A stretch of 64,000 bases of DNA from Natronomonas salinimetallica (GTDB lineage Archaea; Halobacteriota; Halobacteria; Halobacteriales; Haloarculaceae): contig NZ_JACDNQ010000003.1 of the NCBI RefSeq assembly GCF_013839515.1, positions 62,001-126,000 on the forward strand. Reading direction: 5' to 3'. Shown here piece after piece: positions 1-64,000 of this stretch (positions are counted from its first letter, which is position 1; each line of letters opens with the position of its first letter). The notes below the pieces were generated by a model, which saw only the letters and a program-made list of their open reading frames with translations, did not search any database and was not told the origin of the DNA. Made by a program: the position numbers and the translations under genes.

Positions 1-2
1 CG

Positions 3-500
3 GGCGACGAAGTCCAAGAGGGTGTGGCGGGTGAGCCGTGGCCGGACGCGCTGGATATGCAGACCTGGAGCCGCGGCGGCGTGATCGAGACGCCCGATCG
101 GTCACTGTTGCTCACGCGACTGTCCCGGGCGGCTGGGTTCGAGACCGTCCTCCGGGCGGAAGCGGTCGACCGTGACGGTACCGAGTACCAGCTTCGAGCC
201 CCACGGGATTATGTCCACGTTGAGCGAAACGGTGAACCCTCGGCGGTCGTGGTCGTCGATGACGTGCGCAAATACGACGCCAAGGAAACGAACTATGCCG
301 GCGTCGACGAGGAACGACTGCGCCGCTGGTTGCGGAATCGGTACGACGATCGGGATGGCGACGGCGATACCGGCGACGGCGGGATCCCCCGAGACGATGA
401 CGACCCCGACGGCGGGAGCGGGGGCGGGACCGGCGGGACGTCGGCGGGCGATAGCGAAACGCCGACGATTATGACTGATGGCGGGCGGCCGGATCGGTGA
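3..500 (+). CDS. Hypothetical protein, 5' end cut by the window edge
   Basis: The frame is open from the first bases of the window, so the gene probably starts outside; a GTG at 24 is the only start-like codon near the edge and would leave 158 residues. The visible protein has a mixed alpha/beta front of about 110 residues followed by a tail rich in Asp, Gly and Ser, which looks like a flexible haloarchaeal linker. Its TGA overlaps the GTG of the next gene, so it seems to be the last part of an operon that enters from the left. I do not recognise a family; the context (integrase, initiator, methyltransferases) points to a provirus or plasmid gene. Confidence 0.55.
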   Translation, partial: GDEVQEGVAGEPWPDALDMQTWSRGGVIETPDRSLLLTRLSRAAGFETVLRAEAVDRDGTEYQLRAPRDYVHVERNGEPSAVVVVDDVRKYDAKETNYAGVDEERLRRWLRNRYDDRDGDGDTGDGGIPRDDDDPDGGSGGGTGGTSAGDSETPTIMTDGGRPDR

Positions 501-1192
501 CTACTGCCTGGTGTAAGCACTGCGACAGTGATCGACGCTGCTTCGGGCTGACAGCCCGATGGGACACGCCACGGAGACTGGGACAGGTGTATGGGTACCG
601 CCGTATAGTATGCCCGCATTCCAACCAGTCCGACCCGCTTGTCCCGTTGGTTTACGTCCCGTCGGGCCAGAACGGAGGTATGAACGATGCCGACGCCAAC
701 GCCGATACTGACACAGACATGAACACGAACACAGCACAAGACCCTGACGACTCTCGAATTGAACAACTGATGCGCGAGCAAGACATGACCCGCGAACAGG
801 CCCAGGCGGCCGTCGAGACCGTCCAGGCCGGCGGCGACGACCCGACGGTCTGTAGCGACTGCGGCCGCCCGAAGAACCGCGAGGAGGGTCGCGCCGTCTC
901 CCAGTATCCCGATCCCGAAACGGGCGAAGAGCGCGCCCTCTGTTCGGCATGCTTCAGTGATCGCGTCGCCGAGTTGACGCTTTTGTCCCCACAGCAGGCA
1001 CAGATTCTTGCCTACGATCTCGCCGACTGGCAGCCGACTGAGATCATGGCGGCGGTCGGCGTCGACTCGGGGAATCTCTCGGGACAGCGCTCGCGGACGA
1101 AACAAAAGCATGTCGACGCGATCGAACAGCTCGAAGAAGCCCAGCGGACGCTCTTCGTCCTCGAAGAGTTGAACCCGGAGGCGGGTCGATGA
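497..1192 (+). CDS. Zinc-binding protein with C-terminal helix-turn-helix
   Basis: The 231-residue product from GTG 497 has an N-terminal CKHC motif with a later CPH, a second zinc-ribbon-like pair (CSDCGRP and CSACF, about residues 115-150) and a C-terminal helical segment with LSPQQAQILAY and a following recognition-like helix that resembles sigma-70 region 4/LuxR-type helix-turn-helix. A DNA-binding regulatory role is inferred. The start is uncertain: GTG 497 overlaps the previous stop, while a GGAGGT at 674-679 touches ATG 680, which would remove the first zinc motif. The next gene overlaps by ATGA, so 497-1596 reads as a coupled operon. The target is unknown. Confidence 0.6.
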   Translation: MTTAWCKHCDSDRRCFGLTARWDTPRRLGQVYGYRRIVCPHSNQSDPLVPLVYVPSGQNGGMNDADANADTDTDMNTNTAQDPDDSRIEQLMREQDMTREQAQAAVETVQAGGDDPTVCSDCGRPKNREEGRAVSQYPDPETGEERALCSACFSDRVAELTLLSPQQAQILAYDLADWQPTEIMAAVGVDSGNLSGQRSRTKQKHVDAIEQLEEAQRTLFVLEELNPEAGR

Positions 1193-1596
1193 GCGTCGCT
1201 GGCGTTGAGTGGCCCGACGGCCTCGATCGGACGGCCTACGAGGACCAGGTCCGCTGGCAGGGCACGAGTGGCTACTGTCGGACGCGGGCGAACGCAATTC
1301 TCGACGAGCTCGATCTGATTGGGGCGACGAACAGTGATCTCCAGACGAACATGCAACATATCCACGACGAACCGAACGTCCCCGCCGTCGACGGTGGCGA
1401 TCCCGCCGATCCCGCTGTCGTGCTTCGGTTCGAACTCGACGGCGAGCGGTGCTGTGTCGCCGCCGACGGTGGGTCGCGAGTGAAGGACAACCTCCGGGCG
1501 ATCGAGCAGTATCTGGAGCACCAGCGCTCGGTACATGCCGAGTCGGTGCCGCCACAGGTCTTCCAGACGGTGCGGGCGAATATCGACCGGCCGTAG
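1189..1596 (+). CDS. Hypothetical protein, operon partner of the zinc/HTH protein
   Basis: This gene of 135 codons starts inside the stop of the previous gene (ATGA at 1189), which indicates translational coupling. The protein is acidic and opens with WPDGLDRTAYEDQVRWQ, a segment that also fits a DNA-binding or replication accessory role, but I do not recognise a family. The N-terminal half is helical and contains RTRANAILDELDLIG, like part of a winged helix; the C-terminal half looks mixed alpha/beta. It belongs to the mobile element by position. Confidence 0.6.
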   Translation: MSVAGVEWPDGLDRTAYEDQVRWQGTSGYCRTRANAILDELDLIGATNSDLQTNMQHIHDEPNVPAVDGGDPADPAVVLRFELDGERCCVAADGGSRVKDNLRAIEQYLEHQRSVHAESVPPQVFQTVRANIDRP

Positions 1597-1734
1597 CAAC
1601 CGCCATCCGTTTTCATTCAGATACACTTGATCGGTCGCTGTGCTGGCTTCATACATTGCCTCCGGCACGACATCCTTGACAGACAAGCCCCTCCCGAAGG
1701 CATATGTTGATCCTCGTCGTTGCCGAGAACGATG

Positions 1735-1953
1735 ATGCCCCTCCAGATTCCAGGCGGTCCAGAACTGATCTTAATCGTCCTTGCGGTCGGTCTCAATCTC
1801 CTAGTTCTCGTGGGGTTCCTGGGTGGTCTAAGCTACTTTCTCCTCCGGATTCGCTCAGGTGGGAGTGTAAGCGAACGGCTGGATCGAATTGAGCGAAAAA
1901 TCGGTAGATTAGAAGTGCAAGTCGAGCAGCTGCAGGACGACGAATCAGACTGA
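1735..1953 (+). CDS. Small membrane protein with coiled-coil tail
   Basis: A short protein of 72 residues from ATG 1735 (ATG 1732 is also possible). It begins MPLQIPGGPELILIV, an opening seen in haloarchaeal TatA-like proteins, then has one long hydrophobic stretch (about residues 8-37) and a charged heptad-like tail (RLDRIERKIGRLEVQVEQL) that should form a coiled coil. The single membrane segment plus cytoplasmic coiled coil suggests a membrane anchor or a TatA-like pore subunit; the conserved TatA amphipathic helix is not clear, so I leave the function open. Confidence 0.55.
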   Translation: MPLQIPGGPELILIVLAVGLNLLVLVGFLGGLSYFLLRIRSGGSVSERLDRIERKIGRLEVQVEQLQDDESD

Positions 1954-1967
1954 TATCGGCCAACGTT

Positions 1968-2414
1968 CTATTCACCTCGCGTCTCGAAGCCCGCTGCTTT
2001 GAGCGCGTCACTCCAGGAGCCGAAGTGGTCGCGATACGTCGAGACCCAATACTGGCCGTCGGCGCGCATCGTTGCCGTCGTCGGTGGCGCCCCATCATCG
2101 TCGGCGAGGCGGTGTAGCTCTGCGATGAGATCGGCATCCGAAACCGACGTGTTGGGATCGCGGGCCTCGAACTCGGCGGCCTCGACGGTCTCGTTCCACG
2201 AGCCAAAGCGGTTGTAGATCGTCTGGGACCCGTATTCACCCTGTTCGCGGTACTGCTGGAGGGTTGGGGCCTCGTCATCGTCGCCGGCCAACCGTCGGAT
2301 ATCAGCCAGCAGCGATATATGTCGGCCGTCACGGTTTGAGTGCGTCTTGTGGGTCGGCCCCTGCGGTGGGCGCGCGCGCGATAGCTCCCGTCCGATCCTC
2401 GCTTCCGAATTCAC
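1968..2414 (-). CDS. Protein with two homing-endonuclease-associated (HNH-repeat) domains
   Basis: The protein of 148 residues contains two copies of an about 50-residue unit ending in FGSW(N/S)(E/D)(T/A)-EAA-FE, at about residues 34-84 and 93-146. This unit matches the homing-endonuclease-associated repeat seen in haloarchaeal mobile elements, thought to bind DNA. No nuclease active site is visible, so it is probably a DNA-binding protein only. The start is a GTG at 2414; it diverges from the orc1/cdc6 gene with only 47 bases between the starts, so the two likely share a control region that includes a repeat-like sequence at 2402-2430. Confidence 0.7.
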   Translation of the reverse strand: MNSEARIGRELSRARPPQGPTHKTHSNRDGRHISLLADIRRLAGDDDEAPTLQQYREQGEYGSQTIYNRFGSWNETVEAAEFEARDPNTSVSDADLIAELHRLADDDGAPPTTATMRADGQYWVSTYRDHFGSWSDALKAAGFETRGE

Positions 2415-2430
2415 GAAACGCGAGGATTCG
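2402..2430 (+). repeat. Degenerate third copy of the 34-bp repeat, next to orc1/cdc6
   Basis: This stretch aligns with the 34-bp perfect repeat at 5881 and 7940: TTCCGAA, TTC and CGAAACGCG are shared in the same order with one-base offsets, and the end is diverged. It lies 32 bases before the Orc1/Cdc6 start. Archaeal origin recognition boxes commonly sit beside the cognate initiator gene and contain a GAAAC-G core, so a role as initiator binding site is plausible but inferred. Confidence 0.4.
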
Positions 2431-2461
2431 CTTTTTCACATAGCCCTGAGAGACGGCCGGT

Positions 2462-3619
2462 ATGATCCTCGATCGTCGCGCCCTCGACCCCGACGCCCTG
2501 CCCGACCGGTTGATCGAGCGCAACGATGAACTCAACGCCATCTCTTCGGCTATCGATCCCCAGGTCGGCGCGCCGCGCCCTGTCTTTCTGTTCGGGCCCT
2601 CCGGCTCGGGGAAGACGACCGTCGCCACCTTCGCCCTCGAGGAGGCCCGCAGCGAGTTATTCGACGTCAGCACCGCCTTTCTGTCGTGTCGCGACCAGAC
2701 GCGGGCGGCGGTCCTCCGGGCGACCGTCCGGGAGGCCATCGGCGGACACAAGGTGTACCAATCGAAGGGGGCTGACGCCCTCCGTCGCGAGCTGGAGATG
2801 TTGTCGGATCGGCTGCTCGTCATCTGCGATGAGGCCGACCAACTGCGCGAGAAACAGGTACTCGCCGATCTCTACGGGATCGACGGCTGTACGCTCATCA
2901 TCATCGGGAATCGGGAAGCGGAGTTGTTCGCCGAACTCGAGGCCATCGCCGGGGGGCGCTCTCGATTCAGCTGTCGGGAGACGATCGAATTTCAGAAATA
3001 CGAGCATGGGACCCTCCGGCGGATTCTTGAGGCCCGCGTCGAGCAGGGCCTCCAGCGTGGGTCCGTTACGTCGGCGGCTCTCGATGCGATCGCCAAGCAT
3101 GCCGATGGTGACGCCCGCCAGGCCGTTGCGACCCTGCAGCGGTGTGTGCGCACCGTCGTTGACGGACGCGAGCGCGTGACCGTCGACGTCGTTGAGGCAG
3201 TCGCCCCCGATGCCGTGGCGGCCCTCCGTCAACAGAAACTCGAGGCGCTCTCCGAGGACCTCCGGACGCTGTATGCAATCGTCGCCGACGCCGAAACCGA
3301 AGCGGAGGCAGAGGCTGGGCGTGGGGACGCCGGACCAGAGTCGGTGGGTGCGACCGTCGCCGACGGCGATGCCGACACCGAGGCCGAGGGTGCGGGCAAG
3401 ACAGAGGCGGGTGGAGTCGATCCAGCCGACGGGACAGGCGAGGGCGAGGCGGTGGGGCTTCGGCCCGGCGAGATCTATGAGCGATACGCGGACGCCGTTG
3501 CCAACCCCGTTACCCAGCGAACGGTGACGACGTATCTGGGCAAGCTCGTCGAGTACGATCTCTTACTCGCGGAGGGGCGCACCCGGGCGCGACGGTACCG
3601 GACGGTCGAGGGGAAATGA
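2462..3619 (+). CDS. orc1/cdc6: Orc1/Cdc6-type AAA+ replication initiator
   Basis: The 385-residue product is an AAA+ ATPase of the archaeal Orc1/Cdc6 family. Walker A is GPSGSGKTT (residues 45-53), Walker B is LLVICDEAD (about 118-126), and a sensor-like IIIGNRE follows. After the lid there is a long acidic, repetitive Glu/Ala/Gly linker (about 280-325) and a C-terminal winged helix (GEIYERYADA to TYLGKLVEYDLLL). The family binds origin boxes and loads the MCM helicase; mobile-element copies start plasmid or provirus replication. It diverges from the HNH-repeat gene, and related repeats lie at 2402, 5881 and 7940. The lengthened acidic linker is unusual but fits haloarchaeal proteins. Confidence 0.9.
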   Translation: MILDRRALDPDALPDRLIERNDELNAISSAIDPQVGAPRPVFLFGPSGSGKTTVATFALEEARSELFDVSTAFLSCRDQTRAAVLRATVREAIGGHKVYQSKGADALRRELEMLSDRLLVICDEADQLREKQVLADLYGIDGCTLIIIGNREAELFAELEAIAGGRSRFSCRETIEFQKYEHGTLRRILEARVEQGLQRGSVTSAALDAIAKHADGDARQAVATLQRCVRTVVDGRERVTVDVVEAVAPDAVAALRQQKLEALSEDLRTLYAIVADAETEAEAEAGRGDAGPESVGATVADGDADTEAEGAGKTEAGGVDPADGTGEGEAVGLRPGEIYERYADAVANPVTQRTVTTYLGKLVEYDLLLAEGRTRARRYRTVEGK

Positions 3620-3679
3620 TCCCCACATGTGCTGGAACTGGCGTGATGGCGGCCGCTACGCCGGTTTTGTCAGATGTGG

Positions 3680-3735
3680 GTTTTTATACGCCTATTCAAT
3701 AGGGGCTGGGTTCGCCAGAATATGTGTTTTTATAC
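3680..3735 (+). promoter_or_regulatory. Doubled TATA element with a palindrome between
   Basis: The ten-base sequence GTTTTTATAC occurs twice, at 3680-3689 and 3726-3735, and between them lies the perfect palindrome CCTATTCAATAGG (3691-3703). The second TATA element sits about 25 bases before ATG 3759, the normal spacing for a leaderless haloarchaeal transcript. The palindrome could be an operator, and the first TATA a second start site; both are inferences. Confidence 0.5.
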
Positions 3736-3758
3736 CACTCTAGGATGAAGCGACGATT

Positions 3759-4226
3759 ATGGACGCCACGGCCACCGACTCACTGTGCGCTCGTGACCAG
3801 CCAACGGCGGAATCGGGCACTGAGTATGCATCAAAACAAGTGATGCTGCGGGCCGAACGGCACGATCGTATCGAGATCGACTCCGTAGTGACGCGATTGC
3901 TAGAGCAGCATGGGGTCCCGGCATCTGTGACGGTCGTGCGCCGGAGTGACCCCTATTTCGGTCCGAAGCTCCTGCTCGATGATCAGACCAGCAATTATTT
4001 ATTGACTGCTCCTGGCCCTGACACGCAGCTGCTGTTGTGGTGTGGCGACTATGCCGAGGATGGCCTCCGGCGCGGCTGGCAGAAGTTGGCGGAAGTGACC
4101 GCCTCGCTTGCGGACACGCAACCGCAGTATGATTTGTGTCCGATGTGTAATAAACCGCTCAAGACGCTCGAACACGAGCGCGAAGCAGCCTTCGGGATGT
4201 GTCCGAACGTCGCGGACGAGGCTTAG
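3759..4226 (+). CDS. Hypothetical protein with CPMC zinc motif
   Basis: The product has 155 residues and is not recognised. A mixed alpha/beta body (about residues 25-120, with LLLWCGDYAEDG) is followed by CPMC near the C-terminus and a later Cys at about residue 147, which could form half of a zinc site. It follows the initiator gene by 140 bases and has its own promoter. Its stop overlaps the stop of the convergent gene at 4223 by four bases. Confidence 0.6.
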   Translation: MDATATDSLCARDQPTAESGTEYASKQVMLRAERHDRIEIDSVVTRLLEQHGVPASVTVVRRSDPYFGPKLLLDDQTSNYLLTAPGPDTQLLLWCGDYAEDGLRRGWQKLAEVTASLADTQPQYDLCPMCNKPLKTLEHEREAAFGMCPNVADEA

Positions 4227-5428
4227 AACTCGCCTAAATTCGACTGATTCGACCCATCGTCGAAGCTCTGCCGAACCTGGAGAATCGCTTGGACAGCAGC
4301 ATCGGTCACCCCCACCCGATCGGTGAGTTCTGCCTGGACGGTACCGGTACCCATAGCATGCCGAACCGATTTAGCAGCCAACTCCATCTGCTCGGCGTTG
4401 ATGATTTTTTGGTAGCGCCGACGTGTGTTCTCCCCAGTCGCTTCGACGCGCTGTTGCACGAACTCACCATCGAGTTGGAGATCGTCCGGGATCGCAGCCG
4501 CAAGTTGATCGAGCGGCACATCTCGGTAGCCCCGTTGGATCCGATCAAACAGCTTGAAGCTCTCTGAGTCCTCCATCTCATCGAACTTATCCCCAGGAAT
4601 ATTCGGGCTTTCGTGCATCCCACCGATGACGTCCAACCCCATCCCGAAGCCACAGAAATCGTCGCCGGGGCGAAGCCCCAACGTCGCATCTCGATTGGCG
4701 TGGTGTAGATTTATCGCGTAGAGGAGAACCCTTTCTTCGAGGTTGTTTCGGGTGATGTGTCGGGCGAGCGGTCGCATCATCGCAACCTTCGATTGAGCGG
4801 TGATCCGACTTCGATCGAAATTCAGACAGAACAATTCTACACCATGCTCGCGATATAGCGGCAGCAAGTCCCGGATATACTCCCAGCCAACCATCGGGAG
4901 GACACCCATCACCGGCCGATTCAGCGCGCGTTCGCGAGCTGCTTCAAGGAACCGCTCTACACTTTCGCGGTACATCCGGTAGGCGGGATCTCGGGAGGAC
5001 CCCGTTCTTTCATCTTCACCAACGGCTCGGGCAACCTTTGGCATCAACGGGATCGTGATAACGTCCGATGTCGTCGCCAGTATATCGACTAGGAGTGCCG
5101 CGTCACTAGGACTCAGCGTGTCCGTTTCGGTGTATTTCAAGAAGGCAACCGTCAGGACATCCGGTACCTCGACAGCCTGCTTGGCCAGCTGGTCGACGAA
5201 CTCCGTATCTGTTCCGCGGCTGAGTTCCGTCAGCGTATCGTCGCCGAATGTCCGATATAACTCCTGAACTCCACAAACCCCTGGATCTACAGCGTCCGAT
5301 TTGCGGAGCTTTGCCGCCTGCATCGCTGTGGTTGGAGTCTGAACCTGCACACCATCGCCGACGATCGTCCGGCGAGCTGCAACGAGGTCGTCACTAACGT
5401 AGTCCGTTCGTATCTCAAAAGTGGTCAT
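4223..5428 (-). CDS. Conserved hypothetical protein, possible alpha/beta-barrel
   Basis: I chose ATG 5428 (MTTFEIRTDYVS) over an upstream extension because the extra residues are basic and unlike the rest. The protein of 401 residues has alternating hydrophobic strands and helices (VITIPLMPKVARAV, RPVMGVLPMVGWEYIRDL, VELFCLNFDRSRI, VLLYAINLHHANRDAT) and a glycine/aspartate-rich patch DDFCGFGMGLDVIGGMHE. This layout hints at a TIM-barrel such as that of the archaeosine/queuine transglycosylases, but I cannot show catalytic residues, so the function is left open. Its C-terminus ends in a helix-turn-helix-like stretch (VGVTDAAVQAIL). Confidence 0.6.
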   Translation of the reverse strand: MTTFEIRTDYVSDDLVAARRTIVGDGVQVQTPTTAMQAAKLRKSDAVDPGVCGVQELYRTFGDDTLTELSRGTDTEFVDQLAKQAVEVPDVLTVAFLKYTETDTLSPSDAALLVDILATTSDVITIPLMPKVARAVGEDERTGSSRDPAYRMYRESVERFLEAARERALNRPVMGVLPMVGWEYIRDLLPLYREHGVELFCLNFDRSRITAQSKVAMMRPLARHITRNNLEERVLLYAINLHHANRDATLGLRPGDDFCGFGMGLDVIGGMHESPNIPGDKFDEMEDSESFKLFDRIQRGYRDVPLDQLAAAIPDDLQLDGEFVQQRVEATGENTRRRYQKIINAEQMELAAKSVRHAMGTGTVQAELTDRVGVTDAAVQAILQVRQSFDDGSNQSNLGEF

Positions 5429-5880
5429 TGCGGTTTTTAGCAAGAACGCGAGCGAGAGGTCGATCCCTAACCCGCAGTGGTATCGCTCGCAAAACGGGCG
5501 AGGGCAGTGCTTCACCGATGTCCAAGATGTTTAGTAATACCCGATCCACTACTCGGGTGCACATCTTGTGCAGTCCACTCGGCTCTGGGTCGTGGCCGTT
5601 GAGGGCGGCCGTGACCGACTCAGCGCCACGCCTTTGTATCATATTGCGTGTAGATGGTCCTGAGCAGCTGACGGCGTATAAGCGTATCCGCTCCGCGGTG
5701 AAAGTGAAGTCCCAATCCGATAACCGCAGTACTGCGGCTGTGTTTCCTCTGGAAATGATCGGGTTTCAGTCAACAAATAACGGCGAATCGAGTAGGTCTA
5801 TAATATATATGGGGTCGTATCTTCGGACCTGTTGGTAAATTGTTGTAATACCGGTTGTGGAGAGAACGAAGGGATTGCTT
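5429..5880. other. Gene-free interval with AT-rich tract, candidate control or origin region
   Basis: About 450 bases without a convincing gene lie between two divergent starts. They include an AT-rich tract TATAATATATAT (5801-5812) and run directly into the first perfect copy of the 34-bp repeat. The interval could hold promoters for both neighbours and, with the Orc1/Cdc6 gene near by, could be an element origin; the latter is inference. Confidence 0.35.
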
Positions 5881-5914
5881 TTCCGAACTTCCGAAACGCG
5901 CGGGAGTCGTTGAA
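5881..5914 (+). repeat. 34-bp direct repeat, copy 1
   Basis: This 34-bp sequence is repeated without a mismatch at 7940-7973. Its core CCGAAACGCGCGGGAGTCG includes GAAACG followed by a G-rich stretch, loosely like archaeal origin recognition boxes. It lies 26 bases before the start of the small winged-helix gene and is followed by an inverted repeat (CCCGGT/ACCGGG) that ends at the ATG. Confidence 0.85.
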
Positions 5915-5939
5915 AATCCTCCCGGTCATCTCACCGGGT

Positions 5940-6167
5940 ATGACGCAAGCAGACAACGTTATGGTCCGGGAGTACGGTGCGATTCAAGACGTGATCGAAC
6001 AGCGACTTCGCGCCCGGGAGACGACGGTCGATGTTGACACGCTCGTCGCAGAGACCGGGCTTGAGGTTCCGACGATCGAGGCGACGATGGCGCACCTGGT
6101 TGGCAAACACGAGTATATCTCCAAGACCGATGTCGGCGAGTGGGGCTTCGAGCTGCCCGACGCGTGA
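5940..6167 (+). CDS. Small winged-helix-like protein
   Basis: ATG 5940 gives an acidic protein of 75 residues, MTQADNVMVREYGA onward; a longer frame exists but would run through the 34-bp repeat. The order of helices (IQDVIEQRLRARE, VDTLVAETGLE, VPTIEATMAHLVGK) and a closing beta hairpin (YISKTDVGEWGFELP) fits a minimal winged helix. It is probably a DNA-binding regulator of the element. It sits 60 bases before the Mrr-type gene and may be cotranscribed. Confidence 0.6.
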   Translation: MTQADNVMVREYGAIQDVIEQRLRARETTVDVDTLVAETGLEVPTIEATMAHLVGKHEYISKTDVGEWGFELPDA

Positions 6168-6227
6168 ATTGATCAGCGAGCTTCGCCGTGGGTTTTAGTA
6201 TGTAGGTCGCGTGCAGACACGATATCC

Positions 6228-6845
6228 GTGTCCGGCGACCCAGACAAGATTCGGGAAGCGCTCTATGCAATCCCACCAGAACCGTTCGAGCACTTTATTG
6301 CTGATCTATGGGACCGGCAGGGCTGGGACACATCGGTTACAGACCACCACGCGGATCGGGGCGTGGATATTGTCGCGACGCGAACAGACGCCGTTGTCGC
6401 CCAGCAACACGTCATCCAGGCGAAGCGATATCAGTCGACGAATGTCGTCGGCCGCCCGGAACTACAGCAGTACTATTCGCTCCGGGATCAAGAGGGCGCA
6501 GACGCCGTCGTGATTGCCACGACCTCTCGATTCAGCTCCCAGGCCGAAGCGTGGGCAGACGAGTACAATCTGAAACTCGTCGACGGTGCGGCACTCGCCG
6601 AACTCGTCGGTGAGATCGGTGCGACGTCATTACTCGAACACTACAGTGAGTCCGCCTTCGCGAAGGATGCGGCTGGACCACCAGCAAGGGATCGGGGAGG
6701 GCAGTCATCCAGAGAGCACAGCCGTCCCGAACGGTACAGCGGTATTCGCGGCCTTTTTCGGACGATGTATGACATAATCGTTGTCTCATATAAGAGCGGA
6801 TATCGGGGAGCTGACAATGAAGACGACTCAGATCAAGGGCGATAG
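6228..6845 (+). CDS. Mrr-type restriction endonuclease
   Basis: The protein of 205 residues starts at GTG 6228, since no ATG is available. Residues 15-130 match the Mrr catalytic domain: a leading helix FEHFIADLWDRQGW, then DRGVDIVATR and VIQAKRYQ, giving the Asp and the Q-x-K of the PD-(D/E)XK nuclease fold, and a closing strand DAVVIATTSRFSSQAEAWA. Mrr enzymes cut modified or foreign DNA. The C-terminal 70 residues are acidic/basic tail with no clear domain. On a mobile element with two methyltransferases it could serve in element-versus-element competition. Confidence 0.8.
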   Translation: MSGDPDKIREALYAIPPEPFEHFIADLWDRQGWDTSVTDHHADRGVDIVATRTDAVVAQQHVIQAKRYQSTNVVGRPELQQYYSLRDQEGADAVVIATTSRFSSQAEAWADEYNLKLVDGAALAELVGEIGATSLLEHYSESAFAKDAAGPPARDRGGQSSREHSRPERYSGIRGLFRTMYDIIVVSYKSGYRGADNEDDSDQGR

Positions 6846-6989
6846 TGTATGGTCGATCCAGAACCGGATGGCAATGGTGTGCCACTCCCTTCGTTGGCGG
6901 ACAATAACGGGGTATATTCGCAGTGTGATCGCTCCTGAGGCGTTCGAGCCGCTCGTTGACGACCTCGTGGACAAGGGAGGTCAGTTTCG

Positions 6990-7142
6990 ATGGAACAGGC
7001 TCCAAACTTGGGGTTGGTTGAGGTGACTGTCTCATATCTCGATCCCGGCCAGATCGATGAAGAGACGGCGGGAGGTGGATCGCTATATGCCAAGATCCGA
7101 AATGCCGATTGTGGGTTAAAATTCGTCGTTGATGAATTCTGA
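6990..7142 (+). CDS. Possible small protein
   Basis: A short frame of 50 codons (MEQAPNLGLVEVTVSYLD onward) is preceded by GGGAGGT at 6975-6981, eight bases before the ATG, which is a good ribosome binding site for this genome. The product is acidic, consistent with a haloarchaeal protein, but has no recognised domain. The region between the Mrr gene and the lipoprotein otherwise holds only fragments. Confidence 0.4.
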   Translation: MEQAPNLGLVEVTVSYLDPGQIDEETAGGGSLYAKIRNADCGLKFVVDEF

Positions 7143-7220
7143 CACAAGCCCTTGGCGCGCGCCTTCGTTCAGGTGTGTGCGTCACGTAGGTTTATCACTG
7201 TTTGATATCATAACTGGAGT

Positions 7221-7880
7221 ATGAAGCGACAAAAGCGGCGGCGGTCGTTCCTGGCGGCGGTCGCAACGGTTGGGGTAGCGGGGTGTCTTAGCGATGGTGC
7301 AAGCCAAACGCCCGACGGTGACACGACAGCAGCGACAGAAACCGAATCCGCCGACGCAGACGCCTATGGGCTTGAAGACCATGCACAGAAATTCGAGATG
7401 CAACGCCCGTCTGGAGAGGACTTCCACTTGGAATACGTCACACAGGATGGGCAGTATCGGTTTCGTGTCGGTCGGACTGAGATCGGCCCGTACACCTATT
7501 TTGACCCCGGAACCGAGACGGTGAAAGAGATCCGTAGCGAGCGTGGGCGATACGTTTCGTTGATCGTGGGCGTTGAGAATCTGTCGGGTTCGCCGTTCGA
7601 GCTTACAGCCGCGCCCTATCCCGTCTACGCGGATGGCGAATGGTACTGGCCTTCCGAAAAATTGCGCTCTGGGGTCGAACTCGATCAACTCAGAGATCTT
7701 GCGGTAACTCCCAATCCTCCAGAGTACAGCGCCGAACCAATAACCGTTCCAGCAGACGCCTATAGAGCGGTTGAAATGTACCTATACAACGTTCCTGACG
7801 CAGCGTGGCCCGACGGAACTGCAGTTGATATCACGCCAGACGTCCCAGACAGCCGTTCGCCCGCTTTGCTTTCGGTGTGA
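7221..7880 (+). CDS. Tat-exported lipoprotein
   Basis: The product of 219 residues starts with a twin-arginine signal (RRRSFLAAVATVGVAGC) whose cysteine is a lipobox, followed by a Thr/Asp/Glu-rich linker. The mature part contains beta-rich segments (YRFRVGRTEIGPYTYF, YVSLIVGVENLSGSPFELTA) that resemble the DUF4352-like immunoglobulin folds found in many haloarchaeal lipoproteins. It should be anchored on the outer face of the membrane. On a mobile element such a protein could be a surface-exclusion or accessory factor; that is inference. Confidence 0.75.
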   Translation: MKRQKRRRSFLAAVATVGVAGCLSDGASQTPDGDTTAATETESADADAYGLEDHAQKFEMQRPSGEDFHLEYVTQDGQYRFRVGRTEIGPYTYFDPGTETVKEIRSERGRYVSLIVGVENLSGSPFELTAAPYPVYADGEWYWPSEKLRSGVELDQLRDLAVTPNPPEYSAEPITVPADAYRAVEMYLYNVPDAAWPDGTAVDITPDVPDSRSPALLSV

Positions 7881-7939
7881 GTGGCACCTCCGCCACGAGC
7901 GAGAGTTCATTTCCGAGAGAGTTAGGCCGGGATCAGTTC

Positions 7940-7973
7940 TTCCGAACTTCCGAAACGCGCGGGAGTCGTTGAA
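7940..7973 (+). repeat. 34-bp direct repeat, copy 2
   Basis: This is identical over 34 bases to 5881-5914 and in the same direction, 2059 bases apart. It lies just after the lipoprotein gene, in the gap before the converging operon at 8025. See the first copy for the possible role. Confidence 0.85.
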
Positions 7974-8024
7974 GAAGGTGTGTCGCGTCCCTCCGATGGA
8001 TGCACTATCGCGCCCTCGCCCGGC

Positions 8025-8360
8025 CTACCGAACGACAATCCGTTTGTAATCGGGGTGGTTCCCGTCCCGAACGGTCGCAGGTTCAAGCACGCTGTCGGCG
8101 ACGATCGCGCCTACGCTCGGGTGGACGGTCCCCCGAAGCGTCACGCTCGCGAGCACCTCCGTTTCCGCGTACGGTTGCTCGGCCGCGTCACCCGCCGCGG
8201 AGTACTGCACGCCCGTTGCGTGCGGGCACGCTTCGAGATCGCGAGCGAGTTGGCGGTGGGCCGCCCGCCGCGCCGCCGGACACGACGCCCCCGCGCCGTC
8301 GCGGTCGCGCTCCCGGACTCGGCCTCGATCGTCTTCGCGCCCACTCGTCGCGTCGCTCAT
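8025..8360 (-). CDS. Hypothetical protein, last gene of a small operon
   Basis: ATG 8360 overlaps the stop of the zinc-finger gene (ATGA), which fixes the start. The 111-residue protein has an Arg/Asp-rich front, then a helix with AARRAAHRQLARDLEACPH, then a beta-rich end (EVLASVTLRGTVHPSVGAIV). No family recognised. Coupling to the zinc-finger protein suggests a shared role in element regulation or DNA handling. Confidence 0.55.
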   Translation of the reverse strand: MSDATSGREDDRGRVRERDRDGAGASCPAARRAAHRQLARDLEACPHATGVQYSAAGDAAEQPYAETEVLASVTLRGTVHPSVGAIVADSVLEPATVRDGNHPDYKRIVVR

Positions 8361-8473
8361 GGGCTCGTGAACACCTCCCCGCGGTCGGGCTCGCCCGCAT
8401 GCGCATTCCATTGGTGGCGTTGGTAGGCTTCGAGGTCGGCGAACGTATCGTGGCAGTTCAAACAGCGGATCAT
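8357..8473 (-). CDS. C2H2 zinc-finger microprotein
   Basis: A frame of only 38 codons encodes MIRCLNCHDTF followed by LEAYQRHQWNAH, a single Cys2-His2 finger (C-x2-C, then H-x4-H). It begins directly after the stop of the upstream gene (TGAATG) and its own stop overlaps the next start by ATGA, so gene order and spacing strongly support translation. Such tiny zinc-finger proteins are frequent in Haloarchaea and have been linked to regulation of stress or motility. It is too short for standard gene callers. Confidence 0.7.
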   Translation of the reverse strand: MIRCLNCHDTFADLEAYQRHQWNAHAGEPDRGEVFTSP

Positions 8474-8752
8474 TCAGATCACCTCGGCGATCCGGTCGAG
8501 GTACGCGGCGAAGCCGTACTGTCGCTGTGCCCAGCCCCGTTGCTCGGCGACGAAGGCCATGTATTCGTCGGCCGACTTGTCGATGGTGTCGAGGTCGAAG
8601 CGGTGCTCGATCGTGCCGTTGGCGACTGCGAAAATCGTCTCATCTGTCGTTCGATACACATGATTCGTGTCCATTGTATCCGTCCCGAGGTTGTAGTAGC
8701 GCTGTCGGATCCGGGGCGAACTGTTTTTGCGTGTTGGGTGTGTAGCTTTCAT
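8474..8752 (-). CDS. Hypothetical protein, first gene of a small operon
   Basis: ATG 8752 gives 92 residues; a GTG at 8770 would add six but falls inside the inverted repeat. The C-terminal half (EYMAFVAEQRGWAQRQYGFAA, about residues 62-82) is helical and the middle has a beta strand pair (TIFAVANGTIEHRFDL). No family recognised. It heads the operon 8474-8025 and is transcribed away from the wHTH gene at 8898, with a strong inverted repeat between the two. Confidence 0.6.
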   Translation of the reverse strand: MKATHPTRKNSSPRIRQRYYNLGTDTMDTNHVYRTTDETIFAVANGTIEHRFDLDTIDKSADEYMAFVAEQRGWAQRQYGFAAYLDRIAEVI

Positions 8753-8764
8753 TGTTCTCTTCGA

Positions 8765-8836
8765 GGACACACGGCCCGCCTGTTGGTCCAGGTGGGCCGG
8801 ATTTTCCCGAATCCAGCGCTGCCGAGCCGTGTGTCC
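8765..8836. repeat. Nested inverted repeat between divergent genes
   Basis: An outer perfect 11-bp pair GGACACACGGC (8765-8775) and GCCGTGTGTCC (8826-8836) encloses a second hairpin, GGCCCGCCTG (8773-8782) with CAGGTGGGCC (8789-8798), one mismatch. The whole lies between the start of the leftward operon and the rightward wHTH gene. It may be an operator, an attenuator for the leftward operon or a recombination site. Confidence 0.7.
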
Positions 8837-8871
8837 GTGTTTTTATCGTATAGGGCAGTGGTCATAAAAGT

Positions 8872-8886
8872 TTTCCATACAGAAAA
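8872..8886. promoter_or_regulatory. Shared 15-bp operator-like motif, copy 1
   Basis: TTTCCATACAGAAAA is identical to 9454-9468. With the preceding T it reads TTTTC-CATACA-GAAAA, a dyad suited to a dimeric winged-helix repressor. This copy overlaps the start region of the wHTH gene at 8898, 11 bases before its ATG. Confidence 0.6.
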
Positions 8887-8897
8887 TAAACATAGCA

Positions 8898-9137
8898 ATG
8901 AGACACATGAGCTCGCAAAGCGACCGTCGGACTGTTTCAGACTCGGAACTAGTAGATGCTATCAAAGCGCACCCAGATCCGGCTGTCAAAACGGGCGAAA
9001 TAGCGTCTACCGTCGGTCTTACAGATACACGCGTAAACCAGCTATTGAACGATCTCGAAACCGCAGGAATACTCGAATCAAAACGATTCGGGAGCGGGAA
9101 GGGCTGGTGGATATCGCGTACGCCGCCAGGAAACTAA
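8898..9137 (+). CDS. Small winged-helix regulator A
   Basis: The protein of 79 residues (76 from ATG 8907) is a compact winged helix: SELVDAIKAHPDPAVKTGEI, then STVGLTDTRVNQLLNDLETAG as recognition helix, then the wing SKRFGSGKGWWIS. It is clearly related to the protein encoded convergently at 9134-9394, which has the same turn (ITRQRVGQLLNELEQDG) and the same WW in the wing. The two stops overlap by four bases. A 15-bp dyad motif sits before both promoters, so autoregulation or cross-regulation is likely. Confidence 0.75.
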   Translation: MRHMSSQSDRRTVSDSELVDAIKAHPDPAVKTGEIASTVGLTDTRVNQLLNDLETAGILESKRFGSGKGWWISRTPPGN

Positions 9138-9394
9138 GCGAGTCTCTCTCGTGCGATACCAGCGATGTATTCCTTTCCAGAGGTCGTCAGCCACCACAGT
9201 CGCCTACCAGATGCCTTCTTCGAGGTTACGAGACCGTCCTGTTCAAGCTCGTTAAGAAGCTGACCAACGCGCTGTCTCGTGATGGGCAAGTTCTCAGAGA
9301 GTTCGGAAGTGAACAGAGCAGGGTCAGATGTCAGAAGAAACTCCAGCAGAACGCGCTCATCGCTGACTTCGCGGTCGTGCCTCCCGTCACTCAT
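9134..9394 (-). CDS. Small winged-helix regulator B
   Basis: The protein of 86 residues is a winged helix paralogous to the product of 8898-9137: helices FTSELSENLPITRQRVGQLL and NELEQDGLV, then wing KKASGRRLWWLTTSG. The convergent arrangement, four-base overlap of the stops and the same 15-bp motif upstream of each gene (here 60 bases before the start) make the pair look like a two-repressor switch of the mobile element. No effector domain is present. Confidence 0.75.
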   Translation of the reverse strand: MSDGRHDREVSDERVLLEFLLTSDPALFTSELSENLPITRQRVGQLLNELEQDGLVTSKKASGRRLWWLTTSGKEYIAGIARERLA

Positions 9395-9453
9395 TACTGC
9401 ACTTGTTCAAGACGAGGGGATAAAACAACGGTGGCCCAAACAGCGGGTAGGTG

Positions 9454-9468
9454 TTTCCATACAGAAAA
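9454..9468. promoter_or_regulatory. Shared 15-bp operator-like motif, copy 2
   Basis: TTTCCATACAGAAAA, identical to 8872-8886. It lies between the start of winged-helix gene B (leftward) and the start of the long rightward operon at 9499, so a bound repressor could control both. Confidence 0.6.
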
Positions 9469-9498
9469 CCTAAGTGGCATGGGTGTGACGGAGCACAT

Positions 9499-10095
9499 AT
9501 GCGACGCTCATCGAGCGAACTCGGCGCGCCCAACGAAACGCGCCGACCGGACTTTGCCTCCGGTCGACGCTCGCTGGGAGTCGCAACAACGACCATGAGC
9601 ACGGACACAACCCGAACACAAACCGATTGCGGTGCCGAACAGACTGCCACCCACGAGCGCCGGGACTGGCGCGGAGACGCCACGGACATCACCGGATCCC
9701 AATACTACAGCCTCGAGGGTCGCCGGCAGGCCGCCCTCGCGCTCCCACCACACGGCGAGACGTGGACGACCGCCGACGTCGAAGCCCTCGATAGCGGTGC
9801 GGTGAAATCGTTCCACATCGCCGGCGTCATCGCCCGCGTCGAACGCGAATACGACGGCGCGAACGTCTGGGAAACCGAGCCCGGCATCCACGAGTGGGTC
9901 CAGACACATTTCAACAGCGAGGCCACCTGCCCCGGCACCGGGACGCGATCGTGTCCGGCGACGGGGGTCCGCTGTCTCGAATCGTGTGAGGTTTACACCT
10001 GCACCGACCCCGACTGTGGAGCGCGCTTTGGCCCCACCACCGCCCGGCGGCTACTGAACGGACAAACCACAGGGGGGACGGAGGCAAAGCGATGA
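9499..10095 (+). CDS. Hypothetical zinc-ribbon protein, first gene of the long operon
   Basis: The start is uncertain between ATG 9499 and ATG 9595 (MSTDTTRTQTDC); the region before 9595 is basic and less like haloarchaeal protein. The central part (about 40 residues from DWRGDATDITGSQYYSL) is unrecognised, then comes a helical segment (GAVKSFHIAGVIARVEREY) and a Cys-rich end with CPGTGTRSCPATGVRCLESC and CTDPDCGARFG, probably two zinc sites. It overlaps the next gene by ATGA. A structural or DNA-binding accessory role on the element is possible but not shown. Confidence 0.6.
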   Translation: MRRSSSELGAPNETRRPDFASGRRSLGVATTTMSTDTTRTQTDCGAEQTATHERRDWRGDATDITGSQYYSLEGRRQAALALPPHGETWTTADVEALDSGAVKSFHIAGVIARVEREYDGANVWETEPGIHEWVQTHFNSEATCPGTGTRSCPATGVRCLESCEVYTCTDPDCGARFGPTTARRLLNGQTTGGTEAKR

Positions 10096-10295
10096 CTGTC
10101 GAAGACGTCGGCGGCTCCGGTACATGGGAACGGCTACATACGACGGAGTGTTCGCTGTGCGGTGCCGTCCGCGGCGAGGACTACGACCAGTTCGCCGGGC
10201 ACCTCTCACAGCATCACGAGTGGGCCGATCTCGGGCTCGATGCCGACCCGACCGTGGCCGACACCCCAGACGGCGTGGTGATCGTCGATGACTGA
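10092..10295 (+). CDS. Small C2H2-type zinc-finger protein
   Basis: The protein of 67 residues contains CSLCGAVRGEDYDQFAGHLS followed by QHH, a C-x2-C ... H-x3/4-H finger, then an acidic tail. It overlaps both neighbours (ATGA before, eight bases after). Likely a nucleic-acid-binding or protein-binding accessory factor; the single finger gives no specificity. Confidence 0.65.
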   Translation: MTVEDVGGSGTWERLHTTECSLCGAVRGEDYDQFAGHLSQHHEWADLGLDADPTVADTPDGVVIVDD

Positions 10296-11124
10296 GTGTC
10301 TCTTCTGTGGGGCCGCCGCCCACGACGAGCTCGACGAGCACTGGCCCTGTCCGGCGCTGCCCGATCCGGAGCCGATACCGATCGATAGTGTGGTCGCCGA
10401 TCCCGCGGCCGGCCGCTATACCGAACGCCTCACACTGCGGATCCCCCAATCACTGGAGACGGCGATTGACGACCTCGTGGACGGGGGCGCATACAGTTCT
10501 CGAAGCCAGGCGATCCGGGCGGCGGCCTTCGAGGCCTTCGTCGCACCACGGCACACCGAGCAGCCGTGTGCGATCGCCGATGGCGGCGGCACCGACGCCG
10601 ACAGTGCCCTCGAAGCGGATCTTCGGGCGGCCTTGGAGGCCTCGGCGTGTCACCGCGATTTCACCGAATACTGTGAGCACGCGGCCGACCGGGGTGGGAC
10701 GCCCATCCTCGAGTCGGTGCGACACCTCCACGCGGCCACCGATGTCTCGCGCGTACCGGTGCTCGGGACGGCCATCGAGACGACGCTGTGGGAACAAGGC
10801 GCGAAGGCGACGCTCGACACCCACGGCCACGTCGACGAGACGAACACCGAGATCCTCGAAGCCATCGTCGCCGACCACGATCGCCTCGCGACCGACGGCG
10901 GGCGGCGTACCGCCCTCCCGGCCGACGATTCCCGCTCGATCGACAGTCGGCTTGGCAACGCCGACGCCCAACTCGAGTGCGCTCTCGATCGGCTCGATGC
11001 CACGACGCAGACGTGGCTCACGGATGCGATCGGGGCACTCCGTGCGGACCTCCGGGCGCTTCGGACGTTGTTTGAGGGTGACAGCGACGGCGACAGCCCC
11101 ACCGACCCGGAGGGGCGACGATGA
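10288..11124 (+). CDS. Ribbon-helix-helix protein with N-terminal zinc motif
   Basis: The product of 278 residues starts with a CLFC zinc motif and, at about residues 50-85, has a classic ribbon-helix-helix: strand ERLTLRIPQSLE, helix TAIDDLVDGGAYS, then SRSQAIRAAAFEAF. The same fold occurs in CdrS later in this window. The remaining 180 residues are helical and acidic with no recognised domain and end in a coiled-coil-like stretch. RHH proteins bind operator or partition sites as dimers, so a transcriptional or plasmid-partition role is inferred. Confidence 0.7.
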   Translation: MTECLFCGAAAHDELDEHWPCPALPDPEPIPIDSVVADPAAGRYTERLTLRIPQSLETAIDDLVDGGAYSSRSQAIRAAAFEAFVAPRHTEQPCAIADGGGTDADSALEADLRAALEASACHRDFTEYCEHAADRGGTPILESVRHLHAATDVSRVPVLGTAIETTLWEQGAKATLDTHGHVDETNTEILEAIVADHDRLATDGGRRTALPADDSRSIDSRLGNADAQLECALDRLDATTQTWLTDAIGALRADLRALRTLFEGDSDGDSPTDPEGRR

Positions 11125-11267
11125 TGGGTACCGGCCGGATTGTCTGTGCCCAGTGTGGGGAGTCCGGACTCTCGCGGACGGCCCGGTACTGTTCGCAGTG
11201 TGGCGACCAACTGCGCACTCTCGAGCCCTTCGAGACGCCCACGGAGGAGGTGTCCGCCGATGAGTAA
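11121..11267 (+). CDS. Double-CxxC zinc-ribbon microprotein
   Basis: A frame of 48 codons reads MMGTGRIVCAQCGESGL and then ARYCSQCGDQL, two CxxC knuckles 11 residues apart, a typical zinc ribbon. The ATG overlaps the previous stop and the end overlaps the next ATG by eight bases (ATGAGTAA), so the operon pattern supports it even though it is too short for ordinary gene finding. Confidence 0.7.
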   Translation: MMGTGRIVCAQCGESGLSRTARYCSQCGDQLRTLEPFETPTEEVSADE

Positions 11268-11478
11268 TCGGATCAGCGGTGGCGAGGATGCGACGCCGTC
11301 GCCGTGGTACTGCCCGCACTGTGAGATGTGGGTCGGCACGAAGCTCGACACCTGTCTTGAGGGCCATTCGTGCCCGCGACTGCCGCTGTATTACGACGAT
11401 GTCGACGTCGACACCTCGTGGCGGGTCACGCTTCGTGATCGCGTTCGCTCGAAGCTCCAGCGGGTGATCGGCCGATGA
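11260..11478 (+). CDS. Small Cys-rich protein
   Basis: ATG 11260 (MSNRISGGEDATPS) gives 72 residues; a longer frame upstream is not supported because the overlap signature lies at 11260. The motif YCPHCEMWVG with a later Cys and GHSCPRLPLYY resembles a zinc knuckle. The rest is a positively charged helix (RDRVRSKLQRVI). It overlaps the next gene by ATGA. Confidence 0.6.
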   Translation: MSNRISGGEDATPSPWYCPHCEMWVGTKLDTCLEGHSCPRLPLYYDDVDVDTSWRVTLRDRVRSKLQRVIGR

Positions 11479-12095
11479 CTGACTGTGAGTCGGCGACTGA
11501 GGCTGGAAACACACCCACCGCATCCGGGGGTGGCTCCGAAGACGGGGGTGGAACTGACGCCGACGCCGAGGGCGACCGCGACGCGATCGCCCGGCGATAT
11601 CTGCACAATCGGGACCTGCGGGCTGCGATTGTGGTGACGATCGGCAGTGATCCGAGCCGCTATACGACGGGGCATCGGAAACTCCGACGGCGCGAAGTCG
11701 AGGCGGTCGGCCGCCAGTTACGACCGGGCGACAGCGACGTCGAGCTCGAAGCACTCGCCCTCGCCGAGCTATACGAACAGGTGTGTGCGCGTGGGCCGAT
11801 GCCGACTATGAGGCGACGAGCGAGCGGGTATGGGGCTGAATCGCCCGCAGCTGAAGGCGCTGTATCGAGCACTGGATGCCGACCCCCCGGAGGGGCGGCG
11901 ATGAGCGATGACGTTGCCGTCGGCGCGTACGGCTTCGAGGGATGGGACGACAACACGAGTGATCCCGAGTACGTCCGCCGCTTTGCGAAACCGCCGTACA
12001 CATGGCAGCGGGTCCGGCGGGATCGCTTTACCGCGACCGAGCGCCGTCGACGCGGTGATTCGACGCAGACAGGGGACACACACACGCACAAATGA
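11475..12095 (+). CDS. Hypothetical protein, probably two genes joined by a frameshift
   Basis: Read as one frame this gives 206 residues, but the sequence suggests otherwise. Up to about 11785 the protein is acidic and helical (VELEALALAELYEQVCA); then it turns into a Arg/Gly/Pro-rich stretch until ATG 11901, from where an ordinary protein of 64 residues (MSDDVAVGAYGFEGWDDN) runs to 12095. Losing two bases in the GTGTGTGCGC run at 11781-11790 would let the first part continue as WADADYEATSERVWG and stop at 11839, overlapping a small frame at 11830. That frame in turn ends at 11904 over ATG 11901. I therefore think this is a damaged first gene plus an intact second gene starting at 11901. Confidence 0.5.
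   Translation: MTDCESATEAGNTPTASGGGSEDGGGTDADAEGDRDAIARRYLHNRDLRAAIVVTIGSDPSRYTTGHRKLRRREVEAVGRQLRPGDSDVELEALALAELYEQVCARGPMPTMRRRASGYGAESPAAEGAVSSTGCRPPGGAAMSDDVAVGAYGFEGWDDNTSDPEYVRRFAKPPYTWQRVRRDRFTATERRRRGDSTQTGDTHTHK
11830..11904 (+). CDS. Possible 24-residue protein in the overlap chain
   Basis: MGLNRPQLKALYRALDADPP onward, in a different frame from the surrounding reading. It fits the chain of overlapping genes: the reconstructed stop of the previous gene lies at 11837-11839 and its own TGA overlaps ATG 11901. The peptide is mostly one helix with no known family. Confidence 0.4.
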   Translation: MGLNRPQLKALYRALDADPPEGRR

Positions 12096-12430
12096 GCAAC
12101 AGCAATACTAACACCAACCGGCGGGAGTGTCCGGCAACCGGGCGGCGACCGCGGGCGACGACGCGACCAGTGACGATCCGACTCGACGTCGAAGGGACCC
12201 AACTCCTTGCGGCGGCGGAATCCGAACACGCGACGGTCGCCGTCTATGCCGATGAGGCGGCGAGTGCCGCGGAACTCACCGATCTGCTCGGTGATCTTCG
12301 CGTCGATCTGCCCGTCCAGGGCCGCCGGATCGGTGTCTTCGAGCGACTCGATGCCGAGTCCAGCAGCGCCGGTACCACTCGATCCGAGAACTCGCTCGCT
12401 GGGTCCCCCGACACGGAGGATGTGCGATGA
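12092..12430 (+). CDS. Hypothetical protein of the long operon
   Basis: The protein of 112 residues starts by ATGA overlap with the previous gene. After a Asn/Thr/Arg-rich front, residues 27-60 form a strand (PVTIRLDVEGTQLL) and helices, followed by an acidic body with LTDLLGDLRVDLPVQGRRIG. No family recognised. After its stop an ATG at 12427 continues the overlap pattern, but the frame that follows is basic and opposes the better-supported gene at 12547, so the operon probably breaks here. Confidence 0.55.
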   Translation: MSNSNTNTNRRECPATGRRPRATTRPVTIRLDVEGTQLLAAAESEHATVAVYADEAASAAELTDLLGDLRVDLPVQGRRIGVFERLDAESSSAGTTRSENSLAGSPDTEDVR

Positions 12431-12546
12431 CCGCCACCTGCTGTATGTCGACATTGGGGGCGGGCGAGCCCGCTTACACACCCGGAGGATGGCGAAAAAA
12501 TTCCGCCGTGGCGGCCACGGCGAGAGGACACACCAGGACCACCACG

Positions 12547-12729
12547 TCAGTCGGTACGACGGTTGTCGTAGCGGTCGTTGATCAGTCGCAACGCTTCGTA
12601 GGGTTCGTCGGCCTCGAGATGGGCGCGGACCCTCGTCTCGGTGTCGGGGGCCAACAGTCCTTGATCCAGGAACTCGGAGACGGCTTCGGTGGCCCGAGTC
12701 GACTTATCGGTCTGTGGTGGCGGGATCAT
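12547..12729 (-). CDS. Small acidic hypothetical protein
   Basis: This gene of 60 codons on the minus strand encodes an acidic, helical protein with AVSEFLDQGLLAPDTETRVR and EALRLINDRYDNRR, like a small antitoxin or adaptor. It is the only minus-strand gene inside the long rightward operon. A TATTAATAAA element at 12761-12770 lies 32 bases upstream and could serve it and the rightward gene at 12843. Confidence 0.6.
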   Translation of the reverse strand: MIPPPQTDKSTRATEAVSEFLDQGLLAPDTETRVRAHLEADEPYEALRLINDRYDNRRTD

Positions 12730-12760
12730 TGTGTTACCCCAGCCAGTCGATGTGCCACGG

Positions 12761-12770
12761 TATTAATAAA
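12761..12770. promoter_or_regulatory. AT-rich bidirectional promoter element
   Basis: TATTAATAAA lies 32 bases before the start of the minus-strand gene (12729) and 73 bases before GTG 12843. It is the only AT-rich tract in the gap and reads as a TATA element on either strand. Confidence 0.45.
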
Positions 12771-12842
12771 CATGCTGGCCGTTACGATGATGCAAGCCTA
12801 TCGGTCGGCGTGCTCGCTCCGGTGGCCTGGAGGGGTTTGCCA

Positions 12843-13283
12843 GTGAGCCTCGCAGCCGCAAAGCGGGCGGGTGAGCGAGCGGAGGCGGCCGCCCACGAGT
12901 TGCTGCCGTGGCTCCGGTATGTCAGTGATACGACGGCCGAACATTACGATGCCGTCGTCCGCGAGCCCAACGGTGAGCTTGCAGCCGGCGACGTGATCGA
13001 GATCAAGAGCGCGGCTGTCGTCATTCAAGACGGTCGCCCCGGACAGTTCTATCTCCGCCAGACCCAACACGACCCGCTCGTCGCCGAGGAGGGGTGGTAT
13101 CTGTTGGTCGTCTGTTCGCCCACCACCGACCGAGAGATCCTCACCCACCGCTTTGTTCGCGCCGCGACGCTCGAGGCCGACCACATCGATTCGTGGTGGA
13201 GTGGTGCCGGTACTCGGTCGGATTTCCGGCAACTACGATGGCCCCATGTGATCGCCCGCGACGCCGTGGAGGGATCGCGATGA
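12843..13283 (+). CDS. PD-(D/E)XK-like nuclease
   Basis: I start it at GTG 12843, preceded by GGAGG at about 12831, because residues from there (SLAAAKRAGERAEAAAHELL) begin the folded domain. The 146-residue protein has the order of the PD-(D/E)XK fold: an N-terminal helix, a Asp-containing strand (HYDAVVREPNG), then DVIEIKSAAVV with the E-x-K pair, then QFYLRQTQHD and a hydrophobic strand WYLLVVCSP. This is like archaeal Holliday-junction-resolvase-type or restriction-type nucleases. It overlaps the adenine methylase by ATGA, so the two may form a restriction-modification pair. Confidence 0.6.
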   Translation: MSLAAAKRAGERAEAAAHELLPWLRYVSDTTAEHYDAVVREPNGELAAGDVIEIKSAAVVIQDGRPGQFYLRQTQHDPLVAEEGWYLLVVCSPTTDREILTHRFVRAATLEADHIDSWWSGAGTRSDFRQLRWPHVIARDAVEGSR

Positions 13284-14272
13284 GTGGGGGATCGATGCGG
13301 GGTGTTCGTCGACCCGATGGTCGCGAAGAGCCGCCCGAGAACCATGTCAGTGTCTTCCCCTGGCCCGGCGGCAAGGGTCGGCGGTCCGAGTGGCTTCTCT
13401 CACGAATGCCCGCCCATGACTGCTACGTAGAGGCTTTCGGTGGCAGCGCGGCGCTGCTCTACAACAAACCACGATCGCACAACGAGGTCTATAACGACGT
13501 GAACGACGATCTCGTGCAGTTCTTCGAGATCCTTCGCGAGCGCGACGACGAGCTCGCCGAGTGGGTCCGGGACGTTCCCTACTCCCGGAGTCTGCACTCG
13601 GAGTGGATTGATGACTACCTTGACGGGTATCGCCCCGAGGACTCGATCGAGCGCGCCGGCCGGTTTTGGTGTCTCAGATACATGCAGTTCGCGGCCAAGC
13701 CCTTCGAGAAAGCCGGATTCAAGGTCCGTAACTACAGGAATCCGGCACGGACCTTTGACAACGCGAAAGGGCGACTCCGGGAGATCGCCGACCGCTTCCG
13801 CGCAGTGACGATCGAAAACCGCGACTGTGTGGACATCCTTGAGGGGTACGACGCGACTTGGGACGACCCCGATGAACCGGACGTCCTGTTCTACCTGGAC
13901 CCGCCATACGTCGGGACGGAGCACTACTACGCACTCGAGTTCGATCACGAGGCGTTCGTCGAGGCGTTGATGAACATCGACGGCCGCTGGATGTGTTCGT
14001 ACTCCGAGCTCCCCGGCTCGCTGGTCGCGTGTTTAATCGGCGCAGCGAGGGAGGGAGACGACCACTACGTATTATCTCGCGAGCGCCGCCACCGGATGAC
14101 GCGCTCGAATGCATCGGAGACAACAGAGCGGCTGATCTGCAACTTCGACCCGTCTCGCGAGGCGTCCTTCGTCGATCAGTCGACGACACAGCAGACGTTA
14201 GTTCAGTCCGATGGCGGACAGAATACCCGTGCTGAAAACACTGGGACTGACCACACGGAGGGATCGCGATGA
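13280..14272 (+). CDS. D12-class DNA adenine N6-methyltransferase
   Basis: ATG 13280 overlaps the stop of the nuclease. The 330-residue protein has the Dam/D12 motifs in order: FPWPGGKGRRSEWLL (motif X), YVEAFGGSAALLYNK (motif I, AdoMet binding), a helical specificity region, and FYLDPPYVG (motif IV, catalytic DPPY). These enzymes methylate adenine N6 within a short site. Because it is coupled to a PD-(D/E)XK-like gene it may protect against that nuclease, or act alone to shield the element from host restriction. A second D12 enzyme of different sequence is at 54672. Confidence 0.85.
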   Translation: MSGGSMRGVRRPDGREEPPENHVSVFPWPGGKGRRSEWLLSRMPAHDCYVEAFGGSAALLYNKPRSHNEVYNDVNDDLVQFFEILRERDDELAEWVRDVPYSRSLHSEWIDDYLDGYRPEDSIERAGRFWCLRYMQFAAKPFEKAGFKVRNYRNPARTFDNAKGRLREIADRFRAVTIENRDCVDILEGYDATWDDPDEPDVLFYLDPPYVGTEHYYALEFDHEAFVEALMNIDGRWMCSYSELPGSLVACLIGAAREGDDHYVLSRERRHRMTRSNASETTERLICNFDPSREASFVDQSTTQQTLVQSDGGQNTRAENTGTDHTEGSR

Positions 14273-14496
14273 CGGGCAACTCCGAGATCCGGGCGGCACT
14301 CGCCGACGAGCGGGAGAACGCGACGTTCCTCCAGCATATCGCTATCGGCGTGATCGGCGGTGCGGTTGTGGGGATCAACATCGGCGATGACGCTGTGGCG
14401 TTCCTGATCACGCTGGCGGTCGGAGCCCTTCTCGCCGGTCACCTGTGGGAGCGCTCGCTACAAGCTCTGGACAGCGAGGGAGGTGACACCGCGTGA
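14269..14496 (+). CDS. Small membrane protein between the methyltransferases
   Basis: The product of 75 residues has two hydrophobic stretches (LQHIAIGVIGGAVVGINIG and AVAFLITLAVGALLAGHLW), so it probably spans the membrane twice. It overlaps both neighbours by four bases. The function is unknown; holin-like or membrane-anchor roles are possible for an element of this kind, but nothing in the sequence decides it. Confidence 0.6.
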   Translation: MTGNSEIRAALADERENATFLQHIAIGVIGGAVVGINIGDDAVAFLITLAVGALLAGHLWERSLQALDSEGGDTA

Positions 14497-15878
14497 GCAC
14501 CATGATCAACCAGTGGGTGAACGACATCCACATAGGTGATGCTGCAACGACGCTTGCGGAACTCCCCGAGTCGTCGGTCCATATGGTGATGACATCGCCC
14601 CCCTATTTTGGACTCAGAGATTACGGTGTCGACGGCCAGATCGGACTGGAAGACTCTCTCGACGAGTATATCGACGAGCTCCTCGATGTCGCCGACGAAC
14701 TGCGCCGTGTCCTTCGCGACGACGGTTCATGGTGGCTCAACCTCGGCGATTCCTTCGCCGGCTCTCGCGGCGCCGGTGGGCAGTGGGGTGGCAACGATAC
14801 CGGAACGGCCACGCGAAACGCGGATCCGGGCGGCGCCTCTAATCGTGATACCTCGACATCACTCCGCCGAAAGTCGAAGATGCTCGTCCCGCATCGCGTT
14901 GCGATCGCCCTCGAGGAGGCGGGGTGGATTGTCCGTTCCGACGCCGTTTGGAGCAAACCGAACCCGATGCCACATCCGGTGAAAGACCGCCTTCACGAGC
15001 ACAAGGAGTACGTCTTCCATCTCGTTCCCGAGCCGGACTACTGGTTCGATCTCGATGCGATCCGCCAGCCGCACAAGGAGGCATCACTCGAACGGCGCGG
15101 TCGGTATGATTTCAATACGTCGGGGACCAGCGCTGACGCCTACCCAACGCGGGAGACTGACGAGTACATCGGCACCGAACCGGGAGACGCACTGCATCCG
15201 AACGGGAAGAATCCCGGCGACATCTTCGACGTCGCGGTCAAACCATTCCCCGATGCACACTTTGCGGTGTACCCGCCCCAGTTGGTTGAGGCGCCGATCG
15301 AATCTTCGTGTCCAAAGCGGGTCTGTGCCTCCTGTGGCACACCGTATGAGCGTGCCGTCGAGGATGTCCCAGTGTGGGAACGGGATCGATCGGGCATCGA
15401 ACGCGAGCAGTTACACCACGCCCTCGATCGGTTTGAAAATTCCCACCTAACGGAGGAACACCTCGAGGCGGCTCGGGCGAAGGGGTTCTCTGACGCTGCC
15501 GCCGGGAAAGAACAGGTCGGCGCGGGTAGGAACACTGCGGACGTCGAGCAGCTTGCCCAGGAAGCGAAGGAAGTCCTAGGAGGATACTTCCGGGAGATCA
15601 CGATGACCGCCCACAAGACCGGAGGCTGGTCGCAGGCGTGTGACTGCGAGACCGACGAGACCGAGCCGGGTATCGTCCTCGATCCCTTCGCCGGAGCAGG
15701 GACGACCTGTCTCGTTGCCAAGCAGCTTGGCCGGCAGTTCATTGGGATCGATCTAAACGCCGAGTACGTCGCGATGGCGCAGAAGCGTGTCGGCGTCGAC
15801 GTCGATACGCCCGAACTACTGCTTGAGGATGCAGCCCAGACAACGCTGCGCGACGCCGACGGAGGTGACACTGCGTGA
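14493..15878 (+). CDS. Beta-class DNA methyltransferase (SPPY type)
   Basis: The 461-residue product shows motif IV first (VHMVMTSPPYFGLRDYG, about residues 31-47) and motif I near the C-terminus (IVLDPFAGAGTT, about 391-402), the permuted order of class beta. The TSPPY variant is more typical of N4-cytosine than of N6-adenine enzymes, though it is not decisive. Between them are a zinc-knuckle-like insert CPKRVCASCG and CDCETDE. The AdoMet-binding end FIGIDLNAEYVAMA follows. It is translationally coupled to both neighbours. Self-protection of the element DNA against host restriction is the likely role. Confidence 0.85.
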   Translation: MSTMINQWVNDIHIGDAATTLAELPESSVHMVMTSPPYFGLRDYGVDGQIGLEDSLDEYIDELLDVADELRRVLRDDGSWWLNLGDSFAGSRGAGGQWGGNDTGTATRNADPGGASNRDTSTSLRRKSKMLVPHRVAIALEEAGWIVRSDAVWSKPNPMPHPVKDRLHEHKEYVFHLVPEPDYWFDLDAIRQPHKEASLERRGRYDFNTSGTSADAYPTRETDEYIGTEPGDALHPNGKNPGDIFDVAVKPFPDAHFAVYPPQLVEAPIESSCPKRVCASCGTPYERAVEDVPVWERDRSGIEREQLHHALDRFENSHLTEEHLEAARAKGFSDAAAGKEQVGAGRNTADVEQLAQEAKEVLGGYFREITMTAHKTGGWSQACDCETDETEPGIVLDPFAGAGTTCLVAKQLGRQFIGIDLNAEYVAMAQKRVGVDVDTPELLLEDAAQTTLRDADGGDTA

Positions 15879-16270
15879 GCGCGACGATCGAGGGTCGGGA
15901 ATACACTCACACCTTTGTCGGCGACTGTCCCGCCTGTGGCGGGCGGATGCTCGAGGTGTCGGTGACGATCGCCAGCGACGAGCGGACGATCAGTTTCGAG
16001 TGTATCGACTGTGCCCACCGCGGCCGCGTCGCCCACACGTTCGCGGCCGGGATCGACGAGCCGATCCAGCAGGTGGGCGTCGAGGCGGTCCGCAGCGGAT
16101 GGGTGCGCTGGATCGACTGTCGGCGCTGTCACGGCAGCGGTCGCGTGCTTGCGACCGTTTGTGATCTCCAGCGGGCGCTGGGGCGCGACGAATCCTGCCC
16201 CCGATGTGGGGGCAGTGGCACCGTTCGCAATGGCTACCACGAATCCATTCCGGAGGCTGTTTCACGATGA
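15875..16270 (+). CDS. Multi-zinc-ribbon protein
   Basis: The protein of 131 residues carries four Cys pairs: CPACGGRM, CIDCAHRG, CRRCHGSG and CPRCGGSG. The last two resemble the CxxCxGxG repeats of the DnaJ zinc domain. It should bind two zinc ions and probably a protein or nucleic-acid partner. It starts by overlap with the methyltransferase stop and ends by overlap with the next gene. Confidence 0.65.
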   Translation: MSATIEGREYTHTFVGDCPACGGRMLEVSVTIASDERTISFECIDCAHRGRVAHTFAAGIDEPIQQVGVEAVRSGWVRWIDCRRCHGSGRVLATVCDLQRALGRDESCPRCGGSGTVRNGYHESIPEAVSR

Positions 16271-16494
16271 GCAAATCAGACGCAAATCAATCCACTGAGG
16301 ACGAACTGTTAGCGTTGATCCAGGCCGAGCCAGCGGAGGCGTTTCGCATGTATCCCGACGAGCTTCGTGCGATGCGTGAGGAGTGCGACAGCGAACGCGT
16401 CCGGAAACTGATCGATCACGTTCTGGATAAATATGTCAACGGCCACGAGCCGGCCGAGACAGCCGGCAACGTCGGCACGGGGGGGTCTCGATGA
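16267..16494 (+). CDS. Small acidic protein, last gene of the long operon
   Basis: ATG 16267 overlaps the previous stop and gives 75 residues (MSKSDANQSTEDELLALIQ). It is helical and acidic with RVRKLIDHVLDKYVNG. No family recognised. Its stop is only eight bases from the stop of the convergent integrase, which closes the rightward operon. Confidence 0.6.
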   Translation: MSKSDANQSTEDELLALIQAEPAEAFRMYPDELRAMREECDSERVRKLIDHVLDKYVNGHEPAETAGNVGTGGSR

Positions 16495-16502
16495 GTGCCG
16501 TG

Positions 16503-17768
16503 TCACTCCAGCATCGAGCGGACGACGTCGGGATCCATATCGAGTTCCTCCCCGAGTTTCTCGAAGAGGACCGCCCGTTGGGGGTTGGCGGTTCCGTTCC
16601 GGTTGCGCTCGAGGTCGTCGTCGACGGCGGCGAGTTCCTGGGCAGCGGCGGGCGTCATCGCCTGCCCACAGTCCGTACAGACCGGCTCGTGGCGGGGAAC
16701 GTCGGTCCCACAGCGGGGGCAACTCACGGGAGCAATCCGCCCCGGCTTGTCGCCGGCGTCGATCTCGATGCCGTGGACCTTCGCAAGTTCGCGATCGGTG
16801 TCGCTACCGAAGACCGAAATGTAGCGGGCGGCCGCCCGCGAGCCCCGCACCCAGCCGTGATGGTCCTCGATGTGGGCCTGGTTCAGGTTCCGCGAGGCCA
16901 GAAAGGCCGCACTCGATTTCCGGAAGTTCGTCAGCGTGACGGGACGGGAGATCCCGGCCCGCTTGGCGGCCTGTTTGAATACTTTTCCGACCATCCGATC
17001 GGAGAGTTCGCCGACCGAATGCAGCTTCGACCACAGCGGGACTTCCCGGTCGGTGCGATCGGCCGGATGATACCCGAGCCAGTCGTTGACGTGTGGGGCC
17101 CCCGGAATGAGCGTGACCGTTCGGCGGCCCTGCTTGCCTTCGACGGTGACCTGGAGGCCGTGTTTGTGGTCCTGGAGGTCGCCGATCGAGAGCGATTTGA
17201 ACTCCCCGCCGCGGAGGCCGGCATCGAACTGCAGCGCGATCATCGCCTTATCGCGGGCGTTGTGGCAGGCATCCAGCATTGGGATGACGTGGTCTTCCCA
17301 GTGCAGCATCTCACGGGGATCCGGCGTCGGATCGTACTCGCTCGAGGTCCCCGAGGGGATCCACGAGAAACTCACCGGCAGCCCGTCGGTGTCCGTTTCG
17401 ATGTCGTCGCGACGCTCGGCGATGCGACGGCCGAAGACGCGCAGCACGGAGCGGTAATCGCGGTTGGTCTCCTCGTTGTCGAACTCTCGGTTGATCCAGG
17501 CGACGATCGACTCGGCGGCCGCCCGATCTTCGAGGGCGTCGGCGAGGCCGCCGTGTCGTTCGCTGATCCGGACGCAGGTACCGAGCAGCTTCTTGTGTCG
17601 GTAGTCAGTGTACTCCTGTTTGAGGAGGTCGATCCGATTCGAGAATGTCAGCAGCAACTCCCGATCCGCCGGGTCGACGTCGTCGCCAGTCCGGGCCCGA
17701 TCGCGGAGTCGATCGATCTGCTCGCGGAGGTCATTAGCCATGCTTATATGCGAGAACTTCCGAGCCAT
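16503..17768 (-). CDS. Tyrosine recombinase (integrase) with C-terminal zinc ribbon
   Basis: The protein of 421 residues (412 from ATG 17741) is a phage-type integrase. After a helical core-binding domain comes the catalytic domain: FDAGLRGGEFKSLSIGDL holds the first Arg, LTNFRKSSAAFLAS the second Arg in place of the usual HxLR(H), and HHGWVRGSRAAARYI ends with the nucleophilic Tyr. A zinc ribbon (CPRCGTDVPRHEPVCTDCG) follows, a domain common in haloarchaeal integrases. It lies at the right end of the element and transcribes toward it, so the attachment site is probably at or near 17770-18160. The missing His of the second box is a known variation in archaeal members. Confidence 0.85.
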   Translation of the reverse strand: MARKFSHISMANDLREQIDRLRDRARTGDDVDPADRELLLTFSNRIDLLKQEYTDYRHKKLLGTCVRISERHGGLADALEDRAAAESIVAWINREFDNEETNRDYRSVLRVFGRRIAERRDDIETDTDGLPVSFSWIPSGTSSEYDPTPDPREMLHWEDHVIPMLDACHNARDKAMIALQFDAGLRGGEFKSLSIGDLQDHKHGLQVTVEGKQGRRTVTLIPGAPHVNDWLGYHPADRTDREVPLWSKLHSVGELSDRMVGKVFKQAAKRAGISRPVTLTNFRKSSAAFLASRNLNQAHIEDHHGWVRGSRAAARYISVFGSDTDRELAKVHGIEIDAGDKPGRIAPVSCPRCGTDVPRHEPVCTDCGQAMTPAAAQELAAVDDDLERNRNGTANPQRAVLFEKLGEELDMDPDVVRSMLE

Positions 17769-18160
17769 GTTATAGCTATTGCTGTGGCTTTGAACTTTGA
17801 TTCGGAAGCCGGCCCTTGGCTCTCACACTTTTTGCTAAAGCCCGAGACGACCTTGTCTCGGCACGTCTCTCTTTTTCGTATCGCCATGTCGGGAGTAGGA
17901 CATAACGTTTCGACCGAGTGGGTTGTCTCGTCAGATTCGCTTGTGCCGTCGTAGCACAGAACGAGCGCGTCGAACCTTGTCCTATAGTAAACATCGCAAC
18001 TATGTACACATCGATCTTCACCTGATGTGATGGTTTATTATACTTAAAATACGGCCTTAATTCGGGCGCTTAGCTCTTTTCTAATCGTTCAATGCCCAAG
18101 GCGGTCTTGGCCTGGGCCTCCCTGAGCAACGAGCATACACCGGACGGTGCGAATCCGCCC
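17769..18160. other. Gene-free junction between mobile element and chromosome
   Basis: Almost 400 bases with no supported gene separate the integrase from the chromosomal HPP gene. They contain a 7-bp hairpin CCGAGAC/GTCTCGG (17842-17861), a 35-bp repeat (17982-18016) that recurs inverted at 29131, an AT-rich tract, and a segment around 18145-18162 that resembles half of a T-arm (GGTGCGAATCC). The attachment site should be here, but I could not identify the matching copy. Confidence 0.4.
17982..18016 (-). repeat. 35-bp repeat, copy 1 (inverted to 29131-29165)
   Basis: On the minus strand this sequence matches 29131-29165 at 34 of 35 positions; the shared core includes GTGTACATAGTTGCGATG. The two copies are 11 kb apart in opposite directions, one next to the integrase and one next to the TnpB element, and could be ends of an old insertion sequence or MITE. 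Confidence 0.75.
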
Positions 18161-19555
18161 TTAAACGCGGTGGACGATCGCGACATCGCACTCACAGTCG
18201 TCTAGCTGTCTGAACGTGGGGGGGTGAATCGCCCGCGAAACCAGCGTCCGCTCCGAACTCGATCCCACGACCGTGAGGTCGTAATAGGCCGCGTTTTCGG
18301 CGATGACGTTCTCGATCGGCGCGTTCATGACGCGTGTCTCGAACGCTCGATTGAACGTCTCCGCAAGGTCCGCGAGCATGCTTTCGGCCTCCCGCCGCTG
18401 GTTCTCGGCATCGATGGAGTGACAGATAGTCGTCCGCCCCTGGTCACCGGCGAGGCGGTCGGCGAAATCCAACATCGTGTGAGCGATGCCTCCGGCGTAT
18501 TTGACGGGCACGAGGATGCGGCGCCACGTCTCCGTCCCGCCGGTCCCCCGGAAGACGATCACGTCGATGGACGAGGCGAATAGCTGCCGGACGAACTGTG
18601 AGAGCTTCCCGTCGGCGGTTTCGTAGGGTGTGACGATCAGATCACAGTTGTTCTCTTCTGCCGTCCGCGTCACGATCTGTCCATCGTCGGGATCACCGTC
18701 GACGACGACCACTTCACACGGGACGTCGAAGCGCTCGGAAACGGTGCCGGCGTACGCTTCCACTCGTTCCGCGGCTCGCCGTACCTGACGGGGCGGTGTA
18801 TCCGTATCGGACTCCCCTTCGTCGCCTCGGTCCGCATCGACGATCCCGAGTAGCACGACGTTTCCGGTCTCGTGTGCGGCGGCGATCTGGGCCCCGAACG
18901 AGAGCACTGTCTCGATGCGATCGCCGCGGATTGGGACGAGGACGGCATCGTCGCCGTGGGTGGTCCGATAGAGGTATTCCGCCCGCTGTTCGTAGATCCG
19001 GTCGCGCCACAGGTAGAACGCCCCGGCGACGATCGATGCTGACAGGCCGACACTGACGACGTAGATGGGTTCGCCGACTCCGACGACGAGCACGAGCAGC
19101 GCGGTCGAGAACGCCTGTGACTCCTCGAAATCGAATATCCATGTCACGGCCCCCGTGAGAAACACGCCAAGGGCCGCCGCCACCGGATCGACGTGGAACA
19201 GCCCCGAACCGGCGACGTACCAATAACGCGTGCTGATCTCGAGTGCGGCCCATCCACAGAATGCTCCGGCGGTCATTCCGGCGACGAACCGTCGCGGCGT
19301 CGCGTATTTCGACTCCGGATTGGCGAACAGGGTGTACGTCCCCGAGGCCAGCGGCGGAAACATCAGGAACGGCAGGACGTCGAGTCGGTTCGAGACGAAC
19401 GTCACGACGCCGATCAGCGCCGGCATGAAGACCAAAAGCGAGACGTGGAGGAAATTACGTGTGTTTTCGAGCCACCGCCGCGCGTCCGTGACCTCGCGTC
19501 GCGTGACCCGCCGAGCCCGTGTGAGCGCTAGTCGCAGACGTGACCGGATCGACAT
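18161..19555 (-). CDS. HPP-family membrane protein fused to two universal-stress domains
   Basis: ATG 19555 (MSIRSRLRLALTRA) gives 464 residues. The first 190 residues hold about five hydrophobic segments with the HPP-family signature LPFLMFPPLASGTYTLFANP; the rest contains two tandem UspA-like domains (VLVPIRGDRIETVLSFGAQI and ILVPVKYAGGIAHTMLDF, each ending in an inner strand such as LTVVGSSSE). HPP proteins are thought to transport small anions such as nitrite; fused Usp domains are common in haloarchaeal transporters and may sense nucleotides. It is the first chromosomal gene after the element. Confidence 0.8.
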   Translation of the reverse strand: MSIRSRLRLALTRARRVTRREVTDARRWLENTRNFLHVSLLVFMPALIGVVTFVSNRLDVLPFLMFPPLASGTYTLFANPESKYATPRRFVAGMTAGAFCGWAALEISTRYWYVAGSGLFHVDPVAAALGVFLTGAVTWIFDFEESQAFSTALLVLVVGVGEPIYVVSVGLSASIVAGAFYLWRDRIYEQRAEYLYRTTHGDDAVLVPIRGDRIETVLSFGAQIAAAHETGNVVLLGIVDADRGDEGESDTDTPPRQVRRAAERVEAYAGTVSERFDVPCEVVVVDGDPDDGQIVTRTAEENNCDLIVTPYETADGKLSQFVRQLFASSIDVIVFRGTGGTETWRRILVPVKYAGGIAHTMLDFADRLAGDQGRTTICHSIDAENQRREAESMLADLAETFNRAFETRVMNAPIENVIAENAAYYDLTVVGSSSERTLVSRAIHPPTFRQLDDCECDVAIVHRV

Positions 19556-19914
19556 GATAGATTCCAAATGCGGTGCCCGATGAACTACCCCGCCCTGCTC
19601 GCGCCGCACGCTCTCTCTCTCGTTCGGACGCTGTCCGTGTTTGCCAACTTCGCAAGGAGCGAACCGTTCCTGACGGAACGACGAGCGAGCCGAAGCCGAC
19701 GGGTCGGAACGCCCATCTCGACCATCTGTTCGACGTTCGTTGTGATAAATGCTTGTGTGAGCCCGTGAGCCTACAAGACAGGGGGTGGTGGTGTGAGACA
19801 GGGGGTGGTGTCCGTCCGGATCCCCCCCGCGCTGTTGGCTTCCCCCGCGATACCGGACCGTGGGGGCTTCGCTTCGAAGCCTTTATCAGCGGACTGACCC
19901 TCAAATGACGTACT
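19556..19914. other. Intergenic region with 20-bp-period repeat and L10e promoter
   Basis: About 360 bases without a clear gene. The sequence ACTACCCCGCCCTGC near 19581 recalls degenerate ends of haloarchaeal IS200/IS605 elements. AGACAGGGGGTGGTG occurs twice, at 19776-19790 and 19796-19810, 20 bases apart. A CTTTATC element at 19881-19887, 28 bases before ATG 19915, is the likely TATA element for the ribosomal protein gene. Confidence 0.4.
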
Positions 19915-20448
19915 ATGAGTGACAAGCCGGCCTCGATGTACCGGGACATCGACAAGCCCTCGTATACCCGACGCGAGTACATCACGGGTATCCCCGGCTC
20001 GAAGGTCGCCCAGTACAAGATGGGCAAATTCGATGCCGACCCCGACGACTACGAGGTCCAGATCAGCCTCCTCGTCGACGAGGAGGTCCAGATCCGCCAC
20101 GGTTCCCTCGAGGCCTCCCGGCTCTCGGCGAACCGCCGTATGCTCAAAGAGCTCGGCGAAGGCGGCGACTACAAGATGACGCTCCGAAAGTTCCCCCACC
20201 AGGTCATCCGGGAGAACAAACAGGCGACCGGCGCGGGGGCGGACCGTGTCTCCGACGGGATGCGACAGTCCTTCGGGAAGATCGTCGGTACGGCCGCTCG
20301 GATACAGAAGGGTGAACAGCTCTTTACCATCTGGTGTCACCCCGAGGACGCCGACGTCGCGAAGGACTCGCTCCGACGCGCGTACAACAAGATCTCCCCG
20401 CCGTGTACCGTCCGAGTCGAGCGCGGTGAGGAACTGCTCATCGCCTGA
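19915..20448 (+). CDS. rpl10e: 50S ribosomal protein L10e (uL16)
   Basis: The 177-residue protein matches archaeal L10e over its full length: [20 protein letters not shown] at the start, [20 protein letters not shown] in the middle and [17 protein letters not shown] near the end. It is the archaeal equivalent of bacterial L16, bound near the peptidyl-transferase centre and the 5S rRNA. It is followed 18 bases later by the creatininase-family gene. Confidence 0.95.
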
Positions 20449-20465
20449 CCGGCGATCTCCTCCCG

Positions 20466-21191
20466 ATGCGGCTTGCGGATGCGACGTGGACCGACGCCCG
20501 TGACGCCGAGACCGATCTCGCGGTTCTTCCGGTCGGTAGCACCGAACAGCACGGGCCCCACGCACCGCTCGGCGTCGATTCGATAACGGCCGAAGCGATC
20601 GCTTCGGCCGGCGCGGACGACTACGCCGATGCCCACGGCGACCGACCGGTCGTCGGCCCGACGATACCGGTGGGGATCGCAGAGGAGCACCGTGCCTTCG
20701 ACGGGACGCTTTGGGTCTCCGAGGACGCCTTTCGGGCCTACGTCCGCGAGACGATAACGAGCCTCGCCTCCCACGGGTTCGATCGGATCGTCGTCGTTAA
20801 CGGCCACGGCGGCAACACCGAGGCGATCAGAGAACTCTGTGGCCGGGTGAGCCGCGACAGCGACGCCTACGCCGCCGGGTACACCTGGTTCGACGCGGTC
20901 GAGTTCGACTCCTTCGGCCACGCCGGCCCGGCCGAGACGGCGGTGATTCGTCATCTCGCTCCGGAACTAATCTCCGAAGACCGGGTCGCGGAAGCCGCCG
21001 ACGGGGCGGCCGAGCAGTGGGGAGAGTGGGTCGCGGGAACCAACCTCGCGTACGATTCCGATACGTTCACCGACAGCGGTGTCGTCGGTGACCCTCGCGA
21101 CGGTGACGCCGACCTCGGCGAGCGACTCCTGTCCGCGGCCGCGGCCGGACTGTCGGAGCTACTCGCCGCGGTGGCGAACCGAGATCACTGA
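20466..21191 (+). CDS. Creatininase-family amidohydrolase
   Basis: The 241-residue protein shows the family motifs: LPVGSTEQHGPHAPLGVDS (metal ligands Glu, His, Asp), VVVNGHGGNTEAI, and GHAGPAETAVIRHL. The fold binds two metal ions and hydrolyses amide bonds. In archaea a member (ArfB) removes the formyl group in riboflavin and F420 precursor synthesis, and others act in creatinine or cofactor metabolism; I cannot choose from sequence alone. Expression with L10e is possible given the short gap. Confidence 0.8.
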   Translation: MRLADATWTDARDAETDLAVLPVGSTEQHGPHAPLGVDSITAEAIASAGADDYADAHGDRPVVGPTIPVGIAEEHRAFDGTLWVSEDAFRAYVRETITSLASHGFDRIVVVNGHGGNTEAIRELCGRVSRDSDAYAAGYTWFDAVEFDSFGHAGPAETAVIRHLAPELISEDRVAEAADGAAEQWGEWVAGTNLAYDSDTFTDSGVVGDPRDGDADLGERLLSAAAAGLSELLAAVANRDH

Positions 21192-21247
21192 CCGACGGGC
21201 CGGACGTGCCGCCCGTGTTTATGTATCTCTACGCCCAACCCCGGCGT

Positions 21248-21664
21248 ATGCGTGTCCTCGTACCCGTCGATGGGTCAGCGCCCTCGAACGACGCGTTGGC
21301 GTACGCGTTCGAACGCTTTCCCGACGCCGAGTTCATCGCGCTCTACGTGATGGACCCCGTCGACGGCGCGACGGCTTGGGGACCCGGACGAACCAACGAC
21401 TGGCTCTCTGCCGCCGAAGAACGCTCCGAGACGGTTCTGGAGGCGGCACTCGACGCCGCCGACGCCGACGTTGCGATCACGACCGACGCGGTCGTCGGCC
21501 GCCCCGCACACACGGTCGTCGAATACGCCGACGAGCACGACGTCGATCACGTCGTCGTCGGAAGCCACGGCCGAGACGGGATCTCCAGAATACTCCTCGG
21601 TAGCGTCGCCGAAACGGTCGTCCGCCGTTCCCCCGTCCCCGTGACCGTCTGCCGCTCACCCTGA
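21248..21664 (+). CDS. Universal stress protein (UspA family)
   Basis: ATG 21248 is the start by homology: MRVLVPVDGSAPSNDALAYA is the first strand and helix of the fold. The nucleotide-binding loop VVGSHGRDGISRILLGSVA gives the G-x2-G-x9-G-(S/T) pattern. The 138-residue cytoplasmic protein probably dimerises and binds ATP. It precedes a second UspA gene by 44 bases; the two are only moderately alike. Confidence 0.85.
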   Translation: MRVLVPVDGSAPSNDALAYAFERFPDAEFIALYVMDPVDGATAWGPGRTNDWLSAAEERSETVLEAALDAADADVAITTDAVVGRPAHTVVEYADEHDVDHVVVGSHGRDGISRILLGSVAETVVRRSPVPVTVCRSP

Positions 21665-21708
21665 CGTCGGGAGCCGGATTTATGGTAATAGACGGCCTAC
21701 CCGGCGGT

Positions 21709-22140
21709 ATGTACGGGACGCTTCTTTTCGCGACCGACGGCAGCTCCGACGCCGCGGCCGCGCTCGATCACGCTCTCGAACTCGCCGCCTCGACCGGGGC
21801 GACGCTTCACGTTCTCTCCGTTGTCGAGACCCGGACTGCCTACGACAACGCCATCGTCGATCCCGAGGAGGTCCGAGAGAACCTCAGAGCCGACGCGAAG
21901 GAGGCACTCGCCGACGCCGAGGCCAGAGCCACCGAGGCGGGCGTCGAGTGCGAAACCACCCTCGAGGAGGGGCCGCCGCCGGAACGGATCCTCGATGCGA
22001 CCGAACGCACTGACGCCGACGCGGTCGTCGTCGGTGCGACCGGTCGGTCCGGGTTCAAACGACTCGTCCTCGGGGGAACGGCCGAACAGCTCCTCGAATC
22101 GTCGCCGGTCCCGGTCGTCGTCATCGGCGGCGGGACCTGA
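21709..22140 (+). CDS. Universal stress protein (UspA family)
   Basis: ATG 21709 begins MYGTLLFATDGSSDAAAAL, and the ATP loop VVGATGRSGFKRLVLGGTAE follows near the C-terminus. The protein of 143 residues has a helical insertion with DPEEVRENLRADAKEALADA. It sits directly before the bat gene and may be cotranscribed with the first Usp gene, although a TATA-like CTTTTATC precedes the bat start. Confidence 0.85.
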   Translation: MYGTLLFATDGSSDAAAALDHALELAASTGATLHVLSVVETRTAYDNAIVDPEEVRENLRADAKEALADAEARATEAGVECETTLEEGPPPERILDATERTDADAVVVGATGRSGFKRLVLGGTAEQLLESSPVPVVVIGGGT

Positions 22141-22192
22141 TACGGACCACCGGCGGGGGCCTTTTATCTGATGGGATCGTATACCCCGTTCA

Positions 22193-24217
22193 ATGCTCGT
22201 ATTCGACGTGCTCTTGGTCGGTGAGGCCCCCTCCCGCCGAGCCGTTCTGGAGTCGTTTCCCGACGACATCGTCGATACGACGGTGGTCTCGGGGGCTGAC
22301 GACGCGCTCGAGGTACTCGAGACGACCGGCTCCGACTGCGTCGTCACCGACTACGACCTCCCGGCTCGCGACGGGCTCGACCTCCTCGCGTCGGTCCGGG
22401 AGTCGTTCCCGGCGCTGCCGGTCGTCGTATACACGGCGGACGGCGACGAGGCCGTCGCCGAGGCGGCTATCGACGCGGGCGTGACCGCCTACGTCCCCGC
22501 GAGCGACGGTTCGGGCGGTGACGGGATTGCCGACCGGGCGATCGAGCAAGCGCGACGGAACCACGTCTCGACGACGGTGGACGAGTCGGACCCGACCGCC
22601 GCGAACCTGAAACTCGCCGAGTTGGCGATGGACGAAGCGCCGGTCGGGATCACGGTCGCCGACCCCAACGAATCCGACGAGCCGCTCATATACGTCAACG
22701 ACGCGTTCGAACGACTCACCGGATACGATACCTTCGAGATCCTCGGCCGGAACTGTCGGTTCCTCCAGGGCGAGGGGACCGACCCCGAGACGGTCGAACG
22801 GGTCCGACAGGCCGTCGACGATCGGCGACCGATCTCCGTCGAGATACTCAACTACCGCAAGAACGGTGAGCCGTTCTGGAACCAGTTGAACATCGCGCCC
22901 GTAACGAACGACGACGACGAACTCACCCACTTTCTTGGGTTTCAAACCGACGTCACGGAACGAAAGGAGATCGAACTCCGCTCACAGCGACAGGCCGAAC
23001 AGCTCCGCGCCGACCGGCGGGCCCGCGAACGCCTTCTCGCCCGCCTCGACGGCATCATCCAGCGCGTGACTGCCTCGACGGTCAACAGCACGTCCCGAGC
23101 GGAGCTAGAGGAGCGCGTCTGTAAAGCGATCCTCGAGACGAACGACTACGAGGCCGCGTGGTTCGGGACGCGGCAGGCGACGAGTGACCGCATCGTGGTC
23201 AACGAACGGGCGGGCTGTGGGGGTGCCGACGAACCCGCTATCCCGGCCGATGCGCCCGACGACCCCGCCGACGAGGCGATCCGGAACGGGACCGTGACGA
23301 TCGCCGAAACCGGATCGTTGCGGCCGGAATCGCCACACGGCCGCTTTGCGCCCCCGGACGGCGGACTCGCGGCGATACCGCTTCGGTATCGCGACGCGGA
23401 TTACGGCGTTTTGGTCGTATACGTCTCCCAGTCGGCCCCCCTCGACGACCACGAGACCGCGGTCTTCGAGGCGCTCGGTCGGGTGATCGGGACCGGCATC
23501 AACGCCCTCCAGAACCAGCGGCTGTTGGCCACCGACGAGTACCTCGAGTTGACGTTTACCGGGCGTCCCCCCGCTCCCGTCCCTGCGGAGTTGGCCGCCC
23601 AGGCGGACTGTGAGATCACATACCGGGGTGCCGTCTCCCGTAGCGATGGCCAGTTCGTCCTGTCGGCTCTCGTCTCCGGGGCAGCCTTCGCCGACATCGA
23701 GGAAGCCGCCGCGACGCTGTCCCGGCCGCCGAACGTGAGCCTGGTCGCCTCCTACGACGACGCGTGTCTCGTCGAGATCGTACCGGCCGGGGCGTCCGTC
23801 GTCCGGACGGTGCTCGATCACAACGGCTCGATCCGGTCCCTGTCGGCCGACGGAGACGTCGTCGACCTCCGGATCGAGATCCCACAGACGACAAACCCCA
23901 ATACGGTGGTCGGTGCCGTCCTCGACCGGTACGGGGGGCTCTCGCTGTCCTCTCAGCGCCGGCGCGAGCGCGATCGGGACTCCCGAAAGGAACTCACCGA
24001 GTCGCTCCGCGCCAACCTCACGGACAGACAACTCGAGGCGATCCAGAAGGCGTATCTGAGCGACTACTTCGAGTGGCCGCGCCCGGTCTCCGGCGAGTCC
24101 ATCGCCGATTCGATGGGCATCACCCGATCGACGTTCCACCAGCACCTCCGCGCCGCCCAATCGAAGATCATCGGGGAACTCCTCGAAGACGTCAAACTCC
24201 CGCGAAAGCCCAACTAG
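22193..24217 (+). CDS. bat: Bat-type regulator with receiver-like, LOV-PAS, GAF and HTH domains
   Basis: The 674-residue protein has, in order: a receiver-like domain (1-115, phosphoacceptor-like DCVVTDYDLPARDG), a PAS domain (about 145-260) with the LOV signature GRNCRFLQG whose Cys188 is the flavin-adduct position, a coiled linker, a GAF domain (about 300-440), a bacterioopsin-activator middle domain, and a C-terminal HTH-10 (LTDRQLEAIQKAYLSDYFEW to SIADSMGITRSTFHQHLRAA). Bat activates bop, brp and crtB genes in response to low oxygen and light. Here it stands upstream of crtY, blh and hop, and candidate Bat sites occur at 24208 and 26383. Binding of flavin and the light response are inferred from the LOV motif. 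Confidence 0.9.
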   Translation: MLVFDVLLVGEAPSRRAVLESFPDDIVDTTVVSGADDALEVLETTGSDCVVTDYDLPARDGLDLLASVRESFPALPVVVYTADGDEAVAEAAIDAGVTAYVPASDGSGGDGIADRAIEQARRNHVSTTVDESDPTAANLKLAELAMDEAPVGITVADPNESDEPLIYVNDAFERLTGYDTFEILGRNCRFLQGEGTDPETVERVRQAVDDRRPISVEILNYRKNGEPFWNQLNIAPVTNDDDELTHFLGFQTDVTERKEIELRSQRQAEQLRADRRARERLLARLDGIIQRVTASTVNSTSRAELEERVCKAILETNDYEAAWFGTRQATSDRIVVNERAGCGGADEPAIPADAPDDPADEAIRNGTVTIAETGSLRPESPHGRFAPPDGGLAAIPLRYRDADYGVLVVYVSQSAPLDDHETAVFEALGRVIGTGINALQNQRLLATDEYLELTFTGRPPAPVPAELAAQADCEITYRGAVSRSDGQFVLSALVSGAAFADIEEAAATLSRPPNVSLVASYDDACLVEIVPAGASVVRTVLDHNGSIRSLSADGDVVDLRIEIPQTTNPNTVVGAVLDRYGGLSLSSQRRRERDRDSRKELTESLRANLTDRQLEAIQKAYLSDYFEWPRPVSGESIADSMGITRSTFHQHLRAAQSKIIGELLEDVKLPRKPN

Positions 24218-24222
24218 TCGGG
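24208..24222 (+). promoter_or_regulatory. Bat-type upstream activating sequence before leader-crtY
   Basis: GCCCAACTAGTCGGG agrees at most fixed positions with the published Bat site ACC-C-N-ACTAG-TT-N-GG of Halobacterium. It overlaps the stop codon of bat itself and lies about 45 bases before ATG 24260, the same geometry as the site before hop. Confidence 0.6.
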
Positions 24223-24259
24223 TGGCGCGGATTTGTACGTCGCGGACGGATTTGTACGT

Positions 24260-24436
24260 ATGACAGCCGACCCGCGGTCCCGGACGTTCCTGTCGACGCC
24301 GTGTCCCGAGCAGTCAGCCGGAGCACTCGGGTCGACGGAGGCACCGATCGGGACGCTCGGGTCGACGGAGGCACCGACCGGGACGCTCGGGTCGACGGAG
24401 GCACCGATCGGGACGCTCGGGCCGGGGAAACGATGA
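24260..24436 (+). CDS. Small leader ORF coupled to lycopene cyclase
   Basis: A frame of 58 codons (MTADPRSRTFLSTPCPEQSA onward) begins 45 bases after the Bat-type site and ends with TGA overlapping the ATG of crtY (ATGA at 24433). Its second half is three copies of a ten-residue unit GSTEAP(I/T)GTL encoded by the 30-bp tandem repeat. It may be a leader peptide that couples translation to crtY; it has no known domain. The upstream bases CGGATTTGTACGT occur twice just before the ATG. Confidence 0.5.
   Translation: MTADPRSRTFLSTPCPEQSAGALGSTEAPIGTLGSTEAPTGTLGSTEAPIGTLGPGKR
24331..24420 (+). repeat. Three tandem copies of a 30-bp unit
   Basis: Units 24331-24360, 24361-24390 and 24391-24420 start GTCGACGGAGGCACCGA and differ at one base (the middle unit has C for T). 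The length keeps the leader frame open, so copy number could vary without a frameshift. Confidence 0.9.
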
Positions 24437-25278
24437 CGCCGACGACGTATCTCGGGTTGCACCTCCGATTCATTCTCCCGCCGATACTGCTCGTCGGGCT
24501 CCTCGCGTACCGCCGTCCCGCCGCATCGTGGGGCCGCGTTCCGTTCGCCGGCCTCGGTGTCATTCTCGTGTTAGCCGTCGGATACACGACGCCGTGGGAC
24601 AACCTCCTCATCGAGCAGGGCGTCTGGACGTACGGCGGGGGCGTCACTGCCGCCCACGTCTGGGCCGCGCCGATCGGGGAGTACCTCTTTTTTATTCTCC
24701 AGCCGCTGTTGGTCGCGCTATGGCTCTACAACCTCGATATCCCGACCGAGGGTGGCCTCCGGATTCCGATCGGGACGCGGGCTCTCGGCCTCGTGGCCGG
24801 TCTCGCCGTCGTCGCGGTCGGTGTCGGGTTGGTTCTTTCGGGGCCTTCGACGCTGTATCTGGGCGCGATCCTCGGGTGGGCCGGGCCGATCCTCGCAATC
24901 CAGTGGGCGTTCGGGTGGCCACACCTGCTCCGTGCCTGGAAAGCCGTCGCCGCCGGGATCGGCGTCCCGACCGTCTATCTGTGGGCCGTCGACTGGTATG
25001 CGATCACGAACGGGCTCTGGACCCTCTCCGATACGTATACCGTCGGGATCGCACCGTTCGGCCTGCCGATCGAGGAGGCGCTCTTTTTTTTCATCACGAA
25101 CGCCTTCATCGTCCAGGGGCTGGTGTTGTACCTGTGGCTCGTCGACCAGTGGCCGACGGTCGCTCCCGACGTCCGGGCGGCCGTACCCCCCGCCTTCGAG
25201 AAGCTGTGTCCCTCCCGCACGCCGGTAGCCGCGACCGAGACCGAAGGGGGCGAGGACCGTGACCGAACCGCTACCTGA
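24433..25278 (+). CDS. crtY: Lycopene beta-cyclase (fused CrtYc/CrtYd type)
   Basis: ATG 24433 gives 281 residues; the frame is open upstream but lies over bat. The protein has about seven membrane segments and duplicated cyclase motifs (PWDNLLIEQGVWTYGG with EYLFFILQPLL in the first half, DWYAITNGLWTLSD with IEEALFFFITN in the second), the pattern of the fused CrtYc-CrtYd carotenoid cyclase of Haloarchaea and fungi. It turns lycopene into beta-carotene, the retinal precursor. It overlaps the Brp/Blh gene by 20 bases, so one transcript likely serves both. Confidence 0.9.
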   Translation: MTPTTYLGLHLRFILPPILLVGLLAYRRPAASWGRVPFAGLGVILVLAVGYTTPWDNLLIEQGVWTYGGGVTAAHVWAAPIGEYLFFILQPLLVALWLYNLDIPTEGGLRIPIGTRALGLVAGLAVVAVGVGLVLSGPSTLYLGAILGWAGPILAIQWAFGWPHLLRAWKAVAAGIGVPTVYLWAVDWYAITNGLWTLSDTYTVGIAPFGLPIEEALFFFITNAFIVQGLVLYLWLVDQWPTVAPDVRAAVPPAFEKLCPSRTPVAATETEGGEDRDRTAT

Positions 25279-26330
25279 CCGGCGGGCTGTCGCCGCCCGC
25301 CGGCCGGCCGAAACGACGGCGGTGCTGTTTTGGCTCGCCTTCGTGCCCGGTTGGGCCGTCGTGGCCGCGACGACGCTCGGCTTCGCCGCCGGTCTCTCGC
25401 TCCCGCAGTCCTACCAGTTGGTTCCGCTCGCCGTCAGTGTCGTCGTCCTCGGCCTCCCACACGGTGCTATCGACCACCTCGCGATCCCCCGGACCCGCGG
25501 CGAGGCGGTCACCGGTCGGTGGCTGGCCACCGTCGGCGTGCTGTATCTCCTCGTCGGTGGGGGATACGCCGCCGTCTGGTTTCTCGACCCCGCCGCAGCC
25601 GTCGGGTTCTTCGTTCTTTTGACGTGGGCTCATTGGGGACAAGGGGACGTCTATCCCCTCGTCGTGCTGTCGGAGGGCGAACACCCTGCCGGCCGGATCG
25701 GACGCGCCCTGACGGCTGCGACGCGGGGCGCGCTCCCGATGGGGGTTCCGTTCGTCTCGTTCCCCGAGCAGTACGAACTCGTCGTCGGGACGCTTGCGGG
25801 GCTGTTCGACCCGGCGGCCCCGGCGGCGCTTTCGGCCGTCTTCACCCCGAGGGCTCGATTGGCAGTCGCGGCCGTAATCGCCGGACTCATCTCGCTCTCG
25901 CTCGCCATCGGTGTCGTCTCGGCGGCCGGCGGTGACCGTCGTACGCTCTACGTCGACGCTGCCGAGACCGGGTTGCTCGTCGCCTTCTTTTGGACCGTCC
26001 CCCCCGATCTTCGCGGTCGGGCTGTACTTCTGTGTCTGGCACGCCCTCCGGCACATCGTCCGACTGCTCGCCGTCGATCCGACCGCCGCCGCCGCCCTCG
26101 AATCCCGGCGATACGGGGCCGCGATATCGGCGTTCGTTCGGGACGCCGCGCCCCTGACCGCCGTCTCACTCGGTCTGCTCGGATCGCTGTATCTCGTCGT
26201 TCCCGGGACGGTCACCGACCCGTTAGCGCTCGTCGGGACCTACCTCGTGTTGATCGCGGTGCTCACGCTGCCGCACGTCGTCGTCGTGACCGTGATGGAC
26301 TACGAACAGCGGATCTGGACGCCGGCGTGA
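25259..26330 (+). pseudogene. blh: Brp/Blh-type beta-carotene dioxygenase, frameshifted
   Basis: The gene starts at GTG 25259 inside crtY. The first frame encodes membrane segments with LGLPHGAIDHLAIPRTRG, FFVLLTWAHWGQGDVYPL and others up to FFWTVPP; at a run of seven C (25999-26005) the frame shifts by one and the correct continuation PPIFAVGLYFCVWHALRHIV, with family His residues, is found one frame over and runs to TGA 26330. With six C the protein would be 356 residues, the usual family length. The enzyme cleaves beta-carotene to retinal for halorhodopsin. It may be a sequencing slip, a phase-variable tract or a true mutation. Confidence 0.8.
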
Positions 26331-26382
26331 TGCGGATCGGTGCCCCCCGCCGTCCTCGATACGACACAGCCGGACGCCGCAT

Positions 26383-26397
26383 ACCGTACTAGTAAGG
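26383..26397 (+). promoter_or_regulatory. Bat-type upstream activating sequence before hop
   Basis: ACCGTACTAGTAAGG matches the Bat site consensus ACC-C-N-ACTAG-TT-N-GG at nearly all fixed positions. Its centre lies 51 bases before ATG 26441. Together with the site at 24208 this places the whole cluster under Bat. Confidence 0.65.
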
Positions 26398-26440
26398 CTC
26401 GGCTTTCATTCCCGTCGTCGGCGAACTGTGGGGTACGGTT

Positions 26441-27319
26441 ATGACACACAAGACCCTGCTATCGGCACCGGACTCGGTCCTCACGCCCCAACAGACCGGG
26501 GTGACACAGACGGAACTGTTCGAGTACGTCCTCGGGGATCCACTCCTCGCGAGTTCGCTGTACGTAAACATCGCCCTCGCGGGGCTGGCGCTGGTGTTCT
26601 TCGTCTTCATGGCGAAGGACCTCCAGGATCCCCGCGCGAAACTCATCGCCGTCTCGGTGCTTCTCGTCCCGACTGTTTCCGTCGCGAGCTACACCGGACT
26701 CGCCTCCGGGCTCACGATCGGCGTACTCGAGATGCCGGCCGGACACGCGGCCGAGAACGCGTCGGTGATGATCGGCGGCGAACCGGTCGACGGCGTCATC
26801 TCGCTGTGGGGGCGGTATCTGACGTGGGCGCTGTCGACGCCCGCGATCTTGCTCGCGCTCGGACTGCTTGCGGGCTCGGATTCGACGTCTATCTTCACCG
26901 CGATCACCTTCGATATCGCGATGTGTATCACGGGGCTCGCCGCCGCGTTGACGACCTCCTCACACATCCTGCGGTGGTTCTGGTACTTCATCAGCTGTGC
27001 GTGCTTTGCGGTCGTCATCTACGTTCTGCTCGCGAAGTGGCCCGCCGACGCCGCGGCCGCCGGCACCGCGAGCGTCTTCAACACGCTGAAGCTCCTGACG
27101 GTCGTCCTGTGGCTCGGCTACCCGATCGTGTGGGCGCTCGGCGTCGAGGGAATCGCCGTCCTGCCGGTCGGCATCACCTCGTGGGCCTACAGCCTGCTCG
27201 ACGTCGTCGCGAAGTACGTCTTCGCGTTCCTGTTGCTCAGATACGTCACCTCGAACGAGAGTGCCGTCTCGGGTGACGTCCTCGACGTTCCGTCCTCGGC
27301 CGCACCCGCCGACGACTGA
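26441..27319 (+). CDS. hop: Halorhodopsin, light-driven chloride pump
   Basis: The 292-residue retinal protein has seven membrane helices. Helix C reads RYLTWALSTPAILLALG, with Thr128 and Ser132 at the positions of Asp85 and Thr89 of bacteriorhodopsin, the anion-pump pattern. Helix G has LLDVVAKYVFAFLLL with Lys258 as the Schiff-base lysine. Helix D-E (FDIAMCITGLAAALTTSSHI) is nearly identical to known halorhodopsins. The protein moves chloride into the cell on light. It needs retinal, which depends on crtY and the frameshifted blh just upstream. No bacteriorhodopsin gene is visible in the window. Confidence 0.95.
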   Translation: MTHKTLLSAPDSVLTPQQTGVTQTELFEYVLGDPLLASSLYVNIALAGLALVFFVFMAKDLQDPRAKLIAVSVLLVPTVSVASYTGLASGLTIGVLEMPAGHAAENASVMIGGEPVDGVISLWGRYLTWALSTPAILLALGLLAGSDSTSIFTAITFDIAMCITGLAAALTTSSHILRWFWYFISCACFAVVIYVLLAKWPADAAAAGTASVFNTLKLLTVVLWLGYPIVWALGVEGIAVLPVGITSWAYSLLDVVAKYVFAFLLLRYVTSNESAVSGDVLDVPSSAAPADD

Positions 27320-27434
27320 TCATCGGATGCCGACGGCTGGGTACCGCTTCGGCTCTTTCGCTCGCCCCGGCCGTGCCCTGTTCTCGACCGTCGATCGAAA
27401 CGCATAAACTCGCCACCGACCCACGTACGACCGA

Positions 27435-27519
27435 GCCGAGGTAGCCTAGCCCGGCCAAGGCGGTTGCTTCGAGAGCAACTGTCCGTCAGGACACGTGAGT
27501 TCAAATCTCACCCTCGGCG
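27435..27519 (+). tRNA. tRNA-Ser(CGA)
   Basis: A 85-base type II tRNA with acceptor GCCGAGG/CCTCGGC, anticodon arm GTTGC-TTCGAGA-GCAAC (anticodon CGA), a long variable arm TGTCCGTCAGGACAC and T-arm GTGAGTTCAAATCTCAC. The discriminator is G, as in serine tRNAs, and CCA is not encoded. It lies 115 bases after hop; a TnpB element and IS-like end sequences follow its 3' end. Confidence 0.95.
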
Positions 27520-27540
27520 CTTCTATCTTGATACAGCGAG

Positions 27541-27630
27541 AGAATCCCGCCCTTCTCGTGAGTGACGAGCGTTCCGACGTTCTGTCGGAACCGAGGAACG
27601 AACAGGGCGGGAGTGAATCGCGTAAACTCT
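27541..27630 (+). mobile_element. Degenerate IS end with hairpin
   Basis: CCCGCCCT (27547-27554) pairs with AGGGCGGG about 60 bases later, and the flanks GAATCCCGCCCTT look like the right-end hairpins of haloarchaeal IS200/IS605 elements. It follows the 3' end of tRNA-Ser and precedes the TnpB gene, so it may be left from an older insertion. Confidence 0.35.
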
Positions 27631-27717
27631 GGGAAGATATCACCCTTGTTCCTACTGGCTGGATATTCAACGCTGGCCGAGGTCATTAAGTAATTACGCT
27701 GTCATAGGCTATGTATA

Positions 27718-28971
27718 GTGAATCTGGTCACGACACGTACCATTACAGCGGCACTTACCAACGACCGTGAGGGTGTCGTGCGTGATCTTGATTCACTCGC
27801 TCGTTCCGGCAGTAAAATCTGGAATGTAGCTCGGTGGACCGCTGGCCGCATCTGGGACCACACCGGAGAAATACCCGATGAAGGACCGCTCAAGTCCTAC
27901 ATGAAGAACCAACAGTGCTGGAAAGATTTGAATGCCCAATCAAGCCAGGCAATCGTCGAAGAATTGGCTGGCGCTTTCCAGTCGTGGTTCGAACAAAACG
28001 ATCCAGACGCCAACCCACCGGGCTACCGCAAAGACGGCGATGAACGACCACGTAGCACGGTCACGTTCAAAGAAGACGGGTTCAAACTCGATACGAAACA
28101 TCAGCAGGTCCGTCTCTCGAAAGGCAAGAACCTCAAAGACGACTGGAGCGACTTCATCCTCTGCGAATACGACACTGGTCCAGACACAGACCTGACCGAC
28201 GTAGAAGACGTACAACAGGTCCGAACCGTCTGGAACGGCGACCAGTGGGAACTGCACTTCGTCTGCAAAGTCAGTATTGACGCCGCCGACTCGTCTGGTG
28301 AGAAGACGGCTGGTGTTGACCTCGGTATCTGCAACACTGCCGCTGTCTCCGTCGGTGACGAGACACTGCTGTATCCAGGGAATGCCCTGAAAGAAGACGC
28401 CCGCTACTTCCGACAAAAAGAATACGATACGGAAGGCGAAAACGGCCCCAGCAACCATGCTGAGTGGGCACGTCGAAAGAAATCACAGCGACAGGCTCAC
28501 TTCCTGCACGCTCTCTCGAAAGACATCGTCGAGCAATGTGCTGAACGTAGCGTGGTGACGATAGCGGTCGGGCATCCGAAGGACATTCGTGAGGATGAAG
28601 ACTGGGGGCGTCACGGGAACAAGCGTCTGCACGACTGGGCGTTTGAAACCCTGCTGAGTCACATTGAGTACAAAGCCGAACAACACGGGATTGACGTAGA
28701 GCGTGTTGATGAGGCAGGGCTGAAAACGTCGAAGACATGTTGTGTGTGCGGGATGAAAGCGGATTCAAACCGTGTTGAACGTGGCTTATACGTCTGTGAG
28801 AACTGCGACCTGGTCGCAAATAGTGACCTGAATGCGGCTGAAAATATGCGAAAGACGGTAACTCCGAGTCCGTCACAGGATAGGAGTAACGGCTGTCTGG
28901 CCCAGCCATGGGTCCGCCTGTTCGATAAACAGACGGGGAGCGTAGCCCCACAAGAACAGGTACGACCGTAG
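27718..28971 (+). CDS. tnpB: TnpB-type RNA-guided nuclease of an IS200/IS605-family element
   Basis: The 417-residue protein has the RuvC-like core: GVDLGICNTAAVSVGDE (first Asp), the region VVTIAVGHPKDIREDEDW where the second acidic residue normally sits, the zinc finger CCVCGMKADSN ... CENCD, and NSDLNAAENM (third Asp). The canonical Glu of the second motif is replaced by Gly-His, though Glu occurs a few residues on in IREDED. No tnpA is near, so this is a TnpB-only (IS1341-like) element. TnpB proteins are RNA-guided DNA nucleases using an RNA from the 3' end of their own element. Confidence 0.85.
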   Translation: MNLVTTRTITAALTNDREGVVRDLDSLARSGSKIWNVARWTAGRIWDHTGEIPDEGPLKSYMKNQQCWKDLNAQSSQAIVEELAGAFQSWFEQNDPDANPPGYRKDGDERPRSTVTFKEDGFKLDTKHQQVRLSKGKNLKDDWSDFILCEYDTGPDTDLTDVEDVQQVRTVWNGDQWELHFVCKVSIDAADSSGEKTAGVDLGICNTAAVSVGDETLLYPGNALKEDARYFRQKEYDTEGENGPSNHAEWARRKKSQRQAHFLHALSKDIVEQCAERSVVTIAVGHPKDIREDEDWGRHGNKRLHDWAFETLLSHIEYKAEQHGIDVERVDEAGLKTSKTCCVCGMKADSNRVERGLYVCENCDLVANSDLNAAENMRKTVTPSPSQDRSNGCLAQPWVRLFDKQTGSVAPQEQVRP

Positions 28972-29040
28972 ACCAGCAAATATCCCAACGCTGCGGTGCG
29001 GTTCGGGAAGCCTCGCCGTTTACGGCGAGGAGGAGGTCAC
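28900..29040 (+). mobile_element. Right end of the TnpB element, candidate guide-RNA region
   Basis: The end of tnpB and the next 70 bases contain the perfect hairpin CCTCGCCGTTTACGGCGAGG (29011-29030), followed by AGGAGGTCAC, the form of right ends in IS200/IS605 elements. In this family the omega RNA overlaps the 3' part of tnpB and its guide starts just past the right end, here about 29040. The exact edge is inferred. Confidence 0.55.
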
Positions 29041-29130
29041 CACCTATCCTGCGGTGAACGGCGGGACTCCCTCGCTGAATTGTAGTAGCGATCGGAAGAC
29101 AATACACACTCGACCGCACGCTGTCAGTGC

Positions 29131-29165
29131 GATCGATGTGTACATAGTTGCGATGTTCACTATAG
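29131..29165 (+). repeat. 35-bp repeat, copy 2
   Basis: Matches the complement of 17982-18016 with one difference. It lies about 90 bases after the TnpB right end. See copy 1. Confidence 0.75.
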
Positions 29166-29246
29166 CTGGCAAACCACCCGGACAGCGACGCAGAGCGCTA
29201 CCGTCGAGAAACGGGAGAACCCAGCCGCTTGCGGAGGGCGGAGACG

Positions 29247-29474
29247 TCACTCGACGCCCGATCTGTCGCCGGCGATACCGCCCTCGATGGCGATCCATCC
29301 AAGCGCGGAGATGAAGATCACCGGCGGAACCAAGAGCGCACCCCAGATCGGGTTCATGTCCCACTGGAGGATCAACAGGACGTTCCCGATCCCGAGTATA
29401 CAAAGCGGAATGACGATCACGGCGGCCTTCCGGCTCCCCGAGGAGCGTTCGCTGGGATCGTTCACGTCGCCCAT
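29247..29474 (-). CDS. Small two-helix membrane protein
   Basis: ATG 29474 (MGDVNDPSERSSGSRKAAVI) gives 75 residues with two hydrophobic stretches, AAVIVIPLCILGIGNVLLIL and GALLVPPVIFISALGWIAI. It probably spans the membrane twice with both ends inside. No family recognised. It stands alone between the TnpB element and the next small gene. Confidence 0.6.
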   Translation of the reverse strand: MGDVNDPSERSSGSRKAAVIVIPLCILGIGNVLLILQWDMNPIWGALLVPPVIFISALGWIAIEGGIAGDRSGVE

Positions 29475-29757
29475 ACTCCGAACACGGGGCGGTTCGATCA
29501 AAAGGGCGCCGGTCTCATATGGACTGCCGTCGCCGGGGAGTGTGCGGGCCGTCCACGGGACCGATGTGGCCGCTACCGGAGCGCCGAGACCCCGATCTGT
29601 TCGCCCCCGTCTCGTTGCCCCGGAGGCTGCTCCGGCGAGCCGGGAAGTAGCCGTCTACGCCGTCTCGGTCGAGCGGATGGGCGTCCTGATACTGACGGAC
29701 AAAAGAATGTACACACGACGCACGAGGATCACGCCGTTCGACGGAGCGAACGGCGGA

Positions 29758-29964
29758 TCACTCGTGAGTCGGTTTCATTTGATTTCGTCTACCGGTATGA
29801 ATCCACAGCGTCCGGCCCTCGAGGCTGGCCTCGCGGGCCCACTCACGAGCCGCCGCCTTCGAGTCGAACCGGCGGCGGTATCCCGATTCGGCGACCCACT
29901 CGCCGACCGCGCCGCTGACCCGTCCGGCGGAGGGTTTCGCGGCGACGACGTAGCTTTCTTCCAC
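29758..29964 (-). CDS. Small hypothetical protein
   Basis: The protein of 68 residues has a beta-beta-helix-like order: EESYVVAAKPSAGRVSGAV, then GEWVAESGYRRRFDSKAAAREWAREAS and RTLWIHTG. The SKAAAREWAR helix resembles DUF2188-like small proteins found in Haloarchaea. Its start is 13 bases from one end of the 107-bp MITE, which therefore lies in its promoter region. Confidence 0.6.
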   Translation of the reverse strand: MEESYVVAAKPSAGRVSGAVGEWVAESGYRRRFDSKAAAREWAREASLEGRTLWIHTGRRNQMKPTHE

Positions 29965-29976
29965 GTCGGAGCCTGA

Positions 29977-30083
29977 TACTGCCGGACGTACCGACGTGAA
30001 TCGGGCATCTCTGAGAGTCGTGTTACGGCACGGTTTCGTCTATCTAAACGATTCGGATATGTACGAAAGTACGTCCGGTAGTA
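29977..30083 (-). mobile_element. 107-bp MITE, copy 1
   Basis: The element starts TACTGCCGGACGTAC and ends GTACGTCCGGTAGTA, a 15-bp terminal inverted repeat with one mismatch, and is flanked on both sides by TGA, a 3-bp target duplication. In the opposite direction it is about 80 percent alike over its full 107 bases to the element at 52040-52146. It has no coding capacity, so it would need a transposase in trans. Confidence 0.85.
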
Positions 30084-30133
30084 TGAACGCTGGAGGCGAA
30101 AGGCTTTGATTGCGCTCGACAAAACGAGAGACA

Positions 30134-30571
30134 ATGACACACGAGGCGACCGTCCGTGGTCTCGGAGTCAGCGTCGACGAGGAGGGGAGCGAGGGGTCAC
30201 CGGTCGTCGTCCTTCGGGCACGGGGGGAGGTTCTTCCGATCTTTATCAGTCCCGATCAGGCGAAATCCATCTCACACGCGCTCGAAGGCCGCCCCTTCGA
30301 GCGCCCGCTCACCCACGACCTGTTCGTCGAGATGCTGACCGAGTTCGGTGGAGCGATCGACCGGGTCCGGATCGACGGGCTCTCGGACAACACGTTCTTG
30401 GGAAAGATCGATACGGAACGGTACTCGGCGGGGGCGCGACACGAACTCACGTTCGATGCCCGCCCCAGCGATGCGATCGCGTTGGCTCTCAGAGTCGAAT
30501 GCCCGATCCTCGTCGGCGGCGACGTTCTCGACGAGGCGGGCCGCCCGCCCGACGCCTTCGAAGTCCGGTGA
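30134..30571 (+). CDS. DUF151/bifunctional-nuclease family protein
   Basis: ATG 30134 gives 145 residues. The family pattern is present: VLPIFISPDQAKSISHALEG, then RPLTHDLFVEMLTEFGGAID, then FDARPSDAIALALR. Members (BFN proteins) are small nucleases or ligand-binding proteins with roles in stress response. A paralog lies at 39728. The MITE lies 50 bases before the start and may alter its promoter. Confidence 0.8.
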   Translation: MTHEATVRGLGVSVDEEGSEGSPVVVLRARGEVLPIFISPDQAKSISHALEGRPFERPLTHDLFVEMLTEFGGAIDRVRIDGLSDNTFLGKIDTERYSAGARHELTFDARPSDAIALALRVECPILVGGDVLDEAGRPPDAFEVR

Positions 30572-30733
30572 GCGTAGCGTCACGACGTCCGGGCCGGGGT
30601 GGCCGTCACCGGCAGGTTTCGACGGAGGCCTCCTGCCCCCTCGGAACCGCGATCCAGGCCCCGTCAGTCCCGACGTCGGCGATGACGAACGCGGACCGTC
30701 CCTCGTAGTAGTCGTAGGCTTCCTGAACGTTTC

Positions 30734-30775
30734 TGTCCCCGGCCCTCTCCACCGTGTCCCCGGCCCTCTCCACCA
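30734..30775 (+). repeat. Tandem duplication of a 21-bp unit
   Basis: TGTCCCCGGCCCTCTCCACC plus one base occurs twice in a row (30734-30754, 30755-30775). It is in the gap between two convergent genes, like other short duplications in this window. Confidence 0.8.
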
Positions 30776-30851
30776 TATCCGGTCGAACACGCCGGTCGGA
30801 TAATATTCTTGCGAAATGCCGGAATGTCTCCCCTGCGGGGCGGACATACGA

Positions 30852-31379
30852 TCACCCGTCGTCGTATCGATCCGCGGCGGACTCGAACGCGAACTCCGAG
30901 CGTTCCTTCGAGCGCCGTCCCTCGGCGGCCGCCACGCCATCCGGATCGGGCGCGGCGTCGTCGTCGACCCGTGCCCACGAACCGTGGACCTTCGCGTGAC
31001 ACCACCGACACAGCGACACCGTGATCTCGTGTGCCAGCTCCGTTCGACCGTCGTCGGGGTATTCGAGGTGGTGCTCTTCCAGTAACGGGCGGGTCTCTTC
31101 GCCCGCCAACCGTCGCTCTTCGAGCCCACAGCGCCGACACGTCCGCGACGTATCGGTGGCACGGAACTTCGGACAGTCCCTCCAGGCCCACTCGCCCTCG
31201 GGATCGGCGGCCGGACACCGAAGGCCGTCGGCGTAGCGCTTCCGTGAGAACTCGGGGTCGCTGTGGCCGTGTTCGGCGGCGTACCGACAGCGCCCGTCGT
31301 CGGCGAGGAAATCACACCGTTCGACGACGGCGTATGGGTCGTCGACGCCGACGGAGGTCCCCCGCGGTGTCTTCTCCAT
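30852..31379 (-). CDS. HNH-domain protein of haloarchaeal type
   Basis: The protein of 175 residues has an N-terminal Cys cluster (CDFLADDGRCRYAAEHGH, then LRCPAADPEG and DCPKF) and a C-terminal HNH-like zinc nuclease core: CRRCGLEE, EEHHLEYPDDG and LCRWCHAKVHGS. The pattern fits HNH endonucleases, but many haloarchaeal members are uncharacterised and could bind DNA without cutting. It is transcribed away from uvrC, starting 97 bases before it, so a link to repair is possible. Confidence 0.7.
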   Translation of the reverse strand: MEKTPRGTSVGVDDPYAVVERCDFLADDGRCRYAAEHGHSDPEFSRKRYADGLRCPAADPEGEWAWRDCPKFRATDTSRTCRRCGLEERRLAGEETRPLLEEHHLEYPDDGRTELAHEITVSLCRWCHAKVHGSWARVDDDAAPDPDGVAAAEGRRSKERSEFAFESAADRYDDG

Positions 31380-31476
31380 GCGGGGGATTCGTTCTTCGAC
31401 TACCTGAACGTTCGGCCGGACGCACCCGACGCGCTCGACGCGTCACGCTGATACGACCGCGGCCCGACCGTTCGAT

Positions 31477-33207
31477 ATGGACGCGGCGGCGGTCAGTGCT
31501 CGGGCGTCGGAGCTTCCCGACGATCCGGGCGTCTATCAGTTCGAAGCCGGCGAACGGGTGTTGTACGTCGGAAAGGCGGTCGATATCCGCGACCGGGTCC
31601 GGTCGTACACCGATCCACGCAGCGAGCGGATCCGTCGGATGGTCGAAGCCGCGGTGCGGATCGACTTCGCCGTCACCGACACCGAGACGCAGGCGCTGTT
31701 GCTCGAGGCCAACCTGATAAAACGCCATCAGCCACGATACAACGTCCGACTGAAGGACGACAAGTCCTACCCCCTCGTCGCGATCACGGATCACGACGCG
31801 CCCCGGATCGAGATCACGCGCGATCCCGAGGACGGCGCGACCGTCTTCGGCCCCTTCACGGATAAGGGACGCGTCGAGACGGTACTCAAGTCCGTTCGAC
31901 GGGTCTACGGCCTCAGGGGGTGTTCGGACCACAAATACCGGAACCGCGACCGGCCCTGTCTCGACCACGAGATGGGGCTGTGTACCGCCCCCTGTACCGG
32001 CGAAATTTCCGCCGACGCTTACCTCGAGGACGTCGAATCCGCGATCCGGTTCCTGGAGGGTGAGACGGGCGTCCTCGCGGAGCCGCTGCGGCGGCGGATG
32101 GGGGCTGCCGCGGAGGAGCACTCCTTCGAGCGCGCGGCGGCGCTTCGGGACGAACTCGACGCCGTCGAGGCGTTTCACGGTGGCGGCGGCGACGCCGTGG
32201 TCGGGCGCGGCGAGGAGTTCGTCGACGTTCTCGGCGTCGCGAGTGAAGGGGCGGAAGCGACCGTCGCACGACTCCACAGCGAGGGCGGCAAACTGGTCGA
32301 TCGTGAGCGCCACCGCGTCGACGCTCCCGAGTCGGGTGCCGGTACCGGAGCCGTCCTCGCCGCTTTCGTTCCGCAGTTCTACGCCGACCGACCGCTGCCG
32401 GACGCGCTCCTGTTGCCGGAGCGCTACGACGATCCGGACCTCGATCGCTGGCTCGACGCCGAGGGCGTCTCGGTCCGCGTACCCGGGGCGGGCCGGGAGG
32501 CGACGCTCGTCGAGTTGGCGATCAAGAACGCCAGCCGTCGGGTCGGCGAGGCCGACCCCACGGGCGAACTCGCCCGACGGCTCGGCATCGACCGGATCGA
32601 CCGGATCGAGGGCTTCGACGTGAGCCACGCGGGCGGCCGTTCGGTCGTCGGGAGCGACGTCGTCTTCGTCGGCGGCGACCCCGACAAGCGCGGCTACCGC
32701 CGGAAGAAACTCGAGGAGACCAACGACGACTACGCGAACATGAACCTCCTGCTCCGATGGCGCGCCGAGCGGGCGATCGGGGGCCGCGACGACCGCCCCG
32801 ATCCGGATCTACTGTTGATCGATGGCGGGGCGGGCCAGCGGAACGCCGCACGCGAGGCGCTCGCCGAGACCGGCTGGGACGTCCCCGTGATCGCCCTCGC
32901 GAAGGCCGAAGAACGCGTGATCACCGCCGACGGGAGCCGTACGTGGGACGACGACGATCCCGCGTTACACCTCCTCCAGCGCGTTCGCGACGAGGCCCAC
33001 CGCTTTGCCGTCCAGTACCACCGAACCGTCCGTGATACGGTCTCGACGCCGCTGGACGAGGTCCCGGGCGTCGGCCCCGAACTCCGAAACCGGCTCCTCG
33101 GGCGCTTCGGTAGCGTCGAGGGCGTTCGCGCCGCGTCGGCCGAGGAACTCGAAACCGTCGACGGCGTCGGTGCGGCGACCGCCGAGACGATCGATCGGGC
33201 CCTCTGA
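31477..33207 (+). CDS. uvrC: Excinuclease ABC subunit C
   Basis: The protein of 576 residues has all UvrC domains: a GIY-YIG nuclease (about 12-95, PGVYQFE and [15 protein letters not shown]) for the 3' cut, a Cys cluster ([14 protein letters not shown] ... GLCTAPC) that holds an iron-sulfur cluster in UvrC, a UVR motif ([15 protein letters not shown]) for UvrB contact, an RNase H-like nuclease ([19 protein letters not shown]) for the 5' cut and a C-terminal helix-hairpin-helix pair. It acts in nucleotide excision repair. UvrA and UvrB are not in the window. Confidence 0.95.
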
Positions 33208-33307
33208 TCTCCGTGTGACTTATCTCACTCGCCCTCTCCCGTCAGCAGCCCCGTCTGGACGACCCGTCTCCGCTTTTGGGACTGGTCGATACACGTTTTA
33301 AGCCGAA

Positions 33308-33736
33308 ATGCATAAATCAATCATGAGGAACTCGGACACCACACGGCCGGAAGCAGCGGACATGCTGTCCGCGCTCGCGGACGCTACGTCGCGGGATATC
33401 CTCGAGGCTACGGCAGGTGACTCCGCAACGGTGTCGGAACTGGCCGACCGGTGTGGCATCCCGACGTCCACAGCGTATCGAAAGGTCGAACGACTGGTCG
33501 AGGCGGGTCTGTTGACAGAACGGGTGCGAATACGGCCGGAGAACCGGAATCCCTGGGAGTATCTCCTGGGCCGGGGCGAAATAACCCTCACGATCGACGG
33601 CTCGGGCGCGCTGTCCCTCGATTACGACGTCGACGGCAGCGACCGTCTCGAGGATGACACCGGGGTCGGCGAGGGGACGTCGACGCCGACCCGGATTTCG
33701 ACCGACGGCGGAACGGACCTCGAAGAGAAGCGCTGA
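33308..33736 (+). CDS. ArsR-like winged-helix regulator
   Basis: The protein of 142 residues (137 from ATG 33323) begins with the ArsR-type helix pattern MLSALADATSRDILEATAGD, then TVSELADRCGIPTSTAYRKV as helix-turn-helix and a wing with LLTERVRIRPENRNPW. The C-terminal 50 residues are acidic and disordered. It fits the many small transcription regulators of Haloarchaea; no metal-binding motif is visible. Confidence 0.75.
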   Translation: MHKSIMRNSDTTRPEAADMLSALADATSRDILEATAGDSATVSELADRCGIPTSTAYRKVERLVEAGLLTERVRIRPENRNPWEYLLGRGEITLTIDGSGALSLDYDVDGSDRLEDDTGVGEGTSTPTRISTDGGTDLEEKR

Positions 33737-33902
33737 CATTCGGGGACGGAGTCACCTTGTCCGCTCCGCTGGCGTGATTGGCGTCGGAGCTCCGCTGGCG
33801 GACGGGAAACGACGCCTGTGAAACGGCGCGTCGATACTGATGGCGGGAAGGGTACTGGCCGCCCTCCAAGACGAGGGGCTCACGGACGTCCCGCCGGCAG
33901 TA

Positions 33903-36566
33903 TCACTCCACGATATCGATCGCCGGCCGCGACGGTTCCGCCTTCTCTCGGACGTCGTCGGGCGCGTCTTCGGCGGCGAGGACGCGCACGTCGGCGTCGA
34001 ACTCCCGCTCGATCAGCCAGGCAGCCGACTCCAACGCGTCGAGTTCGGTGTCGGGATCGAGCGTCCGCTGGAGCGCCTCACGGCTCTCTTGGAGGTTCTG
34101 GCCGTAGGCGGCCGCCGCCTCGCCGTGGCGTTTGATTTCGTCGCGTTGCATCAACGCCCCGATGACGTTCGGCGCGTCGCTGTCGATGGCGACGTTCAGC
34201 GCCTCGTGTTTCCACTCGGGCGTGACGACGATGTCGATCCGTTCGGGGTCGTCGATGCCGGCGACGTCGACGATCTGTCGGACGTCCTCACGGGTATTCT
34301 CGACGAGCCGTCGACGTTTCTCGGCGGTCTCGCGGTCGGCGTCCGAGTCGGGCCAGTCCGCGTCGACGACGAAGCCGTCCTCGCCGAGCGTCTCCCACAA
34401 CTCCTCGCAGACGTGGGGGGTAACGGGCGCGAGCAGCCGGATCGAGACCGACAGCGCGCGTTCGAACGTCTCCTCGTGGACCGCCGCGTACTCGCGGTAC
34501 TGTCTGAGCGTGCTGACGAGTGATTGGGCCTCGCGGACGGCAGTGTTGAACACCAGCCCGTCGTACTCCTCGGTTGCGACGACGACGGCGGCCCCGGTTT
34601 CGTCTTCGACGTACTCCGCGATCGAGTCGGTCTCGGCCGTCGTCTCGATCCCGCCGCCGGCGTAGGCCCCGACGAGTTCTTTGAGCCGCGAGAGGAAGCG
34701 GTAGGCCGACTGGACGCCCTGTTCGGACCAATCGAAGTCACGCTCGGGCTGGGCGGCCTGCATCATGAACAGCCGGGCGGTGTCGGCACCGTACTCCGAG
34801 ACGATCGCCTGCGGGGAGACGACGTTGCCCTTCGATTTCGACATCTTCTCGCCGTCGAGTTGGACCATCCCCTGGGCGAGCAGGTTCTCGAAGGGTTCGC
34901 GGTGTTCGAGCCCCTCGTGGTCGGCGAGCGTCTTGGTCACGAACCGCGAGTACAGGAGATGCATCACGGCGTGCTCGATGCCGCCGACGTACTGATCGAC
35001 CGGCATCCAGTCGTTGGCCCGACCGAGATCGAAGGGAGCGTCCCCGAGGTCGGGGGAGACGTACCGCAGGAAGTACCACGAGGAGTCGACGAAAGTGTCC
35101 ATCGTGTCGGTCTCGCGTTCGGCGTCGGCACCGCAGTCGGGACACGCCGTCTGCTTCCACTCCTCGGCGGCGTCGAGGGGGTTGCCGGTAGTGTTTATGA
35201 ACTCCGGCAACTCGACCGGGAGCTCACCCTCGGGGACCGGCACCGCCCCGCACGCCTCGCAGTGGACGATCGGGATCGGGGTCCCCCAGTAGCGCTGTCT
35301 GGAGATGCCCCAATCGCGCAGTCGGTACTGGGTGTGGTAGTCGGCAACGTCGACGTCCTCGGTCAGCCGCTCGCGCGCCTCGGCACTTTCGAGCCCCGAG
35401 TACTCCCCGGAGTTGACGAGGACGCCGTCCTCGGTGTAGGCCTCCTCGCTCACGTCGGGGGGCTCGGCCTCGCCACCGTCGGGGGCGGGCGCTATCACCG
35501 GCCGGACGTCGATACCCATCTTCTCCGCGAAGACGTGGTCGCGGGTGTCGTGGCCGGGCACGCCCATCAGCGCGCCTGTACCGACGTCCGAGAGGACGAA
35601 GTCGGCGACAAACACGGGCAGCTCCTCGCCCGTGACGGGGTTCGTGGCCGTCAGATCCGTCTCGACGCCGTTCGGCTCGTCGCCCTCCGGGTCGGCTTCG
35701 TGTTCGAGAAACGCCTGAACCGACTCGTCGGTCTCGGTCAGGTCCTCGGTGATCGGATGATCCGGGGCCAACGCGAAGAACGTCGCCCCGAAGATGGTGT
35801 CGACGCGGGTTGTGAACGCCTCGACCCCGCCGTACTCCTCGCCGGCCCCCGAGACGTCGAACTCGAGGCGTGTTCCCGTCTGACGGCCGATCCAGTTGCG
35901 TTGCATCTGTCGGACGGAGTCGGGCCATCCCTCCAACCCGTCGATGGCGTCGACCAGTTCGTCGGCGTACTCCGTGATCGAGAGGAACCACTGTTCGAGC
36001 TCGCGCCGTTCGACGGGCGTCTCACAGCGCCAACAGCGTTCGTCGTCCCCCTCGACCTGCTCGTCGGCCAACACGGTCTCACACTCGGGACACCAGTTGA
36101 CCTCGGCGTCGCGGCGCTCGGCGAGGCCCTCCCGCAAAAAGCGCAAAAAGAGCCACTGGTTCCACTTGTAGTACTCCGGGGTACAGGTCGTGATCTCCCG
36201 TTCCCAGTCGTAGCCGAAGCCCATCGACTCCATCTGGCGCTTCATGGTTTCGATACAATCGAAGGTCCAGTCGCGAGGACTGGTGTCGCGCTCCTTGGCG
36301 GCGTTTTCGGCGGGGAGTCCGAACGCGTCCCATCCCATCGGATGGAGGACGTCGTCGCCACACATCCGGCGATACCGGGCGTAGGCGTCCGTTATGGTGT
36401 AGTTCCGGACGTGTCCCATGTGGAGCTGTCCGGAGGGGTACGGGTACATCCCGAGGACGTACGTCGGATCCTCGACGTCGTCGGGGGTCCGATACGCGGA
36501 GGCGTCGTCCCAGGCCTCCTGCCAGCGTCGTTCGACCGCGGCGTGGTCGTATCCGTCGTCGTACAT
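33903..36566 (-). CDS. leuS: Leucyl-tRNA synthetase
   Basis: ATG 36566 (MYDDGYDHAAVERRWQE) is chosen because upstream residues are poorly conserved in kind. The 887-residue class I synthetase has YPYPSGQLHMGHVRNY (HIGH motif), a zinc pair CPECETVLADEQ with CWRCETP, the CP1 editing domain (TRVDTIFGATFFALAPDHP), and MSKSKGN as KMSKS motif. It attaches leucine to tRNA-Leu. The layout with one HIGH early and the editing domain between the zinc regions is closer to the bacterial type, as in other Haloarchaea. Confidence 0.95.
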   Translation of the reverse strand: MYDDGYDHAAVERRWQEAWDDASAYRTPDDVEDPTYVLGMYPYPSGQLHMGHVRNYTITDAYARYRRMCGDDVLHPMGWDAFGLPAENAAKERDTSPRDWTFDCIETMKRQMESMGFGYDWEREITTCTPEYYKWNQWLFLRFLREGLAERRDAEVNWCPECETVLADEQVEGDDERCWRCETPVERRELEQWFLSITEYADELVDAIDGLEGWPDSVRQMQRNWIGRQTGTRLEFDVSGAGEEYGGVEAFTTRVDTIFGATFFALAPDHPITEDLTETDESVQAFLEHEADPEGDEPNGVETDLTATNPVTGEELPVFVADFVLSDVGTGALMGVPGHDTRDHVFAEKMGIDVRPVIAPAPDGGEAEPPDVSEEAYTEDGVLVNSGEYSGLESAEARERLTEDVDVADYHTQYRLRDWGISRQRYWGTPIPIVHCEACGAVPVPEGELPVELPEFINTTGNPLDAAEEWKQTACPDCGADAERETDTMDTFVDSSWYFLRYVSPDLGDAPFDLGRANDWMPVDQYVGGIEHAVMHLLYSRFVTKTLADHEGLEHREPFENLLAQGMVQLDGEKMSKSKGNVVSPQAIVSEYGADTARLFMMQAAQPERDFDWSEQGVQSAYRFLSRLKELVGAYAGGGIETTAETDSIAEYVEDETGAAVVVATEEYDGLVFNTAVREAQSLVSTLRQYREYAAVHEETFERALSVSIRLLAPVTPHVCEELWETLGEDGFVVDADWPDSDADRETAEKRRRLVENTREDVRQIVDVAGIDDPERIDIVVTPEWKHEALNVAIDSDAPNVIGALMQRDEIKRHGEAAAAYGQNLQESREALQRTLDPDTELDALESAAWLIEREFDADVRVLAAEDAPDDVREKAEPSRPAIDIVE

Positions 36567-36688
36567 AGAGAGGAAGGTACACCGACCTTCCGTCGGTTCG
36601 GCCCTTAAACTTTCCATCCCGCGGTCACGTTCCCGCGGGTCGGGAACTATCACCAACGGTGATACCCTCGGGGGCCGAACGAGAAGGT

Positions 36689-36898
36689 ATGATCCGAGAT
36701 ATCACAGTGAGGCGGCTGCGAGGGGTGGTACACTCGATACGGACCTCGGAGGGCGAGGACGATCAACTGGCCAACCCCAAGATCGCGGCGGCGGCGGGGA
36801 TACTCGTCGTATTGCTTCCCCTCGTACCGTTTTTCGCTGTCGTCTGGATGATCTCGAAGACGCTGGAGGGTGTCCGACAGCGCGTCTCCTGGGAGTGA
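36689..36898 (+). CDS. Small single-pass membrane protein
   Basis: ATG 36689 gives 69 residues with a basic front (MIRDITVRRLRGVVHSIR), one hydrophobic helix (AAAAGILVVLLPLVPFFAVVW) and a short charged tail. No family recognised; a positively charged front suggests the N-terminus stays inside. Confidence 0.55.
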   Translation: MIRDITVRRLRGVVHSIRTSEGEDDQLANPKIAAAAGILVVLLPLVPFFAVVWMISKTLEGVRQRVSWE

Positions 36899-36949
36899 TC
36901 CTGCCGGCGAGATCGGACGCGATCCGCCGTCGCTCGGATACGAGACGCG

Positions 36950-37132
36950 TCACTTCCGTCTGCTTTCGCGCATCCCCTCGGAGAAACTGACGATCGTCTT
37001 CCGGATGAACAGAAACAGCGCGAAGACGACGAGCAAGAGCACCAGAATGATGCCGACCAACACGGGATCGACGCCGAAAAAAAGCGATAGCGGGACGCCG
37101 ACAGCCGTAGTCGTCGGGACGGGGACTGTCAT
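36950..37132 (-). CDS. Small single-pass membrane protein
   Basis: The protein of 60 residues has a hydrophobic helix (VLVGIILVLLLVVFALFLFI) and a basic end (SEGMRESRRK), so the C-terminus likely stays inside. It converges with the gene at 36689, another tiny membrane protein; I see no other sign of a common function. Confidence 0.55.
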   Translation of the reverse strand: MTVPVPTTTAVGVPLSLFFGVDPVLVGIILVLLLVVFALFLFIRKTIVSFSEGMRESRRK

Positions 37133-37202
37133 ACCCGGTCCTTACGCCCCCGAGACAAAATCGTTTCGGGGATCGGACCGCGTCCCGCCCTCCGCTTTCC
37201 GG

Positions 37203-37300
37203 GCCGACGCGTGAAATCGACGCGCCGACGCGCGAAACAGATGCGCCGACGCGCGAAACAGATGCGCCGACGCGTAAAATCGACGCGCCGACGCGTGATA
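37203..37300 (+). repeat. Array of 21-bp repeats before a membrane-bound regulator
   Basis: Four full units (37203-37223, 37224-37244, 37245-37265, 37266-37286) plus a partial fifth begin GCCGACGCG(T/C). Two kinds alternate: ending GAAATCGACGC-like and GAAACAGATGC. The period equals two turns of the helix. The array ends just before a GTGTATAAACG promoter and ATG 37345, so it may be a set of binding sites. Confidence 0.85.
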
Positions 37301-37344
37301 GCGTGTATAAACGCTCATGCGTGCGGGGTCAATACGCTCGGTCG

Positions 37345-38130
37345 ATGAGCCTCCTCCCCTCCAGTCCGGACGTCGCCTCCGACGGCGAACCACGGGTCGT
37401 CGGTCTCGACAGCGCGGCGGCCGACGACCTGATGGCCGCCCTCTCCTCCGGGACGGCCCGGCGTATTCTGTCCGCGCTTCACGCGGACCCGGCCCCGCCC
37501 GCCAAACTCGCCGACCGGGTCGATACGTCCCTTCAGAACGCCCAGTACCACCTCGAACAGCTGGAGGACGCCGGCGCGATCGAGGTCGTCGGAACGGCCT
37601 ACTCGGAGAAGGGCCGGGAGATGTCGGTCTACGGTCCCGCCGACAGCCCCCTCGTCATCGTCGCCGGCGAGGACGAACAGGCCTCCGGGCTTCGGGCGGC
37701 CCTCTCTCGGCTCTTCGCCGGCTTCCTCGCTCTCGGCGTCGGCGGCATCGTCGTCCAGACGCTGTTCGGGGGCGATCGAACCGCCGGGGACGCCGCTCCG
37801 CGTGGCTCCTCGGCGGACGATACCGGCCCGACGCCCGACGGGGACGACGTCGGGGCGCTCGACGGTCCGGCCGACACCCCCCGAGCCGAACCGACGCCGA
37901 CCCCGGAGGCGGTCGAGGAGCCACTCGCCCCGGAACCGGCCGCCACGCCGATTCCGGAAGCCGGGGACGCCGGAACGGAGGCGGCGGACGGCCTTCTTGC
38001 CGCCGTCGAGGGGGTCTTCACCGGCGGGATGCCTCCCGGAGTGGCCTTCTTCCTCGGCGGCGCGGTCGTCTTGACGCTCGTCGTCGGCGTCACCTACCTC
38101 CATGCGCGGCGTCGCCCGCCCCGTGAGTAA
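37345..38130 (+). CDS. ArsR-like regulator with C-terminal membrane anchor
   Basis: ATG 37345 gives 261 residues. Residues 20-90 form a winged helix (MAALSSGTARRILSALHADP, then LADRVDTSLQNAQYHLEQLE), followed by a first hydrophobic segment (LFAGFLALGVGGIVVQTLF), a long Pro/Glu/Ala/Thr linker and a second hydrophobic helix (FFLGGAVVLTLVVGVTYL) near the end. This is the form of membrane-anchored haloarchaeal transcription regulators. The 21-bp array stands directly upstream, so it may act on its own promoter. Confidence 0.75.
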   Translation: MSLLPSSPDVASDGEPRVVGLDSAAADDLMAALSSGTARRILSALHADPAPPAKLADRVDTSLQNAQYHLEQLEDAGAIEVVGTAYSEKGREMSVYGPADSPLVIVAGEDEQASGLRAALSRLFAGFLALGVGGIVVQTLFGGDRTAGDAAPRGSSADDTGPTPDGDDVGALDGPADTPRAEPTPTPEAVEEPLAPEPAATPIPEAGDAGTEAADGLLAAVEGVFTGGMPPGVAFFLGGAVVLTLVVGVTYLHARRRPPRE

Positions 38131-38289
38131 AAGACCGATCGTACCTTCCGGTGGCCTCTTTATATATCGGTGCCACGTACCGGATGCGCTGAACGCTTCG
38201 GCCCTCGACGACCGCCTGTTCCCCGCTAGCGGCGTTCGGCGCGTTCACCTCCCCTCTGTCGACGTCCCGTCGCCCGCCCGACGGCGGCG

Positions 38290-38811
38290 TCACCCGACGT
38301 CACGTGGCCCGACGGCGAACCGGTCGAAGACCTCCCCGGACGGTTCGACGAGTCGCCCGCGCGCGATACCTTCGGTGTCGTCCCACTCGAGTTCGGCGTG
38401 GGCGGGGCGGTGCCAGCGCGGATCGGCGTGGCTTCCGGGGTTGAGTGCCGGAACGCCCCCGTCGCGGAACCCCGGCTCGTGGGAGTGGCCGACGACGACG
38501 AGGTCGGCGTTCGACTGTCTGGCGAACATCGACAGCCCAGTGTCGGTGTGTTCGTGGCCGTGGACGACGGCGATTCGGAGCCCTCGCCATTCGACGCGCC
38601 GGTCGGTCGGGACCCGCTCGCACACCGCCGACGTGTCGTTGTTGCCCGAGACGCCGTGGACGGGGCCGTACGATTCGAAGTCGTCTAGCACCGCGGCGGT
38701 CATGAAATCGCCCGCGTGGACGATCGCCTCCGCGGCGTCGACGGCCTCCGCGGTCCGCCCCGAGAGCCGTGCGTCCTCGTGGCCGTGGGTGTCCGAGAGA
38801 ACAGCGAGCAT
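38290..38811 (-). CDS. YfcE/MJ0936-type metallophosphoesterase
   Basis: ATG 38811 gives 173 residues. The phosphoesterase motifs are MLAVLSDTHGHED, VHAGDFMTAAVLDD, VSGNNDTSAVC, VVHGHEHT and VVGHSHEPG, which bind two metal ions and catalyse phosphodiester hydrolysis. The start is fixed by the first motif; longer frames run over other genes. It diverges from pdxT by 120 bases. Confidence 0.9.
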   Translation of the reverse strand: MLAVLSDTHGHEDARLSGRTAEAVDAAEAIVHAGDFMTAAVLDDFESYGPVHGVSGNNDTSAVCERVPTDRRVEWRGLRIAVVHGHEHTDTGLSMFARQSNADLVVVGHSHEPGFRDGGVPALNPGSHADPRWHRPAHAELEWDDTEGIARGRLVEPSGEVFDRFAVGPRDVG

Positions 38812-38934
38812 GCGGGCGCTTCGAGGTGGGAGAACAAATGTCCACCGGCGTCGGGAAGCGATCCGACGACGGACATCCGGTGGGCGGACGGCCCGTATCG
38901 AGTCCTTTTTTCCGCCGCCCATCCAACATGTGAT

Positions 38935-39513
38935 ATGCTCAACGCGGGCGTCATCGCGGTACAAGGCGATGTCGCCGAACACGCCGAGGCGATCGAGCGG
39001 GCCGCCGACCGGCACGGCGAGTCCTGTACCGTCGAGACGATTCGGTCCTCGGGAACCGTTCCGGACTGCGATCTGCTTCTCGTGCCGGGCGGGGAGTCGA
39101 CGACGATCTCGCGGCTGCTCGCGGAGGAGGGAATCGACGAGGAGATCGAGGCGTTCGCCGCCGCCGGCAAACCGATGCTCGCCACCTGTGCGGGTCTCAT
39201 CGTCGCCAGTTCGGATCCGAAAGACGACCGTGTGTCGGCGCTCGACATCCTCGACGTGAGCGTCGACCGGAACGCCTTCGGGCGACAGAAGGACAGCTTC
39301 GAGACCCGCCTCGACGTCGCCGGCCTCGGGGAACCCTTCCCGGCGGTGTTCATCCGAGCGCCGACGATCGATTCGGTCGGCGACGGCGTCGAGGTCCTCG
39401 CCTCGGTCGACGGCCGGCCGGTCGCCGTCCGGCAGGACAACGTCCTCGGCACCTCGTTTCACCCGGAGCTGACCGACGACTCCCGGATCCACGGACTGGC
39501 CTTCTTCGACTGA
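38935..39513 (+). CDS. pdxT: Pyridoxal 5'-phosphate synthase glutaminase subunit
   Basis: ATG 38935 gives 192 residues. Class I glutaminase motifs are LLVPGGESTTISRLL, ATCAGLIVASS with the nucleophile Cys85, and TSFHPELTDD with His176 and the Glu of the triad. PdxT makes ammonia for PdxS, which builds PLP; pdxS is not in the window. A perfect 8-bp hairpin lies right after the stop. Confidence 0.95.
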   Translation: MLNAGVIAVQGDVAEHAEAIERAADRHGESCTVETIRSSGTVPDCDLLLVPGGESTTISRLLAEEGIDEEIEAFAAAGKPMLATCAGLIVASSDPKDDRVSALDILDVSVDRNAFGRQKDSFETRLDVAGLGEPFPAVFIRAPTIDSVGDGVEVLASVDGRPVAVRQDNVLGTSFHPELTDDSRIHGLAFFD

Positions 39514-39518
39514 CATCC

Positions 39519-39540
39519 CCCCACGAGTGACGTCGTGGGG
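39519..39540 (+). terminator. Hairpin after pdxT
   Basis: CCCCACGA (39519-39526) pairs with TCGTGGGG (39533-39540) across six bases, five bases after the pdxT stop, and is followed by TTCTCTC. It could stop or stabilise the transcript. Archaeal terminators are usually simple T tracts, so this is tentative. Confidence 0.4.
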
Positions 39541-39727
39541 TTCTCTCGAACCCGGTAGTACGACCAACCGGACGACCCGCCGGAGTTGTTTCGGCTGTTG
39601 TCGGATTCATCCCACGGCTGCGGCCGTCGGCTTTCCCCTCGAACCACGTAACGCCGCCGCCGCGATGTCGCTCCGACGGCGCGCGGCGACCGCCTGGGTT
39701 TTTAGGTATCCGGCGCCTCCAGCGGGT

Positions 39728-40174
39728 ATGGACGCACACATCGAAGGCGTCCGCGTCGCCGAATCCCCCTCCGGGGTCGTCGCCGTCGTGACGCTCGGCG
39801 TCGAGGACGACACGGACGTGTTGCCGATCTTCGTCGGCGTCGAGGAGGCTGCGAGCATCGCTCGCGGCCTCGATGCGACGGACATCGGCCGCCCCCTCAC
39901 GCACGATCTGCTCCTCGACGTCACCGAGGAGTTGGGCGGTCGCATCGATCGCGTCGTCGTCTCGGCGATCGACGACGGTACGTACATCGCCGACCTCCAC
40001 CTCGAGACGCCCCGGCAGGCGGCCACCGTCGACGCCCGCCCGAGCGACTCGCTCGCCCTCGCAGCGCGGACGAACGCCGACGTCGAGATCGAGCCGTCGG
40101 TGTTCGACGCCGGCCGTGAACCGCTCGAGGAGTACGCGGACCTCGATGACATCCGGGAGGTGATCGGCGCATGA
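39728..40174 (+). CDS. DUF151/bifunctional-nuclease family protein
   Basis: ATG 39728 gives 148 residues; GGTTTTTAGG about 28 bases before serves as the promoter. The motifs VLPIFVGVEEAASIARGL, PLTHDLLLDVTEELGGRID and VDARPSDSLALAAR parallel those of the protein at 30134, so the window has two paralogs. It overlaps hisE by ATGA. Role as nuclease or ligand-binding protein is by family only. Confidence 0.8.
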   Translation: MDAHIEGVRVAESPSGVVAVVTLGVEDDTDVLPIFVGVEEAASIARGLDATDIGRPLTHDLLLDVTEELGGRIDRVVVSAIDDGTYIADLHLETPRQAATVDARPSDSLALAARTNADVEIEPSVFDAGREPLEEYADLDDIREVIGA

Positions 40175-40500
40175 CCGGCCGCGGCGACCACGGGTCGGAC
40201 GGCGACCGGCGGCCGGAGGCGGAGATCCTCGACGATCTCTTTGCCGTGATCGAATCGCGCAAGACGGAACTGCCCGAGGACTCCTATACCGCCTCGCTGT
40301 TTACCCACGAGAAAGGCGACAACGCCGTCCTCGAAAAACTCGGCGAGGAGACGACCGAACTCGTCTTGGCGGCCAAGGACGACGATACCGAGGAGATGGC
40401 CCACGAAGCCGCGGACATCGTCTACCACATGCTCGTCTTGCTGTCGATGAAGGGCATGGACCTCGACGATCTCAGGGCGGAACTCCGCGACCGGTACTGA
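40171..40500 (+). CDS. hisE: Phosphoribosyl-ATP pyrophosphatase
   Basis: The protein of 109 residues is HisE: LFAVIESRKTELPEDSYTAS, then KLGEETTELVLAAKDDD and HEAADIVYHMLVLL, the MazG-like helix pairs with the acidic metal ligands. It catalyses the second step of histidine synthesis. A Gly/Asp-rich N-terminal extension of about 18 residues is typical for Haloarchaea. It is coupled to the DUF151 gene by ATGA. Confidence 0.95.
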   Translation: MTGRGDHGSDGDRRPEAEILDDLFAVIESRKTELPEDSYTASLFTHEKGDNAVLEKLGEETTELVLAAKDDDTEEMAHEAADIVYHMLVLLSMKGMDLDDLRAELRDRY

Positions 40501-40513
40501 CCGGCCCTATCGG

Positions 40514-40567
40514 GACCGCTCTACAGGTCATACGTTTCCGGGCCGCTCCACAGGTCATACGTTTCCG
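40514..40567 (+). repeat. Tandem duplication of a 27-bp unit after hisE
   Basis: Units 40514-40540 and 40541-40567 share CTACAGGTCATACGTTTCCG-like cores with two differences. It lies between the stops of hisE and the convergent alkyltransferase-like gene. Confidence 0.85.
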
Positions 40568-40574
40568 GGCCGCA

Positions 40575-41042
40575 TCACAACCCTTCGAGCGACCGGAGCC
40601 GCTGTTCGACCGACGGCGGCGCGGCGCTCGGCCCGTCCGAGACGCGGTGATCGGGGACGACGAGCGGCGCGGGATTTCCGTCCAGGGCCGTCCTGATGAG
40701 CACCTGATCGTCCTCCGAGCTGGGATCGAGCCCCGGTGTCGTCCGCGCGAGCGTCCCGACGGTCACGTTCTCGCCGTAGGGCACCGTCCGGAGGCTCTCC
40801 AGTACCTCCCGACGGTCGGTCGCCATCGTCATCGCCACGTCGACGTCCCGGAAGTCGTCGGCCGTCCCCTGGAGGTAACGTTCGATCCGATCCAAGAGCG
40901 GGTGGTCGGTATCGGCGTCCTCCTCGGGCGTCTCCGGAAACGAGACCGAGAGCACGCGCCCGCTCGCGATCCCGAGTTGTACGTGTCGTTCCAGATACGG
41001 CGACCGTCGGGCGTGGATGCCCGCATCGGGCTGGGTGTCCAT
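40575..41042 (-). CDS. Alkyltransferase-like protein without the catalytic Cys
   Basis: ATG 41042 (MDTQPDAGIHARRSPYLER) gives 155 residues. The C-terminal half is the DNA-binding domain of O6-alkylguanine transferases: TVPYGENVTVGTLARTTPG, then NPAPLVVPDHRVSDG. In active MGMT the latter is PCHRV; here Asp replaces the alkyl-accepting Cys, as in the alkyltransferase-like (ATL) proteins that flag O6-alkylguanine for excision repair. It may therefore cooperate with UvrC. The N-terminal domain is a haloarchaeal variant. Confidence 0.75.
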   Translation of the reverse strand: MDTQPDAGIHARRSPYLERHVQLGIASGRVLSVSFPETPEEDADTDHPLLDRIERYLQGTADDFRDVDVAMTMATDRREVLESLRTVPYGENVTVGTLARTTPGLDPSSEDDQVLIRTALDGNPAPLVVPDHRVSDGPSAAPPSVEQRLRSLEGL

Positions 41043-41137
41043 GCCACCGATTCGGGCGCGAGTGATTTGAACATGCGGGGCCGTCGGAGGCCACGGGGGA
41101 CGACAATCCATATGGGAGCCGGCCCGTAACCCCGGGT

Positions 41138-42118
41138 ATGGAACCACGACACCGCCCTCGGCGGCTCCGGACCGACGGTATCCGGCCGCTGGTCAGCGAG
41201 ACGGCACTGTCCCCGACGGATCTCGTCGCGCCGGTCTTCGTCGACGCGACGGCCGACGAGCGAGCCGAGATCGAGTCGATGCCGGGACACGAGCGCGTAC
41301 CCCTCGCGGAGAGCGTGGCGCGGGTCCGTGAGATCACCGACACCGGCGTCGAGGCGGTCATCCTCTTCGGGATCCCCGACTCGAAGGACGACGCGGGCTC
41401 GCGGGCGTGGGCCGAAGACGGCGTCGTCCAGCGGGCCGTCCGCCGGATCACGTCCGAGACCGACGCCTACGTCATCACCGACGTCTGTCTGTGCGAATAC
41501 ACGTCGCATGGCCACTGCGGAATCCTCGAGGAGGGGGCCGAATCCGATCCCCGACTGACGGTCGACAACGACGCGACGCTCGAACGGCTCGATCGAGTCG
41601 CGGTCTCACACGCCGATGCGGGTGCCGACATGATCGCACCTTCGGGGATGATGGACGGCATGGTCGAGGCGCTCCGTTCGGGACTCGACCGGGCAGGACA
41701 CGAGGACGTCCCGATCATGTCCTACGCGGCGAAGTACGAATCCGCCTTTTACGGCCCGTTCCGGGACGCCGCCGACGGCGCGCCGGCCTTCGGCGATCGT
41801 CGCCATTATCAGATGAATCCCGCGAACGCGCGCGAGGCACACCGCGAGGTCGCCCTCGACGTCGAGGAGGGCGCGGACGTGTTGATGGTCAAACCGGCCC
41901 TGCCGTACCTCGACGTCGTCGCCGACGTCCGACGGTCCTTCGATCACCCCGTGGCGGCCTACAACGTCTCCGGGGAGTACGCGATGTTGTGCGCCGCCGC
42001 CGATCGGGGGTGGCTCTCCCTGGAGGCGGTCGCCCACGAGTCGCTGCTGTCGATCAAACGAGCGGGTGCCGACCTGATCATTACGTACTTCGCCGAGGAC
42101 GTCGCGCGGTCCCTATAG
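41138..42118 (+). CDS. hemB: Delta-aminolevulinic acid dehydratase
   Basis: The 326-residue product is porphobilinogen synthase: [17 protein letters not shown] (metal-binding Cys cluster), [17 protein letters not shown] (first catalytic Lys), [16 protein letters not shown] (second Lys, Schiff base) and [12 protein letters not shown]. It joins two aminolevulinic acid molecules. hemL follows 2.8 kb downstream, so two heme genes lie close with the ammonium genes between. Confidence 0.95.
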
Positions 42119-42427
42119 CGTCCGCGCGCGCGCCGAATCGGGGCGACATCGGGGGAGTCGCGTCGATCACGGCCGTACGAACGTCCACAAAACGCCGCCG
42201 AACACCGTCGAATTATTGACGCGATACGTCCTTATATTGCTATTATTATCACCCATATCGTACGATCGTCTACCTCTGATGTATTGAATGGGTCAATGTA
42301 AACTCCAACATTTATATAGAGGGCTTCCATGAGGGTAGCGTGTGATGCGGAACACAAACGTAGCGGAAACGAGAGAATGTATGGACGTATATGAAAATAT
42401 TTTCGGCAAATTAGCGGAGGTGACACG
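42119..42427 (+). promoter_or_regulatory. Intergenic region with amt promoter and ribosome binding site
   Basis: This 309-base gap is AT-rich in its second half. TTTATATA at 42311-42318 is a strong TATA element; transcription would start near 42340, giving a leader of about 85-90 bases, long for this group. GGAGGTGA at 42416-42423 lies four bases before ATG 42428, one of the best Shine-Dalgarno sites of the window. The leader could carry nitrogen control. Confidence 0.6.
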
Positions 42428-44164
42428 ATGATCGAGACGATCCCGATGCAGACCGGTGCCGAGGCGATCGCCGAGGGGGTCAACTGGCTGTGGATCCTCG
42501 TGGTGACGTTCCTCATCTTCTTCATGCACGCGGGCTTTGCGATGTTGGAGGCGGGACAGGTACGTTCGAAGAACGTCGCAAACCAGCTGACGAAGAACAT
42601 GTTGACGTGGTCGGTCGGCGTCGTGACGTTCTTCGTCCTCGGTGCCGGCGTATCGGGGATCATCGGTGCGTTGACCGGCGGCGGCTCCTACGGCGCGATC
42701 TCGCAGTTCGGTGCCGGTAACTTCGGCTGGGTCAACTGGCTGTACGGTGCCGTCTTCGCGATGACGATGGCGACGATCGTCTCCGGCGCGGTCGCCGGCC
42801 GCGCGAAACTCCGCGCGTACGTGACCTACACCTTCCTCGTCGCCGCGGTCATCTACCCCGTCGTCACCGGGATGACGTGGGGCGGCGGCTTCGTCGCCGG
42901 TCTCGGCTTCCACGACTTCGCGGGCGGAATGATCGTCCACGGCGTCGGCGGGATCGCGGGCCTGACGGCGGCGTACATGCTCGGTGCCCGGATGGGCCGG
43001 TTCAACGACGACGGCTCCGTCAACGTTATTCCGGGTCACTCGATGACGTTCGCCGTCCTCGGGACGCTCGTCCTCGCGTTCGGCTGGTACGGGTTCAACG
43101 TCGGAACCTCGGTCAACGTCTTCGCGGTCGAGGGCGGCGAGGTCGTCCTCGGTGCCGGCTGGGAGATCGTCGGTCGCGTCGCGTTGAACACCACCCTCGG
43201 GATGGCGATGGGCGCGCTCGGTGCCGGTCTCGTCGCGCTGGCCCGAAGCGGCAAAGTCGATACGCTGTACGTCGCAAACGGGATGCTCGCCGGCCTCGTC
43301 GGCGTCACGGGCACGGCCGACGTGCTCACCCCGATGGGTGGCATCGCGCTCGGCTTCCTCGCCGGCGCACAGCTCCCGATCGTCTTCAGCTTCGTCGAAA
43401 AGAGACTGAAGATCGACGACGTCTGTGCCGTCTTCCCGGTCCACGGTAGCGCCGGTGCCCTCGGGATCGTCCTCTTCCCGCTGTGGTCAACCGGCGGTTC
43501 GCCCGTCGGCGGCGGCGTCGTCCCCGGCGGCATCCTGAGCGTCGAGGCGAGCATGTTCGTCCCGCAGATCCTCGGCACGCTCGTCATCACCGTCTGGACG
43601 GTCGTTGCGACCGCGGCCGTCTGGGGTGCGTTCAAGGCGGTCGGGCAAGCCCGCGTCGAGCCGGATCACGAACGTGACGGCCTCGACGTCTCCGAGCACG
43701 GCGTCGACACCTACCCCGAGTTCGGCGGCCGCGACGCGATCGCCACCGACGGCGGCCACGCCTCCACGACGGACGAGACGGACGGCATCATCCGTACTGA
43801 CGGGGGGACCCCCAACGACGGCGAGATCAAGATGGTCATGGGCTTTATCCGTCCCGACACGCTCTCGGACGTGAAACAGGGCCTCGCGGAGATCGGTGCC
43901 CCCTCGCTCACCGTTACGAACGTCTCCGGCCGCGGCTCACAGCCGGCGAAGACCGGCCAGTGGCGTGGCGAGGAGTACAGCGTCGACCTCCACCAGAAGG
44001 TCAAAATCGAGTGCGTCGTCGCCGACATCCCCGCCGAGGACGTCGCCGAGGCGATAACCGAGGCCGGGAAGACTGGCGAACCCGGCGACGGCAAGGTATT
44101 CATCCTCCCGGTCGAGGAGGCCTACCAGATCCGCACCGGCGAGGTCGGTACCGACGCCGTCTGA
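42428..44164 (+). CDS. amt: Ammonium transporter fused to a PII regulator
   Basis: The 578-residue protein has an Amt domain of about 11 membrane helices (1-415; [29 protein letters not shown]-like loop, [20 protein letters not shown] and [10 protein letters not shown] holding the twin pore His), a charged linker, and from residue 466 a complete PII domain: [20 protein letters not shown], the T-loop [20 protein letters not shown] with the Tyr at the E. coli Tyr51 position, and [23 protein letters not shown] blocks the Amt pore through its T-loop, so here pore and gate are one chain. An Lrp-type regulator follows eight bases after the stop. Confidence 0.9.
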
Positions 44165-44172
44165 CCGTGTCG

Positions 44173-44616
44173 ATGACGGAGCGGCTCGACAGGCGGCTCG
44201 TCGCAGCGCTGTGTCGGGACGGCCGCGCCGACATACGGGACGTCGCGACGACGACGGATACGGTTCCGACGACGGTCCAAACCCGCCTGCGGGCACTCGA
44301 GGAGAACGGCGTAGTCGACGGCTACGCCGCGCGGATCGACTACGGAACGCTCGGCTACGGGACGGTCGTGTTCCGGCTCGGCGTCGCCCTCGACGCGATC
44401 GACAGCGTGACCGCGCGGCTCCGCGACCGCGAGGCGTTCGTTACGGTGTATCAGACCTGCGGCCCGAGCGTCTTCGCAGTCGGCAAGTTCGGTAGCGAGG
44501 CCGCGATCGCGGCCTGTCTACGCGAACTCCACGACGACCCCGACGTTCGACGGGTCGAAGCCGATACCGTCGTCTCGGTTCGGGACGAAAACGCCTGTCC
44601 GATCCCGGAGGAGTAG
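44173..44616 (+). CDS. Lrp/AsnC-type regulator
   Basis: ATG 44173 gives 147 residues (GTG 44167 is also near). The protein has the AsnC helix-turn-helix (RLVAALCRDGRADIRDVATT, then VPTTVQTRLRALEENGVVDG) and a RAM ligand-binding domain (VVFRLGVALDAIDSV, then QTCGPSVFAVGKFGSE). It directly follows the amt-PII gene and likely reads nitrogen state or an amino acid to control it. Confidence 0.85.
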   Translation: MTERLDRRLVAALCRDGRADIRDVATTTDTVPTTVQTRLRALEENGVVDGYAARIDYGTLGYGTVVFRLGVALDAIDSVTARLRDREAFVTVYQTCGPSVFAVGKFGSEAAIAACLRELHDDPDVRRVEADTVVSVRDENACPIPEE

Positions 44617-44907
44617 GCCGCCGAAAAGATCGGATCCCGGATGGGATCCCACGGAGGAACCGACGGGTGCCACCCGTTTCGGTCCGTATTCGACAGCGCT
44701 GTGCTCCCTGCCGCGCCGACCGCGGCGCTTTCCGTTAGGAATCTAAACGACATTACCCGGTCGGATACTGCAAGTATCGCGCTGTATCCGGACATACTGT
44801 TTTGAACGTCGAATTATCGACAGTATTCTTAGAAAATCGATTATACTGCCACGTCCGCATAGCCTGGGGACCGTAACGTTTTGATAACGGGGGGAAAAAG
44901 GCCGAAC

Positions 44908-46248
44908 ATGAACCACGATGCCTCCCGGTCGCTGTACGATCGGGCGCTGTCGGTCATGCCCGGCGGTGTGAACTCCTCGGTCCGGGCCGCGCCACAGCCG
45001 TATCCGGTCTTCGTCGAGGGCGGCGACGGCGGCCACGTCGTCGATGCCGACGGCAACCGCTATATCGACTGGATCGGCGGGCTCGGACCGCTGTTGCTCG
45101 GCCACGATATGCCTGAACAACTGCAGGCCGCGGTCCAATCGCGGGCCGCCGAGGGCCCGATGTACGGAATGCCGAGCGGGATCGAAGTCGAACACGCCGA
45201 GTTCGTCTGTCGACACGTCCCGAGCGTCGAGATGATCCGCTTCGTCAACAGCGGCACCGAGGCGACCGTCTCGGCGTGTCGGCTCGCGCGGGCGGTCACG
45301 GGGCGCAACAAGATTCTCATCATGCAGGGCGGCTACCACGGCGCCCAGGAGTCGACGCTCGTCGAGGGCGACGCCGACGATCCGAGACCGTCGAGCGCCG
45401 GGATACCGCAGGCCTTCGCCGAACACACGATCCCGGTGCCGTTCAACGACCCCGGCGCCGCCCGATCGGCCTTCGAAGCACACGGCGAGGACATCGCCGC
45501 CGTCCTCGTCGAACCGATCCAGGCGAACATGGGGATCGTCTACCCCGAGGACGGCTACCACGAGCGTCTCCGGGGCCTCTGTGACGAATACGGCTCGCTC
45601 TTGATCTTTGACGAGGTCATCACCGGCTTCCGGGTCGGCGGTCTCGGGTGCGCCCAAAGCGAGTTCGGCATCGACCCCGACATCACGACCTTCGGCAAGA
45701 TCATCGGCGGCGGCTTCCCGGTCGGCGCGATCGGCGGCAAGACCGAGTATCTAGAGCGGTTCACGCCCTCCGGTGACGTCTTTCAGGCCGGCACCTTCTC
45801 GGGACATCCGGTGACGATGGCGGCGGGGCTCGAAACGCTGAAATACTGCGCCGAGAACGACGTCTACGACCACGTCGATCGGCTGGGTCGGACCCTCCGG
45901 GAGGGGCTCTCGGATCTCGTCGCCGACCACGCCCCCGAGTACACTGTCGCGGGCTCGCATTCGATCTTCAAACTCGTATTCACCCGGGCCGAGGGTGCCC
46001 CCCAGGACGGCCCCTGCCGGAACGGCTGCCGACAGGATCCCTCCTGTAGCCGCTACGATGCCTGTCCCAAGCGGGGGACCGACGTGACCCGAGCCGAGAC
46101 CGATCGTTACGCCCGGCTGTTCCGCCCCGCGATGCGCGAACGGGGTGTGCTCGTCTCACAGAACCAATTCGAGTCGAACTTCGTCTCCTACGGCCACACC
46201 GACGAGGACGTCGAGGAGACACTGGAGGCGTACAAGGAGGCGTTGTGA
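44908..46248 (+). CDS. hemL: Glutamate-1-semialdehyde 2,1-aminomutase
   Basis: ATG 44908 gives 446 residues. Landmarks are [38 protein letters not shown] (PLP phosphate loop), [14 protein letters not shown] and [18 protein letters not shown] with the PLP lysine. It makes 5-aminolevulinic acid, the substrate of HemB. A Cys-rich insert ([18 protein letters not shown]) near residue 375 is not part of the usual enzyme and could bind metal. Confidence 0.95.
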
Positions 46249-46339
46249 ACAAACGGCACCCTTCGCAGTGGGCTGTGAACACTTCCGCGGTGGCGCGGGT
46301 GCGCCGGAACCACGGGTGTCGGGACGCCGCGTTCGGCCC

Positions 46340-46391
46340 TACGCGTAGTTCTCCTCTAGGAACTCTACGCGTAGTTCCCCTCTAGGAACTC
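46340..46391 (-). repeat. Tandem duplication of a 26-bp unit over the glutaredoxin stop
   Basis: TACGCGTAGTTC(T/C)CCTCTAG plus six bases occurs at 46340-46365 and 46366-46391. The second copy encodes the last codons and stop of the glutaredoxin, the first repeats them after the stop, so a slip duplicated the 3' end of the gene. Confidence 0.85.
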
Positions 46392-46610
46392 GACGATGTC
46401 GTCCGACTCGGCCATCCCGTCGACCCCGTGTTCCTCGTCGACGATGACGGGGACGCCGGTCTGGCCGCTGACCTCCTCGACTTCGGTGCGCTGGCCATGG
46501 GATCGCGGTACCTCGATGCTGTCGTACTCGACGCCGAGTTGGTTCAGTTTGTCGATGACCTTCGCGCAGTACGGACAGCCGGGTAGTTCGTAGAGGGTGA
46601 TGTTCGCCAT
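46365..46610 (-). CDS. Glutaredoxin
   Basis: The protein of 81 residues is a monothiol/dithiol glutaredoxin: ITLYELPGCPYCAKVIDKLN has the CPYC active site, and GQTGVPVIVDEEHGVDGMAE holds the cis-Pro loop and the glutathione-site-like Gly-Met. Haloarchaea use gamma-glutamylcysteine rather than glutathione, so the partner thiol may differ. The gene ends in a duplicated 26-bp segment. Confidence 0.9.
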   Translation of the reverse strand: MANITLYELPGCPYCAKVIDKLNQLGVEYDSIEVPRSHGQRTEVEEVSGQTGVPVIVDEEHGVDGMAESDDIVEFLEGNYA

Positions 46611-46667
46611 CAGCCTACAGTTGGCGTGGCTTCCTAAAGAGCACGACGGTGTTGTGTCCCCGCCGCG

Positions 46668-48173
46668 TCAATCCGCGGCCGCGGCCGAGGTCCGTGCGCT
46701 CGCGGTCGACGGCTCCCCCGTCGGGGTGTCGGCCGACTGTGCGGTCGCCGGCGCGCCCGTCGGCGCGTACACCGATCCGAGGGCCGGCCGCGAGGGGGCC
46801 TTGACGACGGTGACCGCCTCGCCGTCCCGATCGACCCGGATCGCGCCGTCGAACCGTCCGTCGCCGTCGAACGTCCAGACGGCCCCGCCGTCGACGGTCC
46901 CGCGGTGCCGGCCGCCCCAGTGTTCGATCACCCGTCCGTATCCCTCCCGAAACGCCGTCGCGTTCTCGGCGTCGTTGAACGTCACGTTCCAGACGTGGGC
47001 CGTCTCCCCGCCCCGCTCGTAGGCGTGGAGGCGGTCGCCGTACCACCCCTCCGTGTACGGGACGTCGTACGTGTACGGTCGGTCGTGGTCGAGCCCCCCC
47101 GTGCCGGTGTTTCGGAACTCGCTGCGGTCTATGACACCGGTCCCGTTTCCGGCGTAGGCGGTGTAGGCGAACATCGATGCGAGGCCGGCCCGGCCGACGG
47201 TCGCGGCATCGGAGCCGTTTTCGACGGTGACGCGCTCCCACCCGCCGCGGTTTCGGTCGCGGACGACCGCCCCGCCGTAGCGTTCGGACCCGTACGTCTC
47301 GGGGGCGATGATCTCCGCGCTCGCGGTCGGGTACTCGCCGTGCATCGCATCGACCGCGCTCCAGTCGCCGCCGTCGCGGTGGTGGTCGACGAACCCCGGC
47401 CCCTCGGCGTACGGAAAGAACCCGAGGAAGTACACGCCCCAGTGGAACGCCGACGTGCGCGTCCCTCCCGAGTCGCCCCCGACCTCGACACACTGCCACT
47501 CACCGCGCTCACAGCGTTGCTCGTAGGCGTTCTCGACCACGGTCGCATCACCCTCGACGAGCCCGTTTCGGGCGTTGACCGCGTCGGTCGTCGTTCGCTC
47601 GGGCGCTCGGAGGCCGAAGCGCTGATCCTGGAGGGCGTGAACCAACTCGTGGGCGAGCGTCAACTCGTCGTCCAGCGTCGCCGGGTCGTTCGCGCTGACG
47701 ATCACGAGCCGTTCGGTGCTCGGCTGATAGAAACCGAGGACGGTCCCGCCACGGTTCGTCCGTCTGACGTCGACGACGTCCTCGTCGGGGCCGACCAAAA
47801 ACAGCGCCTCGTACTGGGCGTTGTCCAGCCTTCGCCGATCCGTCGTCGGCTCCTTCCAGACCTCGTCGAACTCCTCGGAGAACGCCTCGCGGGTGATGAT
47901 CTCCACCTCGATGTCCTCCTCGAATCGGAGCCCCCTGAGCAACTGGACGCGCGCCATCGCCCGGGAGACGACGGCCTCGGTCTCGCCCTCGGTGAGGCCG
48001 TCGCCGGGATCGAACTCGAAGGTCTCGTTGTACCGGTAGCCGTCGTAATACCCCAGGCGGTCGTCCGCCGGCGGGTCGGACCGCTCGGGCACGTTCGCCT
48101 GGTACCCGGCGGTACAGCCCGCTACGAGCAACACCGTAACGAGCGCAACCGCCGCCATCGGCCGTCGAGTCAT
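46668..48173 (-). CDS. Hvo_1808-type surface lipoprotein with HExxH motif
   Basis: The 501-residue protein starts with a lipoprotein signal (MAAVALVTVLLVAGCTAGYQ, lipobox Cys). Its middle part contains LTLAHELVHALQDQRFGL, an HExxH zinc-protease-type motif, in a domain seen in the haloarchaeal Hvo_1808 family of surface proteins. A predicted disordered Thr/Ala/Pro-rich tail ends the protein. It is probably exported and anchored on the cell surface. Whether it cuts proteins is not known. Confidence 0.8.
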   Translation of the reverse strand: MTRRPMAAVALVTVLLVAGCTAGYQANVPERSDPPADDRLGYYDGYRYNETFEFDPGDGLTEGETEAVVSRAMARVQLLRGLRFEEDIEVEIITREAFSEEFDEVWKEPTTDRRRLDNAQYEALFLVGPDEDVVDVRRTNRGGTVLGFYQPSTERLVIVSANDPATLDDELTLAHELVHALQDQRFGLRAPERTTTDAVNARNGLVEGDATVVENAYEQRCERGEWQCVEVGGDSGGTRTSAFHWGVYFLGFFPYAEGPGFVDHHRDGGDWSAVDAMHGEYPTASAEIIAPETYGSERYGGAVVRDRNRGGWERVTVENGSDAATVGRAGLASMFAYTAYAGNGTGVIDRSEFRNTGTGGLDHDRPYTYDVPYTEGWYGDRLHAYERGGETAHVWNVTFNDAENATAFREGYGRVIEHWGGRHRGTVDGGAVWTFDGDGRFDGAIRVDRDGEAVTVVKAPSRPALGSVYAPTGAPATAQSADTPTGEPSTASARTSAAAAD

Positions 48174-48276
48174 TGTCCACAGTCAGGGCTGAAGCGACAA
48201 AAACCCGCCGTGGACACCGTCGGCGTTCGCACCGTCCGTCCGAAACGTTCTCCCCGGCCTGCGCACAAACGACTGC

Positions 48277-48663
48277 ATGGGCTATCACCACGTCGTGACC
48301 GACGATCTCGAACAGTGGGACGACCGCGATGCCGACGTCCGCTCGATCAGCGCGGCCGCGGGGCTCGACGACGAGGGCGCGCCCGTCGGCCTGCGTGTCT
48401 ACGAGGCCGATCCGGGCCACCAACTCCCGTTAGCGTATCACTCCCACGACGAACAGACCGAGGCGTTCTACGTCCTCGAAGGGGCCCTCTCCGTCGAGAC
48501 GCCCGAGGGGACGTTCGTCGTCGAGGCCGACGAGGCGTTCGTCGTCGAGCCCGGAAGCGCCCACCGGGCGTACAACCCCGACGGTGCCGAGGAATCCGTT
48601 CGGGTGCTGGCGATCGGCGCGCCGACTGTCGACGACGCCCACCCCTACGACCCCGAGTCCTGA
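48277..48663 (+). CDS. Cupin-domain protein
   Basis: The protein of 128 residues is a single cupin barrel: LPLAYHSHDEQTEAFYVLEG (first metal-binding motif with two His and a Glu) and EAFVVEPGSAHRAYNPDG (second motif with His). It could bind a metal and a small ligand such as a sugar or quinone. It starts divergently from the surface protein gene. Confidence 0.8.
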   Translation: MGYHHVVTDDLEQWDDRDADVRSISAAAGLDDEGAPVGLRVYEADPGHQLPLAYHSHDEQTEAFYVLEGALSVETPEGTFVVEADEAFVVEPGSAHRAYNPDGAEESVRVLAIGAPTVDDAHPYDPES

Positions 48664-48711
48664 AGCGTCGGGGGCTCACGTTTTTGTACCCCGCCCCTCA
48701 ACCGTCTCTCA

Positions 48712-49002
48712 ATGGCGGAGCGAAACGGGAGCCGATTCGATACGCGGATCGAGACGAACCGCTGGGAGTCGTTCACCCGATTGACGTTCACCTACTTCGC
48801 CGACGAGGGCTACGACGTCGAACAGTCCCTCGAGGACGGCCACTATCGACTCGTCTTCGAGGACGACGATCGGGACGAACGCGCCGTCTTCGTCTACGAG
48901 GGGGGGCCACCGGATATGGCCCAAGAGAGCCTCCAGGGGATGCGGGCGCTGTTGGAGGGAACGGACGAGATGGCGCAGTTCTGGGCGAACGTCCTGGAGT
49001 GA
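48712..49002 (+). CDS. Haloarchaeal hypothetical protein
   Basis: The protein of 96 residues has helix-strand pattern ETNRWESFTRLTFTYFADEG, then YRLVFEDDDRDERAVFVYEG and a C-terminal helix with LEGTDEMAQFWANVLE. It is very acidic and resembles small conserved haloarchaeal proteins of unknown role. It follows the cupin gene by 50 bases. Confidence 0.65.
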   Translation: MAERNGSRFDTRIETNRWESFTRLTFTYFADEGYDVEQSLEDGHYRLVFEDDDRDERAVFVYEGGPPDMAQESLQGMRALLEGTDEMAQFWANVLE

Positions 49003-49190
49003 TCCGGCCCCCGCCGGAGCACCCCTCCGTCAGGGATAGCCACCTGAGCCGAATCCGGTCGTCTTCGTCGGGGACGTCTCCGACCGCAGCCACGACACGC
49101 TTTGCTGTGGTGTCCTGTGCGTTGTGAGCGGACGCATTCCGTGGGTTTATTCGTTCGTTCTCCGAAGCCGACCGCAGTGGACGGTCGAAC

Positions 49191-51041
49191 GTGACAAGCC
49201 AGTTGATCCCCCTCGTGGCGGCGATCATCGCTATCGGGATTCTCGCGCAGTTGCTTGCCGATCGCTTCGAGGTCCCGAGTATCGTGTTCCTGCTGATTGC
49301 GGGGATCATACTCGGCCCGGAAGGACTCGGTGTCATCACCTCGGACACCTTCGCGTCACTTCCGGCTATCGTCGGCCTCTCGGTTGCCATCATCGTCTTC
49401 GAGGGGGCCTTTCACCTCCGGATAGAGAACATCCGGCAGGCCACGAAGGTGAGCCTTCGTCTCGTCTCGGTCGGGGCGGCCATCTCGCTTCTGGGAACGG
49501 CGTTCGTCGTTCGGTTCGCGCTCGCTACCGACTGGGACGTGGCATTTCTCATCGGCGCGTTGCTGGTCGCGACCGGCCCGACCGTCATCACGCCGATCCT
49601 CGACGTCGTTCCGGTCCGTGATCGGGTGGCGACGGCGCTGGAGACGGAGGGCATCGTCAACGACGTGACCGCGGCCATCCTCGCCGTCGTGGTCTTCAAG
49701 ATCATGCAGTTGGAGGAACCGACGGTGACAGCGTTCCTCGAGCTGTTCATCGAACGGATCGGGACGGGGGTCGGAATCGGCACCATCGTCGCCGTCATCA
49801 TCTGGCTCGTCCTCCGACATATCGACCTCTCGCCGGGTGACGCACCGCGGAACGCCCGGCTCGTCGTTCTGGCCGGCGCACTCGTTGCGTTCGGCGCTGC
49901 CGACACCGTTGCCAGCGAGGCTGGCGTCGCCGCCGTCGCGACGGCCGGCATTCTGCTCGGCAACGCCGACATCCCGTACGAGGAACAGATCGCGGATTTC
50001 AAAGGCGATATCACACTCATCGTACTCTCGTTCGTGTTTATCGCCCTGGCGGCGCTACTCGAATTCAGTGACCTGCTTGCCCTCGGTGTCGGCGGGCTGG
50101 TCGTCGCCGCATCGGTCATCTTCCTCATCCGCCCGCTGGACGTGCTCGTTTCGACCAGGGGGGGCAACTTCACCGCCGCCGAGCGGCTGTTCGTCGGTTT
50201 CGTCGGGCCGCGCGGCATCATTCCGGCCTCGGTCGCGACGCTGTTCGCGGTGGAATTACAGAACGCGGGCGAGTCGGAGGCCGCCACGCTCTTGGTCGGG
50301 ACCGTCTTTCTCGTCATCGTTTCAACCGTCGCGCTGCAGGGTGGGTTCGCCCGCCGAATCGCGGAATACCTCGACGTGATACCAATGCGTGTACTCATCA
50401 TCGGAAGCGGGCAGGTCGGCCGCGAGGTCGCTGCTCGACTCGAAGACAGGGGAGAGAACGTCGTCGTGATCGAGAACGACGAAGCAGCCATCGAACAGGC
50501 TCGAAGCGAGGGGCTCACCGTACACATCGGTGATGGGACCAACGTAGACGTTCTCCACACGGCCGGCATCGAGAACGCCAAGACCGTCATCGCGACAACG
50601 GGTGACGATGAGGTGAACCTGTTCGTCGGTCAGCAGGCCACCACGAACTTCGACGTCGAGCAGGTGGTCTGTCGTGCCAACGACCCCAGCAACCTCGAGG
50701 CGTTCAAAGACCTCGGCGTCGACACCATCTCCTCGACCTACGCAACGGCTCAGGCCATCGACGACTTCATCGAGCGTCCGTCGATGGCTCGGTGGACCGA
50801 TATGCTCGGCGAGGAGGGGGACGTCCAGGAAGTGACACTCGAAAACGAGGCGTTCACGAACCAGCCGCTCAACGAGGTCGGCCCCAAACTCCCCGGACGT
50901 TGTCTCATCGCCCTCGTCACGCACGACGGGGAAACGTTCGTGCCGGAGGCGACCTACACCCTCGAACGGGACGACCGTCTTACGCTCATCGGCGAACACC
51001 AGGCCGTCCGGTCGGCGATGTCGCTCATGCGCGGCGAGTGA
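49191..51041 (+). CDS. Na+(K+)/H+ antiporter with C-terminal TrkA domains
   Basis: GTG 49191 starts a 616-residue protein. Residues 1-400 form 12 or so membrane helices of the CPA1 family (FLLIAGIILGPEGLGVITSD, ATGPTVITPILDVVPVRDRV, FVGPRGIIPASVATLFAVEL), with ETEGIVNDVTAAI carrying the paired Asn-Asp of the ion site. From about 400 comes a TrkA-N (RCK) domain (MRVLIIGSGQVGREVAARLE, dinucleotide loop) and a TrkA-C domain at the end. Such proteins adjust pH and ion balance and respond to nucleotide or NAD(H) state. Confidence 0.9.
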   Translation: MTSQLIPLVAAIIAIGILAQLLADRFEVPSIVFLLIAGIILGPEGLGVITSDTFASLPAIVGLSVAIIVFEGAFHLRIENIRQATKVSLRLVSVGAAISLLGTAFVVRFALATDWDVAFLIGALLVATGPTVITPILDVVPVRDRVATALETEGIVNDVTAAILAVVVFKIMQLEEPTVTAFLELFIERIGTGVGIGTIVAVIIWLVLRHIDLSPGDAPRNARLVVLAGALVAFGAADTVASEAGVAAVATAGILLGNADIPYEEQIADFKGDITLIVLSFVFIALAALLEFSDLLALGVGGLVVAASVIFLIRPLDVLVSTRGGNFTAAERLFVGFVGPRGIIPASVATLFAVELQNAGESEAATLLVGTVFLVIVSTVALQGGFARRIAEYLDVIPMRVLIIGSGQVGREVAARLEDRGENVVVIENDEAAIEQARSEGLTVHIGDGTNVDVLHTAGIENAKTVIATTGDDEVNLFVGQQATTNFDVEQVVCRANDPSNLEAFKDLGVDTISSTYATAQAIDDFIERPSMARWTDMLGEEGDVQEVTLENEAFTNQPLNEVGPKLPGRCLIALVTHDGETFVPEATYTLERDDRLTLIGEHQAVRSAMSLMRGE

Positions 51042-51247
51042 CCGGGGTCCCGACGAGCGGATGGTACAGGTAGCAGACTACCCCCGGTCATCCGCCGGGT
51101 TTCTGCACCGGTACCGATTGCGGCATCTGAGTGTTGTATCTGAATCTAGAAAAGTCCAACGCCGAGCACCTGCCGCAGCCGAATCCGCACGCAGTTTGAA
51201 AGAAACGGGCAAGGGATTCAAGTCGTTTCCAGACAGATATTCCGTTG

Positions 51248-51541
51248 ATGTCGAAGACTGAGTATCGGATCGTCTCCGGCGAAGAATCGGAGATACACGA
51301 CGAGCCACACATCGAGGGGCGGCGTCTGACTGTCCGATTCGTTCACGATCGCGTCGAAGGGCGGGGGCTGGATCCGGGGACGGTCGCGGACCGGCACGAC
51401 CTCGACGTCGCCGACGTCTACCAGGCGTTGGCGTACTACCACGACCATCCGGAGGAGATGTCGAAGGTGGAACGTCGACGTCGCGAGGCGATCGAGCAGC
51501 ACGAGGATGAGTTAGTCGATCCTGAAGATGTCGAGTCGTAG
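51248..51541 (+). CDS. DUF433 protein, probable antitoxin partner
   Basis: ATG 51248 gives 97 residues. The DUF433 core is HIEGRRLTVRFVHDRVEGRG, then ADRHDLDVADVYQALAYYHD. Genes of this family are usually paired with a DUF5615 PIN-like gene, as here, with a 14-base overlap. By analogy with VapB this is the DNA-binding antitoxin. Confidence 0.8.
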   Translation: MSKTEYRIVSGEESEIHDEPHIEGRRLTVRFVHDRVEGRGLDPGTVADRHDLDVADVYQALAYYHDHPEEMSKVERRRREAIEQHEDELVDPEDVES

Positions 51542-51866
51542 CTACCGTATTCTGGCCGACGAGAACGTCGAGCGAAAGGCCGCACGCTATCTGGAGAAGC
51601 GCGGCCACGACGTGGAGATGGTCGTCGACGTCCTCGAGCCGGGCGTGACGGACGAAACGGTTGTCGAGTACGCGACCGAGACGAATCGCTTGGTACTCAC
51701 GGGCGATGACGACTTTCTGTCGAAGGGGTTCCCGACGCTGTTTCAGGAGGACGGCCAGATGTCCGCGTTCGAAGTCGCCGAAATCGTCGACGCCGTCGCG
51801 GACGCGATGTCGCAGTCGGATCTCGAACAGACTGGCGGGACGAAGCTCGTCGAAGGGTGGATCTAG
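51528..51866 (+). CDS. DUF5615 PIN-like protein, probable toxin partner
   Basis: The protein of 112 residues begins YRILADENVERKAARYLEKR and has LVLTGDDDFLSKG, the conserved acidic residues of the Mut7-C/PIN-like DUF5615 family. By family and position it is the toxin half of a toxin-antitoxin-like module with the DUF433 gene. Nuclease activity is not proven for this family. Confidence 0.8.
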   Translation: MSSRSYRILADENVERKAARYLEKRGHDVEMVVDVLEPGVTDETVVEYATETNRLVLTGDDDFLSKGFPTLFQEDGQMSAFEVAEIVDAVADAMSQSDLEQTGGTKLVEGWI

Positions 51867-51940
51867 AGGCCACCCGACTTTCTGGCGCTCTCGTGTCTGC
51901 ACGGAAGGGTGCGGTTCCTGAGACAGTAGTATGTATAAAC

Positions 51941-52494
51941 AGCTATCAAGAGTACGACACGGTCGTCGTTCGCGAGCTGTCACGGTTCGGTCGGGATCCG
52001 CTGACCGTCCTCCAGGACGTCGAGGAGATCGTCGATTCATACTGTCGGACGTAATTTCGTGAATACCTGAATCGTTCAGATAGACGAAACCGTACTGTGA
52101 CACGACGCTCAGAGATTTTCGATTCAAGTAGTTACGTCCGACAGTATCAGACACGGAGTTCGTTTCGATCACCGAGGACTTCGACACGTCCTCGGCGATG
52201 GGCAAGGCCTTCGTCCGGATCGTCGCCGTCATCAACGGGATGTACGCCGATCTTCGCCGCGAGCAGGCAGTGCGGGCTGCTGAACGTCGACGGGAGAACG
52301 GCGAACCGGTCGGCCGTCCCAAGAAACTGAACGATGAACTGCGGGCTGAGGCCTTCGACCTCCGGCGGAAAGGCGTCAGCTACCAAGCTATCGCCCGTGT
52401 CGTCGAGTCGAAGCCGAACGCGCCAGAATCGATCAGTCGTGAGACGATCCGGCGGTACTGTAATGAAGCCGATGTGACGCCGACAGAAAACTAA
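51941..52494 (+). pseudogene. Serine recombinase remnant split by a MITE
   Basis: The left part (to 52039) encodes YDTVVVRELSRFGRDPLTVL and EEIVDS, and the right part (from 52147) continues in frame EFVSITEDFDTSSAMGKAFV and ends with a helix-turn-helix (YQAIARVVESKPNAPESISR). Together they are the C-terminal two thirds of a resolvase/invertase of the serine family; the N-terminal catalytic serine region is missing. The 107-bp MITE with a TCA target duplication sits between them; removing the element and one TCA joins the frame exactly. The gene is dead. Confidence 0.8.
52040..52146 (+). mobile_element. 107-bp MITE, copy 2, inside the recombinase remnant
   Basis: Terminal repeats TACTGTCGGACGTAA (52040-52054) and TTACGTCCGACAGTA (52132-52146) are perfect inverted copies, and TCA flanks both ends. 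Length and interior match copy 1 (29977-30083, opposite direction). The identical target TCA in both sites suggests a preference. Confidence 0.9.
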
Positions 52495-52684
52495 ATCTGT
52501 TCACCCACCTCGGGGATCCGTTCGGCGACGAGACAGCCGGTCATCTCCTCGCGGTTCGGACCGAAGTGGTACGTCCCAGTTCGACGGCACTCGACGCAGC
52601 GGTACACCTCCCAGTGCTGCCGCTGTCCGGATCGCTGCCTTCCTCGATCTCAACCGGCGCACCGCACTCACAGCGGAGCGTCAT
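52491..52684 (-). pseudogene. Frameshifted zinc-ribbon protein
   Basis: The minus strand starts MTLRCECGAPVEIEEGSD and, after a one-base shift near 52620, continues QHWEVYRCVECRRTGTYHFG to a TAG at 52491. Two CxC/CxxC knuckles (CEC, CVEC) make a zinc ribbon of the haloarchaeal small type. The stop overlaps the stop of the recombinase remnant. One indel separates the two halves. Confidence 0.5.
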
Positions 52685-53193
52685 CGGCACCCCTCCGTTT
52701 CAACTACAACTTTCGCCCGAGGGCGTCGACCCCCGACTTGTTCCAAGCTCCACCCCGGTTTTTCGGCCCCGTATCGGAAACGACGAATCGGCGAAAAACG
52801 CGAAGCTCGGGGCTGTTTACCGGGTCGTTTTTCGATACTTGTAACTTCTGCATTGAGCGATACAGAGGGTTAGAAGATGGGTGTGCCAACCGTTCTATGA
52901 CACCCTGGCTGCATTCAAGAACTCGTCGACCGAAGTTACGTTCTGCAGGGCTTTGGAGCTGGTGGACACAGTTTCCAAACCCTGCCGCTTCGTACGTGAC
53001 GCTTTCTATGACAGGCTCCTCAAGGCTTGTACCCGAGGAATCAGGGACAATCTGTCACATCGAAGTACCCATAGATGTGATTAAAAACCGCTTGTATCCT
53101 CACATATGTTATCAGAACATAGGTGCTGGTCTTCTGGTGACAGACTGCCTCTGATTCCTTGGGCACGAGGTTTGTGGAGTTCCAGAATCTACT
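52685..53193. other. Gene-free interval, start of the AT-richer island
   Basis: About 500 bases without a supported gene. Base composition shifts to AT-rich here. A plus-strand frame from 52881 (MCQPFYDTLAAFKNSSTEV onward) resembles nothing I can name; it might be a transposase fragment. No repeats stand out. Confidence 0.35.
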
Positions 53194-53439
53194 TCACTCG
53201 TCTTCTGAAAGAAGCTCAAGCAATTGATGGCCTTTCTCAGTAATGCGGTATTCCGTCCGATTGCGAGTATCGCCTTCGACTAAACTGGATTCTACCATAC
53301 CTGCTTCTTCAAGTTCGTCAAGATGTTGATATATTGTTGACGTAGTAACGCCAACCTCCTTGTGCATCTTATACCCGTGGGATGGAGATTCATCAAGAAG
53401 ACGGAGAACCTGCATCTTAGTATCACCAATTAGAGACAC
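53194..53439 (-). CDS. PadR-like winged-helix regulator
   Basis: The protein of 81 residues has the PadR/ArsR pattern: MQVLRLLDESPSHGYKMHKE, TTSTIYQHLDELEEAGMVES and wing VEGDTRNRTEYRITEKG. It stands directly downstream of the restriction endonuclease gene on the same strand. Small winged-helix proteins next to restriction genes often act as controllers of the system (C proteins have a different fold), so that role is inferred. Codon and base use match the AT-richer block. Confidence 0.75.
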   Translation of the reverse strand: MSLIGDTKMQVLRLLDESPSHGYKMHKEVGVTTSTIYQHLDELEEAGMVESSLVEGDTRNRTEYRITEKGHQLLELLSEDE

Positions 53440-53501
53440 GCTATCTATACGGTTCAGGCGTATCCCCTATTTGCATTATATCGGCTAAAACCGACATATG
53501 C

Positions 53502-54596
53502 TCACTTGATGGATTCAACCATCTCTGTGAAGGCGGTCTTATTGGACTGATTGGCCCGCATATCGTTCAAGAACTTGCCAACGGCTTCGAGGAAGAAGAC
53601 TCGCTCGACGTCGTCAACAAGTTTCAGAGAGCTAATGAGTTCATCGGGAGTAATGAATATGAGTTCGATAGGTGCATCTTCCGCTTCTTGATGAGCATCA
53701 CCTTCCTCTCCCGGTTTGAATCCTGCACCAAGGACGTACAGATATTCACCAAGTTCGTTTATACGCCCCTTCTCGATAGCGTGTTGAACTGAACTCTGGG
53801 TGGCTGGTTTGTCCTTAACTTCCATCGCCTTGTGCAACTCATCATTGTAGAAGATTTCAACGTCACCTGCCGCCTTCGAGAACTCGTCAGAGACATTAGC
53901 GTGTTCGCAGTCTACTCGCCAATCGCCTTCGCCCGCGTGTTCGTAGTAGGTCTGCATAATACCTGCAACGACAGCAGGTAGACGCTCCCCGTTACCTGAC
54001 TCTCGCAAATACTCTCTGATTTTGAGAGCGATTACGTCGTATGGTGCGTCAGATGGTGACTCGAACTCGACCGTCTTCGATTCCAATTCTGAGACTGCTT
54101 GCAGGGTCTGCCGAAGAATGTCGGTTGGGTCGAGTTCTCCCTCTTCGACTTGTTCTTGCATCCGTTGTAACAATTTGTAGAGCCGTTCTTGCTTCTGACT
54201 TGAGCGGGCGCGATTGCTGGTATCAACCTCAGGATGACGAGCAGGATTGTTCACGAAGGGTTCAGGGCTTCCCCCAAGACGCTCACCGTGCCCTTTTTCC
54301 CAAGGAACCAGAGCATCGTGTGCGACAGAACGTGCATCGTATGCCCCACCAAGTGAAGAGCCTGCCTGCAAAGCCCGGTAGTGGATGTTTGGGTTAACCG
54401 CCTTCGAGAGTGCGGCATTCACCAAGATGTAACGATACGTCTTGTTGGAGTCGGTTAGAACTTCCTTGATTTTCGTCCGAACAAGGTCGTTGTCTATGTA
54501 TTTTGTTTGGTCATCAGATTGAACGTTTTTCCATTCTCGGTTCAGAATCTTCGAGGCTTCCTCAGAACTGACATTCTCTTCCGCCAAGTTAGACAC
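53502..54596 (-). CDS. Type II restriction endonuclease, SacI-like
   Basis: The protein of 364 residues resembles the SacI restriction endonuclease family: the middle has YDARSVAHDALVPWEKGHGE, then LGGSPEPFVNNPARHPEVD, a block I associate with that family, and AAGDVEIFYNDELHKAMEVK gives Asp and E-x-K of a PD-(D/E)XK centre. SacI cuts GAGCTC; the site here is not known. The methyltransferase gene at 54672 is 75 bases upstream on the same strand and likely cotranscribed, giving a complete restriction-modification system. Confidence 0.65.
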   Translation of the reverse strand: MSNLAEENVSSEEASKILNREWKNVQSDDQTKYIDNDLVRTKIKEVLTDSNKTYRYILVNAALSKAVNPNIHYRALQAGSSLGGAYDARSVAHDALVPWEKGHGERLGGSPEPFVNNPARHPEVDTSNRARSSQKQERLYKLLQRMQEQVEEGELDPTDILRQTLQAVSELESKTVEFESPSDAPYDVIALKIREYLRESGNGERLPAVVAGIMQTYYEHAGEGDWRVDCEHANVSDEFSKAAGDVEIFYNDELHKAMEVKDKPATQSSVQHAIEKGRINELGEYLYVLGAGFKPGEEGDAHQEAEDAPIELIFITPDELISSLKLVDDVERVFFLEAVGKFLNDMRANQSNKTAFTEMVESIK

Positions 54597-54671
54597 CGAG
54601 ACGTACTTCTAATATAACGCATAAATGTCATATATCGCAAAAAAGCGATATGAAGGGAAAAACCGATATGA

Positions 54672-55556
54672 TTACTCGTCTGACGCCTCGGAAAGCGTTT
54701 GTTGATTAGCGTCTTTGTCGAGACCGGGATTTACGTCACGGTTCGGAGGTTCGTAATTCAACCAGAGACTCTCCTGCCGCTTGTCTTTCGTCGTGTGCAT
54801 CGTCTTCTCCTCGGCGTCAACACGGTTCCAACCGTAATCCTCGAAGACTTCTTCATACAGGTCACACTTGTATCCCGAGACAGCAACTTTCCCCTCTGCG
54901 TTCCGAAGAACCTCGGCTAATTCCCGGTGTTCCTCATCACTCATCTCGTGACCATACGAGTTAGTGTCTCCTCTTGTTCCGTGCGGATATGGTGGGTCGC
55001 AGTAGAACAAGGCGTCTTCATCATCGTGGCGCTCAATAACCTCAATAGCCGGTTTGTTCTCGATTTGAACTCGACGGAGCCGGTCTGCAACGTCGTATAG
55101 TTGTTCGAGTCTTCCGTGCCACCGTGAAACTGCACCGGACATATCTCGACGCGAGGTTGATTTGCAGTATGCCCATCGTCCGGGCGTTGCTTCTTGGGCC
55201 AATCCAGAGCGCGTCTGACCTGCACGGACGAAGAACAACCGAGCCTGCTCCATATCGCTTAGTTCATCGTTGTCCTTCTGCTCGACTGCGTGAGCGAGTT
55301 CTTCACGGCTAAATGGAGTGAGTGCTATCTTTTCGAGAAGTTCATCTCGGTTCTCACGGAGAACCTTGAAGAACGTCACCACGTCCCCGTCTAAATCGTT
55401 GTACGTCTCTACGGGGCTTGGTTCTCGGTTGATTAGAACTGCGGCGCTTCCGCCAAATGGCTCTATGTATTGGTGAGTCTTCGGGAGCTGTGCCAGTATA
55501 AAGTCAAGATGACTGTATTTACCACCGTACCAGCGGAATGGAAGCGCCTTACCCAT
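54672..55556 (-). CDS. D12-class DNA adenine methylase, restriction-modification partner
   Basis: The 294-residue protein has the Dam/D12 motifs: LPFRWYGGKYSHLDFIL (motif X), YIEPFGGSAAVLINREP (motif I) and FYCDPPYPHGTRGDTNSYG (motif IV). It methylates adenine N6 and should protect the site of the endonuclease encoded next to it. It differs strongly from the D12 enzyme at 13280 apart from motifs. It is the first gene of the operon, followed by the endonuclease and the regulator. Confidence 0.85.
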   Translation of the reverse strand: MGKALPFRWYGGKYSHLDFILAQLPKTHQYIEPFGGSAAVLINREPSPVETYNDLDGDVVTFFKVLRENRDELLEKIALTPFSREELAHAVEQKDNDELSDMEQARLFFVRAGQTRSGLAQEATPGRWAYCKSTSRRDMSGAVSRWHGRLEQLYDVADRLRRVQIENKPAIEVIERHDDEDALFYCDPPYPHGTRGDTNSYGHEMSDEEHRELAEVLRNAEGKVAVSGYKCDLYEEVFEDYGWNRVDAEEKTMHTTKDKRQESLWLNYEPPNRDVNPGLDKDANQQTLSEASDE

Positions 55557-55614
55557 ACGTGGAGTAGATGGTTCGCTATCGCTTATAAGGATTCACTTCT
55601 CGCTGAATTAGCGA

Positions 55615-55896
55615 CTACGACAAGGGATTGAGCCTACTCGAACCGCTTTCCGGTTGTCGAACCTCAATCTCACCAGACGGAAGGGGAATCACTTCCGTAT
55701 CTTCCGTAACCTCGTACCCCTGCTGTCGTGCATATTCCCGTAGTGCCAACTCCAGAATCGCTTGACTCTCGAAGGTGCGATTAAGCGAGTAGCGACGAGA
55801 ATCCAATTCACGGCGTTCCTCACCTGATAGGTCTTGCCGAATCTCTGCGATTACGTCCGCAGGAACGTGAATGGTCACATCCTCACTACGCGCCAT
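55615..55896 (-). CDS. Small regulator-like protein, third gene of a small operon
   Basis: ATG 55896 (MARSEDVTIHVPADVIAEIR) gives 93 residues; a GTG at 55902 overlaps the previous stop and is equally likely. The beginning VTIHVPADVIAEIRQDL is like the strand and first helix of ribbon-helix-helix proteins, and a second helix pair (SQAILELALREYARQQGYEV) follows. A plasmid-type regulator or antitoxin is possible. Confidence 0.55.
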   Translation of the reverse strand: MARSEDVTIHVPADVIAEIRQDLSGEERRELDSRRYSLNRTFESQAILELALREYARQQGYEVTEDTEVIPLPSGEIEVRQPESGSSRLNPLS

Positions 55897-55898
55897 AT

Positions 55899-56192
55899 TC
55901 ACTTACTCCCGTGAATCTTCGAGCGTAGTTCCTCACGCTTCAATTCGGCTTCGGAAAGCCCCCTGTCGACGTCGTCGGGTTCGACGGCTTCCGACTCGCG
56001 CGAGTTGCCGGTTATGTTCTCGCGCAATTCCTCCTGCTTCGCTCGAATCTCCTCCTCCGAGGCAGAAGCCTCCTCGACGTCGAGGCGTTCGCGTAGGACG
56101 GATTCAATCACTTCGACAAGGGAATCACCTTCCTCGAAGTTGCCGGAGCCTCGAACCTTCTGAGCAAGGCTAATCCAATCGTCGTTACTCAT
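55899..56192 (-). CDS. Hypothetical acidic helical protein, second gene of a small operon
   Basis: The protein of 97 residues is charged and helical: WISLAQKVRGSGNFEEGDSL, then VIESVLRERLDVEEASASEE and LSEAELKREELRSKI. It overlaps the first gene of the operon by eight bases. No family recognised; a partner or antitoxin role is possible. Confidence 0.5.
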   Translation of the reverse strand: MSNDDWISLAQKVRGSGNFEEGDSLVEVIESVLRERLDVEEASASEEEIRAKQEELRENITGNSRESEAVEPDDVDRGLSEAELKREELRSKIHGSK

Positions 56193-56349
56193 CGCTGGAG
56201 CCTCCGAGATAGTCGTCTGCCATCATCGAGACGAGCGTTCCGAGGGGAACCCCGCTTGCCTCTGCGCCAAGGGCTTCATCTCCCACTTGGCGAATCTTCT
56301 GCTTAGTCGACTGCGTTACCATAATATATTTGTCACGTTCTGTCATCAT
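56185..56349 (-). CDS. Small protein, first gene of a small operon
   Basis: A frame of 54 codons (MMTERDKYIMVTQSTKQKIR onward) starts at ATG 56349 or 56346 and ends overlapping the start of the next gene by eight bases. The part YIMVTQSTKQKIRQVGDEAL, then VPLGTLVSMMADDYL resembles a short ribbon-helix-helix (strand, two helices). TTTATATC lies about 25 bases before the start, so the gene has a normal promoter. It is too short for usual gene callers. Confidence 0.55.
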   Translation of the reverse strand: MMTERDKYIMVTQSTKQKIRQVGDEALGAEASGVPLGTLVSMMADDYLGGSSDE

Positions 56350-57035
56350 ATTCACCGCGCGATTTGAGATATAAATTCATCGCGCAAATCCCGAAGTGAG
56401 GAAAGCCCCCACATTCGAGGTAGGGTTATGTCGGGTAGTTACCCGAAGTTGGGAAAGTGAATTGAACTTCTCAAAGTACGACGCCCCAACTTGGACGCAA
56501 GTAGGAATCTCAACCCCTTGCGATTAATATGTTTATTCTCCAACTATTTAAAACTTTCGGTTTTCTGACAGTTTGACTTGCTACTTCTCCAAGTGCCGGA
56601 GAAACCGTAATGACAGAAGTTCACCTTCATAGACTATTTTCTATATATGCACATACTTGTATGAAATCGCATTTATCCCCACAATATATTGAACATATTT
56701 TCAATCGCCGGTGGGAGGCTGAGGAGAGCGCATATATGACCGTTTTTAATAAAAACTACGCTCTCCGAATTGTACGTGGTGACGAGCCTTGCTTGCTGGC
56801 GCAGGAATCCCCTCCCGACTCTGCGATTGTCTCCTCTAATGGGAAATTCTCGCGGTAGATGGCTCAATACGGCAGAAATCCCAAGATTTACTTCCACCGA
56901 GAACGTTCAACTATACGCGAATCAACGGACGGCGTTGACCCGAACAAGGGGACCAATTCAACTCACACGGGCGCGGGCAAAATCGCACGACGGCGTCTAT
57001 CCCGTCAACCTCAAAGCGTTATGCGAGAAACTGAG
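56350..57035. other. AT-rich gene-free interval with operator-like repeats, ending at tRNA-Tyr
   Basis: Near 56350-56390 the minus strand has CGCGATGAAT, then TTTATATC, then CGCGCGGTGAAT, so direct repeats flank the TATA element of the small operon: a likely autoregulatory site. Further on, CCGAAGTTGGG (about 56440) and CCCCAACTTGG (about 56490) form an inverted pair. A weak frame at 56610-56858 is unlikely to be real. The interval is AT-rich and may hold island DNA with no function. Confidence 0.4.
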
Positions 57036-57109
57036 TCCGCCCTCCCCGATTTGAACGGGGGACAAGTCGATCTACAGTCGACTGCTCTACCAGTCTGAGC
57101 TAAGGGCGG
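57036..57109 (-). tRNA. tRNA-Tyr(GTA)
   Basis: On the minus strand the 74-base tRNA has acceptor CCGCCCT/AGGGCGG, D-arm TAGCTCAGACTGGTAGAGCA, anticodon arm GTCGA-CTGTAGA-TCGAC (anticodon GTA) and T-arm CCCCGTTCAAATCGGGG-like. Discriminator A. Its 3' end faces the variable island on the left, the usual place where archaeal integrases act. Confidence 0.95.
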
Positions 57110-57239
57110 TCGTACTTGAACGGAGAGGGCTGTCCGACTTAACGGTTTTGACCTTCGGCCGTCAGGCCGCGTCAGACAGGCGGCTGTCAGACGGCGCGCG
57201 AAGATTGAAATACTGTCACACACAACTGTCGGACAGTCA

Positions 57240-57800
57240 ATGAGCAAGATTACCTTCCGGGCGGACGACGAACTCATCCACCAGCTCGAGGAGTTCGACG
57301 CCTCGAAAAGTGAGGTGATGCGGGAGGCGCTCCGGAGGTACCTCGACGAGAACAGTGATACCTCCGTAAACGCGGCTAAGAGCGGATCGAGCGGTGAATC
57401 GGACGGTCGGATCGCCGGCGAGTCGCTCGATGACCTCATCGCCGACCGCGTCGACGCCCTCGTCTCGGATCGCCTGGAACGGGCGTATACGCCCCGAGAA
57501 CCCCAGGACGTGAACGTAAACATCACGCTCGATGGTGATTCCGGCGACGTGTCACACGCTTCCGGGGACGATCGTAAGACACCGACCGCCGAACGTGAAA
57601 ACGCGTCCGACGAGTCGGGGCATACGTGTAAACAGTGCGGGGAAACCCTCCCGCAGTCCGCCGTTTACTGCTCCAACTGCGGCGAGAAAGCGAGCCACCG
57701 TGTCTTCTGTGAATGCGGCGATGAGATCCGATCGGACTGGGGATTCTGCCCGAGCTGTGGCCGCCGGACGCCTGCCGCCGACGTCCTTCGGGATACGTAA
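57240..57800 (+). CDS. cdrL: CdrL-like ribbon-helix-helix protein with zinc ribbons
   Basis: The protein of 186 residues starts with a ribbon-helix-helix (MSKITFRADDELIHQLEEFD, then SKSEVMREALRRYLDE), has a long acidic linker and ends with two zinc ribbons (CKQCGETLPQ with YCSNCGEK, and FCECGDEI with FCPSCGRR). This is the form of CdrL, found next to cdrS-ftsZ2 in Haloarchaea. The promoter overlaps the palindrome CTGTCGGACAG just before the ATG. A regulatory role in division genes is by analogy. Confidence 0.75.
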   Translation: MSKITFRADDELIHQLEEFDASKSEVMREALRRYLDENSDTSVNAAKSGSSGESDGRIAGESLDDLIADRVDALVSDRLERAYTPREPQDVNVNITLDGDSGDVSHASGDDRKTPTAERENASDESGHTCKQCGETLPQSAVYCSNCGEKASHRVFCECGDEIRSDWGFCPSCGRRTPAADVLRDT

Positions 57801-57849
57801 ACGCCGAAAACAGACGCTTTGAGCCGTTAAACACGGTCGGGAGCCATGT

Positions 57850-58004
57850 GTCTTACAAACGGGGGAAGATTTAAGTATACTGCATTTGTGCGTTCAGCTG
57901 CGTAAGACGACGCGTCTTACATACGGCGGGGACCGGGTATATCCCGGCTTGGGACGCCCTGTCGGTGTAAACGTGGATCGGTCGCGTGTGCAACGTCGTC
58001 TTAC
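57850..58004 (+). promoter_or_regulatory. Four GTCTTAC sites before cdrS-ftsZ2
   Basis: The heptamer GTCTTAC occurs at 57850-57856, 57914-57920 and 57998-58004, and its complement GTAAGAC at 57902-57908. The middle pair forms GTAAGAC-GACGC-GTCTTAC, a 19-bp palindrome. A TATA element GTATACTG-like lies at about 57875. Ribbon-helix-helix proteins bind such repeats in pairs, so CdrS or CdrL is the likely ligand. Confidence 0.55.
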
Positions 58005-58026
58005 TCACAACCAGAGGGGAAATACT

Positions 58027-58200
58027 ATGGAGCGTGTGACACTACGAATCCCGAAACAGCAGATAGAGGAAGTCGAACGCATGGTCGATACGGGGCAGTT
58101 CCCGAACCGGAGCGAGGCGATTCGCTCCGCCGTGCGTGAGATGATAAACGAGCAGGAGACGGAACCTGCGGAAAAAAACCGCCCCTGGGCGAAGGTGTAG
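58027..58200 (+). CDS. cdrS: CdrS, ribbon-helix-helix cell-division regulator
   Basis: ATG 58027 gives 57 residues: [20 protein letters not shown], then [16 protein letters not shown]. It is a minimal RHH protein and sits three bases before the ftsZ2 start, as in other Haloarchaea, where CdrS controls ftsZ2 and growth. A longer frame exists but the RHH starts here. The four GTCTTAC sites upstream could be its own targets. Confidence 0.9.
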
Positions 58201-58203
58201 ACG

Positions 58204-59403
58204 ATGCAGGACATCGTCAACTCCGCGTTGGAGAACGCCGAAGCCGAACAGCGCGAGATGGACTCCGATCTGGGCGAGGACGACGAGTTCGGTGACCCCC
58301 GAATCGTCATCGTCGGTGCGGGCGGCGCGGGCAACAACACGGTCAATCGGCTGTATAACATCGGCGTCGATGGCGCAGAAACCATCGCGATCAATACCGA
58401 CAAACAGCACCTCAAGATGATCGAAGCCGACACCAAGATCCTGGTCGGCAAATCCCTGACCAACGGACTCGGAGCCGGCGGCGACCCCTCGATGGGCGAG
58501 CGCGCGACCGAGATGGCCCAGGGGACGATCAAGGAGGTCCTCGGCGAGGCCGACCTCGTCTTTGTCACCGCGGGCATGGGTGGCGGTACCGGGACCGGCG
58601 CGGCCCCGGTCGTCTCGAAGATCGCCAAAGAGCAGGGCGCGATCGTCGTCGGGATGGTCTCGACTCCGTTCAACGTTGAGCGCGCACGGACGGTCAAGGC
58701 CGAGGAGGGGCTCGAAAAGCTCCGCAACGAGGCCGATTCGATCATCGTCCTCGACAACAACCGGCTTTTGGACTACGTCCCGAACCTGCCGATCGGCAAG
58801 GCCTTCTCGGTGATGGATCAGATCATCGCGGAGACGGTCAAGGGGATCTCCGAGACGATCACTCAGCCGTCGCTGATCAATCTCGATTACGCGGACATGA
58901 CGTCGATCATGAACCAAGGCGGCGTCGCCGTCATGTTGGTCGGCGAAACCCAGGACAAAAACAAGACGAAGGAGGTGGTCAACGACGCGATGAATCACCC
59001 ACTCTTGGACGTCGACTACCGCGGTGCCTCGGGCGGGTTGGTCCACATCACTGGCGGCCCCGACCTCACACTGAAAGAGGCCGAGGGGATCGCACAGAAC
59101 ATCACGGAGCGCCTCGAGGCCTCCGCGAACGTCATCTGGGGTGCCCGGATCCAAGACGAGTACAAGGGCAAGGTCCGCGTCATGGCGATCATGACCGGTG
59201 TCCAGTCGGCCCAGATCCTCGGCCCGACGACACAGAAACAGGCAGACGCCTCCAGGCAGGCGATAGAGGGCGTCGACGACGATGAGTTTTCCTCGACGGC
59301 ACCGGAGGGATCCCGTACCCAAAACAGCGGGTTTGGCGTCGGTGAGACCGACGGCGGGCGCTCGGAGATCGAACAGAACAACGGTATTGATGTCGTCAGA
59401 TAA
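58204..59403 (+). CDS. ftsZ2: Cell division protein FtsZ2
   Basis: The 399-residue tubulin-like GTPase has [34 protein letters not shown], the signature [20 protein letters not shown] and a synergy region [16 protein letters not shown]. The N-terminal extension (about 30 acidic residues) and the acidic tail ending NGIDVVR are typical for archaeal FtsZ2, which acts in constriction while FtsZ1 organises the ring. It follows cdrS by three bases and is cotranscribed with it. Confidence 0.95.
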
Positions 59404-59600
59404 GTCAGTTTACGTATAATACTGACTCAGCCGGAGCCTTCCGATTTTTATCTTAACGGTCGATTCAGCTGTATTGACATATATCGCGTAAACAGCGTGT
59501 ATGACGCCCGGCTGACGCTCGCGACCGAACGGTCTGCTGTTCCGTCTGAACGGCCCGCTATCTCACTCGAACAGTCTGCCGTCTCACCCAACGATCCGTA

Positions 59601-60587
59601 TCAGTCGTCCCCCGGCAGTTCGCCGCCGACCGCGTCGACGAGTTCACACTTCCGGCAGATATCGTTGTTCGTCGGTGCGCCACAGCGATCACACGTTCCG
59701 TGCGGGCTGTCCTCGCCGCCGCGATAGGCCTCCGCGGCCAGCCGTGCGAGTTCTTCGTACCCGGACATGATCGAATGTCTGGTTCCGGGATGGCCCTCCT
59801 CGAGGCCGTAGAGCATCTCTTGGATCTCGCCGCGATACGCCTCATCCGAGTGAGGACACTCGGCCATGTGTACCGGCAGGTCGGCCAAGTGCGCATAGAG
59901 GGCGACCTCCTTTTCGGGAACGTCCCGGAGCGGTTTCGCGCGCGGGACGAACGGGGCGTCGTCGATTTCGCGCTCGTCGAACCCCCCCAGGGAGGCATCG
60001 AAGTGTTTTGCGACCTGTCTGACGTCCCCCGAGAGGACGTTCATCATCGCTGTCTGGGCCTCGTCGTCGAGATTGTGGCCGGTCAGGAGTTTGTCGGCAC
60101 CGTACTCCTCGGCATACCGTGACAGCGCGTCGCGTCGGAAGACCCCACAGTACGCACAGGGAGCCATCCCCTCCGGGTCGTCCTCGGCGACCGAATCCAT
60201 CTCCACGTCGTACTCTTCGGCGTAGCTGACGACTTCGTGCCCGATATCGAGGCCGTCGGTGAGTTCGAGACACGCATCCAGCGAGGCGTCCCGGTATCCC
60301 TCGATCCCCTCGTGGATCGTGAGTGCGACGAGTTCGACCCGCGGATCCTCCGAGAACGTCTCCTCGAGAAGTTGGGTGAGGACGACGCTGTCTTTCCCGC
60401 CCGAGAGGCCGATGAGCCAGATCTCGGGGTCGTCGGCGGTGGCGGTATCCGAGAGGAGTGCATCGTCGCGGATCCGTCGCCGGACGCGGGTCTCGACCGA
60501 CCGGCGGAAGTGCTTCGAGCACAGATGGAGCCCGGAGTAGGCGGCGTGCATGACGGCCTCCGAACCGCATTTATCGCACTGCATCAC
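59601..60587 (-). CDS. ncsA: tRNA 2-thiolation protein NcsA
   Basis: The 328-residue protein of the TtcA/NcsA (TIGR00269) family has an N-terminal zinc finger (CDKCGSEAVMH, LCSKHF), the PP-loop LIGLSGGKDSVVLTQ, a CxxC pair in CAYCGVFRRDALSRY, TGHNLDDEAQTAMMNVLSGD and a C-terminal zinc ribbon (CDRCGAP, CRKCELV). It thiolates U34 of tRNAs for Lys, Glu and Gln, with sulfur from a SAMP protein. The first Met may be 60584, one codon later. Confidence 0.9.
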   Translation of the reverse strand: MMQCDKCGSEAVMHAAYSGLHLCSKHFRRSVETRVRRRIRDDALLSDTATADDPEIWLIGLSGGKDSVVLTQLLEETFSEDPRVELVALTIHEGIEGYRDASLDACLELTDGLDIGHEVVSYAEEYDVEMDSVAEDDPEGMAPCAYCGVFRRDALSRYAEEYGADKLLTGHNLDDEAQTAMMNVLSGDVRQVAKHFDASLGGFDEREIDDAPFVPRAKPLRDVPEKEVALYAHLADLPVHMAECPHSDEAYRGEIQEMLYGLEEGHPGTRHSIMSGYEELARLAAEAYRGGEDSPHGTCDRCGAPTNNDICRKCELVDAVGGELPGDD

Positions 60588-60721
60588 CGCATCCTTGCCG
60601 GGTCGGTCGGATACCCGTTTCGACTCCGGGCGTCCGGTACGGACGCGTCAACACCGCCTCCGCGTTCGGGGAGCGATACGACGCGACAACCGTTTGTTTC
60701 ATCGGACCGTTGTACCGCTCG

Positions 60722-61381
60722 ATGAGCTACACCCGAGCGGAGGCGGTCGATCGACTCCGAAGCGTCGTCGAAACCGTCGAGACCGAGCCGACCCCGGTTC
60801 CCGTTCGTGAGGTGTGGGCCTTCGGCGACGTCGTCCTCGGGATGGACCCGATCGACCGTCTGGGTGTCTACGTCACGAAGGACCTCCTGTTCAAGGACGC
60901 CCCCGAGCGGGAGGCCGAATTCGAGGCCGAACTCGGGGTTTCGGGGGTCGGCAAGACGGTCTCGGCGACGTGGGCCGAAGCCTTCCCCGAGCACGTCCGG
61001 GCGAACGCCTCGGGACACGCCGCACCCGAACGGTGTCTGGCGGCACACCTCTTCGAGGACGAACCGGTCCACCTCGAAGTCTGCAATACCGGCTTCGAAC
61101 ACAACGTGACCCAGCGGCTGAACGGGGCACGGGCCAGAGGGGACTACACACAATTGCTCGACCCGCGTGCGGCCTGTCTGTGGGTCGACACCGACGAGGG
61201 CGGGACGACGAGCGAGGAGGCGTTCCGGAGGCTCGAATCCGGCGAGTTCGTCCTTCCGACGCTCTCGGCCAGCCTCGGGATGCTCGGCATGGACGACACC
61301 GAGGCCGAAGCCGCCGCCGCCGAACTCGAACGCTACCGCAACGGTATCGAGGGCGTTAGCGTCCGCGGCGACGTCGTGTGA
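60722..61381 (+). CDS. Conserved haloarchaeal protein
   Basis: ATG 60722 (MSYTRAEAVDRLRSVVETVE) gives 219 residues. It is mixed alpha/beta with VREVWAFGDVVLGMDPIDRL, GKTVSATWAEAFPEHV and NTGFEHNVTQRLNGARARGD; I recognise it only as a conserved haloarchaeal family. It starts divergently from ncsA. No catalytic motif stands out. Confidence 0.65.
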   Translation: MSYTRAEAVDRLRSVVETVETEPTPVPVREVWAFGDVVLGMDPIDRLGVYVTKDLLFKDAPEREAEFEAELGVSGVGKTVSATWAEAFPEHVRANASGHAAPERCLAAHLFEDEPVHLEVCNTGFEHNVTQRLNGARARGDYTQLLDPRAACLWVDTDEGGTTSEEAFRRLESGEFVLPTLSASLGMLGMDDTEAEAAAAELERYRNGIEGVSVRGDVV

Positions 61382-61433
61382 ACCGGGCGCTACTGCTCGT
61401 GGGCGGCGATACGGGAAAAGAACGGATCGGTTC

Positions 61434-61574
61434 CTACCGAAGGTCCGGAACGACAGGCGAAGCTACTTCCTCCGCGTCGTAGCGTTTGCGGACGCCGCCG
61501 TCCGCTCGGATATCGTCGGTCGTTTCCGCTCGCGGCATCATCGGAACCATCGGTTCGATTTCGTCTCGCGTCAT
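61434..61574 (-). CDS. Possible small haloarchaeal protein
   Basis: A frame of 46 codons on the minus strand (MTRDEIEPMVPMMPRAETTD onward) starts at 61574 with TTTAAGACC about 28 bases upstream, a fair TATA element. Composition is acidic and fits the genome. It fills the gap between 61381 and 61698. Too short for ordinary gene finding. Confidence 0.45.
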   Translation of the reverse strand: MTRDEIEPMVPMMPRAETTDDIRADGGVRKRYDAEEVASPVVPDLR

Positions 61575-61663
61575 CTACTCCACTCTCTATCCTACATGGT
61601 CTTAAATGTTAATGATCGTTAGTGCATATCGGGGGGCGGACCGACGGACGGCGACCCAAATCC

Positions 61664-61674
61664 TTATATATAAA
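61664..61674 (+). promoter_or_regulatory. TATA element of the MinD-like gene
   Basis: TTATATATAAA lies 24 bases before ATG 61698, one of the strongest TATA elements of the window and placed for a leaderless transcript. Confidence 0.7.
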
Positions 61675-61697
61675 ATCGGCACAGGCTCAACCAACAG

Positions 61698-62462
61698 ATG
61701 GTCGAAGCGTTCGCCGTCGCCTCCGGCAAGGGCGGCACCGGCAAAACGACGAGTACGATGGCGCTCGGGATGGCGCTGGCTGAACGCTACGACGTGACGG
61801 TCGTCGACGCCGACACGGGGATGGCGAACCTGCTGTTTCACGCGGGACTCGCCGACGTCGAGACGACGCTCCACGACGTCCTCGTCGAAGGGGGCGTGCC
61901 CGTCGAGGCGGCGACGTACGACCGGTTCGGCATGTCGGTCGTTCCCTGTGGCACGTCGCTTGCGGCTTTCGAATCCGTCGAACCCGACCGGCTTCGTGAC
62001 GTCGTCGCCGAACTCGCCGCCGACACTGACGTGTTGCTCCTCGATTCGCCCGCGACGCTGAACTCCAAGAGCGCGGTGTTGCCGATCGTTCTCGCCGACC
62101 GCGTCGTCGTCGTGCTCAACCCGACGGTCCCCGCGATATCCGACGGCCTGAAGGTACAAGAATACGCCCTGTCGTACGGTTCCGATATCGCGGGGACGGT
62201 GTTCAATCGCGTCCGTGGCGACATCACGGGGGTCAAAGCGAAGGCCGAACGCTATTTCGAGGGGCCGACGCTCGCGTCGGTGCCCGAGAGCGACGCCATC
62301 CAGGCCGCCCGCTCGGCCGGGGTTCCCCTGCTCGATCACGCCCCTGAGAGCCCGGCAGCGGCGGCGTTCCGGACCGCCGCCGGACGGCTGTCGCCGAACG
62401 ACGGCGACCACGAGGACGTCGCCGAACGGTTCCGGACCGCGGTCATCCCCGACCCGCCATGA
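61698..62462 (+). CDS. MinD/ParA-type ATPase
   Basis: The 254-residue protein has the deviant Walker A VASGKGGTGKTTSTMALG, then VTVVDADTGMANLLFHAGL, LLLDSPATLNSKSAVLPIVL (Walker B-like) and TVFNRVRGD. Archaeal MinD-like proteins organise surface structures such as archaella and chemosensory arrays; the C-terminal membrane-targeting helix is not clear here. It overlaps the next gene by four bases, so both act together. Confidence 0.85.
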   Translation: MVEAFAVASGKGGTGKTTSTMALGMALAERYDVTVVDADTGMANLLFHAGLADVETTLHDVLVEGGVPVEAATYDRFGMSVVPCGTSLAAFESVEPDRLRDVVAELAADTDVLLLDSPATLNSKSAVLPIVLADRVVVVLNPTVPAISDGLKVQEYALSYGSDIAGTVFNRVRGDITGVKAKAERYFEGPTLASVPESDAIQAARSAGVPLLDHAPESPAAAAFRTAAGRLSPNDGDHEDVAERFRTAVIPDPP

Positions 62463-62989
62463 TCCCCGATGGGGAGTTGCTCCGGTCACGGGTCGTCTCG
62501 GCGCTATCGCCCGCGCTCGAGGACGCCCTCGACCGCGAACTCGACGGCTACGCGCTGGTATCGCCCCGGAACGCGCTGCTCGATTCGGGAAACGACCGGG
62601 GCGTCATCACGTTCGAATCGGGTGTTGCGACGCTCGCCTACCACACGGGGACGGACCGAGGTGGCCCGCCAGCGCTCGCGGATATCGGTTCGCCGCCGTA
62701 TCAGTTCGAACTGTACGCCCTCGCTGCCGAGGCCCTGGAGTTGCCCCACCGAACCGAGACGCTTCGGATCCCGCCCGGCGCGGCCGCAGAGCGGCTCGCC
62801 GGCGACGCTGAACTCGCCGCGCGGGTCCGCGCGGCCGTCGCCGACGACGGCGACGAACGGAGCGAACGGGACGCCGTCGAGGCGTTCCTCGAAAACGAGG
62901 CAGCCGTTTCGGACATCCGGGATGCCGCCCGCACGGATGCGCTCGAACGTGCCGAGGAGTGGGGCTTCTCCGAGGCGCTCGAGGAGTGA
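62459..62989 (+). CDS. Hypothetical protein coupled to the MinD-like ATPase
   Basis: The protein of 176 residues starts by ATGA overlap. The N-terminal part has beta strands (YALVSPRNALLD, GVITFESGVATLAYHTG), the C-terminal part helices and an acidic end (DAVEAFLENEAAVSDIRDAA). No family recognised. Coupling suggests it is a partner of the ATPase. Confidence 0.6.
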   Translation: MIPDGELLRSRVVSALSPALEDALDRELDGYALVSPRNALLDSGNDRGVITFESGVATLAYHTGTDRGGPPALADIGSPPYQFELYALAAEALELPHRTETLRIPPGAAAERLAGDAELAARVRAAVADDGDERSERDAVEAFLENEAAVSDIRDAARTDALERAEEWGFSEALEE

Positions 62990-63001
62990 GACGGCCGTCC
63001 G

Positions 63002-63053
63002 CCGGGGCCGCCCGTTCTCACCGTCCACCGGGGCCGCCCGTTCTCACCGTCCG
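63002..63053 (+). repeat. Tandem duplication of a 26-bp unit before the hydrolase stop
   Basis: CCGGGGCCGCCCGTTCTCAC and six more bases occur at 63002-63027 and 63028-63053, differing in the last base. It lies between the stop at 62989 and the stop of the convergent hydrolase (63044), overlapping the latter. Confidence 0.85.
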
Positions 63054-63994
63054 TCGAGGCCGTCCCGAAGCCGGGCGGCGACGTCGTCGATCGCTTCCCG
63101 CCCCTTCTCGACGTATTCATACAGGCTGAGAAAGGCGTGGATCTGGGCGTCGTAGCGGAGATGCGTGGTATCGATCCCGGCTTCGGAGAGCCGATCGACG
63201 TACGCCTCGCCCTCCCCACGGAGCGGATCGTAGCCGGCCGTCACGACGGTCGCCGGCGGCAGCCCCGAGAGGTCCCGCGCCCGAAGCGGGAAGGCGTAGT
63301 GGTTGCCGACGTCGGCGGGGTCGCAGTACTGCTCGAGATACCACTCGACGCTGTCCATCTCGAGGAAGTAGCCGGCCCCGTTCTCGTCGTAGGAGTCGAA
63401 CCACCGCACCGAGGGCGGATTGAGCGCCGGATAGACGAGCAGCTGATGGGCGAGGTCGGGTCCAGCGCGGTCCCGGGCCGCGAGTGCGACGGCCGCCGAG
63501 AGGTTCCCGCCCGCGCTGTCGCCACCGACGGCCACCCGGTCGGGATCGCCGCCGAGATCGGCCGCGTGCGTGGCCGCCCACTCGGTTGCCGCGTAGCAGT
63601 CCTCGAAACCGGCCGGAAACGGGTGCTCCGGCGCGCGGCGGTAGTCGACCGAGACGACGACCGCCCCGGCACGGTTCGTCAGCCGTCGACAGAGACCGTC
63701 GTAGGCGTCGAGCGAGCCTCGAACCCACCCGCCGCCGTGAAGAAACGAGAGCACGGGGGCCGGCCCGTCGACCTCCGGCGCGTAGATACGAAGCGGGATC
63801 GGGCCGTTCGGTCCCTGGATCTCGATGTCGACGACCTCGTCGACGGGTTCGGGGTCGGCGACGGCGAACAGTTCCTCGAGGATCCGTCGGCCGCTCTCGA
63901 CGGACAGCGTCGACGAGGGGGCCGAGATCCCCGATTCGAGTTGCTCGAGCAGCGCGGCGGCCTGGGGGTCGAGTCCGTCGTCTCGCGTCGGCAT
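63044..63994 (-). CDS. Alpha/beta hydrolase of the hormone-sensitive-lipase type
   Basis: The 316-residue protein has FLHGGGWVRGSLDAYDGLC (oxyanion-hole HGGGW), VAVGGDSAGGNLSAAVAL (nucleophile Ser in GDSAGG), TAGYDPLRGEGEAYVDRL (catalytic Asp) and DAQIHAFLSLYEYV (catalytic His). It fits esterases of family IV that act on short-chain esters. The protein begins at ATG 63994 close to the window edge and is complete. Confidence 0.9.
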   Translation of the reverse strand: MPTRDDGLDPQAAALLEQLESGISAPSSTLSVESGRRILEELFAVADPEPVDEVVDIEIQGPNGPIPLRIYAPEVDGPAPVLSFLHGGGWVRGSLDAYDGLCRRLTNRAGAVVVSVDYRRAPEHPFPAGFEDCYAATEWAATHAADLGGDPDRVAVGGDSAGGNLSAAVALAARDRAGPDLAHQLLVYPALNPPSVRWFDSYDENGAGYFLEMDSVEWYLEQYCDPADVGNHYAFPLRARDLSGLPPATVVTAGYDPLRGEGEAYVDRLSEAGIDTTHLRYDAQIHAFLSLYEYVEKGREAIDDVAARLRDGLDGR

Positions 63995-64000
63995 ATCCCG

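Follow-up and report, generated by a model that had tools for sequence, protein, structure and literature searches.

The window analysed here is a stretch of 64 000 bp from a Natronomonas salinimetallica draft genome. It includes a blh gene in which the reading frame changes within a run of seven C, together with the neighbouring genes listed in Table 1.

Table 1. Genes and features at the blh locus (positions in the window)
Feature	Position	Strand	Evidence or remark
bat-type regulator gene, upstream, open	22193..24217	+	Pfam: response regulator, PAS, GAF, BAT, HTH_10
Lycopene-cyclase-domain gene, open	24433..25278	+	TIGR03462, E 3.7e-40; overlaps the blh start
blh, whole	25259-26330	+	Brp/Blh gene, frame changes within the seven-C run
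blh, first part, residues 1-249, in frame as far as the C run	25259..26005	+	PF15461 1-175, E 1.1e-42; TIGR03753
Seven-C run, site of the frame change	25999..26005	+	Sequence; frame switch of the coding HMM; sole seven-C row of 78 aligned
blh, second part, in the other frame, with the WHxxRH histidine pair	26004..26330	+	PF15461 173-267, E 2.9e-31; dN/dS 0.19; invariant histidines
Out-of-frame tail of the first frame, ending at a stop	26006..26392	+	Translation
Halorhodopsin gene, open	26441..27319	+	PF01036, E 3.2e-53

The blh locus

The first blh frame begins with a GTG at 25259, is out of frame past residue 249 and stops at 26392, giving 377 aa in total. The second frame is open from 25911 to 26330, and positions 173-259 of TIGR03753 are matched there. 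The full Brp/Blh profile is thus covered, but across two frames. A three-periodic coding HMM, which is independent of the profile matches, also switches frame at the C tract. A preliminary description of this DNA had placed the break in the seven-C run, with the Brp/Blh domain in the first frame and its continuation in the other, and both statements are borne out. In nearly all homologues found with tblastn, the two halves lie in a single frame. Among the 78 blh loci compared, frame shifts were seen in L074 and L103; another six, L106-L111, are distant and gave a partial match only. A phmmer comparison of the first part of Blh with solved structures found nothing credible, the best hit having E 0.04.

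According to PMC9227343, replacement of His21, His78, His188 or His192 in the 66A03 enzyme leaves <5 % activity. Judged by motif and spacing, their likely counterparts in the window Blh are residues 68 and 125, upstream of the break, and the WHxxRH pair downstream of it. The four predicted metal-binding histidines are invariant in the aligned homologues (68/68, 68/68, 67/67 and 68/68, the WHxxRH pair being the 67/67 and 68/68). No one open frame in the window holds all four, because the frame change separates the first two from the last two. Because the out-of-frame end loses two of the four essential histidines, the shifted Blh product, lacking its final helices and the iron ligands of the WHxxRH motif, should be inactive.

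The halorhodopsin gene adjoining blh is intact, as had been described. Its open frame encodes a protein 78 % identical over 275 residues to a homologue in G007, and the context of the retinal lysine is conserved, with LDVVAKY aligned to LDIVAKY of that homologue. Both the rhodopsin fold profile and the retinal lysine of the last helix are therefore present. We take G007 to be N. pharaonis and its protein to be the N. pharaonis halorhodopsin. The level of identity to the G007 protein suggests that the window gene encodes a pump for light-driven inward transport of chloride.

Two further features of the region were recorded. A short tandem repeat, with three copies of a unit containing GGGACGCTCGGGTCGACGGAGGCACCGA, was seen by eye at 24320-24425, downstream of the bat-type gene and upstream of the lycopene-cyclase-domain gene. 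A TnpB gene (27718-28971, NF040570) lies inside a stretch of approximately 1.7 kb (27523-29266) that is missing from the matching site in G006, presumably N. moolapensis, where the flanks are approximately 110 bp apart. A tRNA-like sequence, also identified by eye, ends just 5′ of the TnpB-bearing stretch.

The C run in relatives

The length of the C run was compared in 78 aligned rows, which include the window and contain two genomes twice. The run is 2 C long in 35 rows, 3 in 32, 5 in seven and 6 in three, and only the window has 7. The Pro-Pro encoded at the tract is nearly constant in the relatives, but the codons used differ. Runs of at least seven C or G are common in the window strain, with 29 found in 466 kb of its genome.

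These data bear on the three readings that had been offered for the tract, namely a sequencing slip, a pseudogene and a phase switch. If the length of the C run changed often, retinal synthesis would be switched on and off within the population. The position of the break at a homopolymer and the undecayed remainder of blh are consistent with such a switch, as is the bacteriorhodopsin gene of this strain, which is likewise broken at a homopolymer (see below). However, phase-variable genes have a long repeat tract whose position is conserved among relatives, and none was seen here; seven C occur in only one of the 78 rows, seven is short for such a run and runs of this length are common. A literature search combining phase variation, haloarchaea and homopolymers recovered nothing to the point. 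Phase variation was rejected as the leading reading on the run lengths in relatives and is the least supported of the three, because the tract is not conserved and relatives use other codons for Pro-Pro. We regard it as very unlikely.

C runs permit slippage in principle, and slippage of the ribosome or polymerase on this run could yield some full-length Blh from the gene as it stands. Conservation of both blh halves fits such read-through, but it is unneeded in the relatives, nearly all of which have blh in one frame, and we give it hardly any weight.

Other genes of the light system in the genome

The genome of the window strain is a draft of 2.78 Mb in 30 contigs that is 99.96 % complete, and the window lies on contig C23. 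The preliminary description had made retinal production depend on this blh unless a second copy exists. No further PF15461 match was found in this genome at that level of completeness, and at least one is present in 13 of the 19 other Natronomonas genomes. The close relatives of the window blh in the genus are in G006, G007, G001 and G019 (61-74 % identity over the first part), and each of these genomes has a second Brp/Blh copy. In G006, this second blh adjoins a gene for a bifunctional phytoene desaturase (CrtID), and the crtID-blh2 pair is flanked on one side by a DHH-family gene and on the other by a short gene of unknown function, after which comes aCPSF1. The DHH-family and aCPSF1 labels are presumptive ones, given from the sequences. 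The gene order is the same in G007, and most of the same neighbours are found in G001 and G019. In the window strain, only 32 bp separate the ends of the DHH gene and the short gene (C27 9976-10009, L229), and aCPSF1 comes next. The pair is thus cleanly absent, the flanking genes are intact and there is no assembly gap. Because the pair occupies the same site in the relatives, we infer that crtID-blh2 was lost in the lineage of the window strain.

RPE65 (PF03055), the second family of carotenoid-cleaving enzymes, has one match in the genome, which covers only positions 1-55 of 469 (C1:242364-242525, L200) and continues into an unrelated end that resembles a transporter remnant. An RPE65 match is present in 12 of the 19 other Natronomonas genomes, though RPE65 members need not all be retinal-forming.

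The strain has two rhodopsins, the halorhodopsin in the window and a bacteriorhodopsin on C25, and G006 has three. The bacteriorhodopsin gene, near C25 182041-182770 (L032 7976-8760, minus strand), is also broken in the assembly. The frame changes at a run of six A that follows the first helix, so that this helix and the remainder of the protein are encoded in different frames. In six close relatives, the frame continues unbroken across this point.

The genes for bacterioruberin on C26 are open. These are phytoene synthase, crtI (family match) and two putative lyeJ-like and cruF-like genes, labelled from gene order and sequence. A premature stop in crtI was considered and rejected, as the single reported stop is the normal end of the gene. 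Judging from these genes, the strain should still make bacterioruberin.

Taken together, the missing or truncated state of the other candidate retinal-making genes suggests that the light system is being lost. Our preferred reading is that blh is probably a recent slippage pseudogene within a real loss, still in progress, of both retinal synthesis and proton pumping, which makes the pseudogene the best supported of the readings offered earlier. Slippage by one base would have shifted the blh frame at a C run present by chance, and the product, a Brp/Blh beta-carotene 15,15′-dioxygenase, would then be inactive. This break would be one of several losses in the lineage, alongside the absence of crtID-blh2, the truncation of RPE65 and the frameshift in bacteriorhodopsin. 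No retinal, the light-absorbing group of the light-driven pumps, would be formed by known routes and halorhodopsin would be an unlit apoprotein, unless retinal came from outside. Halorhodopsin would then be the last open piece in a lineage losing retinal synthesis and proton pumping.

Signs of decay and of sequence error

Several observations count against a pseudogene. Both single-base breaks, in blh and in bacteriorhodopsin, are at homopolymers, where errors are likeliest, and the lycopene-cyclase-domain and halorhodopsin genes are still open. In addition, the broken genes show no accelerated change. The dN/dS of the second blh half relative to G006 is 0.19. Using G001, G007 and G019 as outgroups, amino acid changes on the branch of the window strain and on the G006 branch were 21/14, 17/18 and 21/20, respectively, for the first half, and 7/9, 7/8 and 9/6 for the second half. 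For bacteriorhodopsin, there were 7 changes in the window strain and 5-8 in G009. There is thus no faster change on the branch of the window strain in either blh half or in bacteriorhodopsin, which would also be expected of an error or of a reversible state. The lack of decay in either blh half indicates that the break is very young or an error.

An error of sequencing or assembly is the serious rival to a pseudogene, though clearly the less likely of the two. The blh gene of the strain would then be open and the draft would have the wrong number of C, and perhaps also of A in the bacteriorhodopsin run. Besides the single-base nature and homopolymer position of both breaks, and the well-conserved half beyond the blh break, this reading is favoured by the state of the assembly, which is a draft in 30 contigs and contains one or more runs of N, and by another draft from the genus (G017) in which blh is likewise broken at a G run.

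The coding HMM was used to screen 823 kb of the genome and 417 kb of G006 for places where the frame changes and both stops are >30 bases away. In the window strain, 15 places were flagged (8 in 466 kb and 7 in 357 kb), compared with 2 in G006. This larger number per base counts somewhat for error. Five of the 15 were inspected; blh and a pilin-like gene look frameshifted, and L184, L187 and L196 are gene boundaries. Of the rest, one coincides with a run of N, and the other nine, each with one stop at a distance of 31-44 bases, were assumed to be gene boundaries. The pilin-like gene (C23 near 160299, L144), which is short and was labelled by eye, has a probable frameshift without a homopolymer. 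A separate comparison of orthologs, confined to 34 G006 genes and 45 genes of the window strain, reported further junctions at c23:222922 and c25:145916 in genes of the window strain relative to G006. A second junction near c23:100844 was rejected as a frameshift, as the genes are on opposite strands.

Indel errors do not look widespread in the 823 kb screened. Among 25 homopolymers of at least seven bases with coding sequence on both sides (C23 and C25), the frame is kept in 24, and the exception is blh. Two errors would both need to have struck one pathway, and neither the loss of crtID-blh2 nor the truncation of RPE65 can arise from a slip in base count. We therefore favour a real change, because two further pieces of the pathway were lost by larger changes that are beyond a base-calling slip.

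Broken and missing blh genes in the class

Matches to PF15461 and PF01036 were surveyed in 391 genomes of the class that are at least 90 % complete, the genome of the window strain included. PF15461 was found in 239 and PF01036 in 278; 231 have both, 47 have PF01036 only and 8 have PF15461 only. In these counts, weaker second PF15461 copies are mostly unlisted and hence uncounted. Six of the 239 have no PF15461 match as strong as 1e-55, namely the window strain, G017, G249, G077, G332 and G048. The best matches in the window strain, G017 and G249 are split over two frames, G077 has an in-frame gap, G332 is partial and G048 is distant. Breaks in blh thus occur occasionally, in one case where no opsin is left to serve.

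With 47 of the 278 rhodopsin genomes lacking a Brp/Blh match, several of them with strong PF01036 matches (G092, G098, G206 and G220, E <1e-65), opsins without the enzyme are not rare in the class, but many of the 47 have weak PF01036 matches and may not be pigment-binding opsins. These genomes are relevant to a further reading, in which blh is truly broken but neighbouring cells, or an unknown route, supply the retinal that keeps halorhodopsin useful. The halorhodopsin gene is open and without extra changes, which fits, but a very recent break in blh would leave it intact-looking even if unused. Support also comes from Aurantimicrobium minutum, which, according to PMC7734400, makes retinal without known retinal genes. 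We consider this reading unlikely. It is a little more doubtful still that the strain is a haloarchaeon without a known retinal route that, early in the change, keeps a usable halorhodopsin, its retinal being scavenged from neighbours or formed in some unknown way.

If the bases are right, the recent slippage pseudogene that we prefer would be part of a snapshot of a light-energy system being dismantled, with the retinal enzymes and the proton pump gone and the chloride pump and lycopene-cyclase-domain gene still open. What makes the case interesting is that the losses are co-ordinated and that opsins without retinal of their own could be studied in it; the strain could be used to determine whether outside retinal can serve halorhodopsin. 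It also cautions against equating the presence of an opsin gene with a working pump.

Known kinds cover every part of the finding. The window blh shares both profile halves and the conserved histidine motifs with the Brp/Blh dioxygenases (TIGR03753, PF15461; brp and blh of Halobacterium salinarum), as well as the position beside a lycopene-cyclase-domain gene and a rhodopsin. It differs from them in being split over two frames, neither of which has all four histidines. G017, a Natronomonas draft, has a single frame change in its only Brp/Blh, at a six-G run in the HWGQG motif (C4:86605-87439; L020, L015), but unlike in the window strain, its bacteriorhodopsin is open. G249, whose sequence agrees with that of Halobacterium sp. 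KA-4 (L074) over the stretch compared, also has one frame change in its only or best Brp/Blh. However, its break lies outside any homopolymer, and that genome lacks a PF01036 match. Prokaryotes such as A. minutum, as described in PMC7734400, have in common with the window strain an opsin without a known working retinal-forming gene. They differ in that retinal was measured in A. minutum and in that the window strain still contains remnants of the enzymes.

Follow-up and report, generated by a model that had tools for sequence, protein, structure and literature searches.

A 107-bp MITE in a truncated serine recombinase gene of Natronomonas salinimetallica and its like-ended relatives in haloarchaea

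A serine recombinase gene interrupted by a short element

The window examined here is a stretch of 64,000 nt from Natronomonas salinimetallica (NZ_JACDNQ010000003.1, positions 62,001-126,000, forward strand), and coordinates are those of this window unless a contig is named. It includes the remains of a serine recombinase gene that is divided into two parts by a 107-bp insert. The features of this locus, each with the evidence used to assign it, are as follows.

51935..52039, + strand: portion of the invertase/resolvase-type serine recombinase that precedes the insert, truncated at its 5' end; Pfam Resolvase match, Gin alignment and a search of the window for the N-terminus
52037..52039, no strand: left copy of the target-site duplication, TCA; sequence and copy comparison
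52040..52146, no strand: family-A MITE, 107 bp; sequence, repeat search and about 17 genome copies
52147..52149, no strand: right copy of the target-site duplication, TCA; sequence and copy comparison
52150..52494, + strand: recombinase remainder, comprising the end of the catalytic domain, a linker and the HTH_7 DNA-binding domain; Pfam, PHROG and Gin alignment

The sequence and the repeat search agree with a preliminary description of this DNA regarding the 107-bp length and position of the insert, its perfect 15-bp terminal inverted repeats (TIRs; TACTGTCGGACGTAA and TTACGTCCGACAGTA) and the presence of TCA on both sides. Longer inverted arms of 26 nt exhibit 88% complementarity. Given that shuffled sequences yield only ~1.5 TIR matches per whole window even when 3 mismatches are allowed, the two exact copies that bound the insert are far above chance expectation. 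The insert is non-coding, and at 107 bp it is too short for a transposase gene.

When 110 bp are deleted (the element and one TCA), the flanks meet in frame as GAT-TCA-GAC, and the reading then remains open to the stop at 52494. The joined protein matches the Pfam Resolvase family at positions 57-144 (1.8e-14) together with HTH_7, and also matches a PHROG DNA invertase family (5.6e-25). Moreover, it aligns with residues 51-167 of an invertase that we take to be Gin (the aligned chain is named only 'DNA-invertase' in its table), 117 to 117 residues, without a gap through the junction. Thus, the open joined frame, the domain matches and this continuous alignment bear out the proposal that the insert lies within a serine recombinase gene.

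The same gene lacks its 5' third, corresponding to the first ~50 residues and including the catalytic serine. The alignment with Gin begins at residue 51, and a full-length relative (35% identical) finds matches in the window by its C-terminal part only, with none for its N-terminal part, which supports the 5' truncation noted in the preliminary description. The nucleophilic serine of serine recombinases sits near residue 10, and therefore the loss of this region indicates that the recombinase would be inactive even if the insert were removed. As read from the sequence, the gene would be a non-working recombinase with or without the element. The further suggestion that the element struck an already mobile or decaying gene is correct insofar as the truncation is real, but the truncation may either precede or follow the insertion.

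Directly upstream, overlapping DUF433 and DUF5615/PIN-like genes at 51245-51866 resemble a toxin-antitoxin-type pair. On the minus strand at 53502-55556, a DNA adenine methylase-like gene adjoins a 364-aa gene that may encode its restriction endonuclease.

We also considered whether 52150-52494 survives as a small DNA-binding protein in its own right, in which case the MITE would occupy a leader rather than a dead gene and the insertion would be neutral. A 98-aa open frame starting from an ATG at 52198 does span the HTH domain. However, this ATG falls within a conserved stretch of the catalytic domain, the TSSAMGKAF motif, and four other genome copies have exactly the sequence of the element, which argues for a recent insertion. 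On balance, we regard a neutral insertion as improbable, and we favour interruption of a recombinase gene.

The preliminary description also stated that precise excision restores the reading frame. Although this is true of the joined sequence, any unaltered insertion with a target duplication will restore the frame on removal, and so frame restoration does not constitute evidence that excision occurs; we found no sequence evidence for excision of the element. On sequence grounds, the restored frame shows the entry of the insert into an open frame and not its departure. An empty site could not be located among 97 relatives because the recombinase gene is absent there, with no orthologue beyond a 28% match. 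Plasmids and viral contigs likewise yielded no orthologue, and one gammaproteobacterial relative is 35% identical. We therefore took the empty-site proof from MITEs nested in other MITEs, which requires no sister strain.

Genome copies, target-site duplication and nested insertions

The genome of this organism (2.78 Mb, 30 contigs) carries about 17 copies of the element, which we term family A. These include 11 intact copies (98-100% identity), four that contain 10-N assembly gaps, one that is interrupted by another element, and one with 82% identity. An exact 3-bp TNA duplication borders every intact family-A copy, and TAA, TCA, TGA and TTA are all represented. Given that all four middle bases are found, the duplicated middle base is more than a part of the inverted repeat. 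The outer site preference is a symmetric YTNAR over 35 elements of several families, a set picked by a pattern demanding matching TNA flanks; thus the evidence for flank matching comes from the copies found by BLAST, which are free of that demand.

Runs of N are present inside five MITE copies, indicating that these repeats break the assembly and that apparently truncated copies may be artefacts. Near the start of contig C3 (L096, 75-190), a 23-bp unit that joins TCA to the final 20 bp of a family-B MITE end is repeated five times head to tail, forming a tandem array of a transposon end.

Two additional MITEs are located within the window, where they are separated by 180 bp.

29690..29797, no strand: family-B MITE, 108 bp, right end slightly degenerate; TGA on both sides
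29977..30083, no strand: family-A-like MITE, 82% identical to 52040-52146; TGA on both sides (+ strand)

These elements flank and enter a small minus-strand open frame (...ESYVVAAKPSAGRVSG...), the 3' part of which is interrupted by the family-B element. Nearby, at 27718-28971, is a gene for a 417-aa protein that resembles TnpB (IS605 OrfB) and carries a CxxC zinc motif.

Family B has the same ends as family A and an unrelated interior. At C1:197484-197703, a 108-bp family-B element resides inside a family-A copy, and removal of the B element and one TGA leaves a family-A sequence with 0/107 mismatches. Similarly, at C12:120645-120867 a family-A element lies inside a family-D element, and removal of the A element and one TTA leaves a family-D element of 107 bp that differs from another D copy at 8 of these positions. 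Because the host element is restored in this manner, these nested insertions prove both the element ends and the length of the 3-bp duplication. Together with the genome copies and their TNA flanks, they substantiate the identification of the insert as a MITE flanked by a duplicated TCA.

Given that a single strand of the 107-bp element folds well (z = -5.4), we weighed whether these bases might instead constitute a structured regulatory or RNA element. This fold is predicted by the TIRs alone, however, and a search of Rfam with the 107-bp element returned no match. Copies of the sequence are scattered over unrelated sites, every one with a TNA duplication of its own, and elements are nested in one another. 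A regulatory or RNA element is therefore extremely improbable, and by every structural measure applied the element is a MITE: it is short and non-coding, has TIRs and a target-site duplication for each insertion, and is present as many dispersed, near-identical copies.

Elements with the same ends in other haloarchaea

Families A, B, D and others have in common the ends TACTG ... CAGTA, adjoined by GGAC or CGGAC, and a length of ~107-108 bp, whereas their interiors differ. A search pattern, TNATACTGNCGGACNNA, occurs at least 95 times in the N. salinimetallica genome, compared to 0 for the reversed control. The same pattern is present in at least 36 of the 195 haloarchaeal genomes of the order sampled, while its reversed form gives only 0-1 matches per genome. 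Natrialba magadii is evidently among the pattern-bearing genomes, as the contig coordinates in one of them equal those of plasmid pNMAG01. Related 108-bp elements are carried by plasmids of Natribaculum, Natrononativus and Natronorubrum; no elements of this kind were found on plasmid PL47.

Among the matches listed, 55 paired-end spacings fall mostly into a few size classes, namely 78 bp (8 pairs), 98-100 bp (17), 106-108 bp (22) and 165-167 bp (5), and the other three pairs are spaced at 55, 74 and 82 bp. In five genomes (G088, G114, G121, G157 and G167), elements of ~78 bp and 165-167 bp are bounded by the same ends as those of 108 bp, sometimes within one genome. We dropped the idea that element lengths follow helical turns, as the size classes do not fit a 10.5-bp period.

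Search for a parent insertion sequence

We consider it very probable that 52040-52146 is a non-autonomous DNA transposon (MITE) that inserted in a serine recombinase gene, which also lacks its 5' third, and that a DDE transposase would have moved in trans. The element lies at a TNA target, in this instance TCA, that is duplicated on both sides. Sister copies inserted at many other TNA sites in the same genome over multiple rounds, and family-B elements entered family-A elements by the same TNA rule. As searches of this genome and of relatives yielded no autonomous element with these ends, we infer mobilisation in trans. The putative transposase would bind the common ends (TACTGNCGGAC and adjoining bases) and would make 3-bp staggered cuts at TNA, as in the IS1031 and IS427 branches of the IS5 family, for which a 3-bp TNA target duplication is characteristic.

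The preliminary description had suggested looking for a full-length insertion sequence (IS) with the same terminal repeats, and none emerged from this genome or the relatives searched. No inverted pair of these ends at IS distance is present among the matches listed for 195 genomes and five plasmids. These ends are lacking from all four PF01609 transposase loci in this genome and from 30 such loci sampled in four MITE-bearing genomes (34 in all). PF13586 is absent from the N. salinimetallica genome, and PF13359 is absent from 12 MITE-bearing genomes. Most of the unpaired ends examined in this genus and in four other genomes either belong to short elements whose other end has diverged or are truncated remnants, and none of those examined led to an IS. 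BLAST searches of plasmids with families A and B and the Natrialba element returned short elements or truncated ends only, and a search of literature text for the TIR letters returned unrelated papers only.

Two types of match were set aside. A weak pair of ends located 1927 bp apart was rejected as chance because the proper 78-bp partner is present at that place, and 25 single-end matches from a pattern search of viral contigs were taken as likely chance.

These results bear on whether the element is moved by machinery not recognizable as IS4/IS5-type, such as that which mobilises the small mobile repeats (SMRs) of Haloquadratum, so that a classical parent IS would not exist. The absence of these ends from all 34 PF01609 loci sampled, the absence of PF13586 and PF13359 from the genomes searched for them, and the failure of any examined unpaired end to lead to an IS are all in its favour. 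Likewise, the classes of ~80 and ~110 bp are reminiscent of the SMRs, the mobilisation of which was called enigmatic (PMC3119063). In contrast, the SMRs were reported to make no target duplication (PMC3119063), whereas every intact copy here has one, and a strict 3-bp TNA duplication is a mark of known IS5-family DDE transposases. The parent search covered three transposase families (PF01609, PF13586 and PF13359), using searches and targeted stretches in the N. salinimetallica genome and the matches listed, and therefore a parent IS with these ends may still exist. We thus judge the involvement of such machinery to be unlikely, and retain a DDE transposase acting in trans as the preferred explanation.

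The insertion at 52040-52146 is itself ordinary, and more interest attaches to the group of like-ended elements. Roughly one in five of the sampled haloarchaeal genomes carries members of this group, which agree in their ends, fall into a few fixed lengths and have unrelated interiors. We offer only as a tentative proposal, doubtful at present, that these tiny transposons, with TACTGNCGGAC ends, a strict TNA duplication and lengths of ~78, 99, 107-108 and 167 bp, form one superfamily across the haloarchaea that would be moved by a not yet recognised transposase and would have no classical autonomous partner.

Comparison with known systems

Like the Gin and gamma-delta serine recombinases, the interrupted gene encodes the catalytic core (from residue ~51 onwards) and an HTH domain at the C-terminus. 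It differs from them in that some 50 N-terminal residues, the catalytic serine among them, are missing and its frame is broken by the insert.

The element resembles prokaryotic MITEs (PMC3119063; reviewed in PMC10969869) in being short and non-coding, in having TIRs, a target-site duplication and many dispersed copies, and in its insertion into genes and other mobile elements. However, the MITEs of Haloquadratum walsbyi were defined by ends related to those of known transposons (PMC3119063), and we found no IS with matching ends. Consistent with an origin from the IS1031/IS427 branches of IS5, the TNA target duplication is common to both; in contrast, TACTG ends were not associated with an IS5-type transposase gene at the sampled PF01609 loci or in the PF13586 and PF13359 searches.

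By description, the elements resemble the Haloquadratum SMRs, which include SMR-A (~110 bp) and HqIRS41 (80 bp) (PMC3119063), in lengths near 110 and 80 bp, in inverted ends for which no transposon partner was found and in insertion into other mobile elements. Given that the absence of target duplication reported for the SMRs does not hold for the intact copies described here, we do not assign the element to the SMRs. A like-ended group for which our searches found no parent IS provides a concrete search target, and may help to explain the enigmatic small mobile repeats of Haloquadratum.
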